DNA from: Amycolatopsis mediterranei
GTDB lineage: Bacteria; Actinomycetota; Actinomycetes; Mycobacteriales; Pseudonocardiaceae
Assembly (NCBI RefSeq): GCF_026017845.1
Contig: NZ_CP100416.1
Location: 8,485,416 to 8,549,415 of the forward strand
Length of the DNA: 64,000 nt
Reading direction: 5' to 3'
Numbering within the stretch: the first letter of the stretch is position 1; every line of letters begins with the position of its first letter. Positions 1 to 64,000 of the stretch are shown here, piece after piece. The translations under genes and the position numbers were made by a program. Below the pieces are notes generated by a model. That model searched no databases. It was not told the origin of the DNA and saw nothing but the letters and a program-made list of their open reading frames with translations.

Positions 1-1053
1 ACCACGAATCCGTGGGATCCCGATCGGACGGCGGGCGGGTCGTCCGGTGGGTCGGCGGCGGCACTCGCGGCCGGGTTCGGTGCGCTGTCCATCGGCTCCG
101 ACCTCGCCGGCTCGCTGCGCACCCCCGCGCACTTCTGCGGCGTCCACGCGCACAAGCCGACACTCGGGCTGACCGCCAACCGTGGCATGGTCGCGCCCAC
201 CGAGCCCGCTTTGCCGGTCGATCTCGACCTCGCCGTCGTCGGTCCGATGGCGCGCAGTGCCCGGGATCTCACGCTCCTGCTCGACGTCATGGCCGGGCCG
301 GACCCGCTGACGCGAGGTGTGGCCTACGAGCTGGCGCTGCCGCCCGCCCGCCACGAGAGACTCGGCGACTTCCGGGTCCTGGTCCTCGACGAGCACCCGC
401 TCATCGCGACCGGGGCCGCCGTGCGGGCGGGCGTGCGCCGGGTGGCCGACGCGCTCGTCGACGGCGGTGCCCGCGTCGAACGGCACAGCCCGCTGCTGCC
501 CGATCTGACCGAAGCCGCAACGCTCTACATGCAGTTGCTGATTTCTGGGTCGGTGGCGCGGTTTCCCCTCGACACGGACGAGCAGCTGCGGACCCGCGTC
601 GCCGGGCTGAGCGCGGACGACGAGAACCTCGACGCCGTGCGGCTGCGCGCCCTGCTGTTCAGCCACCGCGACTGGCTCGCGGCGAACCACCGCCGGGAGG
701 TCCACCGCCACGGCTGGCGGCGGCTGTTCACCGAGTTCGACGCCGTCGTGTGCCCGATCACGCCGACGCCCGCGTTCCCGCACGACCACCACCCCAACCC
801 GATGGAACGGCGCATCGCCATCGACGGCGTCGAGTACCCCTACTTCGACCAGTTCGTCTGGGCCGGCCTGGCCACCATGCCCGGCCTGCCCGCCACCGCC
901 ATTCCCGCGGGCCGCTCCCCCGAGGGCCTGCCGGTCGGCGTGCAGCTCATCGGGCCGATGTTCGAAGACCGCACCCCGCTGCGGCTGGCCGAACTGCTCG
1001 AGCCGGCGACCGGCGGCTTCCGGGCACCGCAGCAGGGCGCCGAAGCCGGGTAG
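1..1053 (+). CDS. Amidase signature family hydrolase, C-terminal part (5' end outside window)
   Basis: The reading frame is open from base 1, so the gene starts upstream. The fragment begins TNPWDPDRTAGGSSGGSAAA, the glycine/serine-rich core of the amidase signature family, followed by GSDLAGSLR, where the second serine (fragment residue 38) matches the catalytic nucleophile. The catalytic lysine lies upstream and cannot be seen. The family hydrolyses amide bonds through a Ser-cisSer-Lys triad; the substrate cannot be told from this part. The C-terminal GLPATAIPAG and GLPVGVQLIGP segments are also typical. The gene is followed after 48 bases by a membrane protein gene on the same strand. The confident part is the family; the exact function (amidase, Asp/Glu-tRNA amidotransferase A-like or hydrolase of a xenobiotic amide) is open. 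Confidence 0.9.
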   Translation, partial: TTNPWDPDRTAGGSSGGSAAALAAGFGALSIGSDLAGSLRTPAHFCGVHAHKPTLGLTANRGMVAPTEPALPVDLDLAVVGPMARSARDLTLLLDVMAGPDPLTRGVAYELALPPARHERLGDFRVLVLDEHPLIATGAAVRAGVRRVADALVDGGARVERHSPLLPDLTEAATLYMQLLISGSVARFPLDTDEQLRTRVAGLSADDENLDAVRLRALLFSHRDWLAANHRREVHRHGWRRLFTEFDAVVCPITPTPAFPHDHHPNPMERRIAIDGVEYPYFDQFVWAGLATMPGLPATAIPAGRSPEGLPVGVQLIGPMFEDRTPLRLAELLEPATGGFRAPQQGAEAG

Positions 1054-1101
1054 TCAGGACACCCGGCCCGGCCGGTCGCCGGCGGCTGGCACACTCAGGC
1101 C

Positions 1102-1947
1102 GTGCTCCTCGGATACGTCCTCGCGGTGCTGGCCGCCGTCGCCTCGGGTAGTGGCTCCATCCTGGAGTCGGCCGGGGTCCGGCGGGCCGGTGCCTTCGGC
1201 GGCTCGCCCCAGGACCTCGTCGCGCTGCGCCGGCAGCCGCTCTACTTCCTCGGCGTGGGGGTGGACCTGCTCGGGTTCGTCTTCGCCGCCGCCGCGCTGC
1301 ACCGCCTGCCGCTGTTCCTGGTCCAGTCGGTGCTCGCGTTCAGTGTCGGCGTGACCGCGACGATCTCCGCGATCCTCGGCGTCCGGCTGGCCGGTGCCGG
1401 GTGGGCCGCGCTGGGGGTCGGGGCGACCGGGCTGGTCCTGCTCGGCCTGTCCGCGGACCCGGGCCCCGCGCGGGCGCTGCCGGCCGGCTGGAAGCTGCTG
1501 CTGGTGGGCGTGGCGGTGGTGATCGCGGCGATCGCGTTCACCGTCCAGCGCCGGGACGGCCGCTGGTCGCCGATCGTGCTCGGGTTCTGCGCCGGGCTGG
1601 GGTTCAGCGTCGTCGGGATCTCGGCGCGGACGCTCGACGCGTCCGGGCCGGTCTGGCACCTCGCCGTGGAGCCGGCGCTGTGGGCGATGATCGCCAACGG
1701 GCTCGTCGCGGCGGTGGCGTTCGCGATGGCGCTGCAACGCGGCCGGGCGACCGCCGTCACCGCCATCATGTTCACCACCAACACGGCCGTCTCCTCGCTC
1801 ATCGGCGTGGTGGTGCTGGACGACCGCGTCCGCGACGGCTTCACCGCCGCGGCCGCGGTGGGCTTCGTCCTGGCGGTCGCCGGAGCCATCGGCACGGCGC
1901 ACTACGCGGCCGCCCACCGGGTCGAGCCCAGCGCCTCCACCGCTTGA
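1102..1947 (+). CDS. EamA/DMT-type multispan membrane transporter
   Basis: This 281-residue protein is almost entirely hydrophobic, with about nine or ten predicted membrane segments starting at residue 3 (LLGYVLAVLAAVASG). The two-halves layout, and LQRGRATAVTAIMFTTNTA followed by a short loop and a last helix, resemble the drug/metabolite transporter superfamily. The GTG start directly precedes the first helix. A second protein of the same type opens the polysaccharide operon at 23396; the two share the LQRG-A-AV segment and a similar helix pattern, so they are paralogues. The substrate is unknown. The gene ends one base before the convergent dehydrogenase gene. Confidence 0.8.
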   Translation: MLLGYVLAVLAAVASGSGSILESAGVRRAGAFGGSPQDLVALRRQPLYFLGVGVDLLGFVFAAAALHRLPLFLVQSVLAFSVGVTATISAILGVRLAGAGWAALGVGATGLVLLGLSADPGPARALPAGWKLLLVGVAVVIAAIAFTVQRRDGRWSPIVLGFCAGLGFSVVGISARTLDASGPVWHLAVEPALWAMIANGLVAAVAFAMALQRGRATAVTAIMFTTNTAVSSLIGVVVLDDRVRDGFTAAAAVGFVLAVAGAIGTAHYAAAHRVEPSASTA

Positions 1948-1948
1948 G

Positions 1949-3034
1949 TCAAGCCCTCGGAGTCAAGACCGTCCGGTCGAAGGGTCCGCCGTGGGCGGCC
2001 GCGTGGGCCACCGCGTCGTTGACCCGGTCGAGGCCGAAGCGGGTGACGTCTTCGGGCGTGAGGTCCAGTGCGCCCGTCGCGACGAGCCGGATCATCCCGG
2101 CGTTCGCCGTGCGCGGGTACATCCACTGGCCGCGTACGGTCACCGAGTTGCGCATGATCCAGGGGTAGGGCAGGGCGAAGTCCGCGCCGCCGAGCATGCC
2201 GACGCCGCCCATCAGCACGACCCGCCCGTACTCGCGCACGGTCATGGCGGCGGCACGGGCCACCGAGCTGGGTGCCCGGGGCGGGAGGAGGTCGAGCACG
2301 AGGTCGATCGGGCCGACGGCGGCCGCGGCCATGGCCGCGCGGTCGCGGTCCTCGTCCCCGCTGAGCCCGACCGGGCTCACCCGGGCGCCGAACCGGCCGG
2401 CGAGCAGGTCGAGGGCGGCCCGGTTGCGGCCCGGGGCCACCACGTGCCCGGCCCCCATGGCGAGCGCGACGGCCACCGCGCTGCTGCCGAGGTTGCCGGT
2501 CGCCCCGCTGATCAGCACCGTCTCCCCGGCCGCGAGCCGGCCGGCCAGCAGCCCGCCGTAGGGAATGGTGTGCACCCCCAGCGCGGACCAGCGCGCGGGA
2601 TCGGCCGCGGCGCCGGCGGGCAGGGGGTGGACGTTCTCGGTGGGTACCCGCATCAGTTCGGCGAACGGCCCGTCGTGCAGGTACCGGGCCAGCCGGGCGC
2701 CACCATCACCGCGGGAGCTCCAGCCCTGCAGCGTGATGTCCGGGGTCAGGGCGTCGTCGCGGGCGCGCACCGTCGAGTCGCACCACACCAGGTCGCCCAC
2801 CGCGAGCTTGGTCGCGTCCGGTCCCACGTGGACCAGCCGGCCGATCCCGCCGACCCCCGGCACGACCGGTGGTTCCAGCGGATAGCGCCGCTGGCCGCTG
2901 AACACTTCGGCCGCGTACGGGGGCACGCAGGTGGCCAGCACCTCGACCAGCACCTCACCGGTGCCGGCTTCCGGGTCGGGGACGTCGTGCACCTCGAGCG
3001 GGGAGCCGAACGCGGTCAATGTCGCTGCACGCAT
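1949..3034 (-). CDS. Zinc-independent medium-chain alcohol dehydrogenase/quinone oxidoreductase-like protein
   Basis: 361 residues with the GroES-like N-terminal fold (LEVHDVPDPEAGTGEVLVEV, then VPGVGGIGRLVHVG) and a Rossmann NAD(P)-binding motif GATGNLGSSAVAVALAMGA near residues 177-195. The cysteine and histidine ligands of zinc-dependent enzymes are absent, which favours a quinone-oxidoreductase-like or enoyl-reductase-like NADPH enzyme. The ATG start has AGAAGGG a few bases upstream on the minus strand. The gene is divergent from a LysR regulator with only 91 bases between the start codons, the usual arrangement of a LysR regulator and its target. I infer that the regulator at 3126 controls it. 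The substrate is unknown. Confidence 0.85.
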   Translation of the reverse strand: MRAATLTAFGSPLEVHDVPDPEAGTGEVLVEVLATCVPPYAAEVFSGQRRYPLEPPVVPGVGGIGRLVHVGPDATKLAVGDLVWCDSTVRARDDALTPDITLQGWSSRGDGGARLARYLHDGPFAELMRVPTENVHPLPAGAAADPARWSALGVHTIPYGGLLAGRLAAGETVLISGATGNLGSSAVAVALAMGAGHVVAPGRNRAALDLLAGRFGARVSPVGLSGDEDRDRAAMAAAAVGPIDLVLDLLPPRAPSSVARAAAMTVREYGRVVLMGGVGMLGGADFALPYPWIMRNSVTVRGQWMYPRTANAGMIRLVATGALDLTPEDVTRFGLDRVNDAVAHAAAHGGPFDRTVLTPRA

Positions 3035-3112
3035 GGAAAACCCTTCTGTTTCGTCCTCTCCACGCTAGGGAGCGCGGAGGCATGCGGGAAGCGCTGATCC
3101 GACATCTCTGCT

Positions 3113-3127
3113 ATGCGTAGTAAGCAT
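3113..3127. promoter_or_regulatory. Candidate LysR-type operator (T-N11-A dyad) overlapping the regulator start
   Basis: The dyad ATGC-N7-GCAT contains the T-N11-A spacing recognised by LysR-family regulators and overlaps the ATG of the LysR gene at 3126. A site here would allow autorepression and control of the divergent dehydrogenase. Only one such dyad was seen in the 91-base gap, so this is a suggestion. Confidence 0.4.
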
Positions 3128-4025
3128 GGATGTGTCGAGCACGAGCCTCCGGGTGCTGTGCCGGATCGCCGAGTCGGGCAGCTTCACCGCGGCCGCCGCG
3201 GCGCTGGGCTACACGCAGTCCGCGGTCTCCCGCCAGGCGGCCGCCCTCGAACGCAGCCTCGGGGCCACCCTGTTCGAGCGGCGGACCGACGGGGTCCGGC
3301 TCACCCGGACCGGGCTGACCCTGCTGCGCCACGCGCGAGCGATCCTGGCGTCGGTCGACGCGGCCGAACGCGAACTGCTCGGGGCGGCTCCCCGCACGGA
3401 GGTGGTGCGGCTCGGGCTTGTCCCGAGCGCCGGGCCGGTGCTCCTGCCCGGCGCGCTCACCCGGCTCGCCGGGACCGCGCCGGGGATCCGGGTCACCACC
3501 CGCGAAGGCACCACGCCCGGCTTGGCCCGGGCGTTGCGCACCGGTTCGCTCGACCTCGCCGTGCTCACCTCCCGGCCCCCGCACCGGCCCCCGGACGGCG
3601 AGGCACCACGCCTGCACGTCACGACCGTCCAGGACACCGAACTCCTCGTCGCGGCACCGGCCACCGGCACGTTCGCGGGCCGCGCGTCCGTGCACGTCGA
3701 CGAACTGGTCGACGCACCCTGGATCGCCACGCCGTCATCGGGCGCGGAGCCGCTGCTCGGCGTCTGGCCGGGCCTGCCGGGGCGAGCGCGCGTCGTCCAC
3801 AGCGCCCGCGACTGGCTGACCAAACTGCACCTGGTCGCCGGCGGGTTCGGGGTCACCACGATCCCGGACGGCCTGGCGCCGGTCGTCCCGCCCGGCGTGA
3901 TTTCCCTGCGGGTGGAAGGCGCACCACCGGAGATCCGCCGGGTGCTCGTGGCCCGGCTTCCCGGTGCCGCCACACCGGCGGTCACCGCCGTCACCGCGGC
4001 GATCACCTCGGCCGCTCGACCGTGA
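3126..4025 (+). CDS. LysR-family transcriptional regulator
   Basis: 299 residues. The first 60 residues form the winged helix-turn-helix of the family: SFTAAAAALGYTQSAVSRQ followed by ALERSLGATLFER. The remainder (from about residue 85, VVRLGLVPSAGPVLLPGAL) fits the periplasmic-binding-protein-like effector domain, with a hydrophobic LDLAVLTSRP stretch typical of the first lobe. Length is normal for the family. It is divergent from the dehydrogenase at 1949-3034, probably its target. The effector is unknown. Confidence 0.93.
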   Translation: MDVSSTSLRVLCRIAESGSFTAAAAALGYTQSAVSRQAAALERSLGATLFERRTDGVRLTRTGLTLLRHARAILASVDAAERELLGAAPRTEVVRLGLVPSAGPVLLPGALTRLAGTAPGIRVTTREGTTPGLARALRTGSLDLAVLTSRPPHRPPDGEAPRLHVTTVQDTELLVAAPATGTFAGRASVHVDELVDAPWIATPSSGAEPLLGVWPGLPGRARVVHSARDWLTKLHLVAGGFGVTTIPDGLAPVVPPGVISLRVEGAPPEIRRVLVARLPGAATPAVTAVTAAITSAARP

Positions 4026-4052
4026 CGACGAGCGCGCGCATACGGCCATTTG

Positions 4053-4064
4053 GTTAACGCTAAC
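4053..4064. promoter_or_regulatory. LacI-family operator-like palindrome GTTAACGCTAAC (copy 1)
   Basis: The 12-mer has inverted GTTA/TAAC arms around a central CG, typical of LacI-family operators. An identical 12-mer is found at 18496-18507, 30 bases before the GH27 gene, which argues against chance. Here it lies about 245 bases upstream of the GH2 gene. Confidence 0.55.
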
Positions 4065-4254
4065 ACCGCATGGGGGACGCTGCGGACCCCGAGCGCGCAG
4101 CCTTTCGACGTCCTTCGACGGCGGCTGCCGCAGCGCCGTGCACCTCGCTGTACTGGATCTTCGTGCCCGAATCCGACGGGGGCGGCGCCTCGGAGGCGGC
4201 CCGGCCGATCGGTGAGCATGGCTCCCGCGTAGGCGAAATTCAAGGCTTCCGCCG

Positions 4255-4280
4255 CCGGAATGTGAGCGATAACATTCCGG
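4255..4280. promoter_or_regulatory. 26-bp LacI-type operator palindrome before the GH2 gene
   Basis: Perfect 9-bp arms CCGGAATGT and ACATTCCGG flank the centre GAGCGATA. The inner string TGTGAGCGATAACA closely resembles LacI-family operators, including the E. coli lac operator. It ends 27 bases before the ATG of the GH2 gene, a position suited to repression. The cognate regulator is not identified. Confidence 0.65.
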
Positions 4281-4307
4281 CCGTCAACGGAGATAGGGAG
4301 CCGCGTG

Positions 4308-7300
4308 ATGGGGCAACGAACTCAGCCGGCGTGGCGTCGCCGCTTCACCAGGTGGACGGCGACGGCCACCGCGGCGCTCGCCGTGGCCGGGGTGCAGGTG
4401 TGGTTCGCGGAGCCTGCCGCCGTCGCCCAGGCGGCCCCCGCGGCGGCTGCCACCGCCCCCGACGGGGTCGGCGCCGGCAACGGCGCGCTCGCGTCCGTCG
4501 ACCTGGCCGGGTCGTGGAGCTTCACCCCCGCCGGCCGGGCCGCCACCACGATCACCGTGCCCGGCGGCGGCTGGTACAAGCAGGGCTTCACCGACGTGAA
4601 CGAGGCGACGTACTCGCGCACGGTGACGGTGCCGAACACCGGGCAGCCGCAGTCCGCGTGGATCGAGTTCGGCGCGGTGAACCACGAGGCGACGCTGTCG
4701 GTGGACGGGCAGGCGGTCGCCACCCGGACCACCGCCTTCACGCCGTCGAACTTCGACATCTCCGCCTTCGCCGCCCCCGGCACCACCCACACGATCAGCG
4801 TGCACGTCAAGGGCCGCTACGCGCTGAAGAACGGCAGCCAGACCCTGGTTCCCGACGCCGCCAACTGGTCCGAGGCGATCCCCCAGGGCATCTACCGCTC
4901 GGCGGCCCTGCGCGTGTACCCGGCGGTGTACGTCAGCGACGCGTTCATCCGCACCTCCGTGGCCAACCGGACCCTCACCTACGACGTGTCCGTGACGAAC
5001 ACGTCCGGCAGCTCCCGGTCGGTGACGCTGTCCGGCGCACTCGCCCCGGACAACAGTGCGTCGTTCAGCTACCCGGCGCTGCCCGGCCGCACGGTCACCG
5101 TGGCGGCCCACTCGACCGCCAAGGTGACGGTCGGCCCGGTGGCGTGGAACCTCGGCACCGCCTCGTACTGGTGGCCGAACGTGCCCTACCGCGCCGGGTA
5201 CCGCGCCCAGCTGCACCGGCTCTCGGTGCACGCCACCACCGACGACGGCCGCACCAGTGACGCCACCTATCGGTTCGGGTTCCGGGAGAGCACCCAGAAC
5301 GGCGAGTACTACTCCCTCAACGGCGTGCGCGTGAACTACCGCGGCGACAGCCTGCAGGGCGCGGACTACGACCGGATCGACAACGGCGGCAAGGGCGACG
5401 CCTACGACACGCTGCCCGGTTTCCTGCCGCCGTCCACCGGAAACGGCGGCTGGCCGCAGGCGGTGGACAACTACCAGCGGCTCAACTACAACGTCGTCCG
5501 CATCCACCAGGAGCCGGCCAGCCCGTACATGCTCGACGTGGCCGACGAGATGGGCCTGATGGTCATCGACGAGACCGCGATCCGCGGCACCTGCAGCTGC
5601 CAGGACTTCGTCGCCGGGCACGACAACATGGTCGACCACGCCAAGGCACTGACCCTGCGCGACCGCAACCACCCCGGGATCATCCGCTGGAGCCAAAGCA
5701 ACGAGGCGGACATCAGCAGCTTCGACTCCGAGGCGTTCGAAAAGGACCTGTACGCGGCGATGAACGGCAACGACGGCACCCGGCCGGTCAGCGTCGACAC
5801 CGCTTGGAACACCAACCCGTACCCGAACATGCTGAACGGCAACTTCGCCGTGTACTCCCACTACATCGACGGCATCGGCACGTACGGCGAGGCACGCGCC
5901 GACCTGCCCGGCCGGCCCGACGGTGAGGGCGAGTACGTCTGGAACAGCTCGAACACCAAGCAGGGCTTCGAATGGTTCGCCACCGCGACCGCGGCCAAGC
6001 GCGCCAAGGACGCCAGCGACCTGCGCCCCTACACCCTGCTGTCCGGCTGGGCGAGCTTCGTGCCCGGCGTGCGGAGCACCGACTTCGTCCCCGAAGAGGG
6101 CGGCCACCCCGTCTACGGCGAGGACAACCTGACCGCCCCGTGGAGCAACCCGCAGCTCCAGCGGATCCAGGCCGCGTTCAACCCGGTCGCCGCGATCGAC
6201 CTGCCCTACTGGTCGGCCTCCGGCAAGTCGGACGCGAACGGCGCCTTCCCGCTGCCGCAGGCGGTGGACACCTACGCCTACAACAGCGCCGTCACCCGGA
6301 ACGTCACCGTCTTCAACGACGACTTCACCGGCACGTCCGTCACGCTCGGCTGGACGGCGCACCTCGACCAGCCCGACGGCGCGGTCGTCGCGTCCGGCAG
6401 CACCCCGCTCACCATTCCGCTCGGCTCCCGGGTCACCCAGCCGATCTCGTTCACCGCGCCGGCCGGCGGCTCCCGCGTGTACCTGACGCTGTCGACCGCG
6501 AAATCGGGCACCACCACGTTCACCGACAACGTCGAGTACCTCAACCTGGGCACCCCGACGACCAGTGTCGACGACGCCGGTTCGCCGGTGACCTACGCCG
6601 GCAGCTGGGGTCACGCGACCGGCGAGACCAGCCTGTACGCCGGCACCAACTCCTACAGTGACGTCGCGGGCGACACGGCGACGCTGAGCTTCACCGGTAC
6701 CGGCGTCACGCTGCACGCCGTGACCGCGCCGAGCCACGGCATCGTGGGCGTCTCCGTCGACGGTGGAGCCGAGGCGCTGGTGGACGAGTACTCGGCAACG
6801 CGCACCGGTGACGTCCCGGTCTGGTCCAGTCCCCGGCTCACCTCCGGCTCGCACACGATCCGCGTGCGCGTCACCGGCACCCAGCGCGCCGCTTCTTCGC
6901 ACGACTGGGGCACCATCGACCGCTTCGAGATCTCCAGCCGGCCAGTCGCGGGCACGAACTACCGCATCGTCAACCGGAACAGCGGCAAGCCGCTCGCCAT
7001 CGCCGGCGACGCGACCGGTGACGGGGCGTTGGCCGTTCAGCGGACCGGCGGCGGCGCCTGGACGGTCAAGGCGGCGCCCGGCGGTGCGTACACGCTGATC
7101 TACGTGCCCACCGGCAAGGCACTCGACGTCAACGGCTACGCCACGACGCTCGGGCTCCAGCTCCAGCAGTGGACGCCCAGCGGCGGCACCAACCAGCAGT
7201 GGTACCTGCAGCCCACCGGCGACGGGTACTTCGGCATCGTCAGCCACGACAGCGGACTGGCGGCGGACGACTACAACTGGGACGGCAGTGACGGTGCCAA

Positions 7301-7361
7301 GGTCGTGCAGTACACGGCCGGCACCGGCGCCAACCAGCAGTGGCAGCTCGTCCCCGCGTGA
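4308..7361 (+). CDS. Secreted GH2-family beta-glycosidase with C-terminal ricin-type lectin domain
   Basis: About 1017 residues. An N-terminal export signal (RRRFTRWTATATAALAVAG, then AQAAPAAA) is followed by the GH2 jelly-roll (LAGSWSFTPAG), an Ig-like domain and a TIM barrel. The catalytic acid/base fits Glu in IRWSQSNEAD near residue 466, and HPGIIRW is the usual GH2 context. Residues about 750-880 form a beta-rich, CBM-like domain (AGSWGHATGETSLYAG). Residues about 883-1017 form a ricin-type beta-trefoil with QQW repeats (TNQQWYL, ANQQWQL). The activity is probably exo-acting beta-galactosidase- or beta-glucuronidase-like; specificity is uncertain. AGGGAG sits 7 bases before ATG 4308; GTG 4305 is an alternative start. 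LacI-type palindromes precede the gene and a GC-rich hairpin follows it. Confidence 0.85.
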   Translation: MGQRTQPAWRRRFTRWTATATAALAVAGVQVWFAEPAAVAQAAPAAAATAPDGVGAGNGALASVDLAGSWSFTPAGRAATTITVPGGGWYKQGFTDVNEATYSRTVTVPNTGQPQSAWIEFGAVNHEATLSVDGQAVATRTTAFTPSNFDISAFAAPGTTHTISVHVKGRYALKNGSQTLVPDAANWSEAIPQGIYRSAALRVYPAVYVSDAFIRTSVANRTLTYDVSVTNTSGSSRSVTLSGALAPDNSASFSYPALPGRTVTVAAHSTAKVTVGPVAWNLGTASYWWPNVPYRAGYRAQLHRLSVHATTDDGRTSDATYRFGFRESTQNGEYYSLNGVRVNYRGDSLQGADYDRIDNGGKGDAYDTLPGFLPPSTGNGGWPQAVDNYQRLNYNVVRIHQEPASPYMLDVADEMGLMVIDETAIRGTCSCQDFVAGHDNMVDHAKALTLRDRNHPGIIRWSQSNEADISSFDSEAFEKDLYAAMNGNDGTRPVSVDTAWNTNPYPNMLNGNFAVYSHYIDGIGTYGEARADLPGRPDGEGEYVWNSSNTKQGFEWFATATAAKRAKDASDLRPYTLLSGWASFVPGVRSTDFVPEEGGHPVYGEDNLTAPWSNPQLQRIQAAFNPVAAIDLPYWSASGKSDANGAFPLPQAVDTYAYNSAVTRNVTVFNDDFTGTSVTLGWTAHLDQPDGAVVASGSTPLTIPLGSRVTQPISFTAPAGGSRVYLTLSTAKSGTTTFTDNVEYLNLGTPTTSVDDAGSPVTYAGSWGHATGETSLYAGTNSYSDVAGDTATLSFTGTGVTLHAVTAPSHGIVGVSVDGGAEALVDEYSATRTGDVPVWSSPRLTSGSHTIRVRVTGTQRAASSHDWGTIDRFEISSRPVAGTNYRIVNRNSGKPLAIAGDATGDGALAVQRTGGGAWTVKAAPGGAYTLIYVPTGKALDVNGYATTLGLQLQQWTPSGGTNQQWYLQPTGDGYFGIVSHDSGLAADDYNWDGSDGAKVVQYTAGTGANQQWQLVPA

Positions 7362-7369
7362 TCAAGCTC

Positions 7370-7405
7370 CCGGCCCGGCGTGCGTACCCCACCGCGCCGG
7401 GCCGG
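7370..7405 (+). terminator. GC-rich hairpin terminator after the GH2 gene
   Basis: Inverted 11-bp arms CCGGCCCGGCG (7370-7380) and CGCCGGGCCGG (7395-7405) start 9 bases after the GH2 stop codon. There is no T-tract, as is usual for actinomycete terminator hairpins. Confidence 0.55.
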
Positions 7406-7462
7406 TGACCACCAAGCGGACGGCCGGCCCGGCATCGGACACGACTGCCCGTTGACGGTGAC

Positions 7463-7777
7463 TCAGCGGCGGTTGACCTTCACGTCGTCCATGCAGGTCG
7501 AGCTGACCGTGAGATCGCGGTACGGATAGCCCTCGCGCTCGAGCAGCTCCATCGCCATCAACTCGGCTTGGTCGTGGGCTCGCTGCGTGGCGTCTTCGCC
7601 GGCCTCGACTTCCACCACCACGCGGTAGCTGAAGCCGCCCAGGTGCCGGCTGTACGCCAGCGCTCCCGTTTCGCTGAACACCAGGTCGGCAGCGCCGGCG
7701 TTGGCCAGGAGTTTCGCGCGGACGGCTTCCGTGGGCCGGTCGAACTTGCCACGGACCAGGACGCGGTAGGTCGGCAT
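7463..7777 (-). CDS. Small conserved protein resembling DUF6204
   Basis: 104 residues starting MPTYRVLVRGKFDRPTEAVR, with a central YSRHLGGFSYRVVVEVEAGED and a C-terminal YPYRDLTVSSTCMDD. This alternating strand/helix pattern, and the conserved 'RV-VRG-FD' opening, resemble the actinobacterial DUF6204 family, whose function is unknown. There is no signal peptide or membrane segment, so it is cytoplasmic. It sits alone between two plus-strand glycosidase genes and is divergent from the GH3 gene. The family assignment is from memory of the pattern and should be treated as probable only. Confidence 0.65.
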   Translation of the reverse strand: MPTYRVLVRGKFDRPTEAVRAKLLANAGAADLVFSETGALAYSRHLGGFSYRVVVEVEAGEDATQRAHDQAELMAMELLEREGYPYRDLTVSSTCMDDVKVNRR

Positions 7778-7908
7778 GCCGTCACGTTAGCGAGGCACGT
7801 CCCGGCGGGGAATCGGTTTTCCGCTGACGCTGCGGGTGGCCGGCCGGTGACTACGCTGGAACAGGCCTGACCGATCAGAGGAGATCGCCTCGCGAAAGGG
7901 TCCCCGCC

Positions 7909-10170
7909 ATGTCGCAGCAAGATCGTCACGGAACTTCGGCCGCGGGTGGGGTGAACCGGCGCTCGGTGCTGGCCGGGGTCGCCGGTGGCGTGGCCTCCCT
8001 CGGGTTGCTCTCCCCCGCGGCCGCCGCGGAAGAGACCGCTGCGGACGAGACCGCCGCGCGGGATCGGCGGGTCGAGGCGCTGCTCAAGAAGATGACGCTC
8101 GCCGAAAAGCTCGGGCAGCTGCAGCTCGTCGGCGACGAGACCACCGCCCGCGCGGCCCTCGCCGACGGCCGGCTCGGGGGTGTCTTCTCCGTGGTCGGAG
8201 CCGCGAAACTCAATGCCCTGCAACGCCTTGCCGTCGAGCGGACGCGGCTGGGGATCCCGCTCATCTTCGGCCTCGACGTCATCCACGGGTACACCACCAA
8301 CTTCCCGATCCCGCTCGCCCAGGGCGCCAGTTTCGACCCCGCCGTCGCGGGCACGGACGCAGGAGTTTCGGCCCGGGAAGCGCGCGGCAGCGGCATCCAC
8401 TGGACCTACGCGCCGATGATGGACGTCACCCACGAGCCGCGGTGGGGCCGGATTGCCGAAGGGTACGGCGAAGATCCTTATCTGGCGACGCAGTTCGCCG
8501 TCGCCAAGGTGCGGGGCTACCAAGGGGACGACTACTCCGCGCCGGACCGGGTGGCCGCCTGCGCCAAGCACTTCGTCGCCTACGGTGGCGCCGAAGGCGG
8601 GCGTGACTACAACACCGTGGACGTTTCGCTGCAGCGGCTGCACAACCTCTACCTGCCGCCGTTCAAGGCCAGCGTCGAAGCCGGTGTTGCCACCGTGATG
8701 GCGAGCTTCAACACCATCAGCGGCGTACCGGCCCACGGCAACGGCTACGTCCTGCACGACGTCCTCAAGGGCGCCTACGGTTTCCGCGGGTTCGTCGTCA
8801 GCGACTACACCGGCATCGAGGAACTGATCCTGCACGGCCTCGCCGGGGACGGCGCGGACGCCGCGGCGGCCGCGCTTCCGGCCGGTGTCGACATGGAGAT
8901 GGTCAGCACGAATTACGCCCGGTTCGCCGAACGGCTGCTGGCCGAACGCCGGATCACCCTCGGCCAGATCGACGACGCCGTCCGCCGGATCCTGCTCGTC
9001 AAGTTCCGGCTCGGCCTGTTCGAGCGCCCGTACGCCGACGAAGCGGCCGAGGTGAAAGCGCCTTCACCGGCCGCGCTGGCCGCGTCTCGGCAGGCCGCCG
9101 CGCGGTGCATGGTGCTGCTCAAGAACGACGGACCCGTGCTGCCGCTGGCGAAAACCGCCGGCTCGGTCGCCGTCGTCGGGCCGCTCGGCACGGCGACCTA
9201 CGACCTCAACGGCACCTGGGCGGGCCTGGGCACCGGGGCCTGGACGACGCCGCCGGTGACCGTCGTCGACGGGATCAAGGCCGCGGCGCCCGGCGCCACC
9301 GTGAGCTACACCCCCGGCTGCACCGTCGACGGGACCGATACCGGCGGGTTCGCCGCCGCGCAGCAGGCGGCCCGCGCCGCCGACGTGACGGTCGTGGTGG
9401 TCGGCGAAACCGCCGCGATGAGCGGCGAAGCGGCGGCACGCAGCGACATCGGCCTCCCCGGCGTGCAGCAGCAGCTGGTGGCCGCGATCAAGGAGACCGG
9501 GAAGCCGTTCGTGGTCGTGCTCGTCAACGGCCGCCCGCTGACCATCCCGTACCTGCACGAGAACGCCCCCGCCATCCTCGAGGCGTGGGCCCCGGGCGTG
9601 CAGGGCGGCCACGCGATCGCGGACGTCCTCTTCGGCGTGGTGAACCCGGGCGGCAAGCTGCCGGTCAGCTTCCCGCGCGCGGTGGGCCAGCTCCCGATCT
9701 ACTACAACCACGAGAACACCGGACGCCCCGCCGACCCGGCCAACAAGTACACGTCGAAGTACCTGGACCTGGCCGACGGGCCGCTCTACGAATTCGGCCA
9801 CGGCCTGTCCTACACGACGTTCCGCGTCGACGGCCTGCGGCTTTCCGGCACACGCCTGCCGGCGAACGGCGGCCGGATCGAGGTGAGCGCCACCGTCACC
9901 AACACCGGCGCCCGGGCCGGCGACGAGGTCGTCCAGCTCTACCTGCGCGACCCGGTCGCGAGCATCGTCCAGCCGGTGCGGCGGCTGCGCGGCTTCCGGC
10001 GGGTGAGCCTGGCCGCGGGCGCGTCGACCACGGTCTCGTTCACCCTCACCCCGGACGACGTCGGGTTCTACGACAACACCGCCCGGTTCCGCGTCGAGCC
10101 GGGCCGGATCGAGGTCTACGTCGGGACCAGCTCGGCGGCCACGCTTTCGGCGAGCTTCACCGTCGGCTGA
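7909..10170 (+). CDS. Tat-exported GH3 beta-glucosidase (BglX-like)
   Basis: 753 residues. NRRSVLAGVAGGVASLGLL at residues 16-34 is a Tat signal with an AAAAEE cleavage region. The GH3 N-terminal TIM barrel follows (KMTLAEKLGQLQLV; FGLDVIHGYTTNFPIPLAQ; KHFVAYGGAEGGRDYN), with the nucleophile Asp in VVSDYTG near residue 300. The GH3 C-terminal alpha/beta domain covers about 390-620 (MVLLKNDGPVLPL; GRPLTIPY). A fibronectin-III-like domain ends the protein (YEFGHGLSYTTF; GDEVVQLYLRDP). The architecture and length match periplasmic BglX beta-glucosidases that release glucose from cello-oligosaccharides. The ATG start is about 20 bases after a GAGGAGA sequence. It would complement the cellulases at 12.6 and 15.4 kb. 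Confidence in the family is very high; the substrate is inferred. Confidence 0.93.
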   Translation: MSQQDRHGTSAAGGVNRRSVLAGVAGGVASLGLLSPAAAAEETAADETAARDRRVEALLKKMTLAEKLGQLQLVGDETTARAALADGRLGGVFSVVGAAKLNALQRLAVERTRLGIPLIFGLDVIHGYTTNFPIPLAQGASFDPAVAGTDAGVSAREARGSGIHWTYAPMMDVTHEPRWGRIAEGYGEDPYLATQFAVAKVRGYQGDDYSAPDRVAACAKHFVAYGGAEGGRDYNTVDVSLQRLHNLYLPPFKASVEAGVATVMASFNTISGVPAHGNGYVLHDVLKGAYGFRGFVVSDYTGIEELILHGLAGDGADAAAAALPAGVDMEMVSTNYARFAERLLAERRITLGQIDDAVRRILLVKFRLGLFERPYADEAAEVKAPSPAALAASRQAAARCMVLLKNDGPVLPLAKTAGSVAVVGPLGTATYDLNGTWAGLGTGAWTTPPVTVVDGIKAAAPGATVSYTPGCTVDGTDTGGFAAAQQAARAADVTVVVVGETAAMSGEAAARSDIGLPGVQQQLVAAIKETGKPFVVVLVNGRPLTIPYLHENAPAILEAWAPGVQGGHAIADVLFGVVNPGGKLPVSFPRAVGQLPIYYNHENTGRPADPANKYTSKYLDLADGPLYEFGHGLSYTTFRVDGLRLSGTRLPANGGRIEVSATVTNTGARAGDEVVQLYLRDPVASIVQPVRRLRGFRRVSLAAGASTTVSFTLTPDDVGFYDNTARFRVEPGRIEVYVGTSSAATLSASFTVG

Positions 10171-10217
10171 CCAGCACGGGCCGCCGGGCTTGGCCGCCGA
10201 TCAGGCCGGCCGGGCCG

Positions 10218-11309
10218 TCATGCCGGGTCTCCGGCGGCCGAGCCGACCAGGTCCCCGGCGGTGCCGAGCAGGTGACCGAGCGCGTCGGCGAGGTGGGGGT
10301 GGCGGAACTCGTGGCCGGCCGCGGTCAGCCGCCCAGGTGCCACGCGCCGGCCGGCGCCCGCGAGCTCGCGGGCGCCGTCTTCGCCCAGCAGCAGCCGGGG
10401 ACCGGCCGACGGCACCTCGGGCAGTGTCGGCCGGTTGAGCACGATTCCCAGAGTGCGCGTGTATTCGTTGTTGCGCACCGGTTCCGGGCTCACCGCGTTG
10501 ATCGGTCCACTGAGGACGGAGTCGGTCAGTGCGCGCAGGTAGACGTCGGCGAGGTCGTCGAGGCCGATCCACGGCATCCACTGCCGTCCCGTGCCGAGCG
10601 GGCCGCCCAGCCCGGCGGCGAACAGCGGGTACTGCACCCGCAGCAGGCCGCCGCGCGGGCTCAGCACCAGGCCGGTGCGCACCCGGACCACGCGGAGCCC
10701 CGCCTCCGACGCCGGTTCGGTGGCCGCTTCCCAGCCGGTGACGACGTCGGCCAGGAACCCTTGCCCGCGCTCGCTTTCCTCGGTGAGGAGCTCGTCGCCG
10801 CGATCCGGCCCGTAATAGCCGGCCGCGGACGCCGAGACGAACACCTTCGGCCCGCCGGCGGTGCGCGCGGCCAGGTCCGCGAGCGCCCGCGTCGGCGCGA
10901 TCCGGCTGTCGCGCACGGCCCGGCGGTGCCGGTCGTCGAACCGGCCGGCGATCGGGGCGCCGGCCAGGTGCACGACCGCGTCGACGCCGGTGAGCAGGTC
11001 CGCCGCGGGTGCTTCCGGCCGCCACATCCGCTCGCCGGGGGTCTCGGCGGGCCGCCGCACCAGCCGGACGACGTGGTGTCCCCCGATGGTCAGCAGGGCG
11101 GTCAGCGCCGTCCCGACGAGACCGCTCGACCCGGTCACGGCGACCGTCAGCGGATCGTGCCGGTAGCGCCGGTGCGCGGCCAGGTCGGCGGCCAGCTGCC
11201 GGTGCCGGTAGGCGGCCATCGAGCGCTGGAACGCCTCGGCCACCGGCGGCGGCCGGTGGCCGTCCTCTTCGGCCGACGGCCGGACGACCGGGCGAAAGAC
11301 CCTGGCCAC
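10218..11309 (-). CDS. TIGR01777-type NAD(P)-dependent epimerase-like protein (YfcH/SulA family)
   Basis: 363 residues. After a 55-residue leader, DPLTVAVTGSSGLVGTALTALL is the Rossmann dinucleotide-binding motif of an SDR-type epimerase. VVHLAGAPIAGRFDDRHRRAVRDSRI and FVSASAAGYYGPDRGDE are characteristic of TIGR01777 proteins (E. coli YfcH, chloroplast SulA/GC1), as is the C-terminal GHEFRHPHLADALGHLL. The catalytic role of the family is unknown. I chose GTG 11309 because GAGAGG lies 5 bases before it; GTG 11315 would overlap that sequence. It is convergent with the GH3 gene and stands alone. Confidence 0.88.
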   Translation of the reverse strand: MARVFRPVVRPSAEEDGHRPPPVAEAFQRSMAAYRHRQLAADLAAHRRYRHDPLTVAVTGSSGLVGTALTALLTIGGHHVVRLVRRPAETPGERMWRPEAPAADLLTGVDAVVHLAGAPIAGRFDDRHRRAVRDSRIAPTRALADLAARTAGGPKVFVSASAAGYYGPDRGDELLTEESERGQGFLADVVTGWEAATEPASEAGLRVVRVRTGLVLSPRGGLLRVQYPLFAAGLGGPLGTGRQWMPWIGLDDLADVYLRALTDSVLSGPINAVSPEPVRNNEYTRTLGIVLNRPTLPEVPSAGPRLLLGEDGARELAGAGRRVAPGRLTAAGHEFRHPHLADALGHLLGTAGDLVGSAAGDPA

Positions 11310-11990
11310 GCTCACCTCTCGATGCGCAGACGATGCAGGTGCGCAAGCCTAGGAGAAAGGTGGCAATTGCGCTCGCCAAAGCTTTCCGGTCGCGTTTCAG
11401 TTTCGATGCAGTACCTCAGCTACCGAAAGCCGCCAAGGCATCGGCGAACGACGGCGGCAACGGCTCACCGAGCGTCGGCAGGCCACGTTCGGCCGGCCCA
11501 CACCCGAACAGCGCGGGGCCCGGCCGCCCCGCGCGGGCGCCGGTGCCCGCCGCCGGTCCAGCGCCGCCGGAGCCGCGGCGGCCACCGCCCACTCCGCGGC
11601 CAGGCTCGCGAGCGCGGCGTCGACCAAGTCACCGAGGGTGGACACGTCGAGCCGAGGGAGCGCGACAGGGTGCTCAGCCGGAACCCGCCCGCCTCTGCGC
11701 CGCCCCGGTGCCGATCGCGCCTGGCCAAACCGGCCAAGGTCAGCAAAACTCACCTTCATGCCGGCTGCCGGCCCGTCGAGGTCCACGCTAGGAGCGGGAG
11801 CCGCGCCATCCGTGGTACCGGCGGAGGAATCCGGGCCGGCCGGTGGTACCGCGGCACCACCGGCCTGCCGTGACGCTCCGGAATGGACGGTCACAGCCGG
11901 TCGATCGGGACAGCGGCCGCATCGCCCGGGTGGAGGTGGGCGGCCGGGTCGCGGACGGCGGTGTCCTCGCGGGTCCCGGCGCCCGGATGG
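11310..11990. other. About 680-base gap with weak minus-strand coding signal, possibly a degraded gene
   Basis: No convincing intact gene was found. On the minus strand, a 165-codon open frame (11397-11894) contains the plausible stretch DVSTLGDLVDAALASLAAEW. A different frame ends with the natural-looking tail GLPTLGEPLPPSFADALAAF before a stop near 11415. Two good-looking segments in different frames may mean a frameshifted or decaying gene. The stretch from 11395 back to 11310 is the promoter side of the epimerase gene. Confidence 0.3.
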
Positions 11991-12341
11991 TTACTGGTGC
12001 AGGTGCTGGGTCCAGTCCTCGGGAACCCGGCCGGCCGGGCCGGGCACGGCCTGGGTGAGCGGCCGGTGTTCGGGAGCGGCGAGCGCGGGGCCGGATTCGT
12101 ACAGCACCTCTTCGCCGTAGTCCCAGAACCACTCTTCGCCGGGCTCGAAGCTGCGCGCCAGCCGGTGGCCGCTGGCGGCGGCGTGGCCGCTGGCGTGCTG
12201 ACCCGGCGAGGAGTCGCAGCACCCGATGTGCCCGCATTCCGCACAGCGCCGGAGGTGGAACCACCAGCCCTGCGGGTCGGCGGCATCGCAGTCCGCGCAC
12301 CCCGTGCCACTGGGCGGCACCGAGGGATCCACTCCTTGCAT
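11991..12341 (-). CDS. UBP-type zinc-finger protein
   Basis: 116 residues. GCADCDAADPQGWWFHLRRC-AECGHIGCCD and GQHASGHAAASGHRLARS provide the cysteine and histidine ligands of the zf-UBP (ubiquitin-binding-type) zinc finger, a fold common in small actinobacterial proteins of unknown role. The C-terminus is acidic and Trp-rich (EPGEEWFWDYGEEVLYE). A GAGGAG sequence a few bases before ATG 12341 fixes the start; the longer open frame upstream lacks such a site. Bacteria without ubiquitin carry these proteins, so the partner is unknown. It is divergent from the GH5 cellulase gene. Confidence 0.85.
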   Translation of the reverse strand: MQGVDPSVPPSGTGCADCDAADPQGWWFHLRRCAECGHIGCCDSSPGQHASGHAAASGHRLARSFEPGEEWFWDYGEEVLYESGPALAAPEHRPLTQAVPGPAGRVPEDWTQHLHQ

Positions 12342-12447
12342 GCGCACTCCTCTGCTTGATCCGGCACCGGACACTCTCCACCTTAAGCGCTGCCGCCAGG
12401 AGGCCGCCGACCGAGCCGGATTCCCGCCCGCCACCGGCGAAGAAACG

Positions 12448-12479
12448 TCGATTCTTTCGATTATTCGATTTCTTCGATC
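12448..12479. repeat. Four phased TCGATT direct repeats upstream of the GH5 cellulase
   Basis: TCGATT occurs at 12448, 12457 and 12465, and TCGATC at 12474, so the spacing is 9, 8 and 9 bases. The block is AT-rich against a very GC-rich background and ends about 100 bases before the cellulase start. Iterated sites like these often bind an activator, but no protein is assigned. Confidence 0.45.
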
Positions 12480-12581
12480 GCCGATCTTTCCGCGTAAATG
12501 ATCCGCATCGTCGGGAGGATTGACGACGGGTACCGATCATGTTGGAATATGTCCACCAATCGGGCACGAGAGGTTTCCGTC

Positions 12582-13781
12582 ATGACTTCGAGAGCAATGA
12601 AGCTCCGGTCCGTCTTCCTCGCCGCCGCACTGGCCGTCACCGCGAGCGTGTCCGGGCTCGCTCCGGCCACCGCCACCACTTCGCTGAATGCTTCGCAGAT
12701 CGTCGCCGACATGGGCGCCGGGTGGAATCTGGGGAATCAGCTGGAGGCCAACAGCAACGGCGTGCCCAGTGAAACGGCCTGGGGGCTGCCGGCCGTCACC
12801 CCGGCGCTCATCGACAAGGTCAAGGCCGCCGGGTTCAAGACCGTCCGGATTCCCGTCTCCTACCTCGGCTACATCGGCGCCGGCCCGAACTACCAGATCA
12901 ACGCGGCCTGGCTGAACCGGATCCAGCAGGTCGCCGACTACGCCTACCAGCGCGGCCTGTACGTGCTGATCAACATGCACGGCGACGGCTACAAGACCGT
13001 CAACGGCTCCTGGCTGATCTGCGACTCCGGCAACCAGGCCACCATCAAGGCCAAGTACCAGAAGGTTTGGCAGCAGGTCGCCGCCCGGTTCACCGGCTAC
13101 GACCAGCACTTGGTCCTGGAGTCGATGAACGAGGAGTTCGACGGCCAGTACGGCAACCCGACACAGCCGTGCTACTCGAACATCAACGCCTACAACCAGA
13201 TCTTCGTCGACACCGTCCGCAAGACCGGCGGGAACAACAGTTCGCGGTGGCTGCTCATCGCCGGCTGGAACACCAATATCGACTACACCACCGGGAACTA
13301 CGGATTCACGCTGCCCACCGACCAGTTCCGCTCCTCGTCGGTTCCCGCCGCCGAAAAACGGATCATGATTTCCGTGCACTACTACAGCCCGTGGGACTTC
13401 GCCGGCGAAGAAAACGGCACCATCACGCAATGGGGCCGGGGCGCGGCCAATCCGGCGAAGAAGTCGACCTGGGGGCAGGAAGACTACCTCGACGCCCAGC
13501 TGAAACTGGTGCACGACGCATTCGTCGCGAAGGGCTATCCGGTCGTCGTCGGCGAATACGGAGCCATCGACAAGTCCTCGTTCGATTCGGCCAACAACCG
13601 CTACCGCGCCGACTTCGCGCGCGCCATCGTGGCGACGTCCAAGAAGTACGGCGCCGCCACCGCCTACTGGGACAACGGCAACAACGGCCAATACGGCTTC
13701 GGCCTGTTCGACCGGAGGTCCTACGCGGTGACCCACCAGGGCATCATCGACGCCATCATGGGCGGCCTCGCCGGCCGATGA
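12582..13781 (+). CDS. Secreted GH5 endoglucanase
   Basis: 399 residues. A Sec signal (MKLRSVFLAAALAVTASVSGLAPATA) precedes a single GH5 domain: GAGWNLGNQLEA, then TVRIPVSYLGYIG. The acid/base Glu is in LESMNEEFDG near residue 183 and the nucleophile Glu is in VVVGEYGAI near residue 325. The opening WNLGNQLE is typical of bacterial cellulases. There is no binding module or linker, unlike the GH9 enzyme next door. The start ATG 12582 has GAGAGG about 8 bases upstream; longer upstream starts lack an export signal at the N-terminus. The gene lacks a perfect CebR box but has phased TCGATT repeats upstream. Confidence 0.93.
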   Translation: MTSRAMKLRSVFLAAALAVTASVSGLAPATATTSLNASQIVADMGAGWNLGNQLEANSNGVPSETAWGLPAVTPALIDKVKAAGFKTVRIPVSYLGYIGAGPNYQINAAWLNRIQQVADYAYQRGLYVLINMHGDGYKTVNGSWLICDSGNQATIKAKYQKVWQQVAARFTGYDQHLVLESMNEEFDGQYGNPTQPCYSNINAYNQIFVDTVRKTGGNNSSRWLLIAGWNTNIDYTTGNYGFTLPTDQFRSSSVPAAEKRIMISVHYYSPWDFAGEENGTITQWGRGAANPAKKSTWGQEDYLDAQLKLVHDAFVAKGYPVVVGEYGAIDKSSFDSANNRYRADFARAIVATSKKYGAATAYWDNGNNGQYGFGLFDRRSYAVTHQGIIDAIMGGLAGR

Positions 13782-13799
13782 TCCTCGGCACCTGCGGTC

Positions 13800-14525
13800 T
13801 CAAGGGGTGCGGCGGCGCAGGGTCGCCGCACCGAGCAGCAGGGCGAGGACCGCGCAGCCGGCGATGATGCCGATGTCGCGGACCAGGGTGCCGTCCACCT
13901 CGGCCGAGCGGGTCACCTGGGTGAGCGCGTCCACGGCGTAGGACAGCGGCAGGACGTCCGACACCGCGCTCAGCACCCAGCCCATGTCCCCGCGCGGGAC
14001 GAACAGGCCGCACAGCAGGAACTGCGGCAGCACGAACACCGGCAGGAACTGGATCGCCTGGAACTCGGTGCGGGCGAACGCGCTGACGAACAGGCCGAGC
14101 GCGGTGCCGAGGAGCGCGTCCAGCACCACGATGAGCAGCAGGACCCAGACCGAGCCCGCGATGGCCAGCCCGAGCCAGGTCAGGGAGATGCCGGCGGCCA
14201 CGACCACCTGCAGGGTGGCGAGCAGGCCGAACGCCAGCGCGTAGCCGAGGAGCAGGTCGAGCTTGCCGATCGGCATGGTCATCAGCCGCGTCAACGTGCC
14301 GGTCGTGCGCTCGCGCAACGTCGTCACCGAGGTCAGCAGGAACATGATCGTGAACGGGAAGATCCCGAGCAACGCCGGCGCGACCGCGCTGAACCGCTGC
14401 TCCGAGTCGAGCACGTACCGCAGCAGGATCATCAGCACGCTCGGCACCGCTACGAGCAGCACGACCGTGCGCGGGTCGTGGCGCAGCTGGGTGAGGATCC
14501 GCCGGGTGGTGGCCAGCGCGTTCAC
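13800..14525 (-). CDS. ABC-2 type exporter permease
   Basis: 241 residues with six predicted membrane segments (VVLLVAVPSVLMILL; LLLGYALAFGLLATLQVVV; VWVLLLIVVLDALLGTALG; FLPVFVLPQFLLCGLFVP; and a C-terminal IIAGCAVLALLLGAATL). TSVTTLRERTTGTLTRLMTMP is the characteristic cytoplasmic loop of ABC-2 permeases of the DrrB type. The GTG start overlaps the stop of the ATPase gene by four bases (GTGA), so the two are translationally coupled. Together they form a two-gene exporter, probably for a drug or lipid; the substrate is unknown. Confidence 0.9.
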   Translation of the reverse strand: MNALATTRRILTQLRHDPRTVVLLVAVPSVLMILLRYVLDSEQRFSAVAPALLGIFPFTIMFLLTSVTTLRERTTGTLTRLMTMPIGKLDLLLGYALAFGLLATLQVVVAAGISLTWLGLAIAGSVWVLLLIVVLDALLGTALGLFVSAFARTEFQAIQFLPVFVLPQFLLCGLFVPRGDMGWVLSAVSDVLPLSYAVDALTQVTRSAEVDGTLVRDIGIIAGCAVLALLLGAATLRRRTP

Positions 14526-15247
14526 CGCGCCGCCTCCGCACGGCCCTTGATCAGGCGCAGGAACGCCTGCTCGAGATCGGGCGCGCCGGTCCGCGTCCGC
14601 AGCGCCTCGGGCGTGCCGCGGGCGAGGAGCTTGCCGCGGTGCAGCAGCAGGAGGTCGTCGCAGCGGGCGGCTTCGTCCATGACGTGGCTGGAGATCAGCA
14701 GCGTGACGCCGGTGGCCGCCAGGTCGTGGAACAGCTTCCAGAGCTCGTCGCGCAGCTCGGGGTCGGAGCCGACCGTCGGCTCGTCCAGCACCAGCAGCTC
14801 GGGGGTGCCCAGCAGCGCCACGGCCAGGTTGGCCCGGCCGCGCTGGCCGCCGGAGAGGCGGCCGACCAGCACGCGGGCCGAGGTGGTGAGCCCCGTCCGG
14901 GTGATCACCCGGTCCACATCGGACGCCGGCGCGCCGAGCACCGCGGCGAAGTAGCGCAGGGCCTCGGTCACCGTCAGGTCCGCGTAGATCGCCGGTTCCT
15001 GGGTCGCGTAGCCGATCCGGCGGCGCAGCTCGGGGTGCCCCGCGGGCCTGCCGAGCACCGCCACCTGCCCGGACGCGACGAGCTGGACGCCGACGATCGA
15101 GCGCATCAGCGTGCTCTTGCCGCAGCCGTTCGGCCCCAGCAGCCCGGTCACCGTCCCGCGTCGCACGGTGACCGGGCTGTCGCGCAGCACCTCTTCGCCG
15201 CCGCGGCGGACGCGCAGGTCCGCCACGACGATCGCCGGCTCGTCCAC
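14522..15247 (-). CDS. ABC exporter ATP-binding protein
   Basis: 241 residues. Walker A is GPNGCGKST, the signature is LSGGQRGRANLA, Walker B is LLVLDEPTVG and the switch histidine is in LISSH. The C-terminal AGAPDLEQAFLRLIKG segment is typical of DrrA-like exporter ATPases. I placed the start at GTG 15247 because AAGGAGAG lies just before it; an upstream in-frame ATG at 15304 would add 19 unusual residues. It pairs with the overlapping permease gene downstream. Confidence 0.93.
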   Translation of the reverse strand: MDEPAIVVADLRVRRGGEEVLRDSPVTVRRGTVTGLLGPNGCGKSTLMRSIVGVQLVASGQVAVLGRPAGHPELRRRIGYATQEPAIYADLTVTEALRYFAAVLGAPASDVDRVITRTGLTTSARVLVGRLSGGQRGRANLAVALLGTPELLVLDEPTVGSDPELRDELWKLFHDLAATGVTLLISSHVMDEAARCDDLLLLHRGKLLARGTPEALRTRTGAPDLEQAFLRLIKGRAEAAR

Positions 15248-15415
15248 GGCGCTCTCCTTCCGCCCCGGGCTTCTCATGGTGAGCGCCGGAGCGGTCCGGG
15301 ACAAGAGGGCATGAGTGCGGGCAGGCGCGCCGAGGGGGGAGGAGGCGCACCTGCCCGCAGGGGTGACGCTAGCGGACTCTTCGCCGGTTCGCCGATCGAG
15401 CGACCGGCGAGACCG

Positions 15416-18295
15416 TCAGCCGCAGGTCTTCCCGTTCACCGCGAAGGCCGTCGGTGGCGGGTTGGTACTGCCCGTGAAGCTGCCGTTGAAGCCGATCGAG
15501 ACCGACTTGCCCGGTGCCACCGAAGCGTTCCAGGGCAGGGCCGTGGCGGTGACGCCCGCACCGGACTGCGCCCACGTCGCCGACCAGCCCTGGGTCACCT
15601 TCTGGGTACCCGGGAAGGCGAACTTCAGCGCCCACGTCGGCCACGCCGTCGTCCCGGTGTTGGTCAGCGTGAGGTAGGCGGTGAAGCCACCGGTCCAGGA
15701 GGTGGCCGAGTAGGTCACCGCGCAGCCGCCGCCCGAAGCGTCCGGCAGCGTCGTGAACTGCGTGGCCGCCGAGTCCGGCCCGGTGAGACCGGCGCCGTTG
15801 CGGGCCACCACGACCAGGGTGTAGGCCGTCGACGGCGACAGCCCGGTCAGGGTCGCGGTGGTTCCGGTGACGGTGGCCAGGACCTTGCGGGCCGAGCCGG
15901 TCACGCTGACGACGTCGTAGCTCTTGATCCCGCTCTCGGCGTCCGAGGACGCCGTCCAGGTCACCGTCGCGCCGGTGGCGGACACCGCCGAGACGACGGG
16001 CTTGCCCGCCGCGGCCGGGGCGGTCGTGTCCACCGCGGACGGTGACTTCTCCGCCGTCCAGTTCGCCAGCCAGGCCAGCGCCGAGTTCCAGTTGATCGCG
16101 ACCTCGTTCACCGAATACGCCTGGATGTCGTCGACGTAGCAGCGCTGGGGCGCGCAGCCGGTGAGCAGCCGGGCCGCGGTCGGGTCCTGCAGGCCGCTGT
16201 TGGGCCCGCCGGAGAGCGCCCCGGGCGGGGCGGACGGCAGCGACGGGTCCAGCTCGTGCGCCCAGAACCGGTGGTGCACGTTCTGCACGGCCTGGTCGCC
16301 GTGGCCGGAGACGTAGGAGTAGTTCGCGGGGTTGCGGCCCAGCAGGTAGTCCATGGCCTCGAACGCGCCATCGCGGTACTTGTCCTGTTTGGTGAAGTCG
16401 TAGGCCAGGGCGAGCACGACGCCGTTGTTGGCCACCAGGCCGTTGGATCCCCACTCGTACGTGCCGTCGGCCGTGCGGTACGGCGCCGGGTAGCCCATGC
16501 CCGCCATCTGCGCGAGGTGGCTGTCGGCGGTCGTGGTGATCGCCGACTTGATCGCCGCGACGTCGGCCGCGGGCAGGTCGGTGGGCACCAGGGCCAGGGT
16601 GATGTCGCCGAGCGCCCCCGTCGAGCCCCAGTCGAAGCCGTGGGTGTTGAAGCTGACGCCGCGGTAGAGCGAAGAGCCGGTGACGTCGGTGCGGTACCCG
16701 CTCTTGCCGGTCGTCGCGAAGAGCTCCGCGGCCGCCCAGTAGAACTCGTCGGTCACGGTGTTGTCGCTGTAGGTCCCGCCCCCGGTGCCGTCGTTCGGGT
16801 CGGCGAGCACGTTCGGGTTGGCCTTCGCCGCGGCGTACGCCTTCTCGGCCGCGGCGAGCAGCTTGGCCGAATACGCCGGGTCGATCGTCCGCCACAGCCG
16901 GGACGCCTGCGCCGCGACCGCGGCCATGTTCAGCGTGGCCGCCGTGCTCGGCGGGGAGAGCCGGCGCGGCTGGCTGTCCTGGTCGGGCCGGGTGGGCAGG
17001 GCGGTCCACGCCGCGTCGTGGATCTTGTGGTGCACCATGCCCGCGTTCGGCTTGCCGTCGGGCACCTGCATGGAGAGCAGGAAGTCGACTTCCCAGCGGG
17101 CTTCGTCGAGGATGTCCGGGACGCCGTTGCCCTGTTCGGGGATGGCCAGCTTCCCGTCGCCGAGCGCGCTCGCGTCGCCCAGCTTCAGGGCGCGCTCGTA
17201 CTCGTCGAGCAGCTCCCAGGTCGCGATGCCGCCGTTGACGACGTACTTGCCCTGGTCGCCCGCGTCGTACCAGCCGCCGCGCACGTCGAGGGTGTAGCCG
17301 CAGTTCAGGTCCGCTCGGCAGGGGACGTTGTTGTCACCCTGGTTCGGCGCGACGTTGACATGCCCCGCCGGGCGCGCGTAGGTGGCCCCGACGTACCGGG
17401 CGTCGATCGCGATGCCGCTGCGCTGGTGGTAGAAGAACGCCAGCGAGTCGTAGCGGAGCTTCTTCAGCCCGTCCGCGGAGATGTCGAACGGGAAGCTCGT
17501 CTCGGAGCCGACGGCGAGGGTGTACCCGGTGCCCGCCGTGTCGTAGGCGGAGAAGTCGATGTCGTGGACGCTCTCGCCGGAGGCGGCGTCCGCGCCGCGG
17601 GGCCGGGTCTGGCCGGTGGTCACCGCGGTGCCCGCGGAGTTGCGCAACGTCCACGTCAGCGGCGTCGCCGAGCTGCTGATCACGGTGGCGTGCTTGGGCA
17701 GGCCGGGCACGTAGCTTTCCTGGTTCACCCGGATGCCGCTCGTCGGCGGCAGGCCGCCGGGCGGGATGACGCCGCCGATCAGCGAGATGTTGTCCAGGCA
17801 GACGGTGTTGTTCGCGGCCTGGCCGCCGAACCAGAAGGCCAGCTGCCCGTTGCCCGCGTTGGGGAAGTCCAATGTGGACGTGAAGGTGACGGTGAAGTGC
17901 TGGGTGGCGGGCATGACCGTCAGGTCGGTGCGGGAGATCTGCCGGTAGGGCGAGACGGCCTCGCCCGCGACGGCGGAGATCTGCTGGGCGGTCGTCGCGT
18001 GCGCGTCGAAGGTCAGCGTGTACTGCTGGCCCGTCTCGAAGGGGACGCCGTTCTGGCCGGCCAGCGCGTCGTAGCCGTTGGCCGTGCCGCCGGTGACGTC
18101 GGTGCAGAACTCCCCGCCGGTGACGCGTCCGGTGGTCCCGGACCCGGCCCACCAGGGGTCGAGGGTGCCGCCGGCGAAGGTGCCGTTGAGCAGCCGCTCG
18201 TACGTCGCGGCGGACGCGGGCACGGAGCCCGCGGTCAACCCGAGCGCCGTCACCGCCAGTAACACCAGACCAGCCCGGAATTTCCTTGCCCGCAT
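15416..18295 (-). CDS. Secreted multidomain GH9 cellulase (CBM4/9 - Ig - GH9 - FnIII - CBM2)
   Basis: 959 residues. Domains in order: a Sec signal ending VPASAA; a CBM4/9-like module (LLNGTFAGGTLDPWW to VCLDNISLIGG); a CelD-type Ig-like domain (IRVNQESYVPGLPKHATV); and the GH9 (alpha/alpha)6 domain. In that domain, GGWYDAGDQGKYV holds the catalytic base aspartates near residue 342 and NEVAINWNSALAWL the acid Glu near 730. A fibronectin-III domain (about 758-850) and a C-terminal CBM2 (WTGGFTAYLTLTNTG to AFAVNGKTCG) follow. This architecture is that of processive endoglucanases of theme B. GAGGAG lies 7 bases before ATG 18295, and a perfect CebR box lies 33 bases upstream. It is divergent from the GH27 gene. 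Confidence 0.95.
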   Translation of the reverse strand: MRARKFRAGLVLLAVTALGLTAGSVPASAATYERLLNGTFAGGTLDPWWAGSGTTGRVTGGEFCTDVTGGTANGYDALAGQNGVPFETGQQYTLTFDAHATTAQQISAVAGEAVSPYRQISRTDLTVMPATQHFTVTFTSTLDFPNAGNGQLAFWFGGQAANNTVCLDNISLIGGVIPPGGLPPTSGIRVNQESYVPGLPKHATVISSSATPLTWTLRNSAGTAVTTGQTRPRGADAASGESVHDIDFSAYDTAGTGYTLAVGSETSFPFDISADGLKKLRYDSLAFFYHQRSGIAIDARYVGATYARPAGHVNVAPNQGDNNVPCRADLNCGYTLDVRGGWYDAGDQGKYVVNGGIATWELLDEYERALKLGDASALGDGKLAIPEQGNGVPDILDEARWEVDFLLSMQVPDGKPNAGMVHHKIHDAAWTALPTRPDQDSQPRRLSPPSTAATLNMAAVAAQASRLWRTIDPAYSAKLLAAAEKAYAAAKANPNVLADPNDGTGGGTYSDNTVTDEFYWAAAELFATTGKSGYRTDVTGSSLYRGVSFNTHGFDWGSTGALGDITLALVPTDLPAADVAAIKSAITTTADSHLAQMAGMGYPAPYRTADGTYEWGSNGLVANNGVVLALAYDFTKQDKYRDGAFEAMDYLLGRNPANYSYVSGHGDQAVQNVHHRFWAHELDPSLPSAPPGALSGGPNSGLQDPTAARLLTGCAPQRCYVDDIQAYSVNEVAINWNSALAWLANWTAEKSPSAVDTTAPAAAGKPVVSAVSATGATVTWTASSDAESGIKSYDVVSVTGSARKVLATVTGTTATLTGLSPSTAYTLVVVARNGAGLTGPDSAATQFTTLPDASGGGCAVTYSATSWTGGFTAYLTLTNTGTTAWPTWALKFAFPGTQKVTQGWSATWAQSGAGVTATALPWNASVAPGKSVSIGFNGSFTGSTNPPPTAFAVNGKTCG

Positions 18296-18328
18296 TCGCC
18301 ATCTCCTCGTCGGTGAGCCAGGCGTATT

Positions 18329-18342
18329 TGGGAGCGCTCCCA
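18329..18342. promoter_or_regulatory. CebR/CelR operator (perfect 14-bp palindrome)
   Basis: TGGGAGCGCTCCCA is exactly the published operator of the LacI-family cellulose regulators CebR (Streptomyces) and CelR (Thermobifida), which release DNA on binding cello-oligosaccharides. It lies 33 bases before the GH9 cellulase start. No CebR gene is recognised in this window. Confidence 0.9.
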
Positions 18343-18495
18343 GAGAGGGGACTGTAATCATGCGCAAGCGCCTTTGGCAATCCGCGGAAGGGAGGTGGAC
18401 GCGGCACCGGGCTTCCTCTATACATACCTGAGCCATCAGGGCCGGCCAGGCCGAAACTTTCGGAAATTTTCACGAGCCAGCGCGCGACCGGAAGT

Positions 18496-18507
18496 GTTAA
18501 CGCTAAC
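18496..18507. promoter_or_regulatory. LacI-family operator-like palindrome GTTAACGCTAAC (copy 2)
   Basis: Identical to the 12-mer at 4053-4064 and flanked here by GAAG and CTTC, extending the dyad. It lies 29 bases before the GH27 alpha-galactosidase start. The repeated sequence at two glycosidase genes suggests one regulator, probably responding to galactose- or arabinose-containing sugars. Confidence 0.65.
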
Positions 18508-18536
18508 TTCGGTCCGCCCGTCGGAAAGGGGCGACG

Positions 18537-20165
18537 ATGCCCGCTCGAACCCGTTCACGGGTCCTGCACCTGTTCACCGCGGCGGCCGCCGCGGTGGCGT
18601 TGTCCGCAGCGGTTCCGCCGGCCGCCGTCGCCGCGCCCGGGAGCCCGGCGGTGACCCCGCCACTGGGCTGGAACAGCTGGAACAGCTTCGGCTGCAACGT
18701 CAGCGAGTCCACCATCCACCAGGCTGCCGACGCGATGGTCTCCTCGGGCATGCGTGACGCCGGCTACCAGTACGTCGTCGTCGACGACTGCTGGTTCGAC
18801 CCGCAGCGCGACGCCCAGGGCAACCTGCGCGGCAACGCCTCGAAGTTCCCCGGCGGCATGAAGGCCCTCGGCGACTACATCCACGCCCGCGGCCTGAAGT
18901 TCGGCATCTACCAGGTCCCCACCGACCGCACGTGCGCCCAGCGCGGCGGCGCCTACCCCGGCTCCACCGGCAGCCAGGGCCACGAAACCCAGGACGCCCG
19001 CACGTTCGCTTCCTGGGGCGTCGACTACCTCAAGTACGACTGGTGCTCCCCCGCCGGCACCCGCGACGAACAGGTCAGCCGCTTCGGCCTGATGCGCGAC
19101 GCCCTGCGCGGCACCGGCCGGCCCATCGTGTACAGCATCAACCCCAACAGCTACCACGCCATCACCGGCGACAAGTACGACTGGGGCCAGGTCGCCGACC
19201 TGTGGCGCACCACCGAAGACCTGCTCGACATCTGGCAGAACGGGAACACCAACAGCTACCCGATGGGCGTCGGCAACGTCCTCGACGTCACCGCCCCGCT
19301 GGCCGCCCAGGCCGGTCCCGGGCACTGGAACGACCCCGACATGCTCGTCGTCGGCCGCCCCGGCCTGTCGCTGACCGAATCCCGCGCGCACTTCACCCTC
19401 TGGGCCCTGATGGCGGCGCCGCTCATGGCGGGCAACGACATCCGCACCATGTCCGCGGACATCAGCGCCGTCCTGCGCAACCCCCGCCTGCTGGCGGTCG
19501 ACCAGGACCGCCTCGGCGCCGGCGGCCGCCGGGTCCGCGACGACGGCGACGTCGAGGTCTTCGCCAAGCCGCTGGCCGACGGGTCCGTCGCCGTCGGCCT
19601 GCTCAACCGCGGCGGCACCACCACCGCGATCAGCACCACCGCGGCGCAGATCGGGCTCTCCGGCACTTCGTTCACCCTGACCGACCTGTGGACCGGCGGC
19701 ACGTCGGCGAGCAGCGGAGCGATCAGCGCGAGCGTGCCGGCCCACGGCGCCGCCGCCTACCGCGTCTCCGGCGGCACCCCGCTCGCCGCCACGACGTCGC
19801 GGCTGCGCGGCGCCGGCGCCAACCGCTGCCTCGACGTCGACAACGCCTCCACCGCGTCCGGCGCGGGCACGCTGATCTGGGACTGCCAGACCGCCGCCAA
19901 CCAGCTGTGGACCACCTGGGCGAACGGCGAGATCCGCGTCTTCGGCGACAAGTGCCTCGACGCCACGACCAGCGGAGCCCGCGTCTTCAGCCGGACGTGC
20001 ACCGGGCAGAGCAACCAGCAGTGGACGCTCGGCTCGGACGGCACGATCCGCAACGTCCAATCAGGACTGTGCCTCGACGTCGAAGGCGCCGCGACGGCCA
20101 ACGGGACCCACGCGATCCTGTGGACCTGCAACGGCCAGGCGAACCAGCGGTGGAGCCGCGTCTGA
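18537..20165 (+). CDS. Secreted GH27 alpha-galactosidase with ricin-type CBM13
   Basis: 542 residues. A signal peptide ending AAVAAP is followed by the GH27 barrel: PPLGWNSWNSFGCNV, YVVVDDCWF, the nucleophile Asp in YLKYDWC near residue 168, the acid/base Asp in WRTTEDLL near 228, and WNDPDMLVVG. A short beta domain follows, then a C-terminal ricin-type beta-trefoil (about 415-542) with three QW-type repeats (NQLWTTW, NQQWTLG, NQRWSRV). The enzyme would remove alpha-1,6-galactose from galactomannan or related polymers, complementing the mannanase at 48.8 kb. The ATG follows GAAAGGGG. A LacI-type palindrome lies 29 bases upstream. Confidence 0.95.
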   Translation: MPARTRSRVLHLFTAAAAAVALSAAVPPAAVAAPGSPAVTPPLGWNSWNSFGCNVSESTIHQAADAMVSSGMRDAGYQYVVVDDCWFDPQRDAQGNLRGNASKFPGGMKALGDYIHARGLKFGIYQVPTDRTCAQRGGAYPGSTGSQGHETQDARTFASWGVDYLKYDWCSPAGTRDEQVSRFGLMRDALRGTGRPIVYSINPNSYHAITGDKYDWGQVADLWRTTEDLLDIWQNGNTNSYPMGVGNVLDVTAPLAAQAGPGHWNDPDMLVVGRPGLSLTESRAHFTLWALMAAPLMAGNDIRTMSADISAVLRNPRLLAVDQDRLGAGGRRVRDDGDVEVFAKPLADGSVAVGLLNRGGTTTAISTTAAQIGLSGTSFTLTDLWTGGTSASSGAISASVPAHGAAAYRVSGGTPLAATTSRLRGAGANRCLDVDNASTASGAGTLIWDCQTAANQLWTTWANGEIRVFGDKCLDATTSGARVFSRTCTGQSNQQWTLGSDGTIRNVQSGLCLDVEGAATANGTHAILWTCNGQANQRWSRV

Positions 20166-20449
20166 CCCAGTGGCGCCGCGTGCGGCGGCGGTGCCGCAGT
20201 CGGCGCACGCGGCGTTCGCGCGCTGCCTACGGGGCGCTCGTCCCGAGCCGCCCAGCTCGAGGCGTGTTCGAAGTCCCACTGCGCGCTCGCCTGCTGCAGC
20301 GCGGCGAGAAATCGCGGTGCCGTCTCGTCGCCCGGTGGCCGATCGGGCTTCCCCTTCTCACCTGACCGAGGGACGCCGGGACGGTAACGCGCGGGCGGTA
20401 ACGGAGCGATAACGGGATAAGGACCGTCCGACAGCTGGAGAACCTTCCC

Positions 20450-20683
20450 GTGGAAACACCGTGCCGAGGCCCCATCGACGTCACCCGGATCACCGGGTTC
20501 GACAGCGGCACCGCCGACCCCGACGACCTGCGCCGCGCCGTTGCGGCGTCACCCGGCTACACCCGCGCCGCCACCGAGCAGCAGGCGGCGGTGCTGGACA
20601 TCGTGCTGCGGGTGGGCACCACGCCCGCCCCGGAGCCGGGACGCCGTCGCGGCGTCGTCGGGAGGCTGCTCGGCCGCCGGTGA
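20450..20683 (+). CDS. Small hypothetical protein, 77 residues
   Basis: A GTG-initiated frame with an acidic N-terminal half (GFDSGTADPDDLRRAVAASPGY), a helical middle (ATEQQAAVLDIVLRVGT) and a basic tail (GRRRGVVGRLLGRR). Support for a real gene comes from GGAG upstream and from a strong intrinsic terminator that begins 13 bases after the stop on the same strand. There is no recognised domain, signal peptide or membrane segment. The 284 bases between the GH27 gene and this one hold no other gene. Confidence 0.5.
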   Translation: METPCRGPIDVTRITGFDSGTADPDDLRRAVAASPGYTRAATEQQAAVLDIVLRVGTTPAPEPGRRRGVVGRLLGRR

Positions 20684-20696
20684 CCGCGCGCACGGA

Positions 20697-20730
20697 AAAA
20701 GCCGCGACCGACGAGTCGGTCGCGGCTTTT
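20697..20730 (+). terminator. Strong intrinsic terminator
   Basis: Arms GCCGCGACCGAC (20701-20712) and GTCGGTCGCGGC (20715-20726) form a long GC hairpin preceded by AAAAA and followed by TTTT, so it can work in both directions. It ends the small gene at 20450. The 215 bases from here to the chaplin-like gene hold no gene that I can see. Confidence 0.85.
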
Positions 20731-20945
20731 GCCTGCGCCGGGTGGGGCCGGCGCACCGGCTGTGTCCGGTGGCCGGTCCCACCCGTGCCGGCGTCGGCGC
20801 CGGGGTCGCTGCGTGCCCGGGACGGGGAACCGGAGTGTGCAGCTCGCTCCCTGTTCCGGGCACGCCGCACCACCTCGGGCGCGGCGCCGGATTCCGCGCC
20901 TCGGCCGGCATCCGCACACACAACGGGCGGCCGTGGCGCGGGGAC

Positions 20946-21299
20946 TCAGTGACCCTGGCTGGTGCCACCGTCGGCGAGGCCGCTGGAGGCGCAGTTCTCC
21001 GGGTTCTTGCCACTGGCCTCGTGCTCGCCCGGCGACAGGATCGGCACGCCGATGCCGTTGAGCGAGTTCTGGATCGGCACCTGGACGCCGAGCACGTTGA
21101 TTTCGTTGTCGCACACGCCGAGCGCGGCGTTGACGTTGTGCAGCACGTCGGTGTTGTTCAGGTTGAGCAGGCCGAGCTGGCCGGTGTGCCCGCCGTGGTG
21201 GTGGTCGTGGCCGTCCGGCGTACCGGCGGCCGCGACGCCACCGGCCAGGAAAGCGCCGGCCGCCATGGCAGCCGTGACGAAACCAACCTTCTTCAGCAT
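20946..21299 (-). CDS. Small secreted chaplin-like protein, paralogue 1 (His-rich)
   Basis: 117 residues: a signal peptide (MLKKVGFVTAAMAAGAFLAG to AAAG), a histidine-rich segment GHDHHHGGH, and a hydrophobic core LLNLNNTDVLHNVNAALGVC-DNEINVLGVQVPI followed by SLNGIGVPILSPG and a tail NCASSGLADGGTSQGH. The VC-DN-INV-GV pattern resembles the chaplin core CGNSVNVVG. Two cysteines are present and the beta-rich, amyloid-prone character also fits. Chaplins are cell-surface hydrophobins that coat aerial hyphae; the later part of this protein departs from them, so it is a divergent relative at best. GAGGAG precedes ATG 21299. Two paralogues lie at 22147 and 22604. Confidence 0.75.
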   Translation of the reverse strand: MLKKVGFVTAAMAAGAFLAGGVAAAGTPDGHDHHHGGHTGQLGLLNLNNTDVLHNVNAALGVCDNEINVLGVQVPIQNSLNGIGVPILSPGEHEASGKNPENCASSGLADGGTSQGH

Positions 21300-21627
21300 T
21301 TGTTCTCCTCGATCAGTTCGGTGCATCGGACAGGACGGCGGCGAGGTGTGTGTGCTCCGTCCCGCGTGAGGGAAATGTACTGAGAGAATGGGAGCGAATC
21401 CACTTCGCGCCACCATCGGGTGCGCACCACAAGCCGCTGACCGGGCGATGATTGGCCCGATCGGGTCAGCGAGGTTTATCGCGGAAGAACGCTTTCCGTG
21501 AAAACGAGCCGCATTCGCACACTCGTTCATGACACCGTCACTCCAAGAAACACCACGGAAACGCGGCGGAAGCCGTAGGCTCGGACACACGGAAACGCGT
21601 TCCCCTCGACCCCGGGAACGGGTTTCC

Positions 21628-21704
21628 GGCTGGGAACCGGCGAGGTGTGAACCCCTCAGCCGAGCCCGCAGCCGGGCGACGCACAACTTCGCCGGTTCCC
21701 AGCC
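21628..21704 (-). terminator. Long inverted repeat downstream of the ANTAR gene
   Basis: The arms at 21628-21649 and 21682-21704 match over about 20 bases (GGCTGGGAACCGGCGAGG against its complement) with a 32-base loop. The right arm starts 6 bases after the ANTAR stop, so it probably acts as a terminator or as an mRNA 3' stabiliser. There is no T-tract. The remaining bases from 21300 to 21627 hold no gene; they are the promoter side of chaplin-like gene 1. Confidence 0.5.
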
Positions 21705-21709
21705 CTCCG

Positions 21710-22066
21710 TCAGTCCGGTCCGCCCAGCACGTGCCGGCACAGCTCCGCGCGGACGGCGCGCTCGGCGTCCTCATCGGACAGTCCCGGGCCGGCGTCGCTC
21801 CCGGCGGCCACGACGACCGCGGCCACGTCCCGGAGCTTGACGTTGGTCAGCTGCGACACGGTGACCAGCACGCCGAACGCCTCGTCGGCGGGGCAGCCGC
21901 GCAGCAGCATCACCATGCCCTTGGCCTGTTCGATCACCGGCCGGGACGCCAGCGCCTCGCGCAGCTGCGCGTGACAATCGGGGCTTCGCCCCGAGCCGGG
22001 GGCTTCGCCACCCGGACCCCCCGAAAAGCCGCTGTTCTCCTCCGCCGGGTCGACCTCACCGGCCAC
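21710..22066 (-). CDS. ANTAR-domain RNA-binding regulator
   Basis: 118 residues. The C-terminal two-thirds match the ANTAR domain: LREALASRPVIEQAKGMVML, GCPADEAFGVLVTVSQLTN and VKLRDVAAVVV. ANTAR proteins bind paired hairpins in nascent RNA and prevent termination. There is no GAF or receiver domain, so signal input is not evident. GTG 22066 is preceded by AAGGGGGAGC. A longer start at 22138 would run through the terminator of the gene upstream. Residues about 14-29 are encoded by a 48-bp hairpin repeat (21979-22026), which forms an unusual Gly/Pro-rich linker before the domain. It lies between chaplin-like genes 1 and 2. Confidence 0.82.
   Translation of the reverse strand: MAGEVDPAEENSGFSGGPGGEAPGSGRSPDCHAQLREALASRPVIEQAKGMVMLLRGCPADEAFGVLVTVSQLTNVKLRDVAAVVVAAGSDAGPGLSDEDAERAVRAELCRHVLGGPD
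21979..22026. repeat. 48-bp double-hairpin repeat, copy 1 (inside the ANTAR gene)
   Basis: 44 of 48 bases are identical to 51820-51867. It contains two adjacent dyads, CGGGGCTTCGCCCCG and an arm pair around GCCGGGGGCTTCGCCACCCGG. It lies wholly inside the coding sequence and keeps the frame open. It looks like a short REP-like interspersed element. Confidence 0.75.
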
Positions 22067-22092
22067 GGTCGTGCTCCCCCTTGCGCAGCGAA

Positions 22093-22130
22093 AAGCCGTC
22101 GCACGGAAAACTGCCTCCGTGCGACGGCTT
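22093..22130 (-). terminator. Intrinsic terminator of chaplin-like gene 2
   Basis: 15-bp perfect arms (AAGCCGTCGCACGGA at 22093-22107 and its complement at 22116-22130) with an 8-base loop, followed on the minus strand by TTTT. It begins 16 bases after the stop of chaplin-like gene 2 and ends 27 bases before the ANTAR start. Confidence 0.85.
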
Positions 22131-22146
22131 CTTCCCACCGAGTCGG

Positions 22147-22497
22147 TCAGTGGCCCTGGGCCGTCCCGCCGTCCGCGACGCTGCCGCTGGCGCAGTTCGA
22201 CGGCGTCGAGCCTTCGGCTTCGTGCGCCCCCGGCGACAGGATCGGGACGTCGATGCCGTTGGCGACCTCGTGCAGCGGGACCTGCACGCCGAGCACGTTG
22301 ACGTCGTCGTCGCAGACGCCGCCGACCACGTTCACGTTGTGCAGCGCGTCGAGGCTCTGCAGGTTGGCCAGGCCGAACTGTTCGCTCTGGTCGACCGGGT
22401 GGCCCGAGACGGTGACGGTGGTCGCGGAGGCCGAGCCGCCGAAGGCGGCCAACCCGGCGGCCAGTGCGGTCGCGACGAATCCGAGCTGCTTGATCAC
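22147..22497 (-). CDS. Small secreted chaplin-like protein, paralogue 2
   Basis: 116 residues: signal peptide MIKQLGFVATALAAGLAAFG, then LANLQSLDALHNVNVVGGVC-DDDVNVLGVQVPL, GIDVPILSPGAHE and the tail NCASGSVADGGTAQGH. It aligns along its whole length with the paralogues at 20946 and 22604, including both cysteines, but lacks their histidine-rich segment; VSGHPVDQSEQ replaces it. An ATG start follows GAGGAG. The role is inferred to be cell-surface structural, as for chaplins. A strong terminator follows the gene. Confidence 0.75.
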   Translation of the reverse strand: MIKQLGFVATALAAGLAAFGGSASATTVTVSGHPVDQSEQFGLANLQSLDALHNVNVVGGVCDDDVNVLGVQVPLHEVANGIDVPILSPGAHEAEGSTPSNCASGSVADGGTAQGH

Positions 22498-22603
22498 GAG
22501 AAAGAACTCCTCAACTGCCCACCCCGGTTCGGGGCGGTACTTCGCGGCGCAAACCGAGGCTGCGCCATTTTCGGAAAACCATTCGTTCCGCCGGAGCGGA
22601 AAG

Positions 22604-22972
22604 TCACTCGCCCTGGCTGGTGCCGCCGTCGGCGAGCCCGCTGGAGGCGCAGTTGTACGGCGCCTCGCCGCTCGCCTCGCTGGCGCCCGGCGACAGGATC
22701 GGCACGCCGATGCCGTTGAGCGAGTCGTGGATCGGCACCTGGACGCCGAGCACGTTGATGTCGTTGCCGCAGAGGCCGAGCGTGCCGTTGACGTTGTGCA
22801 GCGCGTCGGTGTTGTTCAGGTTCACCAGGCCGACCTGACCGGTGTGGTCGTAGCCGTAGGTGCCGTGGTGGTGGCCGTGCTCTTCGTCCGGCGTCCCGGC
22901 GGACGCGATCCCGCCGGTGACGACAGCCCCGGCGGCCATGGCGGCGGCGACGAAGCCGATTTTCTTCAGCAT
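22604..22972 (-). CDS. Small secreted chaplin-like protein, paralogue 3 (His-rich)
   Basis: 122 residues: MLKKIGFVAAAMAAGAVVTG signal, histidine-rich EEHGHHHGTYGYDH, then LVNLNNTDALHNVNGTLGLC-GNDINVLGVQVPI, SLNGIGVPILSPG and NCASSGLADGGTSQGE. CGNDINVLG is the closest of the three to the chaplin core CGNSVNVVG. It is nearly identical to paralogue 1 outside the variable His-rich part. The start ATG 22972 has the same GAGGAGAA site as paralogue 1. A tandem 18-bp duplication lies directly upstream. It precedes paralogue 2 by 106 bases on the same strand. Confidence 0.77.
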   Translation of the reverse strand: MLKKIGFVAAAMAAGAVVTGGIASAGTPDEEHGHHHGTYGYDHTGQVGLVNLNNTDALHNVNGTLGLCGNDINVLGVQVPIHDSLNGIGVPILSPGASEASGEAPYNCASSGLADGGTSQGE

Positions 22973-22981
22973 GGATTCTCC

Positions 22982-23017
22982 TCGATAAGACAATTGCCAT
23001 CGATAAGACAGTTGCCA
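22982..23017. repeat. Tandem 18-bp duplication in the leader of chaplin-like gene 3
   Basis: TCGATAAGACAATTGCCA (22982-22999) is followed directly by TCGATAAGACAGTTGCCA (23000-23017), with one mismatch. The first copy touches the ribosome-binding site. The 380 bases from here to the next gene (23018-23395) hold no gene; they contain the divergent control regions of this gene and of the polysaccharide operon. Confidence 0.8.
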
Positions 23018-23395
23018 AGGTGGTATTCAACGCATTGTTCCGCCTCGGTGGGAAAAACGTACTGACGGCCCGCCGGGCGTTCCAGCCGGTTCACCGATCG
23101 TGTGGGGTGCGCGAACCCCTGACCGGGGTTCGTGTAGTCCGAACGGGTGGCCGGCCGGAGGTGACCACGATGTCGGCGGGCAGCCGATCCGGGTGATCAA
23201 CGAACCGTTGCTACGCAACGTGTTCCGTCGATCGAGACACTGCGATGCATCACGCTTTGGAGTTGCTCGACGCGCGCAGATCGACGTCGGAGCGTGACGA
23301 ATTCCCGAACCCCATCCTTCGAAAGTGAAGCCACTTCCGCGTTCCTACGCTTTACCGGGTCACCCGGTACGCGGGCGAGACGTGAGGAGTGGTTC

Positions 23396-24232
23396 GTGGT
23401 GGATTACGCGGTGCTCGTGGCGTCCGCGGTGCTCTACGCGGTGGGGATCGTCGCGCAGAGCGTCGCCGCGCGGCGAGCCGGGAGCCGGCCGGGCACGGGA
23501 CTGGGCCTGCTGGCCCGGCTCGCCGCCGATCGCCTGTACCTGCTGGGGTTCGCCGGTCAGGTGGGCGGTTTCGCGCTCGCGTTCTTCGCGCGGGCGTCCC
23601 TGCCGCTGTACCTGGTCCAGGCCGCGTCGTCGTCGGCCATCGGGCTGGCGACCGCGTTCGGGGTCCTCGTCCTCGGGTGGCGGATCCGCACCGGGGAAGC
23701 GCTGACACTGGTGCTGCTGGCGGCCGGGCTGGTCGTGCTGGCCGGGTCCTCGTCGGCTTCGGTCGCCACCGATCTTCCGCCCGCCGGGGTCGCCGCCTTG
23801 GCGGTCGTGGTGCTCGGGATCGGGCTGGCGATGGTCCCCGCGGGCCGGGCGGGGACGTTCCTGCCGGCCGCGGTCCTGTCCGGGGTCGCGTTCGCCGTCG
23901 TGGCGGTCGCCAGCCGGACCCTCGCGCACCTCGATCTGCTTGCCCTGCCGGGAAATCCGCTGACCTGGCTGATGCTGGCGGCCGCGGTGCTCGGCCAGGC
24001 TTCGATGGCGGCCGCCCTGCAGCGCGGCGCGGCGGCGGCGGTCGTGGCCACCGCCGACGCGACGACGATCGTGCTGGCGTCGGTCACCGGCATCGCCGTC
24101 CTCGGCGACCACGTCGTCGCCGGGCAGGGGGCGTGGGTCGCCACCGGCCTCGCCGTGGTCGTGTGCGGTGTCCTGCTGCTCGGCGTGCAGTCCCGCGCCG
24201 GCGCGCCCGCCCTCGCGGGGGAAGCGGCGTGA
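23396..24232 (+). CDS. EamA/DMT-type membrane transporter, first gene of the polysaccharide operon
   Basis: 278 residues with about nine to ten hydrophobic segments and the DMT-type helix pattern (YLLGFAGQVGGFALAFFARA; LPLYLVQAASSSAIGL; MAAALQRGAAAAVVATADAT). It is a paralogue of the protein at 1102. GAGGAG lies 6 bases before GTG 23396, which decides the start over an upstream ATG at 23294. The stop overlaps the GTG of the deacetylase gene, so it is coupled to the operon. Some small DMT proteins flip undecaprenyl-linked sugars; a similar job here is only an inference. Confidence 0.82.
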   Translation: MVDYAVLVASAVLYAVGIVAQSVAARRAGSRPGTGLGLLARLAADRLYLLGFAGQVGGFALAFFARASLPLYLVQAASSSAIGLATAFGVLVLGWRIRTGEALTLVLLAAGLVVLAGSSSASVATDLPPAGVAALAVVVLGIGLAMVPAGRAGTFLPAAVLSGVAFAVVAVASRTLAHLDLLALPGNPLTWLMLAAAVLGQASMAAALQRGAAAAVVATADATTIVLASVTGIAVLGDHVVAGQGAWVATGLAVVVCGVLLLGVQSRAGAPALAGEAA

Positions 24233-25194
24233 CCCCGCGGCCGCTCGCGAGCGTCTCGGTCGACCTCGACAACCTGTGGGCCTACCTCAAGACCCACGGT
24301 GATCCCGGCTGGCGCGACCGGCCCAGTTTCCTGCCATCCGCGGTCCCGCGGCTGCTGGAGATCCTCGGCGAACAGGGCCTGACGACGACGGTGTTCGTCG
24401 TCGGCGCCGACGTCGTCCGCGAAGACGGCGCGAAGGCGGTCGCCGAGATCGCCGCCGCCGGGCACGAGGTGGCCAACCACTCCTTCGGTCACGAACCCTG
24501 GCTGCACCGCTACTCCCGCGAGCGGCTCGAGGACGAGCTGAGCCGGACCGAAGCCGCGATCACCGCCGCGGGCGCGCCCCGGCCGCGCGGGTTCCGCGGC
24601 CCCGGCTACAGCGTCACGCGCGACCTGGTCGAGCTGCTCGCCGAACGCGGCTACGCCTACGACGCCAGCACGCTGCCGACGTGGATCGGCCCGCTGGCCC
24701 GCGCGTACCACAATCGCACGGCGAAGACCTCGGACGAAGGACTCGGCGAGCTGTTCGGCGGGGTTTCCCGGGTGCTGGCGCCGGTGCACGCCTACCGCTG
24801 GCAGACCGGCGCGGGCAGCGCGCTGGTGGAGCTCCCGGTGACGACGATGCCGCTGCTGCGCACGCCGATCCACGGTTCGTACCTCCTGCAGCTGCACGCG
24901 CTCTCGCCGCGGCTGGCCAAGGCGTACTTCCGGACGGCGTTGCGGCTCTGCCTCGTGCGCGGGGTGTCGCCTTCGCTGCTGCTGCACCCCACCGACGTCC
25001 TGGGCGCCGCCGAGGCTCCCGGGATGGAGTTCTTCCCCGGGATGGCGGCACCGGGTGCGCGGAAGGTGACCTGGCTCGGCTGGGTGCTTTCCGCGCTGCG
25101 GGAGCACTTCGACGTCGTCGGCACCGGCGAGTACGTCAGCCGGACGCCTCTGCGGCGCACCCGGCCGGTGACCGGATTGGACGCCGGAAGATGA
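24229..25194 (+). CDS. Polysaccharide deacetylase family protein (NodB fold)
   Basis: 321 residues. SVSVDLDNLW supplies the first catalytic-motif aspartate, EVANHSFGHE the H-x3-H metal-binding motif near residue 83, and RGFRGPGYSV the third motif; TLPTWIG and SLLLHPTDVLG complete the NodB pattern. The family removes N- or O-acetyl groups from polysaccharides, using a metal ion. There is no signal peptide, so it may act on lipid-linked precursors in the cytoplasm. The GTG start overlaps the previous stop by four bases and the next ATG overlaps its own stop. Confidence 0.9.
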   Translation: MTPRPLASVSVDLDNLWAYLKTHGDPGWRDRPSFLPSAVPRLLEILGEQGLTTTVFVVGADVVREDGAKAVAEIAAAGHEVANHSFGHEPWLHRYSRERLEDELSRTEAAITAAGAPRPRGFRGPGYSVTRDLVELLAERGYAYDASTLPTWIGPLARAYHNRTAKTSDEGLGELFGGVSRVLAPVHAYRWQTGAGSALVELPVTTMPLLRTPIHGSYLLQLHALSPRLAKAYFRTALRLCLVRGVSPSLLLHPTDVLGAAEAPGMEFFPGMAAPGARKVTWLGWVLSALREHFDVVGTGEYVSRTPLRRTRPVTGLDAGR

Positions 25195-26426
25195 GCCTGG
25201 TCACGGTCGTCCGGCCCTCGGCTCGCGAAACCCGGGAAGTGGCGCTGCTGCGGGTCCTCGCGTGCGCGACCGTCGGCCTGGCGCCGGTCGAGGGCTATCT
25301 GACGGCCGTGCAGAGCCAGCTCGGCAAGGTCGCGCCCGCCCTGCTGACCGCGGTTTGGCTCGCCGTGCGGATCCGGCACCGGCAGCTGCCCCGGCCGACC
25401 CCGCTGCACGCCGTTCTCGCGCTGCTCGCCGTCGTGCTGGTGGCGACCGCGTCCCGGCACGCGGCGGGCCCGTTCACCGCGGAGTACACCGTGCGCTGGC
25501 TGCCGTTCCTGGTGGTCACCGCGGTGCTCGCGGACGTCGCGAGCCGGGAGGTGCCGATCCGGTGGCTGCTGCTCGCGGCGGCCGCGGGCGCGACGGCCGC
25601 CGGGGCGGGTGCCCTCTTCAGCCTGGTCGCCCAGGGCGAAGCGCGCGCGAGCGGGCCGCAGCCGGATCCGAACGACCTGGCCTACTTCCTCGTCGCGGCG
25701 GTGCCCCTGCTCGCGGCGCTGCACCGCCGGGGCCGGGGCGCCGTCCTGACGGCCGCGGGCATCGTCCTGGTGGCCGGCGCGACGGCGACGTTCTCCCGCG
25801 GCGGCGCGCTCGGCCTGACCGCCGCGGTCGGCTGGCTGCTGCTGCGCCGGGTGCTGCCGTGGCGGGTGCTCGCCGCCGCGGCCGTCGCGATCGCCGGGCT
25901 GGGACTGGGCGCGCTGCTGTTCGCCGGGCCGCAGCTGGACCGGGCCCTGCAGGAGAAGAGCTTCATCGCGGCGTCCAATGTGGACACTCGGGAACTGCGC
26001 TGGCAGGCGGCGGCCCGGATGCTGACCGCCCAGCCGGTGCTCGGCGTCGGCCCCGGCGGGTTCCGCGAGCACTACGCCGCCGAGTCGCACAACGCCGAGG
26101 TCGACGAGCAGACCCCGGTGGCGCACGACATGTACCTCGAGGTCGCCGCGGAACTCGGCCTGCCCGGGTTCGCGCTGTTCGCCGGGGTGGTCGGCACCGC
26201 CGCGGTGGCGAGCGAGCGGACGGTCCGGCGGGCCGGCCCCGGCGCGCGGCGGACGGAGGCGGTCGCGATCCAGGCGGCGCTGCTGGCCGTTCTGGTGACT
26301 TCGACGTTCCTGTCCGAGCAGTACTACCTGCCGTTCTGGTCGCTGGCCGCGCTCGCCGTCGCGACCGAAGCCCGGGTTCGAGAAGGAGAGGGAAGCGCCG
26401 ATGCGGGTGCTGCACGTGATCAGTGA
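25191..26426 (+). CDS. O-antigen ligase/Wzy-like polymerase
   Basis: 411 residues, about ten to eleven membrane segments. The large loop after DTRELRWQAAARMLTAQPVL contains GVGPGGFREHYAAES and, further on, HDMYLEVAAELGLPGFALF, the two hallmark motifs of the Wzy_C/O-antigen ligase family. It would polymerise or transfer undecaprenyl-linked repeat units on the outer face of the membrane. ATG 25191 overlaps the previous stop (ATGA). The end overlaps the next gene by 26 bases. Confidence 0.9.
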   Translation: MSLVTVVRPSARETREVALLRVLACATVGLAPVEGYLTAVQSQLGKVAPALLTAVWLAVRIRHRQLPRPTPLHAVLALLAVVLVATASRHAAGPFTAEYTVRWLPFLVVTAVLADVASREVPIRWLLLAAAAGATAAGAGALFSLVAQGEARASGPQPDPNDLAYFLVAAVPLLAALHRRGRGAVLTAAGIVLVAGATATFSRGGALGLTAAVGWLLLRRVLPWRVLAAAAVAIAGLGLGALLFAGPQLDRALQEKSFIAASNVDTRELRWQAAARMLTAQPVLGVGPGGFREHYAAESHNAEVDEQTPVAHDMYLEVAAELGLPGFALFAGVVGTAAVASERTVRRAGPGARRTEAVAIQAALLAVLVTSTFLSEQYYLPFWSLAALAVATEARVREGEGSADAGAARDQ

Positions 26427-27453
26427 GATGGGGGCGGGCGGGGCGGAGACGCTCGTGGCCGGCATGGTGGCCCGCGGCGAGGAGTACGGCTGGGTGTCCG
26501 CCGTCGCCGGCAGCGGGGGCTTCCGCGCCGACGCGCTGGCCGCGGCCGGCACGCCGACGTTCCCCGTGCCGCTCGCCCGCCGCAGCAAGGCGGGCGTGCT
26601 GAAGGCGGCCTGGGCCACCCGGCGCGCGATCGCGCGGTTCCGGCCCGACGTCGTGCTGGCCCACAACGTCGGCGCGAGCCTGGTGGCCCGCCTCGCGCTC
26701 GCCCCCGGGCGGCGGCCGGTCACCGTCTTCCACGGCGTCGCCGAGGCCGATTACGCCGCGGCGGCGCGGATCCTGCGCCGCACGTCCGGCCGGGTCGTCG
26801 CGGTCTCCGCCGCGACCGCGGACCGGCTGGCGGCGTCGGGGCTGGAGCGTCCGGCGGTGATCCGGAACGCGGTGTTCCCCCGGCCGCCGGTGTTCGGCCG
26901 CGCGGAGATCCGCGCGTCCCTCGGCGTCCCGGAACGCACGCCGGTCGCGCTCTGCCTGGCCCGGCTGGAACCGCAGAAACGCCACGACGTGCTGCTGGAC
27001 GCCTGGGCCGCGGTCGGCGGCGACGCCGTGCTGTGGCTGGCCGGCGACGGCAGCCTGCGTCCGGAGCTGGAGCGTCGCGCGCAGGAGCTGGGCCGCCGGG
27101 TCGAGTTCCTCGGCACCCGCCCGGACGTGCCGGACCTGCTCGCCGCGGCCGACGTCACGGTGCTGACCAGCGACTGGGAAGGCCTGCCGCTGGCGGTGCT
27201 GGAGTCGATGGCGGCCGGACGGCCGGTGGTCGCGACGGACGTCGGCGGGATCGCCGGGGTGCTGGCCGGCGGCGGCGGGATCGTCGTGCCGCCGGCGGAT
27301 CCGGCCGCGACGGCCGCGGCGCTGACCACGCTGCTGTTCGACCCGGCGGCGCGGGAAACCGCGGCTCGGGCAGGAATCCGGGCCGTCGAACGCGATTACG
27401 ACCCGCACACGCTCATGAAGTCCTACGACGAACTGCTTCGAGGTGCCCGATGA
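26401..27453 (+). CDS. Family 4 glycosyltransferase
   Basis: 350 residues of GT-B fold. The N-terminal domain opens MRVLHVISEMGAGGAETLVAGM, and the C-terminal domain carries VALCLARLEPQKRHDVLLDA, LAGDGSLRPELE and TSDWEGLPLAVLESMAAGRPVV, the GT4 nucleotide-sugar site with the E-x7-E motif. It transfers a sugar, with retention, to a lipid-linked acceptor. The start lies inside the ligase gene and the stop overlaps the ATG of the next gene. Sugar specificity cannot be read. Confidence 0.94.
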   Translation: MRVLHVISEMGAGGAETLVAGMVARGEEYGWVSAVAGSGGFRADALAAAGTPTFPVPLARRSKAGVLKAAWATRRAIARFRPDVVLAHNVGASLVARLALAPGRRPVTVFHGVAEADYAAAARILRRTSGRVVAVSAATADRLAASGLERPAVIRNAVFPRPPVFGRAEIRASLGVPERTPVALCLARLEPQKRHDVLLDAWAAVGGDAVLWLAGDGSLRPELERRAQELGRRVEFLGTRPDVPDLLAAADVTVLTSDWEGLPLAVLESMAAGRPVVATDVGGIAGVLAGGGGIVVPPADPAATAAALTTLLFDPAARETAARAGIRAVERDYDPHTLMKSYDELLRGAR

Positions 27454-28304
27454 AGTACCGCAGTGTGGTCTCGAGCGTCGCCGTGGCGCTGCTGGTGGGG
27501 GCGCTCGTGCTGATCGTCGGCCTGACGCGCGGCGCGGAGTACCAGGGCCGGGTGAGCCTGCTCGCCGGTCCGGCCGCGGCGGACGGTGCGCCGTACGGCG
27601 AGGTCGTCTCGCTGGCGTTGCCGGCGCTGGTCGAGCTGGCCCGCAGCCCGTCGGTGCTTTCGGCGGCGGCGCCGGTGTCCGGGTACGGCCCCGACGAGCT
27701 CGCGGGGCACGTGTCGGTCGAGCTGGTCCCGGCATCGGGCCTGGCGCGGCTGTCGGTGCGCGCGGCCTCGCCGGAGCAGGCGGGCGCGACGGCGATGGCG
27801 CTGGCCAAGGCGATGATCGACGCGGACCTCCTCGCGCCGGCCGGGAAGCTGCGGACACTGGACGCGCGGCCGGAGGTGCTCACGGTGGCACCGGACGTGC
27901 CGCTGGTGGGCGGGCTGGCCCTGGTCGGCGCGGTCGCGGCCGGCCTGGCGACGGCGGCCCTGCGCCGGCTGACCCCGCTCGGCGCCGGCCCGGGCCCGGT
28001 CCGCCGGGCGCTGGCGGCGGCGGGGGTGCACCGCCCGGTGACGGTCCTGCGCGAGGAGGACCCCTCGGCGGCGGACCGGCTGGCGGGGCTCTGCCGCGCG
28101 GCCGGGCGGCCGGTCCGGGTGCTCCCGGTGACCCCGGAGCTGACCGAGACGGCGGCCAAGCTGGCGGCGGGGTTGCCGGAGGAGCGCGGAGAGGGCGCCT
28201 CGGTGGTGGCCGTGACGGCGGCGGGGCGCAACCAGGCGGACCTGACGGCGACGGTGAGTGTGCTGCCGGGGGACGCGGTGCTGGTGGCGGTGGTGCAGGC
28301 ATGA
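27450..28304 (+). CDS. Wzz-like polysaccharide chain-length protein
   Basis: 284 residues with a membrane segment at 9-25 (SVAVALLVGALVLIVGL) and another near 155-172 (VGGLALVGAVAAGLATAAL), enclosing an extracytoplasmic domain of about 125 residues (YQGRVSLLAGPAA to DARPEVLTVAPDVPL). This layout is that of Wzz/Wzc N-terminal regions. The cytoplasmic part (about 180-284) lacks Walker motifs, so it is not an active BY-kinase, although its alpha/beta pattern may be a remnant. It overlaps both neighbours by four bases in the operon. Confidence 0.75.
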   Translation: MKYRSVVSSVAVALLVGALVLIVGLTRGAEYQGRVSLLAGPAAADGAPYGEVVSLALPALVELARSPSVLSAAAPVSGYGPDELAGHVSVELVPASGLARLSVRAASPEQAGATAMALAKAMIDADLLAPAGKLRTLDARPEVLTVAPDVPLVGGLALVGAVAAGLATAALRRLTPLGAGPGPVRRALAAAGVHRPVTVLREEDPSAADRLAGLCRAAGRPVRVLPVTPELTETAAKLAAGLPEERGEGASVVAVTAAGRNQADLTATVSVLPGDAVLVAVVQA

Positions 28305-29647
28305 CCCCGCAGCAAGACACCGCCGCTGCCCCCGCCGCCACCGGACGCCACCGGCGACTCGGTCGCGGTGGTGTCTCGCAGCAAGACGCCGACCCGCGAC
28401 CTGCCGTTCTCGCCCGCGGCGACCGCATATCCCCGAAGCAGCGTCTCGTCCTCCTCCTCGCGACCCTCGCCGGAGGAGTGAGCGCCTGGCACGCCATCTC
28501 CCCTGCGTGGGAAGTCCCGCTCCCCACCCCCGCCGTGCTCGGAGAAGAACGGCTGCAGGACTTCCGCGATGCCCTCTACTACCCCATCCGCGAATTCCTC
28601 GCCGGCGGCAACCCCTACGACCCCGCCGCGATGTTCGCGCACTGGCCGGTGCGCCAGGACTTCAACCTCTACCAGCCCTACCACCTCCTCCTGCACGCGC
28701 CGTTCGCGCTGCCCGGCTACCGGGTCGGCGCCGTCGCGTTCACCCTCTTCTCGCTGCTGCTGCTCGTCGCGCTCGCCGCGGTGGCCGCCCACGCCGTCCG
28801 GCGGTACGTTCCGGTGCCGTTCGCCGTCACCACCGCCGTCGTCGCCGCGCTGCTCGTGACCAGCCAGGTCGGGAAGGCGCAGCTCTACGTCGGCCAGGTC
28901 AACCCGCTGATCGCCCTCGGCGCGGCCGGTGCCGTGCTCGCCCGGCGCGACCGGCCCGGATGGGCGGCCGCCGCCCTCGCGCTCGCCTGGCTGAAGCCCC
29001 AGTACGGCTTCCCGCTGACCGTCCTGCTGTTCGCCCGGGGCTCGCGGCGGGTCGCCGTGCTCGGCACCGCGATCGCCGCGGCCGCCAGCCTGCCGGTCGT
29101 CGTGCTCCTCGTGGTGCGGGGCGGCGGCATCGGGCCGTTCGCCGAAGTCGTCGTCGCGAACCTCACCCACGCGCGCGGTACCGACTACGGCGCCGTCGAT
29201 TCCGTTACCGCGCAACGCATCGACGTCGCCGCGGTGCTGTTCCGCGTCACCGGCTGGGTGCCCTCCGGGGTCGAGCTGGTGGTGCTGGCCGGCGTGCTGG
29301 TGACGAGCGCGCTGCTCGTCCAGGCCGCGAAGCCTCCCATCGCCGATCTGCTGACCGTGCTCGCCGTGGTGGTCTGCGTGGTGCACCAACCCGGTGACGT
29401 GCTGATCGCCGTCCCCGCGATGGCCGCGGTGGCCGCGCTGTGGTGGCGCCACCGGGGCGGGCCGGGCTGGGGTGCGGCCGGCCTGGCCGTCCTCGCGCTC
29501 GCCGTCCCCTTCGCCTACTTGTACACAGTGGACAGTCTGGTGGGCTCGGCGCTCGGGTCGCGGGCCGCGGTCACCGTGGACGGGGTCGCGGTGGTCGTCG
29601 CGTGGGGCCTCGCCGTGGTCGCCGCGAGGCGGGTGCGGGCGACGTGA
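28301..29647 (+). CDS. GT87-like polyprenol-phosphate-dependent glycosyltransferase
   Basis: 448 residues. A charged 45-residue N-terminus precedes about ten membrane segments. The first periplasmic loop contains DFRDALYYPIREFLAGGNPYDP, where the Asp and NPYDP match GT87 alpha-mannosyltransferases that use polyprenyl-phosphate mannose. WLKPQYGFPL is the second conserved region of that family. It would add a sugar on the outer face of the membrane. The first and last codons overlap neighbouring genes by four bases. Confidence 0.85.
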   Translation: MTPQQDTAAAPAATGRHRRLGRGGVSQQDADPRPAVLARGDRISPKQRLVLLLATLAGGVSAWHAISPAWEVPLPTPAVLGEERLQDFRDALYYPIREFLAGGNPYDPAAMFAHWPVRQDFNLYQPYHLLLHAPFALPGYRVGAVAFTLFSLLLLVALAAVAAHAVRRYVPVPFAVTTAVVAALLVTSQVGKAQLYVGQVNPLIALGAAGAVLARRDRPGWAAAALALAWLKPQYGFPLTVLLFARGSRRVAVLGTAIAAAASLPVVVLLVVRGGGIGPFAEVVVANLTHARGTDYGAVDSVTAQRIDVAAVLFRVTGWVPSGVELVVLAGVLVTSALLVQAAKPPIADLLTVLAVVVCVVHQPGDVLIAVPAMAAVAALWWRHRGGPGWGAAGLAVLALAVPFAYLYTVDSLVGSALGSRAAVTVDGVAVVVAWGLAVVAARRVRAT

Positions 29648-31068
29648 CGGCCGCGCTCGGGACCCGCGCGGTCCGCGGCTCGCTGTGGCTGGGCGTGGTC
29701 AACCTCGTCAGCAAGAGCAGCCAGATGCTGGTCACCCTGGTGCTGGCCGCCCTGCTCACCGAGGGGCAGCTCGGCGCCGTGGCGCTCGCGGTGGCGTTGG
29801 TGAACCTCGGCCAGGTCGTCCAGTCGATCGGGGTCTACGACGTCATCGGGCGCACCGAGCGCGATCCGCGCCGGACGGCGGGCACCGTCCTGACGCTGAG
29901 CGTCGGCGCCGGGATCGTCCTGGCCGGCGCGCTGGTGGCCGCGGCCGGCCCGCTCACGGCGCTGCTCGGCACGCCGGACGCCGCCGGGCTGGTCCGGCTG
30001 GCCGCGCTCGGCCTGCCGTTCTCGGCGGCGGGCGGGGTGCAGATGGGCCTGATGCACCGGGAACTCGACTTCCGGCGCCGGCTGCTGCCCGACGGCGGGA
30101 GCGCGGTGCTGGGCGCGGTGCTGACGGTGGTGCTCGCCGCGTGCGGTGCCGGGCCGTCGGCACTGGTGCTCGGCCTGCTGGCCACCGCGGTGACGCAGCC
30201 GCTGCTCGGCGCGCTGGCCCGCGGCGGGGTCCGGCCGTGCTGGGACCCCGCGGCGGCGCGCGAAGTGCTGGGCTGGGTGGCCGTGGTGGGGCCGGCCGCG
30301 GTCGTCGGCGCGCTGCTGGTCAACCTCGACTACTTCGCGGTCGGGCACGGACTCGGGCCGGAGGCGGTCGGCGTCTACTCGCTGGCGTACCGGCTCGCCT
30401 GGGTGCCGTACATCATGGTGGCGGTCGTGCTCGGCGCGGTCGCCTTCCCGGTGTTCACGCGGCTGCGGCGCGAGGGGACGCCGCTCGGCGGGGCGGTCAC
30501 CCGGTTCACCCGCGCGGTGCTCGTGGTGACCGGCGGGTTGTACCTGGCGCTCGCGGTCCTCGCCGGTCACGTCGTGCTGCTGGGCGAGCGGTGGGCGGGC
30601 GCGGCCGGCCCGCTGGTGCTGCTGTCCGGCTACGGCCTGGGGATCTGCCTGCTGCAGATCTGGTACCAGGCGGTGAAGGCGACCGGGCACGTCCGGCGTT
30701 ATCTGGCGCTCGAAACGACGCACCTGGTGCTGCTCGCGGTGGGGCTGACGGTGCTGACCCGCGCCGGCATCGGGGCGGTCGCGCTGGTGCAGTGCGGGGC
30801 GGCGTGGCTGGTGGTGCCGGCGGCGTGGCGGGTGCTGGCGGGGCTCGGTGTGGCGCCTTCGGTGGCGGAGCTGGGCGGGATGTTCGCGCGCGTCGCGCTC
30901 GCGTGCGTGGCGGGCGCGGGGCCGGCGGTGGTACTGGGACGGTGGTTCGGGGACTCGCTGCCGGGCGCGGTGGCCGAAGCCTCGGTCCTCGTCGCCGGGT
31001 ACGCCGGGGCGACGCTGGTGCTGCAGCGGAGTGCGCTCGCCGAACTGCGCCGGGGAGGCCTGCGGTGA
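29644..31068 (+). CDS. Wzx-like polysaccharide flippase (MOP superfamily)
   Basis: 474 residues, about 12 to 14 membrane segments. The opening TRAVRGSLWLGVVNLVSKSS and the repeated two-bundle pattern, with NLDYFAVGHGLGPEAVGVYSLAYRL in the second half, are typical of oligosaccharide flippases of the polysaccharide-transport/MOP group. It would move the undecaprenyl-linked repeat unit across the membrane for the Wzy-like protein at 25191. GTG start and stop overlap neighbours by four bases. Confidence 0.92.
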   Translation: MTAALGTRAVRGSLWLGVVNLVSKSSQMLVTLVLAALLTEGQLGAVALAVALVNLGQVVQSIGVYDVIGRTERDPRRTAGTVLTLSVGAGIVLAGALVAAAGPLTALLGTPDAAGLVRLAALGLPFSAAGGVQMGLMHRELDFRRRLLPDGGSAVLGAVLTVVLAACGAGPSALVLGLLATAVTQPLLGALARGGVRPCWDPAAAREVLGWVAVVGPAAVVGALLVNLDYFAVGHGLGPEAVGVYSLAYRLAWVPYIMVAVVLGAVAFPVFTRLRREGTPLGGAVTRFTRAVLVVTGGLYLALAVLAGHVVLLGERWAGAAGPLVLLSGYGLGICLLQIWYQAVKATGHVRRYLALETTHLVLLAVGLTVLTRAGIGAVALVQCGAAWLVVPAAWRVLAGLGVAPSVAELGGMFARVALACVAGAGPAVVLGRWFGDSLPGAVAEASVLVAGYAGATLVLQRSALAELRRGGLR

Positions 31069-32174
31069 AGCTCGTCCACGTCTCCCAGCCGGTGACCGCG
31101 GGTGTCGCCGTGGTCGTGCTGGACCTCGCCGTGGCGCAACGGGACCGCGGCTGGTCCGTCACGATCGCCTGCCCGCCGTCCGGCTGGCTCGCCGGACGCG
31201 CCCGCGAACTCGGCATCGACGTCCGTGGCTGGGCCGCGCGCCGCGCACCCGGTCCCGGCTCGGTCGCCGAGGCGCTGCGGCTGCGGCGGCTCCTGGACGA
31301 CCTCGACCCCGACGTCGTCCACCTCCACAGCTCCAAGGCCGGCCTCGCCGGACGGCTGGCCGTGCGCGGCGGCCGCCCCACGGTGTTCCAGCCGCACCTG
31401 TGGTCCTTCGAGACGGCCGGTGGTCCCCTGCGCCGCGCGTCCGCCGCGTGGGAACGCCTCGCGTCGCGGTGGACCGACCTCGTCGTCTGCGTGAGCGACG
31501 ACGAACTGGCCGCCGGCCGGGCCGCCGGGGTGACCGCCGAGGCGGAAGTCGTCTGCAACGGCGTCGACACCACCCGGTTCGTCCCCGGCGACCGGCTCGC
31601 GGCGCGACGGCGGCTCGGGCTGCCCGAACACGCGCCGATCGCCGTCTGCCTCGGCCGGCTCGCCGAGCTCAAGGGCCAGGACCAGCTGCTGTCGGCGTGG
31701 CCCGCGGTGCTGCGGCGGCTGCCGGACGCGCAGCTCGTTCTCGCCGGCGACGGGCCGATGGGCCCGGTCTGGCGCGCGCGGCACCCGGTGGCGGGGCACG
31801 CGTCGGTGCGCTGGCCGGGGCACACCGACGAGCCGGCGGCCTGGTACACCGCCGCGGACGTCGTCGTCCTGCCCTCGCGCGCCGAGGGGATGGCGCTGGT
31901 GCCGCTGGAAGCGATGGCGTGCGCGCGGCCGGTCGTCGCGTTCGACGTCGGCGGGATGCGCCAGAGCGTCGCGGACGCGGGCGCGGTGCTGCCGCCCGGC
32001 GACGTCGGACGGCTCGCCGACGCCGTCGCCGCGCGCCTCGCCGACCCCGGACTGGCCCGGCGCGAAGGCGAACGCGGCCGCCGCCGCGTCGAACTGTCCT
32101 TCGACCGGGGGCGGATGACCGACCAGATCGCCGCCCTCGTCGACAAACTCACCCCGTCGGAGCGCCTCTCGTGA
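31065..32174 (+). CDS. Family 4 glycosyltransferase
   Basis: 369 residues of GT-B fold. VKLVHVSQPVTAGVAVVVLD opens the acceptor domain and DVVHLHSSKAGLAGRLAVRG is the usual mid-domain motif. The donor domain has AVCLGRLAELKGQDQLLSAW, LAGDGPMGP and PSRAEGMALVPLEAMACARPVV, with the GT4 E-x7-E pair. The VHLHSSKAG segment is common in exopolysaccharide GT4 enzymes. The GTG start overlaps the flippase stop; the end overlaps the last glycosyltransferase. Confidence 0.94.
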   Translation: MKLVHVSQPVTAGVAVVVLDLAVAQRDRGWSVTIACPPSGWLAGRARELGIDVRGWAARRAPGPGSVAEALRLRRLLDDLDPDVVHLHSSKAGLAGRLAVRGGRPTVFQPHLWSFETAGGPLRRASAAWERLASRWTDLVVCVSDDELAAGRAAGVTAEAEVVCNGVDTTRFVPGDRLAARRRLGLPEHAPIAVCLGRLAELKGQDQLLSAWPAVLRRLPDAQLVLAGDGPMGPVWRARHPVAGHASVRWPGHTDEPAAWYTAADVVVLPSRAEGMALVPLEAMACARPVVAFDVGGMRQSVADAGAVLPPGDVGRLADAVAARLADPGLARREGERGRRRVELSFDRGRMTDQIAALVDKLTPSERLS

Positions 32175-33301
32175 CCCGCATCGCCTATCTGCTCACCCAG
32201 GACCGCGGCGGTCCGGTGGACGTCACCGTCCGGCTGGCCGCGACGCTGGCCGACGACGGCCACGACGTCCGCGTCTTCGGTCCCGTGCCGGCGCGGGGAG
32301 CCGCGCTGCTCGACGGTCACCACGAGGAGCTCGCGGTGACCGGCAAGGAAGACCTCGCGGCGGCGGGCCGGGCACGGGCGGCGCTGCGGGCGTGGCGGCC
32401 CGACGTAGTGCACGCGCAGGACCGGCGCGCGGGGCTGGTGATCGCGGGGCTGCGGTTCGCCCGCGGTGCCCGGCCGGCTCTGGTCCAGACCTACCACGGC
32501 GTGCCCGACGACGTCGCGGAGCCGTGGTTCCGGGGCGCGCGCGGGGCGGCCGGGCCGTCGGCGTACACGCGGACGGTGCTGGCCGCGGACGCCGTCGTCG
32601 CCCGCGTCCTGGACCGGACGATCGTGCCGGCCGAGGCGATGGGGGCGTTCCTGCGCCGTCGGCTGCGGGTGCCCGCCGGGCGGCTGGTGCACGTCGACAA
32701 CTGCGTCTCCGCTGCTTCGCCGTCTCCACCGCAGGGGCCGGTGCGGCACCTCGTCTTCGCCGGGCTTCTGGTGGAGCGCAAGGGGGCGCTCGACCTGCTG
32801 GCCGCGTTGTCCCTGCCGGGCGTGCTGCCACCGGACGCCCGGCTGACGGTGATCGGCGACGGCCCGGAACGCGCGGCGGCGGAACGGGCCGCGCGGCAGC
32901 CGCCGCTGGCGGGACGCGTGACGTTCCTCGGCTTCCGGCCGGACGTCCCCGCCCTGCTCGCCGGGGCCGACGCGCTGGTCCTGCCGTCCACAATGGAGCA
33001 ACAGCCGCTGGTGGTGGCCGAAGCGATGGCCGCGGGCAAGCCGGTCCTGGCCACGGCCACCGGCGGCGTCCCCGCCATGCTCGACGTCCCGGGCACCCCC
33101 GCGTTCCTGGCCCCACCGGGCGACGTCCCGGCCCTCGCCGACCGCCTACGGGCCCTGTTCGCGGAGCCCGACCCGGGCCGCCTGGGCCGGCTCCTCGCCG
33201 AACGCGCCCACGCCCGCTACCGCCCGGAGGCCTGCGCCCGCCGTCACCTGGACCTGTACGACCAGCTGACCAGGTCGTGTCGACCCGCCAATCACGGGTG
33301 A
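32171..33301 (+). CDS. Family 4 glycosyltransferase, last gene of the operon
   Basis: 376 residues of GT-B fold: TRIAYLLTQDRGGPVDVTV opens the protein, VVHAQDRRAGLVIAGLRFA follows, and the donor domain carries FAGLLVERKGALDLLAAL, VIGDGPERAAAERAA and PSTMEQQPLVVAEAMAAGKPVL. The last eight residues (SCRPANHG) and the stop are encoded by the first part of a 21-bp repeat array (33275-33431), so the natural C-terminus may have been altered by the insertion of that repeat. It overlaps the previous gene by four bases. Confidence 0.92.
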   Translation: MTRIAYLLTQDRGGPVDVTVRLAATLADDGHDVRVFGPVPARGAALLDGHHEELAVTGKEDLAAAGRARAALRAWRPDVVHAQDRRAGLVIAGLRFARGARPALVQTYHGVPDDVAEPWFRGARGAAGPSAYTRTVLAADAVVARVLDRTIVPAEAMGAFLRRRLRVPAGRLVHVDNCVSAASPSPPQGPVRHLVFAGLLVERKGALDLLAALSLPGVLPPDARLTVIGDGPERAAAERAARQPPLAGRVTFLGFRPDVPALLAGADALVLPSTMEQQPLVVAEAMAAGKPVLATATGGVPAMLDVPGTPAFLAPPGDVPALADRLRALFAEPDPGRLGRLLAERAHARYRPEACARRHLDLYDQLTRSCRPANHG

Positions 33302-33431
33302 CGACCCTCCGATCACGGGTGATGTCCCTCTGATCACCGGGCTCCGCGTGACCCCAAGGGGAACTCGCGTGATCGGGGAGGCATCTAGCGTGATTGGGAG
33401 GTCATCTCGCGTGATTGGCGGGACGACACGA
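33275..33431. repeat. Inverted array of 21-bp repeats between convergent genes
   Basis: Plus-oriented units start at 33288, 33309 and 33330 (CCAATCACGGGTGACG, CCGATCACGGGTGATG and a shorter CTGATCACCGG). Inverted units start at 33403, 33382, 33361 and, weakly, 33340 (CATCTCGCGTGATTGG and relatives). Every step is exactly 21 bases. The outer ends (33275-33301 and 33405-33431) form a 27-bp inverted repeat with three or four mismatches. The array fills the whole gap between two convergent genes. The same unit recurs at 62208-62265. Confidence 0.85.
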
Positions 33432-33432
33432 G

Positions 33433-34821
33433 TCAGCGGGCCCAGAGGCGGCCGATTCGGAACTCGTCGCGGGTGATTCGCCAGGTGCCGCGTTTCACGA
33501 GCTGCTGCGGATCGACCAGGATGATCGCGTCCGCGGCTTCCAACGTGAGCGAGGGCGGAGCCGGGGTTGAGGTGGGTGCCGAGGTGCGGGTCGAGGTCGG
33601 CGCTGAGGTGGGGGTGGAGGTTCGCGTGGGGGTTGGGGTGGGGGTTGGGGTCGGTGCGGGGGCGCCGGGCTTGACCAAGCCCGGCGGGGGCTCCACCGTC
33701 TGGGTGGACGCCGTCGTGTTGACCGCGACCCAGCCGTGGGAAAACGTGCGGGTCCAGACGCCGTTGGGCAGCCGGCTCGCCGCGTCGATCGCCTCACCCA
33801 GCCCGGAATCCTGCAACGCCGACCACTCCGGGTCGCGGTAGTCGTCGGTGGTCGCGCGGGTCCAGCACGTGCGGGGGCCGGCGAGCAGGGCCGCGCTCGC
33901 GTAGCCGGAACGCTCCTCGCGCGCGTTGTGCGTCCGCGTGACCAGCAGCAGCAGGGACTCACCGAGGGCGGCCTGCGCGCGCAGCTCCTGGAACTCGTTG
34001 CCGCGGAAGGTCAGCAGGCCACCGGTGCCGCCGTTCTCGCGGAACCCGAAGTTCTCCTCCATCGCGCCGCCGAAGCGGGAGTGCGCGGTCCAGCGGCCCG
34101 GCACCAGGTGCGTCTCGGACACGTTGGGCACCATGAGCTTCTGCGCGTTCGTGAGGGCGTCGCCTGCCTTGGACAGGAACGCGTCCAGGCCGTCGCGGAG
34201 CTTGCGGTCGGTCTCCGCGACGTTCGCCGTGCCCGCGAGCACCGCGGACGAATAATGACTCAGCGAGTTGAAGTCGTTGTCCGCGAGCACGCCGTCCCAG
34301 CCCTCGCGGGTCACCTCCGCCACGACGGCGTCGGTCCAGGCCTGCTGGTAGTCCGGGTTCCACACCGTCATCTGCCAGTGCCGCGGGTAGCCCTGCCACT
34401 CGATCCGCCGCCCGTTGACGTCCTGGGCGAACCACTCCGGGTGGTGTTCCTGCGCGGCGACGTAGCCGATCCCGCTCGGCAGGAAGACCGCGTCCTGGCC
34501 GCCGTCGACCGCGCCCGGGTAGTTGCGCGTGCTCGAGAGGTCCTTGTACACCAGCACCTTCACCCGCGAGTTGAGCTGGTGGAGGCGGCGCATGGCCGCG
34601 CCCTGGTCGGCGTTGAGCACCACGACCTGGTAGCGCTTGGCCGCCAGCTCGATCTCCTGCGCCGTCGGCGGCTGACCGATCCCGTACCACCACGCGCAGG
34701 GCGCGAGCGGTTTCGGCGGCGGGACCGCGATCTCCTGCGCCGAACTGGCGACGCAGCCGGCGAGGCAGCCGGCCAGCAGCACGAACGCGGCCGTCCAGCA
34801 CGCCACCGGGTGGTGGCGCAT
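33433..34821 (-). CDS. Lipoprotein with GHL15-like putative glycoside hydrolase domain
   Basis: 462 residues. A lipoprotein signal (AAFVLLAGCLAGC, lipidated Cys near residue 20 or 24) precedes a TIM-barrel-like domain: YQVVVLNADQGAAM, VKVLVYKDLSSTRNYP, HHPEWFAQDVNGRRIEWQGY, PRHWQMTVWNPDYQQAW and GWDGVLADNDFNSL. This series resembles hypothetical glycosyl hydrolase family 15 (GHL15). A Pro/Thr/Ser-rich linker of about 35 residues (PTPTPTPTPTRTSTPTSAP) leads to a short C-terminal segment (ADAIILVDPQQLVKRGTW). The activity is unproven. ATG 34821 overlaps the stop of the sugar-phosphate transferase (TGATG), so it belongs to the polysaccharide locus and may trim or release the polymer. Confidence 0.7.
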   Translation of the reverse strand: MRHHPVACWTAAFVLLAGCLAGCVASSAQEIAVPPPKPLAPCAWWYGIGQPPTAQEIELAAKRYQVVVLNADQGAAMRRLHQLNSRVKVLVYKDLSSTRNYPGAVDGGQDAVFLPSGIGYVAAQEHHPEWFAQDVNGRRIEWQGYPRHWQMTVWNPDYQQAWTDAVVAEVTREGWDGVLADNDFNSLSHYSSAVLAGTANVAETDRKLRDGLDAFLSKAGDALTNAQKLMVPNVSETHLVPGRWTAHSRFGGAMEENFGFRENGGTGGLLTFRGNEFQELRAQAALGESLLLLVTRTHNAREERSGYASAALLAGPRTCWTRATTDDYRDPEWSALQDSGLGEAIDAASRLPNGVWTRTFSHGWVAVNTTASTQTVEPPPGLVKPGAPAPTPTPTPTPTRTSTPTSAPTSTRTSAPTSTPAPPSLTLEAADAIILVDPQQLVKRGTWRITRDEFRIGRLWAR

Positions 34822-36251
34822 CAGCGTTGCCTTCGGCACAGCAGTTCTCCCACCGTGAGGATGATGATCTTGACGTCGAGCCACAACGACCAGTTCGCGA
34901 TGTAGTAGTTGTCGTAGCGCGCCCGGTCCGCGATCGAGGTGTCGCCGCGCAGGCCGTGCACCTGCGCCAGGCCGGTCAGCCCGGTCGGCACCCGGTGCCG
35001 GGCCCAGTACAGGTCGTGGACGGCGGAGAACTCGTGCACGAACACCGGCCGCTCCGGCCGCGGGCCGACCAGTGACATGTCCCCGCGCACGACGTTCCAC
35101 AGCTGCGGCAGTTCGTCCAAAGAGGACCGGCGCAGGAAGCGGCCGACCGGGCCGACCCGGTGATCGCCGACGACCGACCAGCGCGTCTGCGAATCGTCGA
35201 CGGCGGCCTGCCGCACGCTGCGCAGCTTGTAGAGCACGAACGTGCCGCCGTCCATCCCGACGCGCACCTGCCGGAAGAAGACCGGGAACCCGCTCTCCAC
35301 CGCGACGGCGAGCGCGCAGACCGCGATGACCGGCGCGAGGACGACGAGCGCGGCCGCGGCCAGCGTCGTTTCGACGGCTCGCTTGACCCACCAGCTCGGC
35401 CGCCGGGTCGGCGCGCCGCCCAGCCACACCAGCGGGTAGCTGCGGAGCCGGTCGACGCCCGGCCCGTCCGGGCAGAGCTCGAACAGGTGCGGCAGCACCA
35501 GGGTGACGCACCCGAGGCGGTGGGCGGTGATGGCGGCGTCGACGATCGCGCCGCCCGAGTCGTCGGCGGGGGCGAGGATCACCGTGCCCGCGCGCAGCCG
35601 GGCGATGGCCCCGGTGAGGTCGCCGTCGATCCGCTCGACCGGCAGGCCGGGCGGCACCGGCTCCGGGCCGGACGCCGCGACGCCGACCGGCAGCAGCCCG
35701 AATTCGGGGTGCTCCAGCATGGTGCGGACCAGTTCGCCGCCGATCCGGCCGGACCCCACCACGACGGCCCGGTCGCAGCGCCGCAGCCGCCGCCGGCCCC
35801 AGCGGCCGAACGCGAAGACCGCCGGCCGGGCCGCTTCGCTGAGCACGGCGAAGCAGAGGACCACTTCCTGCATCCGCGCCGTGTCGTCGCCGTCCATCCC
35901 CGCCACCAGCCCGAAGCCGGTGACGAGCGCGAACGCCAGCGCGGTGGCGGTGACCGAGCGCGGCAGGTCCTGCAGCCAGGAGAGCCAGAGGCGGCGGCGG
36001 TGGACGCGGCCGGCCACCCGGGCCCCCGCGAGGGCCGCGGCGGTCACCGCCGCGCACGCCGGAACGGGCCCGGTCCGCAGCACCGCGGCCAGCCAGGCGG
36101 CGCCGTCGACGGCGACGAGCAGCACGGCCACGGCGTTGACCCTGGCGAGCAGCGGGCGGGCGCGGACGGCGTCGCGCGGCCGGTCGCCCGGCCGGACCCG
36201 CCGCTGGGCCGGCACCGCTTCGGTGACGACCGTGTCCCTGAGTTCAGTCAC
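34821..36251 (-). CDS. Exopolysaccharide priming sugar-phosphate transferase (WbaP/WcaJ type)
   Basis: 476 residues. The N-terminal half has four hydrophobic helices and a CoA-binding-like Rossmann region (CDRAVVVGSGRIGGELVRTM). A long helix near residue 285 (LAAAALVVLAPVIAVCALAV) leads into the catalytic domain with VRVGMDGGTFVLYKLRS, SLDELPQLWNVVRGDMSLVG and GLTGLAQVHGLRGDTSI, the signature of polyprenyl-phosphate hexose-1-phosphate transferases. It starts the repeat unit on undecaprenyl phosphate for the operon at 23.4-33.3 kb. GTG 36251 start. It shares a 314-base divergent control region with the GT2 gene. Confidence 0.94.
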   Translation of the reverse strand: MTELRDTVVTEAVPAQRRVRPGDRPRDAVRARPLLARVNAVAVLLVAVDGAAWLAAVLRTGPVPACAAVTAAALAGARVAGRVHRRRLWLSWLQDLPRSVTATALAFALVTGFGLVAGMDGDDTARMQEVVLCFAVLSEAARPAVFAFGRWGRRRLRRCDRAVVVGSGRIGGELVRTMLEHPEFGLLPVGVAASGPEPVPPGLPVERIDGDLTGAIARLRAGTVILAPADDSGGAIVDAAITAHRLGCVTLVLPHLFELCPDGPGVDRLRSYPLVWLGGAPTRRPSWWVKRAVETTLAAAALVVLAPVIAVCALAVAVESGFPVFFRQVRVGMDGGTFVLYKLRSVRQAAVDDSQTRWSVVGDHRVGPVGRFLRRSSLDELPQLWNVVRGDMSLVGPRPERPVFVHEFSAVHDLYWARHRVPTGLTGLAQVHGLRGDTSIADRARYDNYYIANWSLWLDVKIIILTVGELLCRRQR

Positions 36252-36565
36252 CGGTCTCGACCTCTACTTGACATGAGGATTCCATTCTCGCTTTCTTCAC
36301 GACTCAGCCATTCGAGGCAACACCGGCACGATCGGGTGATTTTTTCCTTGAAAGCCCAGAAATGCACTCGATCGGGGCGTCGAGCGAACCCGATCCGGTG
36401 ATTTCAGGAAACAGCAAGTAGTTCTGATGACGCGCATCCTTCCGGGGGACTTCCGGGGCCACTAAAGAAACCACACAACATAGCCGAATAGGACTGGACG
36501 GCCGCACCAAACCCGAGTCCGGACGGGTGACGGGCCAAAACGAGGACAACCAGACGAGGGGAACC
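36252..36565. promoter_or_regulatory. Divergent 314-base control region of polysaccharide genes
   Basis: No gene here. It is notably less GC-rich than its surroundings and includes a TGATTTTTTCCTTGAAAG stretch near 36337-36354. It must hold promoters for the priming transferase (minus) and the GT2 gene (plus); I could not fix either promoter by eye. Confidence 0.4.
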
Positions 36566-37396
36566 GTGGCGCTCGAAGAAACCACCCTGGCCACACTGTC
36601 CGAACCGGACCGCACCGGTCCGGATCCCACCGGGGGACGGACCGGCGGACGGGCGCACGTCGTGCTGCCCGCGTTCAACGAAGAAGCGTCCCTGCCGCCG
36701 CTGCTGCGCCGGCTCGCCGACGTGGCCCGCACCGAGCAGGTCACCGTCTGGGTCGTCGACGACGGTTCCGCCGACGCCACGGTCGCCGTGGCCGAGTCGG
36801 GCTACGGCGGGCTCGACGTCCGCGTCGTGCGGCACCTGGTGAACCTCGGGCTCGGCCGCGCGGTGCAGTCGGGGCTGCGGGCGGCGCTGGAGGAAGCCGG
36901 TCCCGACGACGTCGTCGTCGTGATGGACGCCGACGACACCCACGACCCGGCGCTGATCCGCGCGCTGCAGGCGGAGATCACCGCCGGCGCGGACGTCGCC
37001 ATCTGCTCCCGGTTCGTCCCGGGCGGCGACGACCGGACCGCCCCGTTCGGGCGGCGGCTGCTCTCCCGCGGCGCGGCGCAGCTGTTCCACCGCGCCCTCG
37101 ACGTCGACGGCGTCCGGGACTTCACCAGCGGCTACCGCGCCTACCGGGCGTCGCTGCTGGCCCGCGCCTCCGCGCACTGGGGCGAACGGCTCATCGAAGA
37201 GCAGGGCTTCGCCTGCATGGTGGAGCTGCTGCTCAAGCTGCGCCACTGCCGCCCGGTGATCACCGAGGTCCCGCTGGCCCTGCGGTACGACCGCAAGCAG
37301 GGACCCAGCAAGCTGAAGCTGCGGCGGACCCTCGTCCAATACCTGAAACTGCTCGCGCGCGACCGGCTGAGCCCGGCGCCCTACCGGAAGCTGTGA
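36566..37396 (+). CDS. GT2 glycosyltransferase, dolichol-phosphate mannosyltransferase-like
   Basis: 276 residues. VVLPAFNEEASLPPLLRRLA and VWVVDDGSADAT are the nucleotide-binding motifs, VVVMDADDTHDPALI holds the DxD-type metal site, and GEQGFACMVELLLKL-like sequence with EVPLALRYDRKQGPSKLKL matches the acceptor region of polyprenyl-phosphate mannose/glucose synthases. It would supply polyprenyl-phosphate sugar for the GT87-type enzyme at 28301. I place the start at GTG 36566, after GAGGGGAACC; GTG 36527 would add 13 polar residues. The next gene begins 5 bases after the stop. Confidence 0.9.
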   Translation: MALEETTLATLSEPDRTGPDPTGGRTGGRAHVVLPAFNEEASLPPLLRRLADVARTEQVTVWVVDDGSADATVAVAESGYGGLDVRVVRHLVNLGLGRAVQSGLRAALEEAGPDDVVVVMDADDTHDPALIRALQAEITAGADVAICSRFVPGGDDRTAPFGRRLLSRGAAQLFHRALDVDGVRDFTSGYRAYRASLLARASAHWGERLIEEQGFACMVELLLKLRHCRPVITEVPLALRYDRKQGPSKLKLRRTLVQYLKLLARDRLSPAPYRKL

Positions 37397-37400
37397 CCCG

Positions 37401-38711
37401 GTGACCCCTCCCGACTCCGCGCACGTCGCCGTGATCGGCGGCGGCATCTGCGGCCTCGCCGCCGCCCACCGCCTCGTCCGCCGCGGCACCCGCGTGACCC
37501 TGCTGGAAGGCAGCGACCAGCTCGGCGGCCTCGGCACCTTCTTCGCCGACGGCGACCAGTGGGCCGAGCGCTTCTACCACTGCATCATGCCGTCGGACGC
37601 CAGCCTGCTGGCGCTGCTCGGCGAGCTGGGTCTGCGGGACGCGGTGCAGTGGCGCGAAACGACGATGGGCATGGTCGTCGACGGCCGCCGCCACCCGTTC
37701 AACTCCCCGCTCGACCTGCTGCGCTTCTCCCCGCTGCGCCTGCACGACCGCGTGCGCTTCGGCGTGGTTTCGCTGCTGCTGCGCCGGTTGGGCCGGGGCC
37801 GCGACCTGGACAACCTCCGCACCGAGGACTGGCTGCGCGGGCTCTACGGCGACGTCGTCTGGGAGCGGCTCTTCGCGCCGATGTTCGGCTCGAAGTTCGG
37901 GCCGTCCTTCGGGGACGTCCCCGCGCTGTACCTGTGGCAGCGGCTCGGCCGCGAACGCAACGTCGCCACCCGCGGCTACCCGGACGGCGGCTACAAGACC
38001 ATCATCGACGCGCTGCGGGCGTCGATCGAGGGGGCCGGCGGGGTGGTGCGGACGTCGGCCCCGGTCCGGCGGCTGCACAGCACCGGCGGCCGCTCGGTCC
38101 TCACCCTGACCGGCGGCGAGGTCCTCGACGCCGACCACGTGATCTCGACCGTGCCGCTGCCCCTGCTGCGGCGCATCGCCGACGACGCGCTCGCCGCCCG
38201 GCTGCCGGCGACCGACCTGCCCTACCAGGGCGTGGTCACCGGCGTGTTCTTCCTCCGGCGGCCGGTCACCGAGCACTACTGGACGCCGGTGCTGCACTCG
38301 GGCACGGAGTTCGACGGGGTCGTCGCGATGTCCGCGCTCGCCGGCTCCCGGGACGGCCGCCACCTCGTGTACGTGATGCACTACACCGACCGCGACTCGC
38401 AGCTGTACCTCGACGACGACACCGCGATCGCGGCCCGCTGGTCGGCGCAGCTGCGCGGCCTGTACCCGGAGCTCGGTGCCGACGACATCGAGCAGGTGCG
38501 GGTGTTCAAGGCGCCGTTCGTGGAACCGGTGTACCCGCTGGGGTACCGGGCCGCGCGGCCGCCGGTGACCGTGGACGGCACCGGCCTCCTGCTGGCCACC
38601 ACCGCCCACGTCTACCCGGACGTGACGAGCTGGAACTCGAGCGTCGCCCTGGCGAACGACGTCGTCGCGGCGCTGGCGGATCAGCCCGCGGTGACCGAAC
38701 CGGCCCGCTGA
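37401..38711 (+). CDS. FAD-dependent oxidoreductase (protoporphyrinogen oxidase/UGM-like)
   Basis: 436 residues. HVAVIGGGICGLAAAHRLVRRG is the FAD-binding dinucleotide motif, followed by LLEGSDQLGGLGTFF and, at the C-terminus, GLLLATTAHVYPDVTSWNSS, the second FAD contact. The fold is that of the amine-oxidase/protoporphyrinogen-oxidase group, and similar proteins sit in polysaccharide clusters next to GT2 genes. A role in modifying a nucleotide sugar or lipid carrier is an inference. It follows the GT2 gene by four bases, and its 3' end overlaps the convergent epimerase gene by 31 bases. Confidence 0.85.
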   Translation: MTPPDSAHVAVIGGGICGLAAAHRLVRRGTRVTLLEGSDQLGGLGTFFADGDQWAERFYHCIMPSDASLLALLGELGLRDAVQWRETTMGMVVDGRRHPFNSPLDLLRFSPLRLHDRVRFGVVSLLLRRLGRGRDLDNLRTEDWLRGLYGDVVWERLFAPMFGSKFGPSFGDVPALYLWQRLGRERNVATRGYPDGGYKTIIDALRASIEGAGGVVRTSAPVRRLHSTGGRSVLTLTGGEVLDADHVISTVPLPLLRRIADDALAARLPATDLPYQGVVTGVFFLRRPVTEHYWTPVLHSGTEFDGVVAMSALAGSRDGRHLVYVMHYTDRDSQLYLDDDTAIAARWSAQLRGLYPELGADDIEQVRVFKAPFVEPVYPLGYRAARPPVTVDGTGLLLATTAHVYPDVTSWNSSVALANDVVAALADQPAVTEPAR

Positions 38712-39856
38712 TCGAGCAACGTCCCCAGCGCCGTCACGATCCGGGCGGAGGCGGACCCGTCGCCGTACGGTGACGGGAGGTGCCGGAGGCGCTCGCGGTG
38801 GCCGGCCACGTCGTCGAGCCACCGCGCCACCTCCGTGCCGATCGACGGCCCCGGGAGCACTCGCGTGCCGAACGTTCCGGCGATCTCGGGGCGCTCGGTA
38901 CTGCGCCGGACCACGACCACCGGTCGCTTGAGGACACTCGCTTCCTCCTGGATGCCCCCGGAATCCGACACGATCACCGCCGCCTCGGCGGCGAGCGCGA
39001 GGAACGCCGGGTAGGCCTGGGGTTCCAGCTCGACGAGCGGCTCGAGCAGGTGCCGCAGGCCGAACCCCTCGACGCTCTTGGCCGTGCGGGGGTGCAGCGG
39101 GAACACCACCGGCAGCTGCAGGCGGCCCAGTTCGCGCAGGATCACCGCCAGCCGTCCGGCGTCGTCGACGTTCTCCGGGCGGTGGATCGTGGCCAGCACG
39201 AACCGATCCCGCTCCAGCCCGCGGGCGGCCAGCACCGCCCGTCGGTCCTCGGCGGCCGGGAGCGCGGCTTGCAGCGCTTCGACGACGGTGTTGCCGGTGA
39301 CGGCGATCCGTTCGGCGGGCACGTTTTCCGCCAGCAGGTGGGCGCGGTTGAGCTCGGTCGGCGCGCAGCACAGGTCGGCGAGGTGGTCGATCAGCACGCG
39401 GTTGTGCTCCTCGGGCATCGCCCGGTCGTGGCTGCGCAGCCCGGCTTCGACGTGCACCAGCGGCAGATCGTGCGCGTTGGCCGCCAGCGCGCCGGCGAGC
39501 GCGGACGTCGTGTCGCCCTGGACGAGCACCGCCCGGCCGGGCCGGTCCGCCAGTACCTCGTCGACCGCGCTGATCGTCCGGCCGAGCTGGCCGCCGCGGC
39601 GGCCGGCGCCCACGCCGAGTTCGTGGAACCGGTCCGACGGCGGCAGGTCCGCGCGGATCCGCGCGTAGAGCGAGCGGTCGTAGTGCTGTCCCGTGTAGAC
39701 GACGGCGCACTCGTCGCCGAACACCCGCATCAGTGGCGCGAGCTTGATCAGTTCCGGCCGTGTGCCGCAGACCAGCGTGATCCCGCCGGTTCCGGCGGGC
39801 CGCACCGCCGGGGAGCTCCCGGTGTCGGCACGGAAATCTGCGGTGGTCGTCGACAT
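38681..39856 (-). CDS. wecB: UDP-N-acetylglucosamine 2-epimerase, non-hydrolysing (WecB)
   Basis: 391 residues of GT-B-like fold. ITLVCGTRPELIKLAPLMR, VYTGQHYD, LVQGDTTSALAGALAA, LVHVEAGLRSHDRAMPEEHNR and VSDSGGIQEEASVLKRPVVV are diagnostic of the enzyme that interconverts UDP-GlcNAc and UDP-ManNAc. AAAGGA lies before ATG 39856, which decides the start over a longer frame from 39901. It points to N-acetylmannosamine or its uronic acid in the polymer made by the neighbouring genes; no ManNAc dehydrogenase is seen in the window. Confidence 0.96.
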   Translation of the reverse strand: MSTTTADFRADTGSSPAVRPAGTGGITLVCGTRPELIKLAPLMRVFGDECAVVYTGQHYDRSLYARIRADLPPSDRFHELGVGAGRRGGQLGRTISAVDEVLADRPGRAVLVQGDTTSALAGALAANAHDLPLVHVEAGLRSHDRAMPEEHNRVLIDHLADLCCAPTELNRAHLLAENVPAERIAVTGNTVVEALQAALPAAEDRRAVLAARGLERDRFVLATIHRPENVDDAGRLAVILRELGRLQLPVVFPLHPRTAKSVEGFGLRHLLEPLVELEPQAYPAFLALAAEAAVIVSDSGGIQEEASVLKRPVVVVRRSTERPEIAGTFGTRVLPGPSIGTEVARWLDDVAGHRERLRHLPSPYGDGSASARIVTALGTLLDQRAGSVTAG

Positions 39857-40018
39857 GCGGTGCGGTCCTTTCGGGCGGTGAGTTCGCCGCACGCTACTCA
39901 CCGGAACCGCGAAACCGGAGGCGACTCAGTCGATCGTGTGACGACGCGGTGTCGCACCGGGGAATTGCGGACGCCCTAGGATGGGGCCGATCGGAATACC
40001 GGACAGGACGGCCCGCTC

Positions 40019-40960
40019 TTGCTGAAGAAATTCGCGGTACTGGCGCTCGTGGCCCTTTCGGCGACCGTTTCCGCCTCCGCTCCCCGTGCCGACGCGGCGC
40101 CGGACCTCCTGCTCCCCGACCTCCGCCAGGCCGTGCCGGGGTGTGCCGGCGGCAGTTCCGGTGAACTCCCGCTGTGCACCGCCTGGGACGTCTGCCCGGT
40201 GGTCGATCCGGCCGCCCCCAACGGCCGCTGCGTCGCGCCGTCGGTGGCGAAGGCCGTCCGGCTGCGGTTCACCAGCGCGGAGGAGAACGTCGGCGACGGG
40301 CCGCTGCTGCTGTACGGCCGCCGCGACAGCACGAACCAGCAGACCATGACGGTCCGGCAGGCGCTGCGCAACGGCGCGGACGGCTCGATCCCGGACAGCT
40401 ACGCGGCGGCGCAACGCGCCACCGGGGCCTTCACGTACTACGAGCCGGCTCCCGCCCACCAGCACTGGCACCTGATGAACTTCGAGCGCTTCGCGCTGGT
40501 TTCCCCCCAGGGCGAGACGGTGGTCACCGACCGCAAGAACGGCTTCTGCCTCGGCGACCGGTTCCCGGTCCACGACGTCGGCCGCCTGAAGAACGTGCCG
40601 GGCGGCTCGGGTGCCGACGCCTCTCTCGCCGATACGCTGCGCGGCAACATGTGCCGCCACCACGAACCCACGGCGCTCGAGGTGGTCGAGGGGATTTCGG
40701 TCGGTGCGGGCGACGACTACAAGTACCCGGTGGACTTCCAGTGGCTGGACATCACCCACGTCCCGACGGGCACGTACGACCTGGTGAACACGGTCAACGC
40801 CGACCGGACGCTGCTGGAGACGAACTACGGCAACAACTCTTCGGCGGTGGCACTGGCCATCGCGTGGCCGCTGGGGATGCCGGGGGCGGACGGGACGATT
40901 CCGGCCGCGCCGGTGGTCAAGCTGCTGCGCAGCTGCCCGGGACAGCCCCGCTGCGCCTGA
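40019..40960 (+). CDS. Secreted lysyl-oxidase-like copper protein
   Basis: 313 residues. The only in-frame start at the signal peptide is TTG 40019 (MLKKFAVLALVALSATVSASA). The mature protein contains YYEPAPAHQHWHLMNFERFAL, the copper-binding histidine cluster of lysyl oxidases, with FCLGDRF, GDDYKYPVDFQWLDIT and GTYDLVNTVNADRTLLETNYGNN. Bacterial and archaeal relatives oxidise primary amines of lysine side chains. A role in crosslinking surface proteins would fit the exopolysaccharide and chaplin-like genes nearby but is an inference. The 3' end overlaps the convergent frameshifted gene. Confidence 0.9.
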   Translation: MLKKFAVLALVALSATVSASAPRADAAPDLLLPDLRQAVPGCAGGSSGELPLCTAWDVCPVVDPAAPNGRCVAPSVAKAVRLRFTSAEENVGDGPLLLYGRRDSTNQQTMTVRQALRNGADGSIPDSYAAAQRATGAFTYYEPAPAHQHWHLMNFERFALVSPQGETVVTDRKNGFCLGDRFPVHDVGRLKNVPGGSGADASLADTLRGNMCRHHEPTALEVVEGISVGAGDDYKYPVDFQWLDITHVPTGTYDLVNTVNADRTLLETNYGNNSSAVALAIAWPLGMPGADGTIPAAPVVKLLRSCPGQPRCA

Positions 40961-41818
40961 GCGGCTGGACGCCGCCGCCGAGCTCGAACGCACTGGGGCT
41001 CGGGCGGCCGGTTCGCGATGCTCGGCGAGCCGGGCGGGCGTGGACAATCGCGTGCGCAGGACCACCGTGCCGCTCGGCGTAGCCGGCCAGCGCGACCAGG
41101 CTGCGGTGGTCGACGAACTCCAGGCCGGCGGCGTCGATGGCGATCGTGCCGCCCTCGGGCCGCAGGCCGGCGCGCTCCAGCACCGGCGGCCAGAGCCGGC
41201 GGGCCTCCAGGTCCAGCTCCCCGTCGAGCGCCGCGGCGCTGCCGTCGCGCGCGTGCGCGTGCAGGTGGAACGGGGTCGCGCCGTCGTGGGCGGCCGGGTG
41301 CATGCACGCGAGCTGCGCGACGGCTTCGCGGCCGAGCTCGGCCACGTCTTGGCCGCACATCGCCGACATCGGATGACCGGCCAGGTAGTGGTCCACCAGG
41401 TGCTCGTAGCGGGCGAAGGCGTCCACTTGGGCCGGCGTGCGCACCAGCGACGTCGCGTCGGCCGCGACCCGCAATCCGGTGAACCCGGCCGCCAGCGCCT
41501 CGGACGTCGCCGCGGCGTAGTGCTCGACCTGGCCGGCGGGGTCGACGACGGCTCCCGTGCGGTAGGTCGCCTCGACCGAAGCGACCTGGACGGCCCCGCG
41601 TTCCAGGCCCTCGTCGCAGCGCTCGTCCGCCCGCAGCTGCCCGGCCAGCGCGGCCTCGTCCCCCGGGGCGACGTAGCGCACCGCTCGCCGGCCGCCAGGC
41701 CCTCGGCCAGGAACTCCTGGGCGCGTGCGACGAATTCGCCACGCCTCCGGTACCCCCGGCAGACGTGATCGCGGGCCGGTGAGGACGGCCGGCTTTCCCG
41801 CTCGGTCGGCTTCAGCAC
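40917..41818 (-). pseudogene. MEDS-STAS sensory protein gene with a frameshift
   Basis: The first part, from GTG 41818, reads SPARDHVCRGYRRRGEFVARAQEFLAEGLAAGE, the N-terminus of a MEDS (DcmR sensory) domain, and then leaves frame. The rest is in the next frame: VRYVAPGDEAALAGQL, VVDPAGQVEHYAAATSEALA, VDAFARYEHLVDHYLAGHP, and a STAS domain (GGTIAIDAAGLEFVDHRSLV). Joining them needs one extra base near 41683, where CGGTG would be expected as CGGGTG. An intact gene would code for about 300 residues and sense a signal to act on an anti-sigma factor. Either it is a true pseudogene or there is a base-calling error in a G run. Confidence 0.8.
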
Positions 41819-41827
41819 GCATCGAGA

Positions 41828-42205
41828 TCACGCGGCGGAACCGGCTCCCGGGTCGCGGACCTCGTCCGCCGGTTTCGCGCAGACGCAGAACAGGTTCTCC
41901 TCCGGGTCGGCGAGGATGACCCAGTCGTCGGCCGGGTCGTCGTCGACGTGGCGCACGAACCGCGCGCCCAAGCCGATGAGCCGGTCGACCTCGTGCTCCT
42001 GGTCGTCCGTGTAGAGGTCGAGGTGCATCTGGTCCCGCGCGGACACCGGGGAGCGTTGCAGCGACAGGTTGACGTGCGGGCCGCGCAGCAGCCGGAAGTC
42101 GTCGGCTTCGGACGCCGGCTCGAGGCCGAGTGCCGCGCACCAGAAGCGGGTCATGGTCTCCAGGTCGGTGCAGTTGATCACCGTGCTGCCCAGCCTGATG
42201 GCCAT
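41828..42205 (-). CDS. VOC/glyoxalase-like domain protein
   Basis: 125 residues: MAIRLGSTVINCTDLETMTRFWCAALGL is the first beta-alpha-beta-beta-beta unit, and DQMHLDLYTDDQEHEVDRLIGLGA with DDWVILADPEENLFCVC is the second. DPEENLFCV is the classic C-terminal metal-ligand region of the vicinal oxygen chelate fold. The reaction is unknown; such single-unit proteins include glyoxalases and antibiotic-binding proteins. It is cytoplasmic and stands just upstream of the frameshifted sensory gene, with a 9-base gap. Confidence 0.9.
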   Translation of the reverse strand: MAIRLGSTVINCTDLETMTRFWCAALGLEPASEADDFRLLRGPHVNLSLQRSPVSARDQMHLDLYTDDQEHEVDRLIGLGARFVRHVDDDPADDWVILADPEENLFCVCAKPADEVRDPGAGSAA

Positions 42206-42293
42206 GGTCGTCTCCCGTCCTGCCGGCGGCCGCGTCGTGCAGCCGGTTACCCGCTCGGCCGGGCGGCGAACCCCCGGGCCGGCGCCGGACGGA

Positions 42294-42326
42294 TCGGCGG
42301 TGACCCGTGCGCGGTCACCGCCGATT
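42294..42326 (-). terminator. Hairpin terminator of the pectin operon
   Basis: Perfect 13-bp arms ATCGGCGGTGACC (42294-42306) and GGTCACCGCCGAT (42314-42326) with a 7-base loop lie 8 bases after the PL9 stop on the minus strand. There is no T-tract. Confidence 0.7.
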
Positions 42327-42333
42327 CGTCCAT

Positions 42334-43656
42334 TCAGGACTCGAAGGCGCCGAGGTCAGGGGCGCTGCCGTGATAAGGCAGGCCGACGTCGGTGCCCTTG
42401 TCGATCAGCCAGCTGCCCGCCGCCAGGCGGAGGTTGGGCAGCACCGGCAGGCTGCCGTCGGCCTGGCGCCGCGCGTCCCAGCCGGACGTCGACACGCTCC
42501 GGAACTGCGCGTCGGACAGCGTGCCGCCCCCGTTCCAGGAGTTGGCCCTGGCGCTCGTGCCGGACATGTTGGACAGCAGCGTTCCCCCGTAGGCGACGTT
42601 GTTGCGGAGGTTGCCCAGCCCGGTGGCGGCACTGCTCGAGGTGATGCCGAGCATGTTGTAGTCGGGGTGGTTGTTGTAACTCGTGTTGTTGAAGTAGTCG
42701 TTGGCCAGCGTGTGGTGGTTGGCGTAGAACCCCGCGGCCTTGTTGTTGAACGCCACCGAAGTGCGGACGGTGTGCTTGACGCCGTTGGCGACGTACTTGC
42801 CGCCGTAGCCGCCCATCTTGAAGCCGTTGCCGTTGCCGGACGACGTGGTCGTCTCCGGCAGGTAGCCGTTGCGCCACGCCCACGAGTTCTCGATGGTCAC
42901 CGGCGAGAACGCGTTGATCAGGTCGAACCCGTCGTCGGAGTTCCACCACGCGCGGCAGCCGCGGAAGACGTTGCCCGGGTGGCCGGCGGAGATGTGCGCG
43001 CCGAACCCGTCGGCGCTTTCCCCGGCGCCGTTCGACGTGCGCGGGTCGTAGTTGTCGTGGGAATCGGAATTCAGGACGAGGTTGCCGCCACCGTCCTGGA
43101 TGAACAACCCCGGCCCCATGTTGTTGTGCAGGTTCAGCAGTTCGAACGTGTTGTCGCTCCCGGAGACCCAGATCCCCCACGACTCGTGGTTGAGGTTGTT
43201 GTTCTGGGGCACGCCCTTGACTTCCAGCCCCTTGAGGTGGATGAAGTTCCCGGTGACGTCGAAACCCTTGATCCGGCAGTCGTCGCCGACCCGGGAGAAG
43301 TCGAAGACGGGTGTTTCGCCGGGATAGGCCCAGTAGCGGATCGGGTTGCCGGAACTGCCGCTCTTGTCCAGCGTGATCGCGTCCACCCGGTCGGTCTGGC
43401 TCGCGCAGGCCTTGTTCGCCCGGGAGTAGGCGTAGGTGCCACCCCGGAGGTACACCGTGTCGCCGGCCTGCGCGATCGCCTGGGCGTGCGCGACCGAAGC
43501 CCAGGGCGCGGCCTGCGTCCCGGGGGCGCTGTCACTGCCCGCCGGGGCGACGTAGTAGGTCTTCCCGGCCGCCGGGCTGCCGGCGGCCACCGGCGCGCCG
43601 GCGACGGTCACCGCGGTCGCGAACACCACGAGGGAGACTGCGAGTTTCATACGCAT
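42334..43656 (-). CDS. Secreted PL9-like pectate lyase (right-handed beta-helix)
   Basis: 440 residues. A signal peptide (KLAVSLVVFATAVTVAGAP) is followed by KTYYVAPAGSDSAPGTQAAP, TVYLRGGTY and a long run of beta-helix coils with paired Asn and Asp (GNFIHLKGLEVKGVPQNNN; FELLNLHNNMGPGLF; NSDDGFDLINAFSPVTIENS), ending PDLGAFES. This pattern is that of family 9 pectate/rhamnogalacturonan lyases. The substrate would be polygalacturonate or RG-I backbone, cut by beta-elimination. The start is ATG 43656 or 43650. It is the last gene of a five-gene operon, 8 bases after the GH2 gene, and a hairpin terminator follows. Confidence 0.85.
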   Translation of the reverse strand: MRMKLAVSLVVFATAVTVAGAPVAAGSPAAGKTYYVAPAGSDSAPGTQAAPWASVAHAQAIAQAGDTVYLRGGTYAYSRANKACASQTDRVDAITLDKSGSSGNPIRYWAYPGETPVFDFSRVGDDCRIKGFDVTGNFIHLKGLEVKGVPQNNNLNHESWGIWVSGSDNTFELLNLHNNMGPGLFIQDGGGNLVLNSDSHDNYDPRTSNGAGESADGFGAHISAGHPGNVFRGCRAWWNSDDGFDLINAFSPVTIENSWAWRNGYLPETTTSSGNGNGFKMGGYGGKYVANGVKHTVRTSVAFNNKAAGFYANHHTLANDYFNNTSYNNHPDYNMLGITSSSAATGLGNLRNNVAYGGTLLSNMSGTSARANSWNGGGTLSDAQFRSVSTSGWDARRQADGSLPVLPNLRLAAGSWLIDKGTDVGLPYHGSAPDLGAFES

Positions 43657-43664
43657 TCCAAAGG

Positions 43665-45857
43665 TCAGTTGCAGCTGCCGGAACACGGCACGAACGGCGC
43701 CGTGGTGCCGGTCAGCGTGGTCGTGCCGAGCGTCAGCCCGGCCGAGCTCGCGGTCACCGTGATGGTGCCGGCGCCCGTCGCCCGCACCAGGCCGTACGCG
43801 ACGCCCTGGTAGGCCTTCCGCACCGGGCCGCGGAAGGTTTCCTGCACCGGGCTCCCGCTGTCGACCGCCACCAGCTCGCCCGGCCCGCTGACGCTGAACG
43901 TGATCGGGGCGGAAGAGCCGGTCACCACCCGGCCGGCCGAATCGGCCACGGTCGCCTTGACGTACGAGACGTCGTCGACGTCCGTGGACACGGTGCTGTG
44001 GTCCGGCGAGAGCAGCACGCGGTTCGCCGTGGTGCCGGTCGCCGGCGGCGATGTCGTGGGCGCACCCCACGTGCGCTGCCACGAGTACCCGATCGGCCGG
44101 ACCGTGCCCACGCCGTCCAGCAGGCCGAAGTCCGGCTCCACGCGGGGCCACAGGCCGTCAGCCTCCCCCAGGTACGCCGCACCCGTCCAGAGGAACAGAC
44201 CGGTGACCACCGCGTTGTTGCGGACCGTCGCCCACGCCGAGGTGTCGGTGCCCATCTCGGTGAAGAGCCCGGCCCGCGCCGGAGATGTCTTCGCGGCCTG
44301 GATGACCTCGTCCGGCCGGTAGTTGCCGCCGAAGACGTCGACGATGGTCCGGGTGGCTCCGGTGACGTCGCCGCTGTCGGCCGGCCGGAACAGCGCCTGG
44401 GTGACCGGACGGCCCGGGTCCTGGCTGTGCGCGATCGCCACCATCCGGGTCAGCAGCGGTGTCCGGGTCGCGATCGGGTCGCGGATCTCGTTGCCGGTGC
44501 TCCACATCGCCACGCTGGGGTGGTTGCGGTCGCGCAGGACAACGCTGGTCGTGTCCACCTGGTACCAGGGCACCGAGCCGCTCGCGCCGGGCACCGCGGG
44601 GGTGCCGGTCGGCGCGGCCGCGGTCCGGTTGAAGTAAGTCGCGTAGTCGCCCACGTCGGCGTACTTGTGCTGGGTCCAGACGTCGAAGAACTCGTCGAGG
44701 ACCAGGAACCCCATCCGGTCGGTCAGCTCGAGGAACGCCGGGCTCGGCGGGTCGTGCGCGGTGCGGATGGCGTTCACCCCGAGCGCCTTCAGCTGCGCGA
44801 GCCGCCGCTGCACGGCCCGCTGCGGCGCCGCCATCCCGAGCCCGTGCAGGTCCTGGTGCAGCGCGACACCTTGGAACTTCACGTTCTTGCCGTTGAGGCT
44901 CATCCCGGTGGCGGCGTTGAACGTCAGGGTGCGGATGCCCACGGACGTGACGTCGTCGTCCACCGCGGTGCCGCCCACGAGGGCGTTGGTGGCCAGCGAG
45001 TACAGGTTCGGGTTCGCCAGGTCCCACAGCTTCGGGTTGCTCACCGGCACGTCGTAGGCGAAGGTGGCCGACGCCCCGGCAGCGATGGTCTTGGCCGCCG
45101 TCGTCACGGCGGGCAGCGCGGCCCCGCCCGGGTCGCTGAGCACGCCCTGGACGCTGACGCTCGCCGCCGCGCCTCCTTCGTTGACCACCGTGGTTTCCGC
45201 GTGCACGGTGGTGGCGTTCGGCGTGGTGACGCGGGTGGCCCACTGGCCGACGTGCACCGGATCGGTCGCGATCAGCCGGACGTCACGGTAGATCCCCGCC
45301 CCGGTGTAGTAGCGCGACGCCGGTTGCGATGTCGTGTCCGTCTTGACCGCGACCACGTTGTCGGAGCCGAGCTTCGCCGCGGCCGTGATGTCGTAGCGGA
45401 AGCTCGTGTACCCGTACGGGTGGGTACCGATGAGCGTGCCGTTGATATACACGCTCGCGTTGGCCATCACGCCGTCGAACTCGAGGAACACCTTGCGGCC
45501 GGCGGGCACCCCCGACAACGAGAAGTGCTTGCGGTACCAGCCGATGCCCGAGGGCAGGTACCCGCCGCGGCCGGTGCTCGGCGCCGACTGCGAAAACGGG
45601 TTCGCCGGCGGGTTCTTGCCCTCGATGCTCCAGTCGTGCGGCACGCTGAGCTTGCGCCAGCCGCCGTCGTTGTAGGACGCACCATCGGCACCACTGGCGT
45701 CGCCGTAGTTGAACAGCCAGCCGGCGTCGAAGTCCGTGACCATCCGGTACCGGTTGGCGGCGACCCCGGCGTCGGCGGTGCCGGACACCACGGTCAGCGG
45801 CGCGAGCACGAGTGCCAGCACCCCGGCGACGACCTTCCGCAGCGTGGACACCGCCAT
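43665..45857 (-). CDS. Secreted GH2 beta-galactosidase
   Basis: 730 residues. A signal peptide ends SGTADA. The sugar-binding jelly roll (GWLFNYGDASGADGASYNDG, WRKLSVPHDWSIEG, RKVFLEFDGVMANASVYING) is followed by an Ig-like domain and the TIM barrel. The acid/base Glu is in AMWSTGNEIRD and the nucleophile Glu is in GLFTEMGTD. A C-terminal Ig-like domain (VKATVADSAGRVV) follows. This architecture matches beta-galactosidases of the GalA/BgaA group. In this operon it would remove galactose from RG-I side chains. ATG 45857 overlaps the PL11 stop (TGATG), so translation is coupled. Confidence 0.93.
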   Translation of the reverse strand: MAVSTLRKVVAGVLALVLAPLTVVSGTADAGVAANRYRMVTDFDAGWLFNYGDASGADGASYNDGGWRKLSVPHDWSIEGKNPPANPFSQSAPSTGRGGYLPSGIGWYRKHFSLSGVPAGRKVFLEFDGVMANASVYINGTLIGTHPYGYTSFRYDITAAAKLGSDNVVAVKTDTTSQPASRYYTGAGIYRDVRLIATDPVHVGQWATRVTTPNATTVHAETTVVNEGGAAASVSVQGVLSDPGGAALPAVTTAAKTIAAGASATFAYDVPVSNPKLWDLANPNLYSLATNALVGGTAVDDDVTSVGIRTLTFNAATGMSLNGKNVKFQGVALHQDLHGLGMAAPQRAVQRRLAQLKALGVNAIRTAHDPPSPAFLELTDRMGFLVLDEFFDVWTQHKYADVGDYATYFNRTAAAPTGTPAVPGASGSVPWYQVDTTSVVLRDRNHPSVAMWSTGNEIRDPIATRTPLLTRMVAIAHSQDPGRPVTQALFRPADSGDVTGATRTIVDVFGGNYRPDEVIQAAKTSPARAGLFTEMGTDTSAWATVRNNAVVTGLFLWTGAAYLGEADGLWPRVEPDFGLLDGVGTVRPIGYSWQRTWGAPTTSPPATGTTANRVLLSPDHSTVSTDVDDVSYVKATVADSAGRVVTGSSAPITFSVSGPGELVAVDSGSPVQETFRGPVRKAYQGVAYGLVRATGAGTITVTASSAGLTLGTTTLTGTTAPFVPCSGSCN

Positions 45858-47680
45858 CACCGGGCCATCGCGAAACTCGGGTGCGGCGGCTGGTTGTACG
45901 CCGTGTTCTGCCACGCGACGGCCTCCCGGTACTGCCGGTCCTGCATCAGCGACACGTGCGAGATGCTCGTCGGGTCCGAGGTGGAGTAGATCCGCAGCGC
46001 CCGGTTGTCCGACGTCGGCCAGACGACCTCCTCGCGCCAGTCGCCGAACAGGTCGGCCTGCAGCGACGGTGTGTTCTTCGTGCCGTTGTTCGCGTGCACG
46101 CCGGACGCGGTCAGCAGGCGGGTGTCGCCGCCGGTGCCGTACTTGTCGATGTGCGTGCCGTCCAGCAGCTCGCGCTGGGCGTCACCGTCCCAGTAGATGA
46201 CGAAGTTCGTCGACGACGGCTTGCGCCCGATGTTCTGGCCGCTGGTGTTCAGCAGCCCGGACACCGCCGACGACCACGACTCGGCGCCGGGGCTGCCGGC
46301 GTAGATGTCGTCCGAGACACCGCGTCCGTTGTCGCAGCTGCAGGAACTGTTCTGCCAGATGATCTGCCCGGTCTTCGCGTCGGCCATCCAGGCGGCGGGC
46401 TTGGACTTGTCTTCGTCCACTTTGAACTCTTCCAGGCCGGGGCGGCTCGGGATCAGGTCACCGACGTGCATGGCGTCGCCGTGGCCGAGCCGGGTGTTCC
46501 ACAGTGGACTGCCGTTGTCGTCGATCGCCATGGCGCCGAAGACGATTTCGTCGCGGCCGTCGCCGTCGGTGTCCGCGATGGCCAGCTGGTGGTCGCCCTG
46601 GCCGGTGTACTGCGAGCCGGCCGAGTTCGAGTCGAACTTCCACCGCTCGGTCAGCGCGCCGCCGCGGAAGTCCCAGGCCGCGATCACGGTCCGGGTGTAG
46701 TAGCCGCGGCTCATGATCAGGCTCGGGTGGGAGCCGTCGAGGTAGGCCGTCCCGGCCAGGAACCGGTCGACGCGGTTGCCGTAGCTGTCCCCCCACGAGG
46801 ACACCGTGCCGCGCGGCGGATGGTAGTTCACCGTGGACATCGCGGCACCGGTCTGCCCGTTGAACATCGTCAGGAACTCCGGGCCGGACAGGACGTACCC
46901 GCTCGAGTTGCGGTAGTCGGCGCTCGCGCTGCCGATCACCTGGCCGGTGCCCGACCGGGTGCCGTCCGCGGTCTTCATCGCGACCTCGGCCCTGCCGTCG
47001 CCGTCGTAGTCGAAGACCTGGAACTGCGTGTAGTGCGCGCCGGCGCGGATGTTGCGTCCGAGGTCGATCCGCCAGAGGCGGGTGCCGTCGAGCCGGTAGG
47101 CGTCGACGTAGACGTCGCCGGTGTACCCGGACTGCGAGTTGTCCTTGGAATTCGTCGGGTCCCACTTCAGCACGAGCTCGTACTGGCCGTCGCCGTCCAG
47201 GTCACCGGCACTGGCGTCGTTCGCGGTGTAGGTGTAGCTCTCCCCGGACGGGGTGGTGCCGCCGGCCGGCGGCTGGATCGGGACGTCCCGGGTGCTCGCG
47301 GCGGCAGCGCTGGCCAACGTCAGCGAATCCTCCGCGGCGAAGGCCGACATCCGCTCGATCCCGCCGACCACCGGGCGCACGGTGTACCGGGCGCCCGCGG
47401 GCGCACCGACGTCCACGAAGTCCGTCGGCCCGCCGGCCGGGGTGGTGGTCACCCGGGTGCCGTCGCGGTAGACGTTGAACGCCACGCCGGCCGGGTCGTC
47501 GGCGAGCAGCCGCCAGCCGACGGTGTTGCCCTGGGCGGTGTGGACGCTGACCACCCCGCGGTTCAGCTTGTCGAGCTGCGGCGTGGCCGCGACCGCGGCA
47601 CCGGTGGCCGGGGCGGGCAGCAATCCCGCGGCCACCACGCCCGCGGCGGCGAACACCAGCCGCTTGCCGAAGTTACGCAT
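45857..47680 (-). CDS. Secreted PL11 rhamnogalacturonan endolyase
   Basis: 607 residues. A signal peptide ends TGAAVA; LDKLNRGVVSVHTAQGNTVGWRLL is the N-terminal Ig-like domain, and an eight-bladed beta-propeller follows with repeated calcium-binding DxDGDG loops (SAGDLDGDGQYELVLKW, DYDGDGRAEVAMKTADGT, DTDGDGRDEIVFGAM). LGHGDAMHVGDLIPSRPGLE and LQADLFGDWREEVVW are diagnostic of PL11. It cleaves the rhamnose-galacturonate backbone by beta-elimination. GGAGGAG lies just before ATG 47680. It sits 19 bases after the acetylesterase gene, in the same operon. Confidence 0.96.
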   Translation of the reverse strand: MRNFGKRLVFAAAGVVAAGLLPAPATGAAVAATPQLDKLNRGVVSVHTAQGNTVGWRLLADDPAGVAFNVYRDGTRVTTTPAGGPTDFVDVGAPAGARYTVRPVVGGIERMSAFAAEDSLTLASAAAASTRDVPIQPPAGGTTPSGESYTYTANDASAGDLDGDGQYELVLKWDPTNSKDNSQSGYTGDVYVDAYRLDGTRLWRIDLGRNIRAGAHYTQFQVFDYDGDGRAEVAMKTADGTRSGTGQVIGSASADYRNSSGYVLSGPEFLTMFNGQTGAAMSTVNYHPPRGTVSSWGDSYGNRVDRFLAGTAYLDGSHPSLIMSRGYYTRTVIAAWDFRGGALTERWKFDSNSAGSQYTGQGDHQLAIADTDGDGRDEIVFGAMAIDDNGSPLWNTRLGHGDAMHVGDLIPSRPGLEEFKVDEDKSKPAAWMADAKTGQIIWQNSSCSCDNGRGVSDDIYAGSPGAESWSSAVSGLLNTSGQNIGRKPSSTNFVIYWDGDAQRELLDGTHIDKYGTGGDTRLLTASGVHANNGTKNTPSLQADLFGDWREEVVWPTSDNRALRIYSTSDPTSISHVSLMQDRQYREAVAWQNTAYNQPPHPSFAMAR

Positions 47681-47699
47681 GGCTCCTCCATTCGGTGGT

Positions 47700-48755
47700 T
47701 CAGCGCAGATAGGCCACAAGGGACAGGTTCTGCTCGCGGACGCCCTGGACGACGAGGTTCGACATCTGCGTCGCGCCGTAGGCCGAGAAGTGCGTGTTGT
47801 CGGTGACGCCGTCACTCGCCTGGGTGAGGTAGATCTGCTGCGACGCCGACGGGCCGAGCGACTCCACCAGGGCCTTGCTCTTGGCCGTCAGGTCGATCAC
47901 CGGCACGTTCGCGCTCTTGCCGAGCGCCCGGATCACCGCGGGCAGGTCGACGCCCACGCCGTTGACGTGCAGGGCGGTCGGCGTCAGCTTGGTGCCGCTG
48001 AACAGCCGCCGCACCGGCGGCGTCACCAGCACGGGGACGCCCCCGCGCTCCCGGACGCCGCTGACCAGCTTGGTGAGGTTGTCGCGGAACGCCGTCGCCG
48101 ACGTCTGCTTGTCGTTGTGCCCGAACTGGATGAGCACCAGGTCCTTGCTCTTGATCAGCGGCTTCAGCGTCGGGAAGAGCGCCTTGTTGGCCAGGAAGCT
48201 GCCGGAACTCTCGCCGGAGTCCGCGTAGTTGGCGATCACCGCGCCGGAGCGCACCGCGGTGGGCAGCACCTGGCCCCAGCCGGTGTAGGGCGCGGCCGGC
48301 TGGTCGCAGACGGTCGAGTCGCCGGCCAGGTACGTCACCAGCGGGGCCTGGGCCGCCGTGACGGTCAGCGAGCCGATCGCGGGGGCGGTGCCGCCGAACG
48401 TGATGTCCAGGCCCGCGGTGCCCGTGCCGCCCTGGCCGGTCGGCTGCCCCTCGGGGTTGCGCACGTTGACCGTGACCGTCGTGGGGACGACCTGTCCGGC
48501 CTTCGTCGCGACGGCGTTCAGGACCTGCCTGCGGGCCTCCACCGACATCGACGTGCCGGCCGCCTTCGTCGTGCTGCCCAGCCCTGCGGTGACGTCGTAG
48601 TTCCCCGGTGCCACCGCGAAGTGGCACTTGATCGGCGCGGTACCCGAACACTGTGCGGGAAGCGCTTCCTGGGCGGCCGCGGCCACCGCCGGCGCGGGAA
48701 CCAGGGTGGCCGCGGCCAGGCCGGCGAGGAGGACCGCCTGCTGTCTGAGGGACAT
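47700..48755 (-). CDS. Secreted CE12 rhamnogalacturonan acetylesterase
   Basis: 351 residues. A signal peptide (LLAGLAAATLVPAPAVAAA) precedes a 115-residue N-terminal beta domain and a GDSL/SGNH hydrolase: VTYLAGDSTVCDQ is block I with the catalytic serine, NYADSGESSGSF block II, IQFGHNDKQT block III and DNTHFSAYGA the Asp-x-x-His pair. The family removes acetyl groups from galacturonate in RG-I, helping the PL11 and PL9 lyases encoded downstream. AAAGGAG precedes ATG 48755. A paralogue with the same N-terminal domain lies at 60083. Confidence 0.93.
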   Translation of the reverse strand: MSLRQQAVLLAGLAAATLVPAPAVAAAAQEALPAQCSGTAPIKCHFAVAPGNYDVTAGLGSTTKAAGTSMSVEARRQVLNAVATKAGQVVPTTVTVNVRNPEGQPTGQGGTGTAGLDITFGGTAPAIGSLTVTAAQAPLVTYLAGDSTVCDQPAAPYTGWGQVLPTAVRSGAVIANYADSGESSGSFLANKALFPTLKPLIKSKDLVLIQFGHNDKQTSATAFRDNLTKLVSGVRERGGVPVLVTPPVRRLFSGTKLTPTALHVNGVGVDLPAVIRALGKSANVPVIDLTAKSKALVESLGPSASQQIYLTQASDGVTDNTHFSAYGATQMSNLVVQGVREQNLSLVAYLR

Positions 48756-48793
48756 GAGGACTCCTTTGTCCTGGGTTCGCGAAGGTGGCCGGC

Positions 48794-51061
48794 TCAGGCG
48801 GCCGTGCAGCTGCTCCCGTTGAGCGTGAACGCCGACGGCGCCGAGTTGGTGCCGGTGAACGTGCCGTTGAAGCCGATGCCGGTCGAAGCGTTCGGCGCCA
48901 ACGTGCCGTTCCAGCTCAGGTTCTTGGCCGTGACGGCACCGCCGGACTGGGCGAAGGTGGCGCCCCAGCCGGGCAGGGTCACCTGCTGGCCGCCGGCGAA
49001 GGCGAAGGCCAGCGTCCAGCCGGTGACCGCGCTCGTGCCGGTGTTGGTGATGGTGACGTTGGCGGTGAACCCGTTGCCCCCGCCCCAGTTCGAGGCGGCG
49101 TAGGCCACCTTGCACGCACCGGATCCGCCGCCCGCGCTCGTCGTCGCCGTCGCGACCCCGGAGCCGGCCGAGGTGTTCCCGGCGGCGTCCCTCGCCCGCA
49201 CCTGGTACCGGTACGTGCTCGAAGCCGTCAGGCCGCTGTCGGTGTACGACGTCGTCGCGGTCGAACCGACCACGGCGAACGTGCCCCCGCTCGCTCCCGG
49301 CGCCCGGAGGACGTCGTAGCCGGTGACGCCGACGTTGTCGGTCGACGCGGCCCAGCTCAGCGTGGCGCCGCTCGACGTCACGCCCGAGACGGCCGGCGTG
49401 CCCGGAACGGACGGCGCCTGGGTGTCGGCTTGGCTGCCGCCGTAGATCGTTGCTTCCTTCGCCGTCTGCCGGATTCCGTTGATGCCGTTGAGGAATCGTT
49501 CACCCCACGCCGTCAAGCTCGCCGGGTCGAAGTTGTTCGTCATGTCGAGGTAGGCGACGTCGCTGCTGTTGCCGCTCCAGGACCAGCCGAGGTAGCCGAG
49601 GCCGCGGGCCTGCGCCTGGGCCATGATCGTGTCCTCGTCCGGGTTGCCGTCGGTGTGCATGCTGCCGAACTCGCCGACGACCAGGGGCAGCCCGGCGGTG
49701 CGGAAGGCGTCGAAGTACGCGTTGATCTCGGCGGCGGTGTCGTAGACGCCGTACATGTGGATGGAGAAGACCGTGTTGTGCTGGGGGTCGGCGTTGAACA
49801 CCGTGCCCGCGTTGTCGCGCATGATGTTCTGCCAGTCCTGGCCCCACATCGGCGCGTCGGCCATCAGCAGGTGCTGCAGGCCGGCGGCCCGCAACCGCTT
49901 GATCGCGTTGCTCGTCGCGCTCGTCCAGGTCGCGCTGACCTGCTGGTCGTTGCCGAACGGCTCGTTGCCCAGGTTGATGACGACGTAATTTTCCTGGCCC
50001 TTCAGCGCATCGGCCACGCTGATCCAATAGCCGGCCGCCTGATCCAGCGTCGCGGCCCCGCTCTGCTCGCCGTACCCGGTGGTGTCGTGGACCTCCAGGA
50101 CGCAGATCAGCCGGTTCTGCTTGCACTGCCCGATGACGCTGGTGACTTCGGCGGCCGACGTCGGTCCCCACCGTTGCCCGCTGCCGAGGACGACCCGGAC
50201 CGTGTTGGCACCGAAGGACTTGATGTCGGCGAAGGCGCGGTTCTGGCCCGGGTACCAGACGTACGCGTGGTTCACCCCGCGCATGACGAACGGCGAGCCG
50301 TTCGCCTCGAGGATCCGGGTGCCGTCGACGTGCAGGCCGGTCGCGGTGGGCGTGTCCGTGCCGAGCGCCGCGACCAGGGCCGGGTACCAGCGGCTCTCCA
50401 TCTTCTGGATGCCGGTGGTGCCGTTCGGGTGGACGCCGTCACCGGTGTCGGCCGCGGTGTCGAACCCGGTCCACTGGTCGACGACGGTGATCGGCGACGC
50501 GGCCGTGGAGTGCGCCTGGGCCCAGCCGGGGATGGCGTTGTTCAGGTCGACCACCCGCTGGCCGCAGGCCGTGCAGTTGGCCGGGTTCATCGGGATGATC
50601 TTGGCGACGATCAGCTTGGTCGCCGGGTTCGCGGCCCGCATCTGGCCCAGCAGCGTGGTGAAGGCGTCGAGGATGGTGCTCGCCGGGATGTTGTTCCAGA
50701 CGTCGTTGGTGCCCAGGTGCATCAGGACGATGTCCGGGTGCGTCGCCGACAGCCAGCCGGGCAGCTGGTTGTCCCGGGCGATCCCGGTCGCCAGGAACCC
50801 GCCGTGGCCCTCGTTCTCACCGTCGTAGGTGAAGCCGCAGCCCTGCGCCGGCAGGGTGCCGACGAAGTCGATGTCGGTGTGGCCGGTCTCCTGGAGGTGT
50901 TTCCACAACAACGCGCGCCAGCAGCCGGGCGACCCGGTGATGGAGTCGCCCAGCGCCATGATCCGGGTGGGCGTGGCCGCCCCGGCCGCGGCGGGGGCCA
51001 CGAGAGCGCAGGCGGCCACCAGCAGGCCGGCCAGGAGCGCGCGGAGGAATCGCCAGTTCAT
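48794..51061 (-). CDS. Secreted bifunctional SGNH esterase - GH5_8 mannanase with FnIII and CBM2
   Basis: 755 residues. After a signal peptide ending GAATP, residues about 32-230 are an SGNH esterase: RIMALGDSITGSPGCWRALL with the nucleophile, MHLGTNDVWN and GDGVHPNGTT with the Asp/His pair. Residues about 240-535 are a GH5 subfamily 8 mannanase: MRGVNHAYVWYPGQ, VLEVHDTTGYGEQSG, the acid/base Glu in INLGNEPFGN near 364, HMYGVY and the nucleophile Glu in VVGEFGS near 463. A fibronectin-III domain (about 553-640) and CBM2 (about 649-755) follow. The esterase may deacetylate mannan for the mannanase; no such natural pairing is assumed known. A perfect CebR box lies 42 bases upstream. It is the first gene of the five-gene operon. 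Confidence 0.93.
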   Translation of the reverse strand: MNWRFLRALLAGLLVAACALVAPAAAGAATPTRIMALGDSITGSPGCWRALLWKHLQETGHTDIDFVGTLPAQGCGFTYDGENEGHGGFLATGIARDNQLPGWLSATHPDIVLMHLGTNDVWNNIPASTILDAFTTLLGQMRAANPATKLIVAKIIPMNPANCTACGQRVVDLNNAIPGWAQAHSTAASPITVVDQWTGFDTAADTGDGVHPNGTTGIQKMESRWYPALVAALGTDTPTATGLHVDGTRILEANGSPFVMRGVNHAYVWYPGQNRAFADIKSFGANTVRVVLGSGQRWGPTSAAEVTSVIGQCKQNRLICVLEVHDTTGYGEQSGAATLDQAAGYWISVADALKGQENYVVINLGNEPFGNDQQVSATWTSATSNAIKRLRAAGLQHLLMADAPMWGQDWQNIMRDNAGTVFNADPQHNTVFSIHMYGVYDTAAEINAYFDAFRTAGLPLVVGEFGSMHTDGNPDEDTIMAQAQARGLGYLGWSWSGNSSDVAYLDMTNNFDPASLTAWGERFLNGINGIRQTAKEATIYGGSQADTQAPSVPGTPAVSGVTSSGATLSWAASTDNVGVTGYDVLRAPGASGGTFAVVGSTATTSYTDSGLTASSTYRYQVRARDAAGNTSAGSGVATATTSAGGGSGACKVAYAASNWGGGNGFTANVTITNTGTSAVTGWTLAFAFAGGQQVTLPGWGATFAQSGGAVTAKNLSWNGTLAPNASTGIGFNGTFTGTNSAPSAFTLNGSSCTAA

Positions 51062-51103
51062 TACCGACCTCCTGGAGAAGGACTCGACAGGAAAGTTTCA
51101 GGC

Positions 51104-51117
51104 TGGGAGCGCTCCCA
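51104..51117. promoter_or_regulatory. CebR/CelR operator (perfect 14-bp palindrome), copy 2
   Basis: TGGGAGCGCTCCCA, identical to the site at 18329-18342, lies 42 bases upstream of the esterase-mannanase start. It would place the whole mannan-pectin operon under cello-oligosaccharide control. Confidence 0.9.
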
Positions 51118-51174
51118 CGGTAACACGCGCGACACGGGCGGAACACCGGCCACGAGACAGAAACCGGCCAATCT

Positions 51175-51189
51175 GCTTAACCGTTAAGC
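51175..51189. promoter_or_regulatory. 15-bp palindrome GCTTAACCGTTAAGC
   Basis: Perfect 7-bp arms GCTTAAC and GTTAAGC around one C, in the 169-base gap between the GH53 stop and the mannanase start. The AT content and position suggest an operator; it could also be part of a terminator for GH53. Confidence 0.45.
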
Positions 51190-51205
51190 TGCCCGGACGC
51201 CGTTT

Positions 51206-51221
51206 GAGAAAGCGTTTTCTC
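51206..51221. promoter_or_regulatory. LacI-type palindrome GAGAAAGCGTTTTCTC
   Basis: Seven of eight base pairs are symmetric around a central CG. It resembles the site at 57245-57260 (GAGAAAGCGCTTACTC). It lies 9 bases after the GH53 stop and 145 bases before the mannanase start. Confidence 0.5.
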
Positions 51222-51230
51222 GAACGGTGG

Positions 51231-52403
51231 TCAAGCTCGCCAGCGCACCTGCGGATTGAACCGGCCGGAGCGGTCGAAGACGGCCTGGTTCTCCCAGCCG
51301 TCGCCGGACCCGGAGATGTCGGCCGGGTCCCAGCCGTTGCCCGGCACCGCGTACCACGTGGGTTCCCAGTAGAAGACGCCGATCGCGCCGGCGGCACGGG
51401 CGGTGTCCTGCACCGCGGTGAAGTTCGCGGCCTGCCCGGCCGGGGTGGCCGGATATCCCGCGCACGGCTGCGCGGCCGAGACCGCGTTGGGGGTGCTGTC
51501 GTCGTTGGCCGTCGTGTACGGGTAGGCCGTTTCGGCGAGGACGACCGGCTTGCCGTACCGGGACCGCACGTCGGACACCACGCCGGCCATGTTCGCCATC
51601 GTGCCGTGCCAGTAGCAGTAGTAGGACAGGCCGGTGATGTCCCACGGGACGCGCTGGGCCCGGATGCCGTCGTAGAACCAGCGGGCGTGCGCGTCGCTGT
51701 CGGCGTCGGCGGTGTGGATGATCACCTGCGTGCCGCTGTTGCAGGCCTTGGTGGCGTTGTAGCCGGCCTTGAGCAGCAGGCCGAGGTTGGTGAAGTCGTT
51801 GTTGACGACAGTGCCATTCCGGGGCGTCGCCCCGGGCCGGGGGCTCCGCCACCCGGAGCCCCCGAAAGAAACCTTCCCGTCGTTCCACAGCAGGCCGACG
51901 TTGATCTCGTTGCCGATCTGCACGCTGTCGGGCGTCGTGCCCTGGGCCTTGAGCCCGAAGCAGACGTCATAGGTGTAGTCGTACACATCGGTCTGCAGCA
52001 GGCCGATGGGGTGCGCGGCCCAGGCCGCGGGTTTGGTCTGCGTACCGGGATCGGCCCACGTGTCGGAGTAGTGGAAGTCGACCAGGAGCTTGAGGCCCTT
52101 GGCCTTCACCGACCGCGCGTACTGCAGCACCTTGGCCTTGTTGTTGTAGCCGCTGCGCGGGTTGTTCCACACCCGCAGGCGAACGTAGTTGACGCCGGCG
52201 CCCTTGAGGATGTCGAGGGGATCGCGGGCCACCCCGGCCGCGTCGGTGTACTTCGCGCCGAGGTCGAGCGCCCGCTGGGCGGTCGAAACGTCCGCGCCCA
52301 GCATGCCGAGGGAGTTCGCGGCCGAAGCCGCGGTGACCGGCAGGGCGAGGGCCGCCAGGATCAGGGCCGCCGTCGCGAGGCGGCCGGTACGGGACACGGT
52401 CAT
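51231..52403 (-). CDS. Secreted GH53 endo-beta-1,4-galactanase with an in-frame repeat insertion
   Basis: 390 residues. A signal peptide ends ASAANS. The GH53 barrel follows: LGMLGADVSTAQ, GVNYVRLRVWNNP, KLLVDFHYSDTWADPG, the acid/base Glu in VQIGNEINVGLLW near 163 and the nucleophile Glu in VVLAETAYPY near 289, with GVFYWEPTWYAVPGNGW near the end. It cuts the galactan side chains of RG-I. Residues about 178-194 (SFGGSGWRSPRPGATPRNGT) are encoded by a 48-bp repeat and interrupt the family's normal 'WNDG(K) ... NNDFTNLG' region just after the acid/base motif. AAAGGAGAT precedes ATG 52403, which overlaps the stop of the LacI gene, so translation is coupled. Confidence 0.93.
   Translation of the reverse strand: MTVSRTGRLATAALILAALALPVTAASAANSLGMLGADVSTAQRALDLGAKYTDAAGVARDPLDILKGAGVNYVRLRVWNNPRSGYNNKAKVLQYARSVKAKGLKLLVDFHYSDTWADPGTQTKPAAWAAHPIGLLQTDVYDYTYDVCFGLKAQGTTPDSVQIGNEINVGLLWNDGKVSFGGSGWRSPRPGATPRNGTVVNNDFTNLGLLLKAGYNATKACNSGTQVIIHTADADSDAHARWFYDGIRAQRVPWDITGLSYYCYWHGTMANMAGVVSDVRSRYGKPVVLAETAYPYTTANDDSTPNAVSAAQPCAGYPATPAGQAANFTAVQDTARAAGAIGVFYWEPTWYAVPGNGWDPADISGSGDGWENQAVFDRSGRFNPQVRWRA
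51820..51867. repeat. 48-bp double-hairpin repeat, copy 2 (inside the GH53 gene)
   Basis: 44 of 48 bases match 21979-22026. The dyads here are nearly perfect: CGGGGCGTCGCCCCG and CGGGGGCTCCG paired with CGGAGCCCCCG. The element sits inside a coding sequence in the same orientation relative to its gene as copy 1, but in a different reading frame. Confidence 0.8.
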
Positions 52404-53458
52404 CCGATCTCCTTTGATCGAGTTTTCGAAGCTGTCCGGCGCGGCCGGGGGCGGCGGCTGGACTCGCGGACCACCAGTTCCGGGGTGAACACCACGTGCC
52501 GGTGCTCGTGCTCGGACGGCGACAGCGATTCGGCGATGACCAGCTCCGCGGCGGTGCGGCCGATCCCGTGCCGCGGCTGGCGGACCGACGTCAGCGGCAC
52601 CGCGGCCGCCGCCGCGAAGTCGATGTCGTCGTAGCCGACGATCGCCAGGTCCTCCGGGACCCGCACGCCCGCCCGCACCGCGGCCTGGAGCAGGCCGAGC
52701 GCCAGCAGGTCGTTCGCGCAGAAGACGGCGTCCGGCAGCACCGCCCGGGCCAGCAGCTGCTCACCGGCCCGCAGGCCGCACGCCACGTTGAGGGCCGGCG
52801 CCGGCAGCACCTCGAGCACATCCGGTGGCCGGCCCGCCAGCCGGATCGCGTCGCGGGCGCCGCGGTGGCGTTCGGCCGCCTGGTGGATGCCCGCCGGGCC
52901 GGTCACCATCACGATGCGCTCGCACCCCTCGGCCAGCAGGTGGGTGACCGCGAGCTCGCCGCCGTGGCGGTCGTCCACCGCGACCGAGCACAGGTCCTCC
53001 TCCGCCGTCGGGTGGTCGAGCAGGACCACCGAAATCCCCCGGTCCCGCAGCCACCGCACCGGTGCCGGCCCGGCCTCGACCGGCGTGATCAGCACCCCGT
53101 GCACCCGCTGGGAAGCCAGCAGCTCGACGTGCCCGCGTTCCTTGGCCACGGATTCGCCGCTGTTGCACAGGATCACCGCGTGCCCGGCCTCGCTCGCCGC
53201 CTCTTCGACACCGCGGGCGACGTCGGTGAAGAAGGGGTTGCCCACGTCGAGCACCACCAGGCCGATCGTGCGGGCGGTGCCCGACCGCAGCTGGCGCGCC
53301 GGCTCGTTGCGGACGTACCCCAGCGCGTCGATGGCGGCGAGGACCCGCGCGCGGGTGGCGGCGGCGACCACGTCGGGCCGGTTCAGCACGTTGGACACCG
53401 TCCCGACCGACACCGCGGCCCGGACGGCGACGTCCCGGATGCCGATCGGCGGCTTCAC
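52400..53458 (-). CDS. LacI-family regulator of the galactan uptake operon
   Basis: 352 residues. The helix-turn-helix is IRDVAVRAAVSVGTVSNVLN, followed by the hinge RNEPARQLRSG; the sugar-binding domain includes TIGLVVLDVGNPFFTDVARG, GVLITPVEAG and LAIVGYDDIDFAAAAAVPLTSV. A GTG start overlaps the previous stop and its own stop overlaps the GH53 start, each by four bases. Being inside the ABC operon, it is probably the local repressor. The likely operators are the TTGAATCGGTTCA sites at 57126-57141 and 57313-57325, in the divergent control region. The inducer is probably a galacto-oligosaccharide; this is inferred. Confidence 0.93.
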   Translation of the reverse strand: MKPPIGIRDVAVRAAVSVGTVSNVLNRPDVVAAATRARVLAAIDALGYVRNEPARQLRSGTARTIGLVVLDVGNPFFTDVARGVEEAASEAGHAVILCNSGESVAKERGHVELLASQRVHGVLITPVEAGPAPVRWLRDRGISVVLLDHPTAEEDLCSVAVDDRHGGELAVTHLLAEGCERIVMVTGPAGIHQAAERHRGARDAIRLAGRPPDVLEVLPAPALNVACGLRAGEQLLARAVLPDAVFCANDLLALGLLQAAVRAGVRVPEDLAIVGYDDIDFAAAAAVPLTSVRQPRHGIGRTAAELVIAESLSPSEHEHRHVVFTPELVVRESSRRPRPRRTASKTRSKEIG

Positions 53459-54012
53459 CGGCGTTCCCGCAAGCCCACCGCCACCGCGGCCAGCACGAGC
53501 AGGCCCGGAGCGACGACCACGAAGGCCGGCGCCTGCCCGACGACGACGGCCACGACGACGATCGCGACGACCAGCCCGAAGCTGCCACGCCAGTCCAAGA
53601 CCGTCTCCCGGCCGGCCACCCCCAGCACCTCCGGCCAGCGCCGGTCCGGCCGCCAGGCCGCCGCGCCGCGCAGGCCGGCCGCCAGGAGCGCGGCGAGCAC
53701 CAGTCCCAGCACGGCCCCGAACACCCGGCCGCCCGGCAGCCCGCCCAGCACCGCGACGACGTCGACGGCTCCGACGACCAGCAGACCCGCCGGGGCCAGC
53801 ACGGCCACCGGGTGGGCCAGCGCCGCGCGGAACAGGCGGGCGAACCGGCGCACGGTCGGTGTCCGGGCGTCCGCGGCGACGTCGGTGACCAGCACCGAAC
53901 CGGCGGCCGCCGCGGCCAAGGACGTCACGACGAACACCGAGGCCACGCAGACCAGCAGGCCCACGAACAGGACCTCGGCGAGCAGCGTCAGCGAGCGGTA
54001 CTGCGTCTTCAT
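53455..54012 (-). CDS. Small membrane protein of the sugar uptake operon (DUF624/YesL-like)
   Basis: 185 residues with about five membrane segments: LLAEVLFVGLLVCVASVFVV, VAVLAPAGLLVVGAVDVVAV, VFGAVLGLVLAALLAAGL, GLVVAIVVVAVVVGQA and FVVVAPGLLVLAAVAV. The opening 'L-LLAEVLFVGLL--VASVFVVTSLAAAAAG' and the TPTVRRFARLFRAALAHP loop resemble YesL-type DUF624 proteins that accompany oligosaccharide ABC importers, often in pectin loci. The function is unknown. Start and stop overlap both neighbours by four bases. Confidence 0.65.
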   Translation of the reverse strand: MKTQYRSLTLLAEVLFVGLLVCVASVFVVTSLAAAAAGSVLVTDVAADARTPTVRRFARLFRAALAHPVAVLAPAGLLVVGAVDVVAVLGGLPGGRVFGAVLGLVLAALLAAGLRGAAAWRPDRRWPEVLGVAGRETVLDWRGSFGLVVAIVVVAVVVGQAPAFVVVAPGLLVLAAVAVGLRERR

Positions 54013-54839
54013 CCCTTCAGCCCCGATGTCGCGACGCCCTCCACCAGGTATCGCTGGAAGGCGAAGAAGAACAACCCGATCGGCAGCAGGGCGAGCACCG
54101 ACATGGCGAACATCGGGCCGAACGCCGACTGGCTCGTCTGGTCGACGAAGATCTGCAGCGCCAGCGGCAGGGTGAACCGGCCGGGGTCGTTGAGGTAGAT
54201 CAGCTGCGAGAAGAAGTCGTTCCAGGTCCAGATGAAGGTGAAGATGGCGGTGGTGATCAGCGCCGGGCGCAGCAGCGGCGCGATCACGTACCGGAACGTC
54301 CGCACCGGCCCGCAGCCGTCGATCGTCGCGGCCTCGTCCAGTTCGCCGGGCAGGGCGCGGATGAACTGCACCATCAGGAAGACGAAGAACGCGTCGGTGG
54401 CCAGGAACTTCGGCAGGACCAGCGGCCAGAACGTGTTGACCATGCCGAGCTTCTGGAAGATCACGTACTGCGGGATGAGCACGACGTGCTGCGGCAGCAT
54501 GATGGTGGAGAGCATGAACCCGAACATCGGCCCGCGACCGCGGAAGTGCAGCCGGGCGAAGGCGTAGGCGGCGAGCGAGCAGGACACGACGTTGCCGAGC
54601 ACCGCGCCGACCGAAATCACCAGCGAGTTGGCGAAGTAGTGCCAGACGCTGTAGCCGGCCACCCCGGCGAACACCTGCGTGTAGTTGTCCCCGGTCGGGT
54701 GCGACGGCAGCAGCGAAAGCCCGGCCAGCACTTCCTCCGCGGGCTTGAACGACGCCGAGACCAGCCAGCCCACGGGATACAGGAGCACCAGCAGGATGAG
54801 CACCATCAGCAGGTGCCACCCCCACGACCGGCGGGTCAT
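54009..54839 (-). CDS. Carbohydrate ABC importer permease (MalG type)
   Basis: 276 residues, six membrane segments: LLMVLILLVLLYPVGWLVSASF first, and the EAA motif loop DEAATIDGCGPVRTFRYVIAPLLRP that contacts the ATPase. WNDFFSQLIYL and the C-terminal VATSGLKG are usual for CUT1 MalG-type subunits. ATG 54839 overlaps the stop of the other permease. No ATPase gene is seen in the operon, as is common in actinomycetes, where a shared MsiK ATPase serves many CUT1 importers. Confidence 0.95.
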   Translation of the reverse strand: MTRRSWGWHLLMVLILLVLLYPVGWLVSASFKPAEEVLAGLSLLPSHPTGDNYTQVFAGVAGYSVWHYFANSLVISVGAVLGNVVSCSLAAYAFARLHFRGRGPMFGFMLSTIMLPQHVVLIPQYVIFQKLGMVNTFWPLVLPKFLATDAFFVFLMVQFIRALPGELDEAATIDGCGPVRTFRYVIAPLLRPALITTAIFTFIWTWNDFFSQLIYLNDPGRFTLPLALQIFVDQTSQSAFGPMFAMSVLALLPIGLFFFAFQRYLVEGVATSGLKG

Positions 54840-55777
54840 CGGCTCTCCCCCGCGTAGAACACCCACCGGCGCGAGCCGCGGAACAGCAGCGCGGTGAGCA
54901 CGCCGATCACCACCAGCAGCACCCAGGCCATCGCCGAGGCGAAGCCCATCCGGAAGTCCGTGAAGCCGCGCTGGTAGAGGTAGAGGGTGTAGAGCAGGGT
55001 CGAGTCGCTGGGCCCGCCGCGGCCGCTGCTGACGACGAACGCGCCGGTGAACGACTGGAACGCGTGGATGGTCTCCAGCACCAGGTTGAACAGCAGCACC
55101 GGGGACAGCATCGGCAGCGTCACCGACCGGAACCGGCGCAAGGCCCCGGCGCCGTCGAGTTCCGCCGCCTCGTACAGCTCCTTCGGGATCTGCTTGAGCC
55201 CGGCGAGGAAGATGACCATCGGCGCGCCGAACTGCCAGACGGCCAGCGCGATCACGGCCAGCAGCGCGAACTGCGGCTGGTCTACCCACCCGCCGGTGTC
55301 GAGGCCGAACGCGGCCAGCACCCGGTCCGCCGTGCCGCCGGTGGAGAACATCGCGCGCCACACCAGGGCGAGGCTCACGCTCGCGCCGAGCAGCGAGGGC
55401 GCGTAGAACGCCGAGCGGTACAGCCCGGCGCCGCGGCGGGCGCGGTTCAGCAGCATCGCGACGGCCAGCGCGAGCCCGAGCTTGAGCGGCACCGAGAGCC
55501 CGACGTACCGCGCGGTGACGCCGGCGGCGTGCCAGAACCGGTCGTCGCGGGTGAACATCGTTGCGTAGTTGTCCAGGCCGACCCAGCGGGGCGCGTCGAA
55601 CAGGTCGTAGTCGGTGAACGACAGGTACAGCGACGCGATCATCGGGCCGATGGTCAGCACCAGCACACCGAGCAGCCACGGCGACAGGAACAGGTACCCG
55701 GTGCCCTGGCCGGCTCGGCGGCGGCGGGGCACGGCCCGTTCCGGCGCCACCGGCCGGTCCAGCACAGCTTGCGTCAT
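54836..55777 (-). CDS. Carbohydrate ABC importer permease (MalF type)
   Basis: 313 residues, six membrane segments: YLFLSPWLLGVLVLTIGPMI first, and the EAA loop YEAAELDGAGALRRFRSVTLPMLSP. The 'SLYLSFTDYDLFDAPRWVGLDNY' segment that follows helix 1 (in part SFTDYDLFDAPRWVGL) is typical of CUT1 MalF subunits. GGAGGAG precedes ATG 55777. It starts 11 bases after the binding-protein gene and overlaps the second permease gene by four bases. Confidence 0.95.
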   Translation of the reverse strand: MTQAVLDRPVAPERAVPRRRRAGQGTGYLFLSPWLLGVLVLTIGPMIASLYLSFTDYDLFDAPRWVGLDNYATMFTRDDRFWHAAGVTARYVGLSVPLKLGLALAVAMLLNRARRGAGLYRSAFYAPSLLGASVSLALVWRAMFSTGGTADRVLAAFGLDTGGWVDQPQFALLAVIALAVWQFGAPMVIFLAGLKQIPKELYEAAELDGAGALRRFRSVTLPMLSPVLLFNLVLETIHAFQSFTGAFVVSSGRGGPSDSTLLYTLYLYQRGFTDFRMGFASAMAWVLLVVIGVLTALLFRGSRRWVFYAGESR

Positions 55778-55788
55778 CTGCTCCTCCG

Positions 55789-57075
55789 TCAGGATCCGAG
55801 CGACTGCTGCGCGGTCTGCACCGCGCGCGCGGCCCCGTCGGCGACACCCGTGCGGCCGAAGATCACGTCGTCGTAGACGCGCTGGAAATCGCGCTTCACC
55901 GCCGCGGACCCGGTGGGCCACAGGCCGGTCGCCGGCCCGATCCGGTCGGCGACCGACTTTTCGTAGTCGCACACCGCCTTCGTGGCCGCTTGAGCCGCGC
56001 CGCAGACCTGCTCGCGGATCGCCGTGTTCGGCGGCAGCCCCCGCGCCACGCCCAGCAGCTTCCCGGCTTCGGGGTTGTTGACCAAGAAGCTCAGCAGCTT
56101 GGCGGCGGCCTCCTTGTGGGCCGAGCGTTGCGCGACGGCGAAGGTGACCGGCGGCATCGCGGCCATGCCGGACGCCGTGCCGTCGGTGGGCAGCGGTGCC
56201 GCCTGGATCCCCGGGCCGTAGCTCGACAGATACGCGCTCAGGCTGGAGTCGTAGTTGATCTCCGACCCGGCGCGCTTGGTGACCAGGCCGGAGTTCGGCA
56301 TCGAGCCGTCCATCTTCGTGGTGACCTCGGGCGCGGTGACGGCCTTGGCCGCGCGCAGGTCGCCGGTCAGCGTCCAGAACTGCGTCAGGTCGGCGGCGGT
56401 GAACCCGAGCTTGCCGTCGTCGGTGTAGAGCTGCTTGCCGTGCTGGTGCAGCCAGACTTCGAACCAGTCGATCGCCCAGCCGAAGTCGGTAGTCCCGGCC
56501 ACCCCGGTCGCGGCCACCTTGCGCAGGCCCTCGCCGAACTGTGCCCAGGTCCAGGTCTTGCCGGGCCCGGACGGCGGTGCGACGCCCGCCTTCGTGAAGA
56601 CGCCCGCGTCGTAGGCGAGCATCTGCGTGGTCTGGCCGCCGGGCACGGCGTACTGCTTCCCCTCGATCTTCCCGCCGGCCAGCAGCGCGGGCGCGATCCC
56701 GGTGACGTCGACCGCCTTGCCCATGTACGGGCTCAGGTCCTCGAGCACGTGCCGGTGCTGGTACTCGCCGAGCGTCGCGCGGTCCAGCTGGATCAGGTCC
56801 GGCGACGCGCCGCCGGCGACCTGGGTCGAGAGCTTCTGGAAGTAGGCGTCGTACGCGGCGTACTCCGTCTGGACGGTGATGCCCGGATTGTCCTTCATGA
56901 ACAGGTCCACCGCGGCCTTCGTGACCTTGGCCCGGTCTTCGTTGCCCCACCAGACGAAGCGGATCGTCGTGGGCCCCGACGCGTCGCCGCCGCCACCGCA
57001 CCCGGTGACCAGTCCCGCCAGCGTGACCGCCACGACCGCCGTCAGGGCGGCGCGCAGCCCGAACCGTCCGTTCAT
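55789..57075 (-). CDS. ABC importer sugar-binding lipoprotein
   Basis: 428 residues. A lipoprotein signal (VAVTLAGLVTGCGGGGDASG, Cys near 26) is followed by IRFVWWGNEDRAKVTKAAVD, FQKLSTQVAGGASPDLIQLD, WTWAQFGEGLRKVA and AAAKLLSFLVNNPEAGKLLG, all typical of extracellular solute-binding family 1 proteins. The likely ligands are galactan or rhamnogalacturonan oligosaccharides, from the presence of GH53 in the operon. AAGGGAA precedes ATG 57075. It is the first gene of the operon and is divergent from the PL26-like gene, with a 284-base control region. Confidence 0.94.
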   Translation of the reverse strand: MNGRFGLRAALTAVVAVTLAGLVTGCGGGGDASGPTTIRFVWWGNEDRAKVTKAAVDLFMKDNPGITVQTEYAAYDAYFQKLSTQVAGGASPDLIQLDRATLGEYQHRHVLEDLSPYMGKAVDVTGIAPALLAGGKIEGKQYAVPGGQTTQMLAYDAGVFTKAGVAPPSGPGKTWTWAQFGEGLRKVAATGVAGTTDFGWAIDWFEVWLHQHGKQLYTDDGKLGFTAADLTQFWTLTGDLRAAKAVTAPEVTTKMDGSMPNSGLVTKRAGSEINYDSSLSAYLSSYGPGIQAAPLPTDGTASGMAAMPPVTFAVAQRSAHKEAAAKLLSFLVNNPEAGKLLGVARGLPPNTAIREQVCGAAQAATKAVCDYEKSVADRIGPATGLWPTGSAAVKRDFQRVYDDVIFGRTGVADGAARAVQTAQQSLGS

Positions 57076-57125
57076 CGAATTTCCCTTCTGGAGACCACCA
57101 CCGGGCGAGCTCACCGGAATTCGGT

Positions 57126-57141
57126 CTTGAATCGGTTCAAG
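57126..57141. promoter_or_regulatory. LacI-type operator CTTGAATCGGTTCAAG
   Basis: A 16-bp dyad with a central CG, 50 bases before the sugar-binding protein gene. The 13-mer TTGAATCGGTTCA recurs exactly at 57313-57325 before the divergent lyase gene. It is the probable site of the LacI regulator at 52400. Confidence 0.75.
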
Positions 57142-57203
57142 CACGGTAAGTCCGCGCGCGGGCGGCGTCAACCAGCAATGATCGCCCCGAAAGCGCCGAA
57201 ACT

Positions 57204-57218
57204 TTCGAATCGGTCGAA
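57204..57218. promoter_or_regulatory. Related weaker operator TTCGAATCGGTCGAA
   Basis: It shares the central GAATCGGT with the two TTGAATCGGTTCA sites and lies between them, 63 bases after the first and 95 before the second. A third operator could allow looping. Confidence 0.45.
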
Positions 57219-57244
57219 CGGCCGCAGTCGTTCACCCGATCATC

Positions 57245-57260
57245 GAGAAAGCGCTTACTC
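57245..57260. promoter_or_regulatory. LacI-type palindrome GAGAAAGCGCTTACTC
   Basis: The dyad has an AAGCGCTT core and only one asymmetric pair. It resembles 51206-51221. It lies in the shared control region of the uptake operon and the PL26-like gene and suggests a second regulator. Confidence 0.6.
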
Positions 57261-57312
57261 ACCGACTGGACTGATCGGGTCGACCGGGTTGACAGACCCG
57301 GAACCGGCTGGT

Positions 57313-57325
57313 TTGAATCGGTTCA
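57313..57325. promoter_or_regulatory. LacI-type operator TTGAATCGGTTCA before the PL26-like gene
   Basis: Exact 13-base match to the core of 57126-57141, 34 bases upstream of the lyase start codon. Confidence 0.7.
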
Positions 57326-57359
57326 TCGCGGCAGCGACGAGCTGATCCGGAGGCCGACG

Positions 57360-60086
57360 ATGTCCCCGCAGTTCCCCCTTTCCCGCAGAGTCTTCCTCGG
57401 CGGCGTGTCGGCACTGGCCGCCACCGCCGTCACTCCCCCGATGGCCGCGGCCGCCTCCCCGGCGTCCGGCGGCGGCGAAGTGCGCCTGCACTGGCTCGAC
57501 GGCAGGCCCGCCGCCCCGGTGGGCTGCGCCTTCGGCGTCCCCTGGCCACGGGGAACGCTGTCCAGGAACGTCCCGCTGGCCCTGCACACCGGGGACGGCG
57601 GTGAAGTCCCACTGCAGTCGTGGCCGCTGGCGTACTGGCCGGACGGCTCGGTCAAGTGGACCGGGCACGCCGTGACGTCGGCCGCCACCGCGGACACGTT
57701 CGCGCTGGCACCCGGGACACCCGCGCCGCCACCGGTTCCGGTCACCGTGCGCCGGTCGCCGCGCGAAATCGTGGTGGCCAACGGAACGATCGAGCTGAGG
57801 CTGGCCACGACCGGCGCCGTCGCGCTGCCGTCGCTCTCCCGGGCCGGGCGGGTCGTCGCCCGCGACGGCGAGCTCGTGCTGCGGCTGCAGGACCAGCCGG
57901 ACGACGCCGACGACACCCGGGCGCCCCGCCGCGAGGACTGGACGGGCATCGTCGAACGCGCCGAGGTCGAGCAGGCGGGCCCGGTGCGCGCGGTGGTCAA
58001 GCTGACCGGCCGGTACCGGCGCGACCGCGGCCGCGGCACCCGCGCGATCCTGCCCTGGACGCTGCGGGTCTACCTCGGTGCGGGCGACGAGTCCCTGCGC
58101 GTGGTGCACAGTTTCCGCTGGGACGCCGACGAAAACCACGACTTCGTCCGCGGGCTCGGCCTGCGGTTCGCCGTTCCGCTGACCGACGAGCCGCACAACC
58201 GGCACGTCCGCTTCGGCACGGCCGCGGGCGGTGTCTGGGGCGAGCCCGTCCGGGTGCTCACCGGCCTGCGCCGCGACCCCGGCGCGGCGGTCCGGAAGGC
58301 CCAGACCGACGGCACCGCCACCCCGCCGGTCGCCCAGTGGGGTCAGCAGGTGCGTGACGGCTACCAGAACTTGGCGCTGTGGAACGACTTCACGCTGTTC
58401 CAGGAGTCCGCCCGCCACTTCGCCGTGTGGAAACGCACGAGCGCCGCGGGCAGCTGGCTCAAGCACGCCGGCCACGGCGACCGCGCGTCCGGCTTCGGTT
58501 ACGTCGGCGGGCCAGCCGGCGGCCTGGGCTTCGGGTTGCGTGACTTCTGGCAGCGCGCCCCGCGCTCCCTGGACGTCCGCGGCGCGGCGACGGACACGGC
58601 GTCGGTGACGCTCTGGTCGTACTCCCCGCTGGCCCCGGCGATGGACCTGCGCACCTACGACACCGTCGCCCACGGGCTCGACCTGTCCTACGAAGACGTC
58701 CAAGAAGGCTTCGCGACACCGCAGGGCATGGTGCGCTCGACCGAGCTGCGGCTGTGGGCCTTGGCGGCCACCCCGCCCCGGGACACGATCGCCGCGCTGT
58801 CGGCCACCCTGACCGCGCCGCCGCAGCTCGTCGCGGACCCGGGCACCTACCACGCGGCCGGGGTGTTCGGCCGCTGGAGCCTGCCCGACCGCAGCACGCC
58901 CGCCCGCGCGGCCCTCGAAGACGGGATCGCGCGGGAAATCGGCTTCTACGCCGAGCAGGTCGACGAGCGCGAGTGGTACGGGTTCTGGCACTACGGCGAC
59001 GTCATGCACACCTACGACGCGGACCGCCACGAATGGCGCTACGACGTCGGCGGGTACGCATGGGACAACGCCGAGCTCGGCACGGACGCCCTGCTCTGGT
59101 ACGCCTTCCTGCGCTCGGGCGATCCCCGGACGTTCCGGCTGGCGCACGCCATGACCCAGCACGTGTCCGAAGTGGACACCCACCACAGCGGCCGGTTCGC
59201 CGGGCTCGGGTCGCGCCACGCCGTCGTGCACTGGGGCGACGGCGCCAAGGAGGCACGGGTCGGCGAGTCGTTCACGAAGCGGTTCTCCTACTACCTCACC
59301 GCCGACGAGCTGCTGGGCGAGCTGATCCGGTCGTCGATGCAGGTCGATGAGACACTGCGGACGGTCGATCCGCTGCGCGAAGTCCTGCCGCCGCAGACGA
59401 AGGCGCCGGCTCGCGTCCGGATCGGACCCGACTGGTACGCGCTGGTCAGCAACTGGCTGACGGAGTGGGAACGCACCGGCGACGCCCGCTGGCGCGACCG
59501 GATCGTCACCGGCATGCGGGACATCGCCACGTTCCCCGCCGGGCTGTTCACCGGCGAGGCGGGCGGCGCGGTCGGCTTCGACCCGGCGACCGGCCACCTG
59601 GTGAACCTGGAAAAGGGCGACTTCGACGGCGGCTACAACCTCTCGATGGCCTTCCTCGGCGAGCAGATCCTCTGGGAAGCCCTCGACCTGGTCGACGTCC
59701 CCGAGTTCCGCCGGACCTATCTGGACTTCGCCCGGTACGCGCAGGCGCCGTCGGCCGAAAAGATCGCCCGGTACGGCCGCGACTTCAACCCCGGGCTGTT
59801 CAAGACGATCTACTCCCGCGTCACGGCCTGGGCGGGTGAGCAGCTCGGCGACGCGAGCCTGCGCAAGCGCGGCTGGGACCAGTTCACGAGCGACCCGGCG
59901 GGCAAGCCGTGGCCACCCGCGGAACGCGTCACCGGTTCCGCCGTCGCCGGTCCGGTGACCGAGATTCCCACCCGGACCACGACGAACCCCGCGGGCGACT
60001 TCGCCACCTTCGCCACCAACGACTTCGCCCAGCGGAACCTGGCCACCATCGCCCTGCTCGCCATCGCCCCGGAGGAAGCGCCGTGA
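57360..60086 (+). CDS. Tat-exported PcRGLX/YetA-like rhamnogalacturonan exolyase (PL26-like)
   Basis: 908 residues. SRRVFLGGVSALAATAV at residues 8-24 is a Tat signal. The N-terminal beta domain (VRLHWLDGRPAAPVGCAFGVPWPRG; WPLAYWPDGSVKWTGHAV) matches the RIFT-barrel domain of PcRGLX/YetA proteins. The middle and C-terminal regions contain an (alpha/alpha)-barrel-like part (WYGFWHYGDVMHTYD, YDVGGYAWDNAELGTDALLW, HHSGRFAGLGSRHAVVHWGD). The family cleaves RG-I from the chain end and is classed as PL26 or close to it. LacI-type sites precede the gene. Its stop overlaps the GTG of the CE12 gene. Confidence 0.82.
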   Translation: MSPQFPLSRRVFLGGVSALAATAVTPPMAAAASPASGGGEVRLHWLDGRPAAPVGCAFGVPWPRGTLSRNVPLALHTGDGGEVPLQSWPLAYWPDGSVKWTGHAVTSAATADTFALAPGTPAPPPVPVTVRRSPREIVVANGTIELRLATTGAVALPSLSRAGRVVARDGELVLRLQDQPDDADDTRAPRREDWTGIVERAEVEQAGPVRAVVKLTGRYRRDRGRGTRAILPWTLRVYLGAGDESLRVVHSFRWDADENHDFVRGLGLRFAVPLTDEPHNRHVRFGTAAGGVWGEPVRVLTGLRRDPGAAVRKAQTDGTATPPVAQWGQQVRDGYQNLALWNDFTLFQESARHFAVWKRTSAAGSWLKHAGHGDRASGFGYVGGPAGGLGFGLRDFWQRAPRSLDVRGAATDTASVTLWSYSPLAPAMDLRTYDTVAHGLDLSYEDVQEGFATPQGMVRSTELRLWALAATPPRDTIAALSATLTAPPQLVADPGTYHAAGVFGRWSLPDRSTPARAALEDGIAREIGFYAEQVDEREWYGFWHYGDVMHTYDADRHEWRYDVGGYAWDNAELGTDALLWYAFLRSGDPRTFRLAHAMTQHVSEVDTHHSGRFAGLGSRHAVVHWGDGAKEARVGESFTKRFSYYLTADELLGELIRSSMQVDETLRTVDPLREVLPPQTKAPARVRIGPDWYALVSNWLTEWERTGDARWRDRIVTGMRDIATFPAGLFTGEAGGAVGFDPATGHLVNLEKGDFDGGYNLSMAFLGEQILWEALDLVDVPEFRRTYLDFARYAQAPSAEKIARYGRDFNPGLFKTIYSRVTAWAGEQLGDASLRKRGWDQFTSDPAGKPWPPAERVTGSAVAGPVTEIPTRTTTNPAGDFATFATNDFAQRNLATIALLAIAPEEAP

Positions 60087-61105
60087 AGATCCTCGCCGTG
60101 GTTGCCGCCCTCGCGCTCAGCGCCCTCCCGGCCGCCGCGGACGCGGGTCCACGGTGGAGCGTGTGCGCCGGCTCGTGCTCGTTCGACGTCCCCGCGGGCG
60201 ACTACCGGATCGATGTGGTGCTGGGCGGCCGGGACGCCGGGGCGACCGGGCTGGACGTCGAAGCCCGGCGGATCGCGCTCGCCCCGGTGGCCACCCGGGC
60301 GGGCCAGTACGTCGAGCGTTCGGTGACGGTCGAGGTGCGCACGCCCGAAGGCATGCCGAGCGGCGAGGACGGCCCCGGTACGCCCGGTCTGCAGGTGCGG
60401 CTCACCGGTCCGGCGCCGCAGCCGGTCCGGATCGCCGTGACGCCGGAACCGAAGGCGCCGCGGGTCTTCGTCATCAGCGACTCCACCGCCGCCGACTGGA
60501 CGAATCTGCCGAAGAACGGCTGGGCCCAGGCGCTGCCGGAGTTCTTCCGCGCCGGGCCGAGCGTGCGGAACTACGCCCAATCCGGCGCGAGCACGGTCAG
60601 CTACCTCGACGACCCCCGCTACTTCGCTCGCGTGCGGCCGATGATCCGGCGCGGGGACACGGTTTTGATCCAGCTGGCGCACAACGACAAGCAGACGACC
60701 GAAGAGGTCTACCGCGCCAACCTCGCCACGCTGATCGCCGGAGTCCGCGACCAGGGCGGGATGCCGGTCATCGTCACCCCGCCGGTGCGGCACCGGTTCG
60801 GCGCGGACGGCAAGCTCACCCCGCTCGGCCTCGTCGTCAACAACCTCGGTGTCGACTTGCCCGCCGTGCTGCGGGATGTCGCCCGGCAGCAGAAGATCCC
60901 GCTGCTCGACCTGACCGCGCGCAGCCGGATCCTGCTGGAAAGCCTGGGCGAGGCCGAGTCCTGGCCGCTGTACCTGACCCTCGCGCACGACGGTGTCGAC
61001 GACGCGACCCACCTCAGCCGGTACGGCGCCGAGCAGTTCGCCACGCTCGTCACGCGGGCGATGATCGAGGCCCGGCTGCCGCTCGCGCGGTTCCTACGTC
61101 CGTGA
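60083..61105 (+). CDS. Secreted CE12-like rhamnogalacturonan acetylesterase, second copy
   Basis: 340 residues. A signal peptide (ILAVVAALALSALPAAADAG) is followed by a beta domain (CSFDVPAGDYRIDVVLGG) like that of the enzyme at 47700, and then the SGNH hydrolase: VFVISDSTAADWTN (serine in SDST), NYAQSGASTVSYL, IQLAHNDKQTTEE and DDATHLSRYGAEQF with the Asp-x-x-His pair. It probably removes acetyl groups from RG-I fragments for the coupled lyase. The GTG start overlaps the lyase stop by four bases. Confidence 0.9.
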   Translation: MKILAVVAALALSALPAAADAGPRWSVCAGSCSFDVPAGDYRIDVVLGGRDAGATGLDVEARRIALAPVATRAGQYVERSVTVEVRTPEGMPSGEDGPGTPGLQVRLTGPAPQPVRIAVTPEPKAPRVFVISDSTAADWTNLPKNGWAQALPEFFRAGPSVRNYAQSGASTVSYLDDPRYFARVRPMIRRGDTVLIQLAHNDKQTTEEVYRANLATLIAGVRDQGGMPVIVTPPVRHRFGADGKLTPLGLVVNNLGVDLPAVLRDVARQQKIPLLDLTARSRILLESLGEAESWPLYLTLAHDGVDDATHLSRYGAEQFATLVTRAMIEARLPLARFLRP

Positions 61106-61205
61106 CGTCCTCCGACGGGTGACGGCCGTTTCCGCTCGGCCCTGCCTGGGTATTCCTCCTGCGCCGGCAACCGACCATGCATGCGCCCCTGCCCGAGGTG
61201 AGGTC

Positions 61206-62174
61206 ATGGTGACGACGACAGGTGATGGCTTTCCGCTTCCCATCAGCATCGAAAACACCGACGTCGCCCAGCTGGAAGCGGCCGTCGGCGTCCTGCGGGC
61301 CCTGGATTACCGGCAGGGCGGCGGCTTCTGCCGGGACGCCGTCCAGGTGGTGAAGACGGCGAGCCTGCTGCTGCACTGGGGCACGGTCCCGGATCCGTTG
61401 CGGGCCAGGCTGTCCACAGTGCTGGCCGACGTGCACAACCTGCTGGGCTGGACGGAATTCGACATCGGACACGGCGAACCGGCGCGGCGCCGCTTCGGGC
61501 GCGCGCTGGAAATCGCGGCCGAGGCGGGCAACGACAGCCTGGTGGCGAACATCCGCTACCGGCTCGGCCGCGTGCACCTGCACCGCCACGACGTCGCCGG
61601 CGCACTGGCCGAGTTCGCCCGGGGCCGGACGGCCGCGCGGCGCTCCGATTCCGGCCGGGCCCTGGCGATTCTCGCGGCCAACGAGGCGTGGGCGTTCGCG
61701 ATGGGCGGCGACGAGCACGCGGCCCTGACCCGGCTGGCGGAGGCCGAGGCGGCGTTCGCGGAGGCGGGTTCGTGGGCGGAGCCGAAGCCGTGGGAGGCGT
61801 TCTTCCGCGAAGCGGACATGGCGGCGATGCGCGGCACGGTGCTGACGGAGCTGGCCACCGCGGTGGCGGCCCGCCACAGCGGCGAAGCGATCACCCAGCT
61901 GACCGGAGCCGCGGACCGCTACGGCGCGGACATGGCCCGGAGCCGGTCGTTGACGTTGGTCATGCTGGCCCAGAACCACGCGCTCAGCGGCGATTTCGCC
62001 GAGGCCACCCGGATCGGCGAGGAGGCGGTCGCCCTGGCCGGCCAGGTGGGCTCGGTCCGGCCGAAGGACCGGCTGGCGCCCTTGGAGCGCCTGCTGCGCG
62101 CCCACCGCGGCGACGCGGAGGTGCGCGCCCTGGCGGATCGGATCGGCCGGTACCGAGCGGAGCCGCTGAGCTGA
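61206..62174 (+). CDS. TPR-like helical repeat protein, function unknown
   Basis: 322 residues, all-helical. Paired-helix repeats with TPR spacing are seen at GEPARRRFGRALEIAAEAGN, VAGALAEFARGRTAARRSDS, EHAALTRLAEAEAAFAEAG and FAEATRIGEEAVALAGQVG. The pattern is that of the C-terminal part of actinobacterial XRE/TPR regulators, but no DNA-binding domain is present at the N-terminus (VTTTGDGFPLPISIENTDV). GAGGTGAGG precedes ATG 61206; longer upstream starts lack such a site. A 21-bp repeat array follows. It may be a signalling scaffold; this is not supported beyond the fold. Confidence 0.75.
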   Translation: MVTTTGDGFPLPISIENTDVAQLEAAVGVLRALDYRQGGGFCRDAVQVVKTASLLLHWGTVPDPLRARLSTVLADVHNLLGWTEFDIGHGEPARRRFGRALEIAAEAGNDSLVANIRYRLGRVHLHRHDVAGALAEFARGRTAARRSDSGRALAILAANEAWAFAMGGDEHAALTRLAEAEAAFAEAGSWAEPKPWEAFFREADMAAMRGTVLTELATAVAARHSGEAITQLTGAADRYGADMARSRSLTLVMLAQNHALSGDFAEATRIGEEAVALAGQVGSVRPKDRLAPLERLLRAHRGDAEVRALADRIGRYRAEPLS

Positions 62175-62207
62175 CTTCTGGGCTCGGCCTGCACCGTGAT
62201 GCCCCGC

Positions 62208-62265
62208 CAATCACGCGAGATGCCTCTCCAATCACGCGAGATGCCCCGCTGATCACGCGAGATGC
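62208..62265. repeat. Tandem 21-bp repeats, three units, second locus
   Basis: CCAATCACGCGAGATG at 62208-62223 and 62229-62244, and CTGATCACGCGAGATG at 62250-62265, spaced exactly 21 bases. It is the same unit and period as the array at 33275-33431. It lies 33 bases after the TPR gene stop and upstream of the SigB-type promoter. Confidence 0.85.
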
Positions 62266-62308
62266 GCCCTGCCGCTCTCCGGTGACTCCGTTCGGGTCGT
62301 TGCCCGAT

Positions 62309-62334
62309 GTTTCGTCATTGCGATCCCGGGGTAC
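62309..62334 (+). promoter_or_regulatory. SigB-type stress promoter before the STAS gene
   Basis: GTTT (62309-62312), 16 bases, then GGGTAC (62329-62334) fits the actinomycete SigB-group consensus GNTT-N14-16-GGGTAY. It lies 66 bases before the STAS start. Anti-sigma antagonist genes are often controlled by the sigma factor they regulate. Confidence 0.65.
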
Positions 62335-62380
62335 CACCGACCCGGAGCGGACCGGCCGCTCGGCGAGCGAAGGGATCCAC

Positions 62381-62410
62381 ATGCAGACCAGGGGTGATCG
62401 TGACCGCTGA
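62381..62410 (+). other. Possible 9-codon leader ORF overlapping the STAS start
   Basis: ATG 62381 follows AAGGGATCC and encodes MQTRGDRDR before TGA at 62408. The frame overlaps the STAS start at 62400, so it could couple or modulate its translation. Confidence 0.25.
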
Positions 62411-62765
62411 CGGCAACCGGGTCCGGCCCCAGGACCTCCTGCGCGTGACGGCCCAGCACTCCGGCGGCACGGTCGTGCTGGCGGTGGCGGGCGAAATCGA
62501 CCTGCTGAGCGCCCCCGTGCTCGGCGACGGCGTCACCACCGCCCTCGCCGAAGCGCCGGACCTGCTGGTCATCGACCTCTCCGAGGTGTCCTTCCTCGCG
62601 TCCATCGGCATCACGGTCCTGCTCGAGGCCCGGCGCGAGGCCGGCGCCGGCACCCGGGTCCGGGTCGTCGCCCCCGAAGGCGGCGTCGTCAACCGCACCC
62701 TGCAGCTCACCGGCCTGCACGAGGCGCTGGCCGTCGCCACCAGCAGGGACGACGCGCTCGGGTGA
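62400..62765 (+). CDS. STAS-domain anti-sigma factor antagonist
   Basis: 121 residues: LLRVTAQHSGGTVVLAVAGEIDLLSAPVL, DLLVIDLSEVSFLASIGITVLLEARR and VRVVAPEGGVVNRTLQLTGL match SpoIIAA-like STAS proteins. The phosphorylated serine is expected at Ser in FLASIGITVL. It binds an anti-sigma factor to release a stress sigma factor, in response to dephosphorylation. AGGGG lies 5 bases before GTG 62400; GTG 62394 is an alternative. A SigB-type promoter precedes it. Its stop directly abuts the stop of the convergent gene. Confidence 0.92.
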   Translation: MTADGNRVRPQDLLRVTAQHSGGTVVLAVAGEIDLLSAPVLGDGVTTALAEAPDLLVIDLSEVSFLASIGITVLLEARREAGAGTRVRVVAPEGGVVNRTLQLTGLHEALAVATSRDDALG

Positions 62766-63773
62766 TCAAGGCCGGGCGAACCGGGCCGCAACGGCGTGGA
62801 AGACCTCCTTCGGCTCCCACGTCAGGCCGGGGTACGCCGTGCCGCTTCGGCCGTCGAGGACTCTGACGACGCCGTAGCTCGCCAGGTCGAGGTCGCGCCG
62901 CGGCTCCGGAGCGGACCGATACTCGTAGCCGGCGAAGGTGAACCAGAACGCGCCGTGCACGCCCTCGGCCTCGAAGACGTCCATCAGCTCGGTGAAGTAC
63001 GCCGCCTGACCGGCCTCGTCGCGGACGTAGTCGCCGTTCAAGGCGCGCGGGTCGGCCTCGAAGTCGACGATCGTCCACCCCAGCCCGCCCGCGTCGGCCG
63101 CGCCCCGGTGGGTGCAGCAGCCGAATTCCGTGATGACCAACGGCTTTCCGTGGCTGCCGTGGGTCCGCACGTGCCGGGCGAAGTCCTCGGCGCTGGCGGC
63201 CGAGCGGTACAGGTCGACGGCGGCGAAATCGAAGTCCGCCCAGTCGATCTCCTCCCAGTCCCCGGCCGCGTAGGTGAGGCGGCCGCCGAAGTGCTGCCGC
63301 GCGGTCCCGGCGAGGTCCCGGAGCACCGTGGCGAAGTTCCACTCGTGGGAGAACCCGGCCCAGGCGGCGGGATCCGTCATGTTCCGCAGGCGTTCCACTA
63401 GGAAGGCGCCGGGCATGAACCCGGTGCAGAACAGCGACATTTCGCAGCCGAGCACGAGCACGGTTTCCGGGTCCCGCGCCCGGATCTCCTCGGCCCGCCG
63501 GGCACACTCGGCGAAGTAGGACGTCAGCTGCGGCGGCGTGCGGTCCATCGGGAACGGCGAAAACCACACGCGCAGCCCGGCGTCGATCGCGGCGTGCGCG
63601 GCGACGGTGAGCCGGTCCGGGTCGTCACCGCTGATCCGGACCGCGTTGCAGTGCAGGTCCGCCGCGATGATTTCGAGTTCCCGCCGCACGGTCGCGGGCT
63701 CGAACTCCCGGCGCGACCTGTCCCCGACCGCGCCGCCGAAGCCGGTGTCGTAGTTGATCCCCCGTAGCTGCAT
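62766..63773 (-). CDS. Cytoplasmic TIM-barrel glycoside-hydrolase-like protein
   Basis: 335 residues, no signal peptide. QLRGINYDTGFGG opens the barrel, with CNAVRISGDDPDRL and RVWFSPFPMD. Glu in VLVLGCEMSLF and Glu in LVITEFGCCT occupy the acid/base and nucleophile positions of clan A glycoside hydrolases; FAAVDLYRSA and HGAFWFTFAGYEY are consistent. The exact GH family is not recognised. GGGAGG precedes ATG 63773. It is divergent from a TetR gene, with two tandem operators in the 53-base gap, so it is probably under TetR repression. Confidence 0.75.
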   Translation of the reverse strand: MQLRGINYDTGFGGAVGDRSRREFEPATVRRELEIIAADLHCNAVRISGDDPDRLTVAAHAAIDAGLRVWFSPFPMDRTPPQLTSYFAECARRAEEIRARDPETVLVLGCEMSLFCTGFMPGAFLVERLRNMTDPAAWAGFSHEWNFATVLRDLAGTARQHFGGRLTYAAGDWEEIDWADFDFAAVDLYRSAASAEDFARHVRTHGSHGKPLVITEFGCCTHRGAADAGGLGWTIVDFEADPRALNGDYVRDEAGQAAYFTELMDVFEAEGVHGAFWFTFAGYEYRSAPEPRRDLDLASYGVVRVLDGRSGTAYPGLTWEPKEVFHAVAARFARP

Positions 63774-63786
63774 CCGCCCTCCCGAA

Positions 63787-63818
63787 TGTACGTCGTACAC
63801 TTGAATGTACGCTGTACA
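63787..63818. promoter_or_regulatory. Two tandem TetR operator-like palindromes
   Basis: TGTACGTCGTACA (63787-63799) and TGTACGCTGTACA (63806-63818) have identical TGTAC/GTACA arms and lie 19 bases apart, inside a longer direct repeat starting GAATGTACG. They fill the gap between divergent genes; the second ends 8 bases before the TetR start. Confidence 0.8.
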
Positions 63819-63826
63819 CTCCGCGT

Positions 63827-64000
63827 ATGTCACGCCTGATCTGGCACCACCCCGAGCCCCCGGGCCGGAAGAACGCGCTGACCCGCGCGTCGGTCGTGCG
63901 AGCGGCCATCGACATCGCCGACACCGGCGGGGTCGCCGCGCTGACCATGCGGGCGGTGGCCGATGCGCTCGGCGTGTCGACGCCGATGTCGCTGTACCGG
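63827..64000 (+). CDS. TetR-family regulator, N-terminal part (3' end outside window)
   Basis: 58 codons are visible and the frame runs off the window end. SVVRAAIDIADTGGVAALTM and RAVADALGVSTPMSLYR form the TetR helix-turn-helix, preceded by a short basic N-terminus (SRLIWHHPEPPGRKNALTR). The tandem palindromes just upstream are probably its operators, giving autorepression and control of the divergent hydrolase gene. Ligand and full length are unknown. Confidence 0.9.
   Translation, partial: MSRLIWHHPEPPGRKNALTRASVVRAAIDIADTGGVAALTMRAVADALGVSTPMSLYR

Follow-up and report, generated by a model that had tools for sequence, protein, structure and literature searches.

A dispersed family of 21-bp-pitch repeat arrays at gene 3′ ends in Amycolatopsis and other Pseudonocardiaceae

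Polar roadblock terminators, such as the TTF-I Sal boxes located 3′ of rRNA genes, consist of tandem protein sites, and iterons are arrays of repeats of about 17–22 bp found at plasmid origins. The REP/BIME sequences associated with RAYT in Enterobacteria, Pseudomonas, and Stenotrophomonas are short imperfect palindromes in which a broken pair gives the orientation. These high-copy repeats are extragenic, occupy the 3′ ends of genes as well as convergent gaps, and form clusters of species-specific units, which alternate and have varied spacers. CGTC-tagged REPs lack a dedicated transposase and have a CGTC tag, a stem of 8–9 bp, a loop of 4–5 nt, and a CCA tail; their clusters are rare, and they were reported from other phyla, with Actinobacteria and Amycolatopsis unmentioned (PMC3733652). 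In this work, we show that an array found in Amycolatopsis mediterranei is one member of a large dispersed family of blocks with a 21-bp pitch at gene 3′ ends in Pseudonocardiaceae. Among open-licence papers, we found no report of 21-bp arrays in Amycolatopsis or Pseudonocardiaceae.

The window (i.e., the whole stretch of 64,000 nucleotides analyzed) covers positions 8,485,416–8,549,415 of the host genome, a single contig of 10.6 Mb. Its array (33276–33430) consists of a + block facing a − block inside the convergent gap (33302–33432) between genes that, according to Pfam, encode a GT4-type glycosyltransferase (32171–33301, +) and a GHL15 hypothetical glycosyl hydrolase (33433–34839, −). The initial annotation had described seven units in two opposed series of three and four, each with an exact 21-base step, and we found precisely this arrangement. 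The + cores are ATCACGGGTGAC (33291–33302), ATCACGGGTGAT (33312–33323), and ATCACCGGGCTC (33333–33344); the − cores are GTCACGCGGAGC (33341–33352), ATCACGCGAGTT (33362–33373), ATCACGCTAGAT (33383–33394), and ATCACGCGAGAT (33404–33415). The innermost core of either series (at 33333 and 33341) is degenerate, and these two overlap at the apex. Only the core at 33404–33415 is an exact copy of the consensus, the remaining cores being off by a few bases. The array also encodes the last eight residues of the glycosyltransferase (33275–33298), as had been noted, and the TGA stop codon of this gene (33299–33301) forms positions 9–11 of the first core.

Both blocks have a sharp 5′ edge. The edge of the + block (33276–33296) has a CGTGTC half-core followed by a 9-nt spacer and ATCACG (edge consensus derived from 97 edges), and 2 nt separate that of the − block (33410–33430) from the opposing gene's stop codon. 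The outer inverted repeat proposed earlier was recovered, with CGTGTCGWCCCGCCAATCACG exact at both edges (0.02 matches expected by chance, even allowing three mismatches); a repeat search gave inverted-repeat arms of 63 nt with 78% complementarity. At no more than two mismatches, 12 core matches were counted, compared with 3.7 expected, and none of 100 shuffles reached 12. No Rfam match exceeded the gathering score, the matches to microRNA precursors and CRISPR repeats being sub-threshold. Inside the GHL15 gene, positions 33659–33697 match CRISPR-DR29 at 20.8 bits (gathering score 39), probably by chance. A second array in the window (62195–62265, +) has a single orientation, with a CGTGAT 5′ edge and three exact cores (62210, 62231, and 62252); it is located in a co-directional gap, and its first core lies 35 nt past the stop of a + gene.

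Searching the host and its relatives for the unit at 21-bp spacing, as the initial annotation had suggested, yielded a genome-wide family with exact spacing and an extreme preference for 3′ ends, rather than two loci only or irregular spacing. The two-unit motif (at most three mismatches) has 80 matches in the host genome, compared with 0 for the reversed pattern. The approximate numbers of gaps with an array in a 400-kb host sample are 5 of 26 (convergent), 3 of 123 (co-directional), and 0 of 55 (divergent); based on inspection of the listed repeats, these counts extrapolate to roughly 200 arrays per genome. Among 60 Amycolatopsis genomes, 29 have the two-unit motif, with 0 to 179 matches per genome. 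The exact motif was found only in Amycolatopsis across one genome per species for 85,000 species (91 stretches), and a scan of 399 genomes of the order gave only Amycolatopsis. A phage origin was rejected because none of 2.9 million viral contigs gave a match.

The oriented class-1 unit is ATCACGCGAGAT followed by (GCC or CCG)CCTCCA, in which a near-palindromic core precedes a spacer that is pyrimidine-polar; the palindrome of the preferred core is broken by an A-A pair. The class-2 unit, GGTACGCGAGTCGTCCGTCCA, has the same 21-bp pitch and is often intermixed with class 1 within one array. Isolated cores, which were sought as possible marks of a putative binding protein's own promoter, are few among the 53 exact-core matches listed. 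In the genome G042 (contig C54, 116196–116312), five or six near-identical perfect-palindrome units are consecutive, apparently through recent expansion, and a long class-2 array of the host (L325, about 3,145,190) is broken by a run of N.

The helical pitch of these arrays is fixed and under constraint. Neighboring units in the same orientation are exactly 21 bp apart in 427 cases and 20 or 22 bp apart in 3, in a count for which the motif search itself selected one neighbor pair per locus. Based on the divergence of spacers between neighboring units (about 30%) and the indel:substitution ratio of the flanks (near 0.05), about 60 pitch shifts are expected (Poisson p about 3e-22 for the three observed). 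Within orthologous arrays, the most common larger indel is exactly 21 bp, one whole unit. Whole-unit duplication could account for part of the exact pitch. Each block opens abruptly at a half-core (either CGTGTC or CGTGAT), followed by a spacer and then the cores, and has a ragged 3′ edge. Distances at opposed junctions peak at 41 bp for divergent blocks and at 29, 50–51, and 71–72 bp for convergent blocks. The phase between opposed blocks is therefore imperfect, these inverted junctions falling at 8–9 or 20 mod 21.

For gene context, genes were called with a purpose-written codon-usage gene caller rather than taken from database annotation. Across many species, both neighbors were called for 111 arrays, of which 75 are in convergent, 35 in co-directional, and 1 in divergent gaps, compared with 84, 156, and 119, respectively, for background gaps (Fisher p about 3e-15). 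Host arrays with class-1 units are never in divergent gaps (0 of 39), compared with 24 of 55 array-free gaps, and this absence is also expected of a neutral repeat. Two class-2-only host arrays (L152 1363–1554 and L154 1416–1533) are in divergent gaps, contrary to the 3′-end rule of class 1. About 27 of 97 block 5′ edges sit 0–5 nt past a sense stop codon, and in 22 cases, with both orientations included, the stop codon and the repeat share a register. Arrays in convergent gaps include 15 with a + block before a − block, 19 with the reverse order, and 33 with a single orientation. A strict requirement for sense orientation, as in a Rho-like reading, was rejected, because arrays antisense to both neighbors are as frequent in convergent gaps as sense arrays; that orientation matters little is as expected of near-symmetric DNA sites.

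At the junction of the window array, close relatives (L075, L122, and L123) have arrays with differing unit numbers, and more distant Amycolatopsis have none, the two genes abutting or overlapping in most of them. Of the host loci that were examined first, about half have an array at the matching position in at least one other species. Among 19 orthologous pairs, divergence is 8.3% in cores, 26.9% in spacers, and 13.3% in the mostly coding flanks, the core value being understated by a motif-based definition that favors conserved cores. In the close relative G017 (L122, 2725–2825), the orthologous array ends midway through a − unit in unrelated sequence near a contig end, perhaps an insertion sequence.

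The pitch extends beyond Amycolatopsis. We used a sequence-blind lag autocorrelation of intergenic gaps, based on samples of 160–400 kb per genome in place of whole genomes. In convergent gaps, lag 21 is the strongest in four array-bearing genomes of three genera (the host, G059, and the non-Amycolatopsis G473 and G572), the second-strongest lag is 42 in three of them (the host, G473, and G572), and 42 and 63 bp come next after 21 in the third genus. In G038, a genome rich in arrays, lag 21 ranks third, narrowly behind 30 and 9. The lag-21 peak is absent or weak in divergent gaps, being the nominal top only in G473 (0.285, compared with a median of 0.273), and in the array-less Amycolatopsis G003 and the other-family G071, lag 21 is not clearly above other multiples of three. 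A degenerate two-unit pattern occurs in 25 of 259 Pseudonocardiaceae genomes (10 of 46 sampled genera), compared with one match in total for the reversed control. The unit sequence varies by genus (CGCGAGTCCCCCGCCCAGGCG, AGCGAGTCGCCCCTCCCGGCA, and others), with the pitch, the 3′-end position, and an edge just past stop codons retained. The near-palindromic core emphasized by the initial annotation holds for the class-1 unit of Amycolatopsis and not for this wider 21-bp family. In two other Pseudonocardiaceae genera, 21-bp arrays with other unit sequences are located in convergent gaps (L218 1902–2356, L227 2049–2460, L344 1000–1102, and L349 14186–14359); the arrays of G572 begin a few bases past stop codons, and the blocks of L344 and L349, outside Amycolatopsis, start 0–5 nt past stops.

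Compared with the described systems, the Amycolatopsis arrays share with REP/BIME the extragenic, clustered, high-copy occurrence, the placement at 3′ ends of genes and within convergent gaps, the species-specific units, and, in the class-1 unit only, the short imperfect palindrome oriented by a broken pair. However, membership in RAYT-linked REPs was rejected. A profile search for RAYT (Y1_Tnp, PF01797) found none in 20 Amycolatopsis genomes and detected the positive controls, the unit consensus has no GTAG-type tag, and a single unit forms no stem-loop of its own; furthermore, the units are head-to-tail at an exact 21-bp pitch. Like CGTC-tagged REPs, the arrays are extragenic and palindromic and have no dedicated transposase, but they form long tandem blocks, and the unit lacks the CGTC-type stem-loop. 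The likeness to TTF-I Sal boxes, i.e., tandem short sites right behind genes, is a functional analogy only; the arrays lie behind many genes, use both orientations, and would be bound by a putative protein. As in iterons, direct repeats are spaced at about two helical turns, but the arrays are dispersed over many chromosomal gene ends instead of one origin.

Several explanations were weighed against these patterns. Chance low complexity or a by-product of coding sequence is hardly credible: high-GC genomes do give multiple-of-three lags in mis-called coding sequence, as in G071, but this reading is refuted by reversed-pattern controls, which gave 0 in nearly every scan (the one match came from the degenerate pattern); the 42- and 63-bp lags of the third genus also speak against it. 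A bidirectional RNA terminator or 3′-UTR stabilizer, in which a long hairpin of the transcribed array would end or protect both converging transcripts, appears unlikely as a general explanation. The very large hairpin predicted by the initial annotation does form in silico, as the window array folds at −108 kcal/mol, and opposed-block arrays have far more stable folds than dinucleotide shuffles (median z about −8; array-free convergent gaps, −4.9). The many arrays that begin directly past stop codons and fill convergent gaps, and the mild sense bias of units in co-directional gaps (90:58), also agree with a terminator. However, the single-orientation arrays, about half of the total, show no folding beyond that of shuffles (median z about −0.8), even when they fill an entire short convergent gap, and partner spacers lack covariation, being no more complementary than non-partners. 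These two results indicate that the hairpin is not the common property of the family; the core, the pitch, and the 3′-end position are. Moreover, the A-A pair interrupts the palindrome of the preferred core, and no T-run was found beside the window-array hairpin. The proposed bidirectional terminator is therefore possible for the opposed-block half, including the window array, and leaves the unfolded single-orientation arrays unexplained.

The mobile repeat of the initial annotation was kept as a rival, in the form of a short, non-autonomous, REP/BIME-like selfish repeat that would be spread by an enzyme or by recombination and slippage, persist at 3′ ends, insertions elsewhere being harmful, and have no host function. 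We consider this possible, albeit doubtful. The family is limited to one lineage with a very uneven copy number, block edges are sharp, adjacent units are the most similar, and REPs elsewhere have the same 3′-end bias (PMC3733652, PMC1525189). The near-zero gap at the window junction in array-less relatives implies that DNA was added, and +/− arrays such as that of the window, and only those, have terminal inverted repeats (21 bp) as a MITE would. Against it are the lack of PF01797 in the 20 Amycolatopsis genomes searched and of matches in the viral contigs, array positions conserved between species, and the constraint on core and pitch. Furthermore, we found no target-site duplication in 18 arrays (2–9 bp tested; no excess over shuffled flanks). 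A Tn7-like or MITE insertion suggested by the TGTCG-like edge was rejected for this reason, and because conservation begins two bases earlier, at CG. A selfish origin could coexist with a protein-binding role, as REPs elsewhere bind host proteins (PMC2817692).

We tentatively favor a DNA-binding array that is helically phased and placed at transcription boundaries over both the selfish repeat and the RNA terminator, because the pitch is conserved as the sequence changes, the cores are constrained, the arrays are placed past stops, and orientation is nearly indifferent. The protein-binding array suggested by the initial annotation thus gains ground. Every unit would be a binding site for a candidate sequence-specific DNA-binding protein, and two helical turns between sites would place all bound copies on one face of the DNA. 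Such phased copies may form a cooperative filament or roadblock, which would stop transcription exiting one gene, or insulate its converging neighbor from it. Where blocks face each other, the transcript could also form a long hairpin, which might contribute bidirectional intrinsic termination. The presence of arrays in only part of the Pseudonocardiaceae implies that any function is dispensable. A more specific proposal, which we regard as rather speculative, is a transcription-boundary system of Pseudonocardiaceae in which the candidate protein and its 21-bp-phased sites past stops co-evolve, such that transcription is ended or insulated without a hairpin and the pitch is kept while the site sequence turns over.

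The genus Amycolatopsis produces rifamycin and vancomycin-type antibiotics, and, to our knowledge, how transcription ends between converging genes of high-GC actinomycetes is poorly resolved. The arrays provide a defined, sequence-recognizable element right past stop codons, and their exact pitch makes the protein hypothesis directly testable. If they are selfish repeats, they would represent a REP-like class that lacks the transposase known for REPs and has a tandem, phased organization, in a family for which we found no earlier description. The fixed spacing and the genus-varying letters at gene ends point to an undescribed element that marks gene ends in Amycolatopsis and its relatives.
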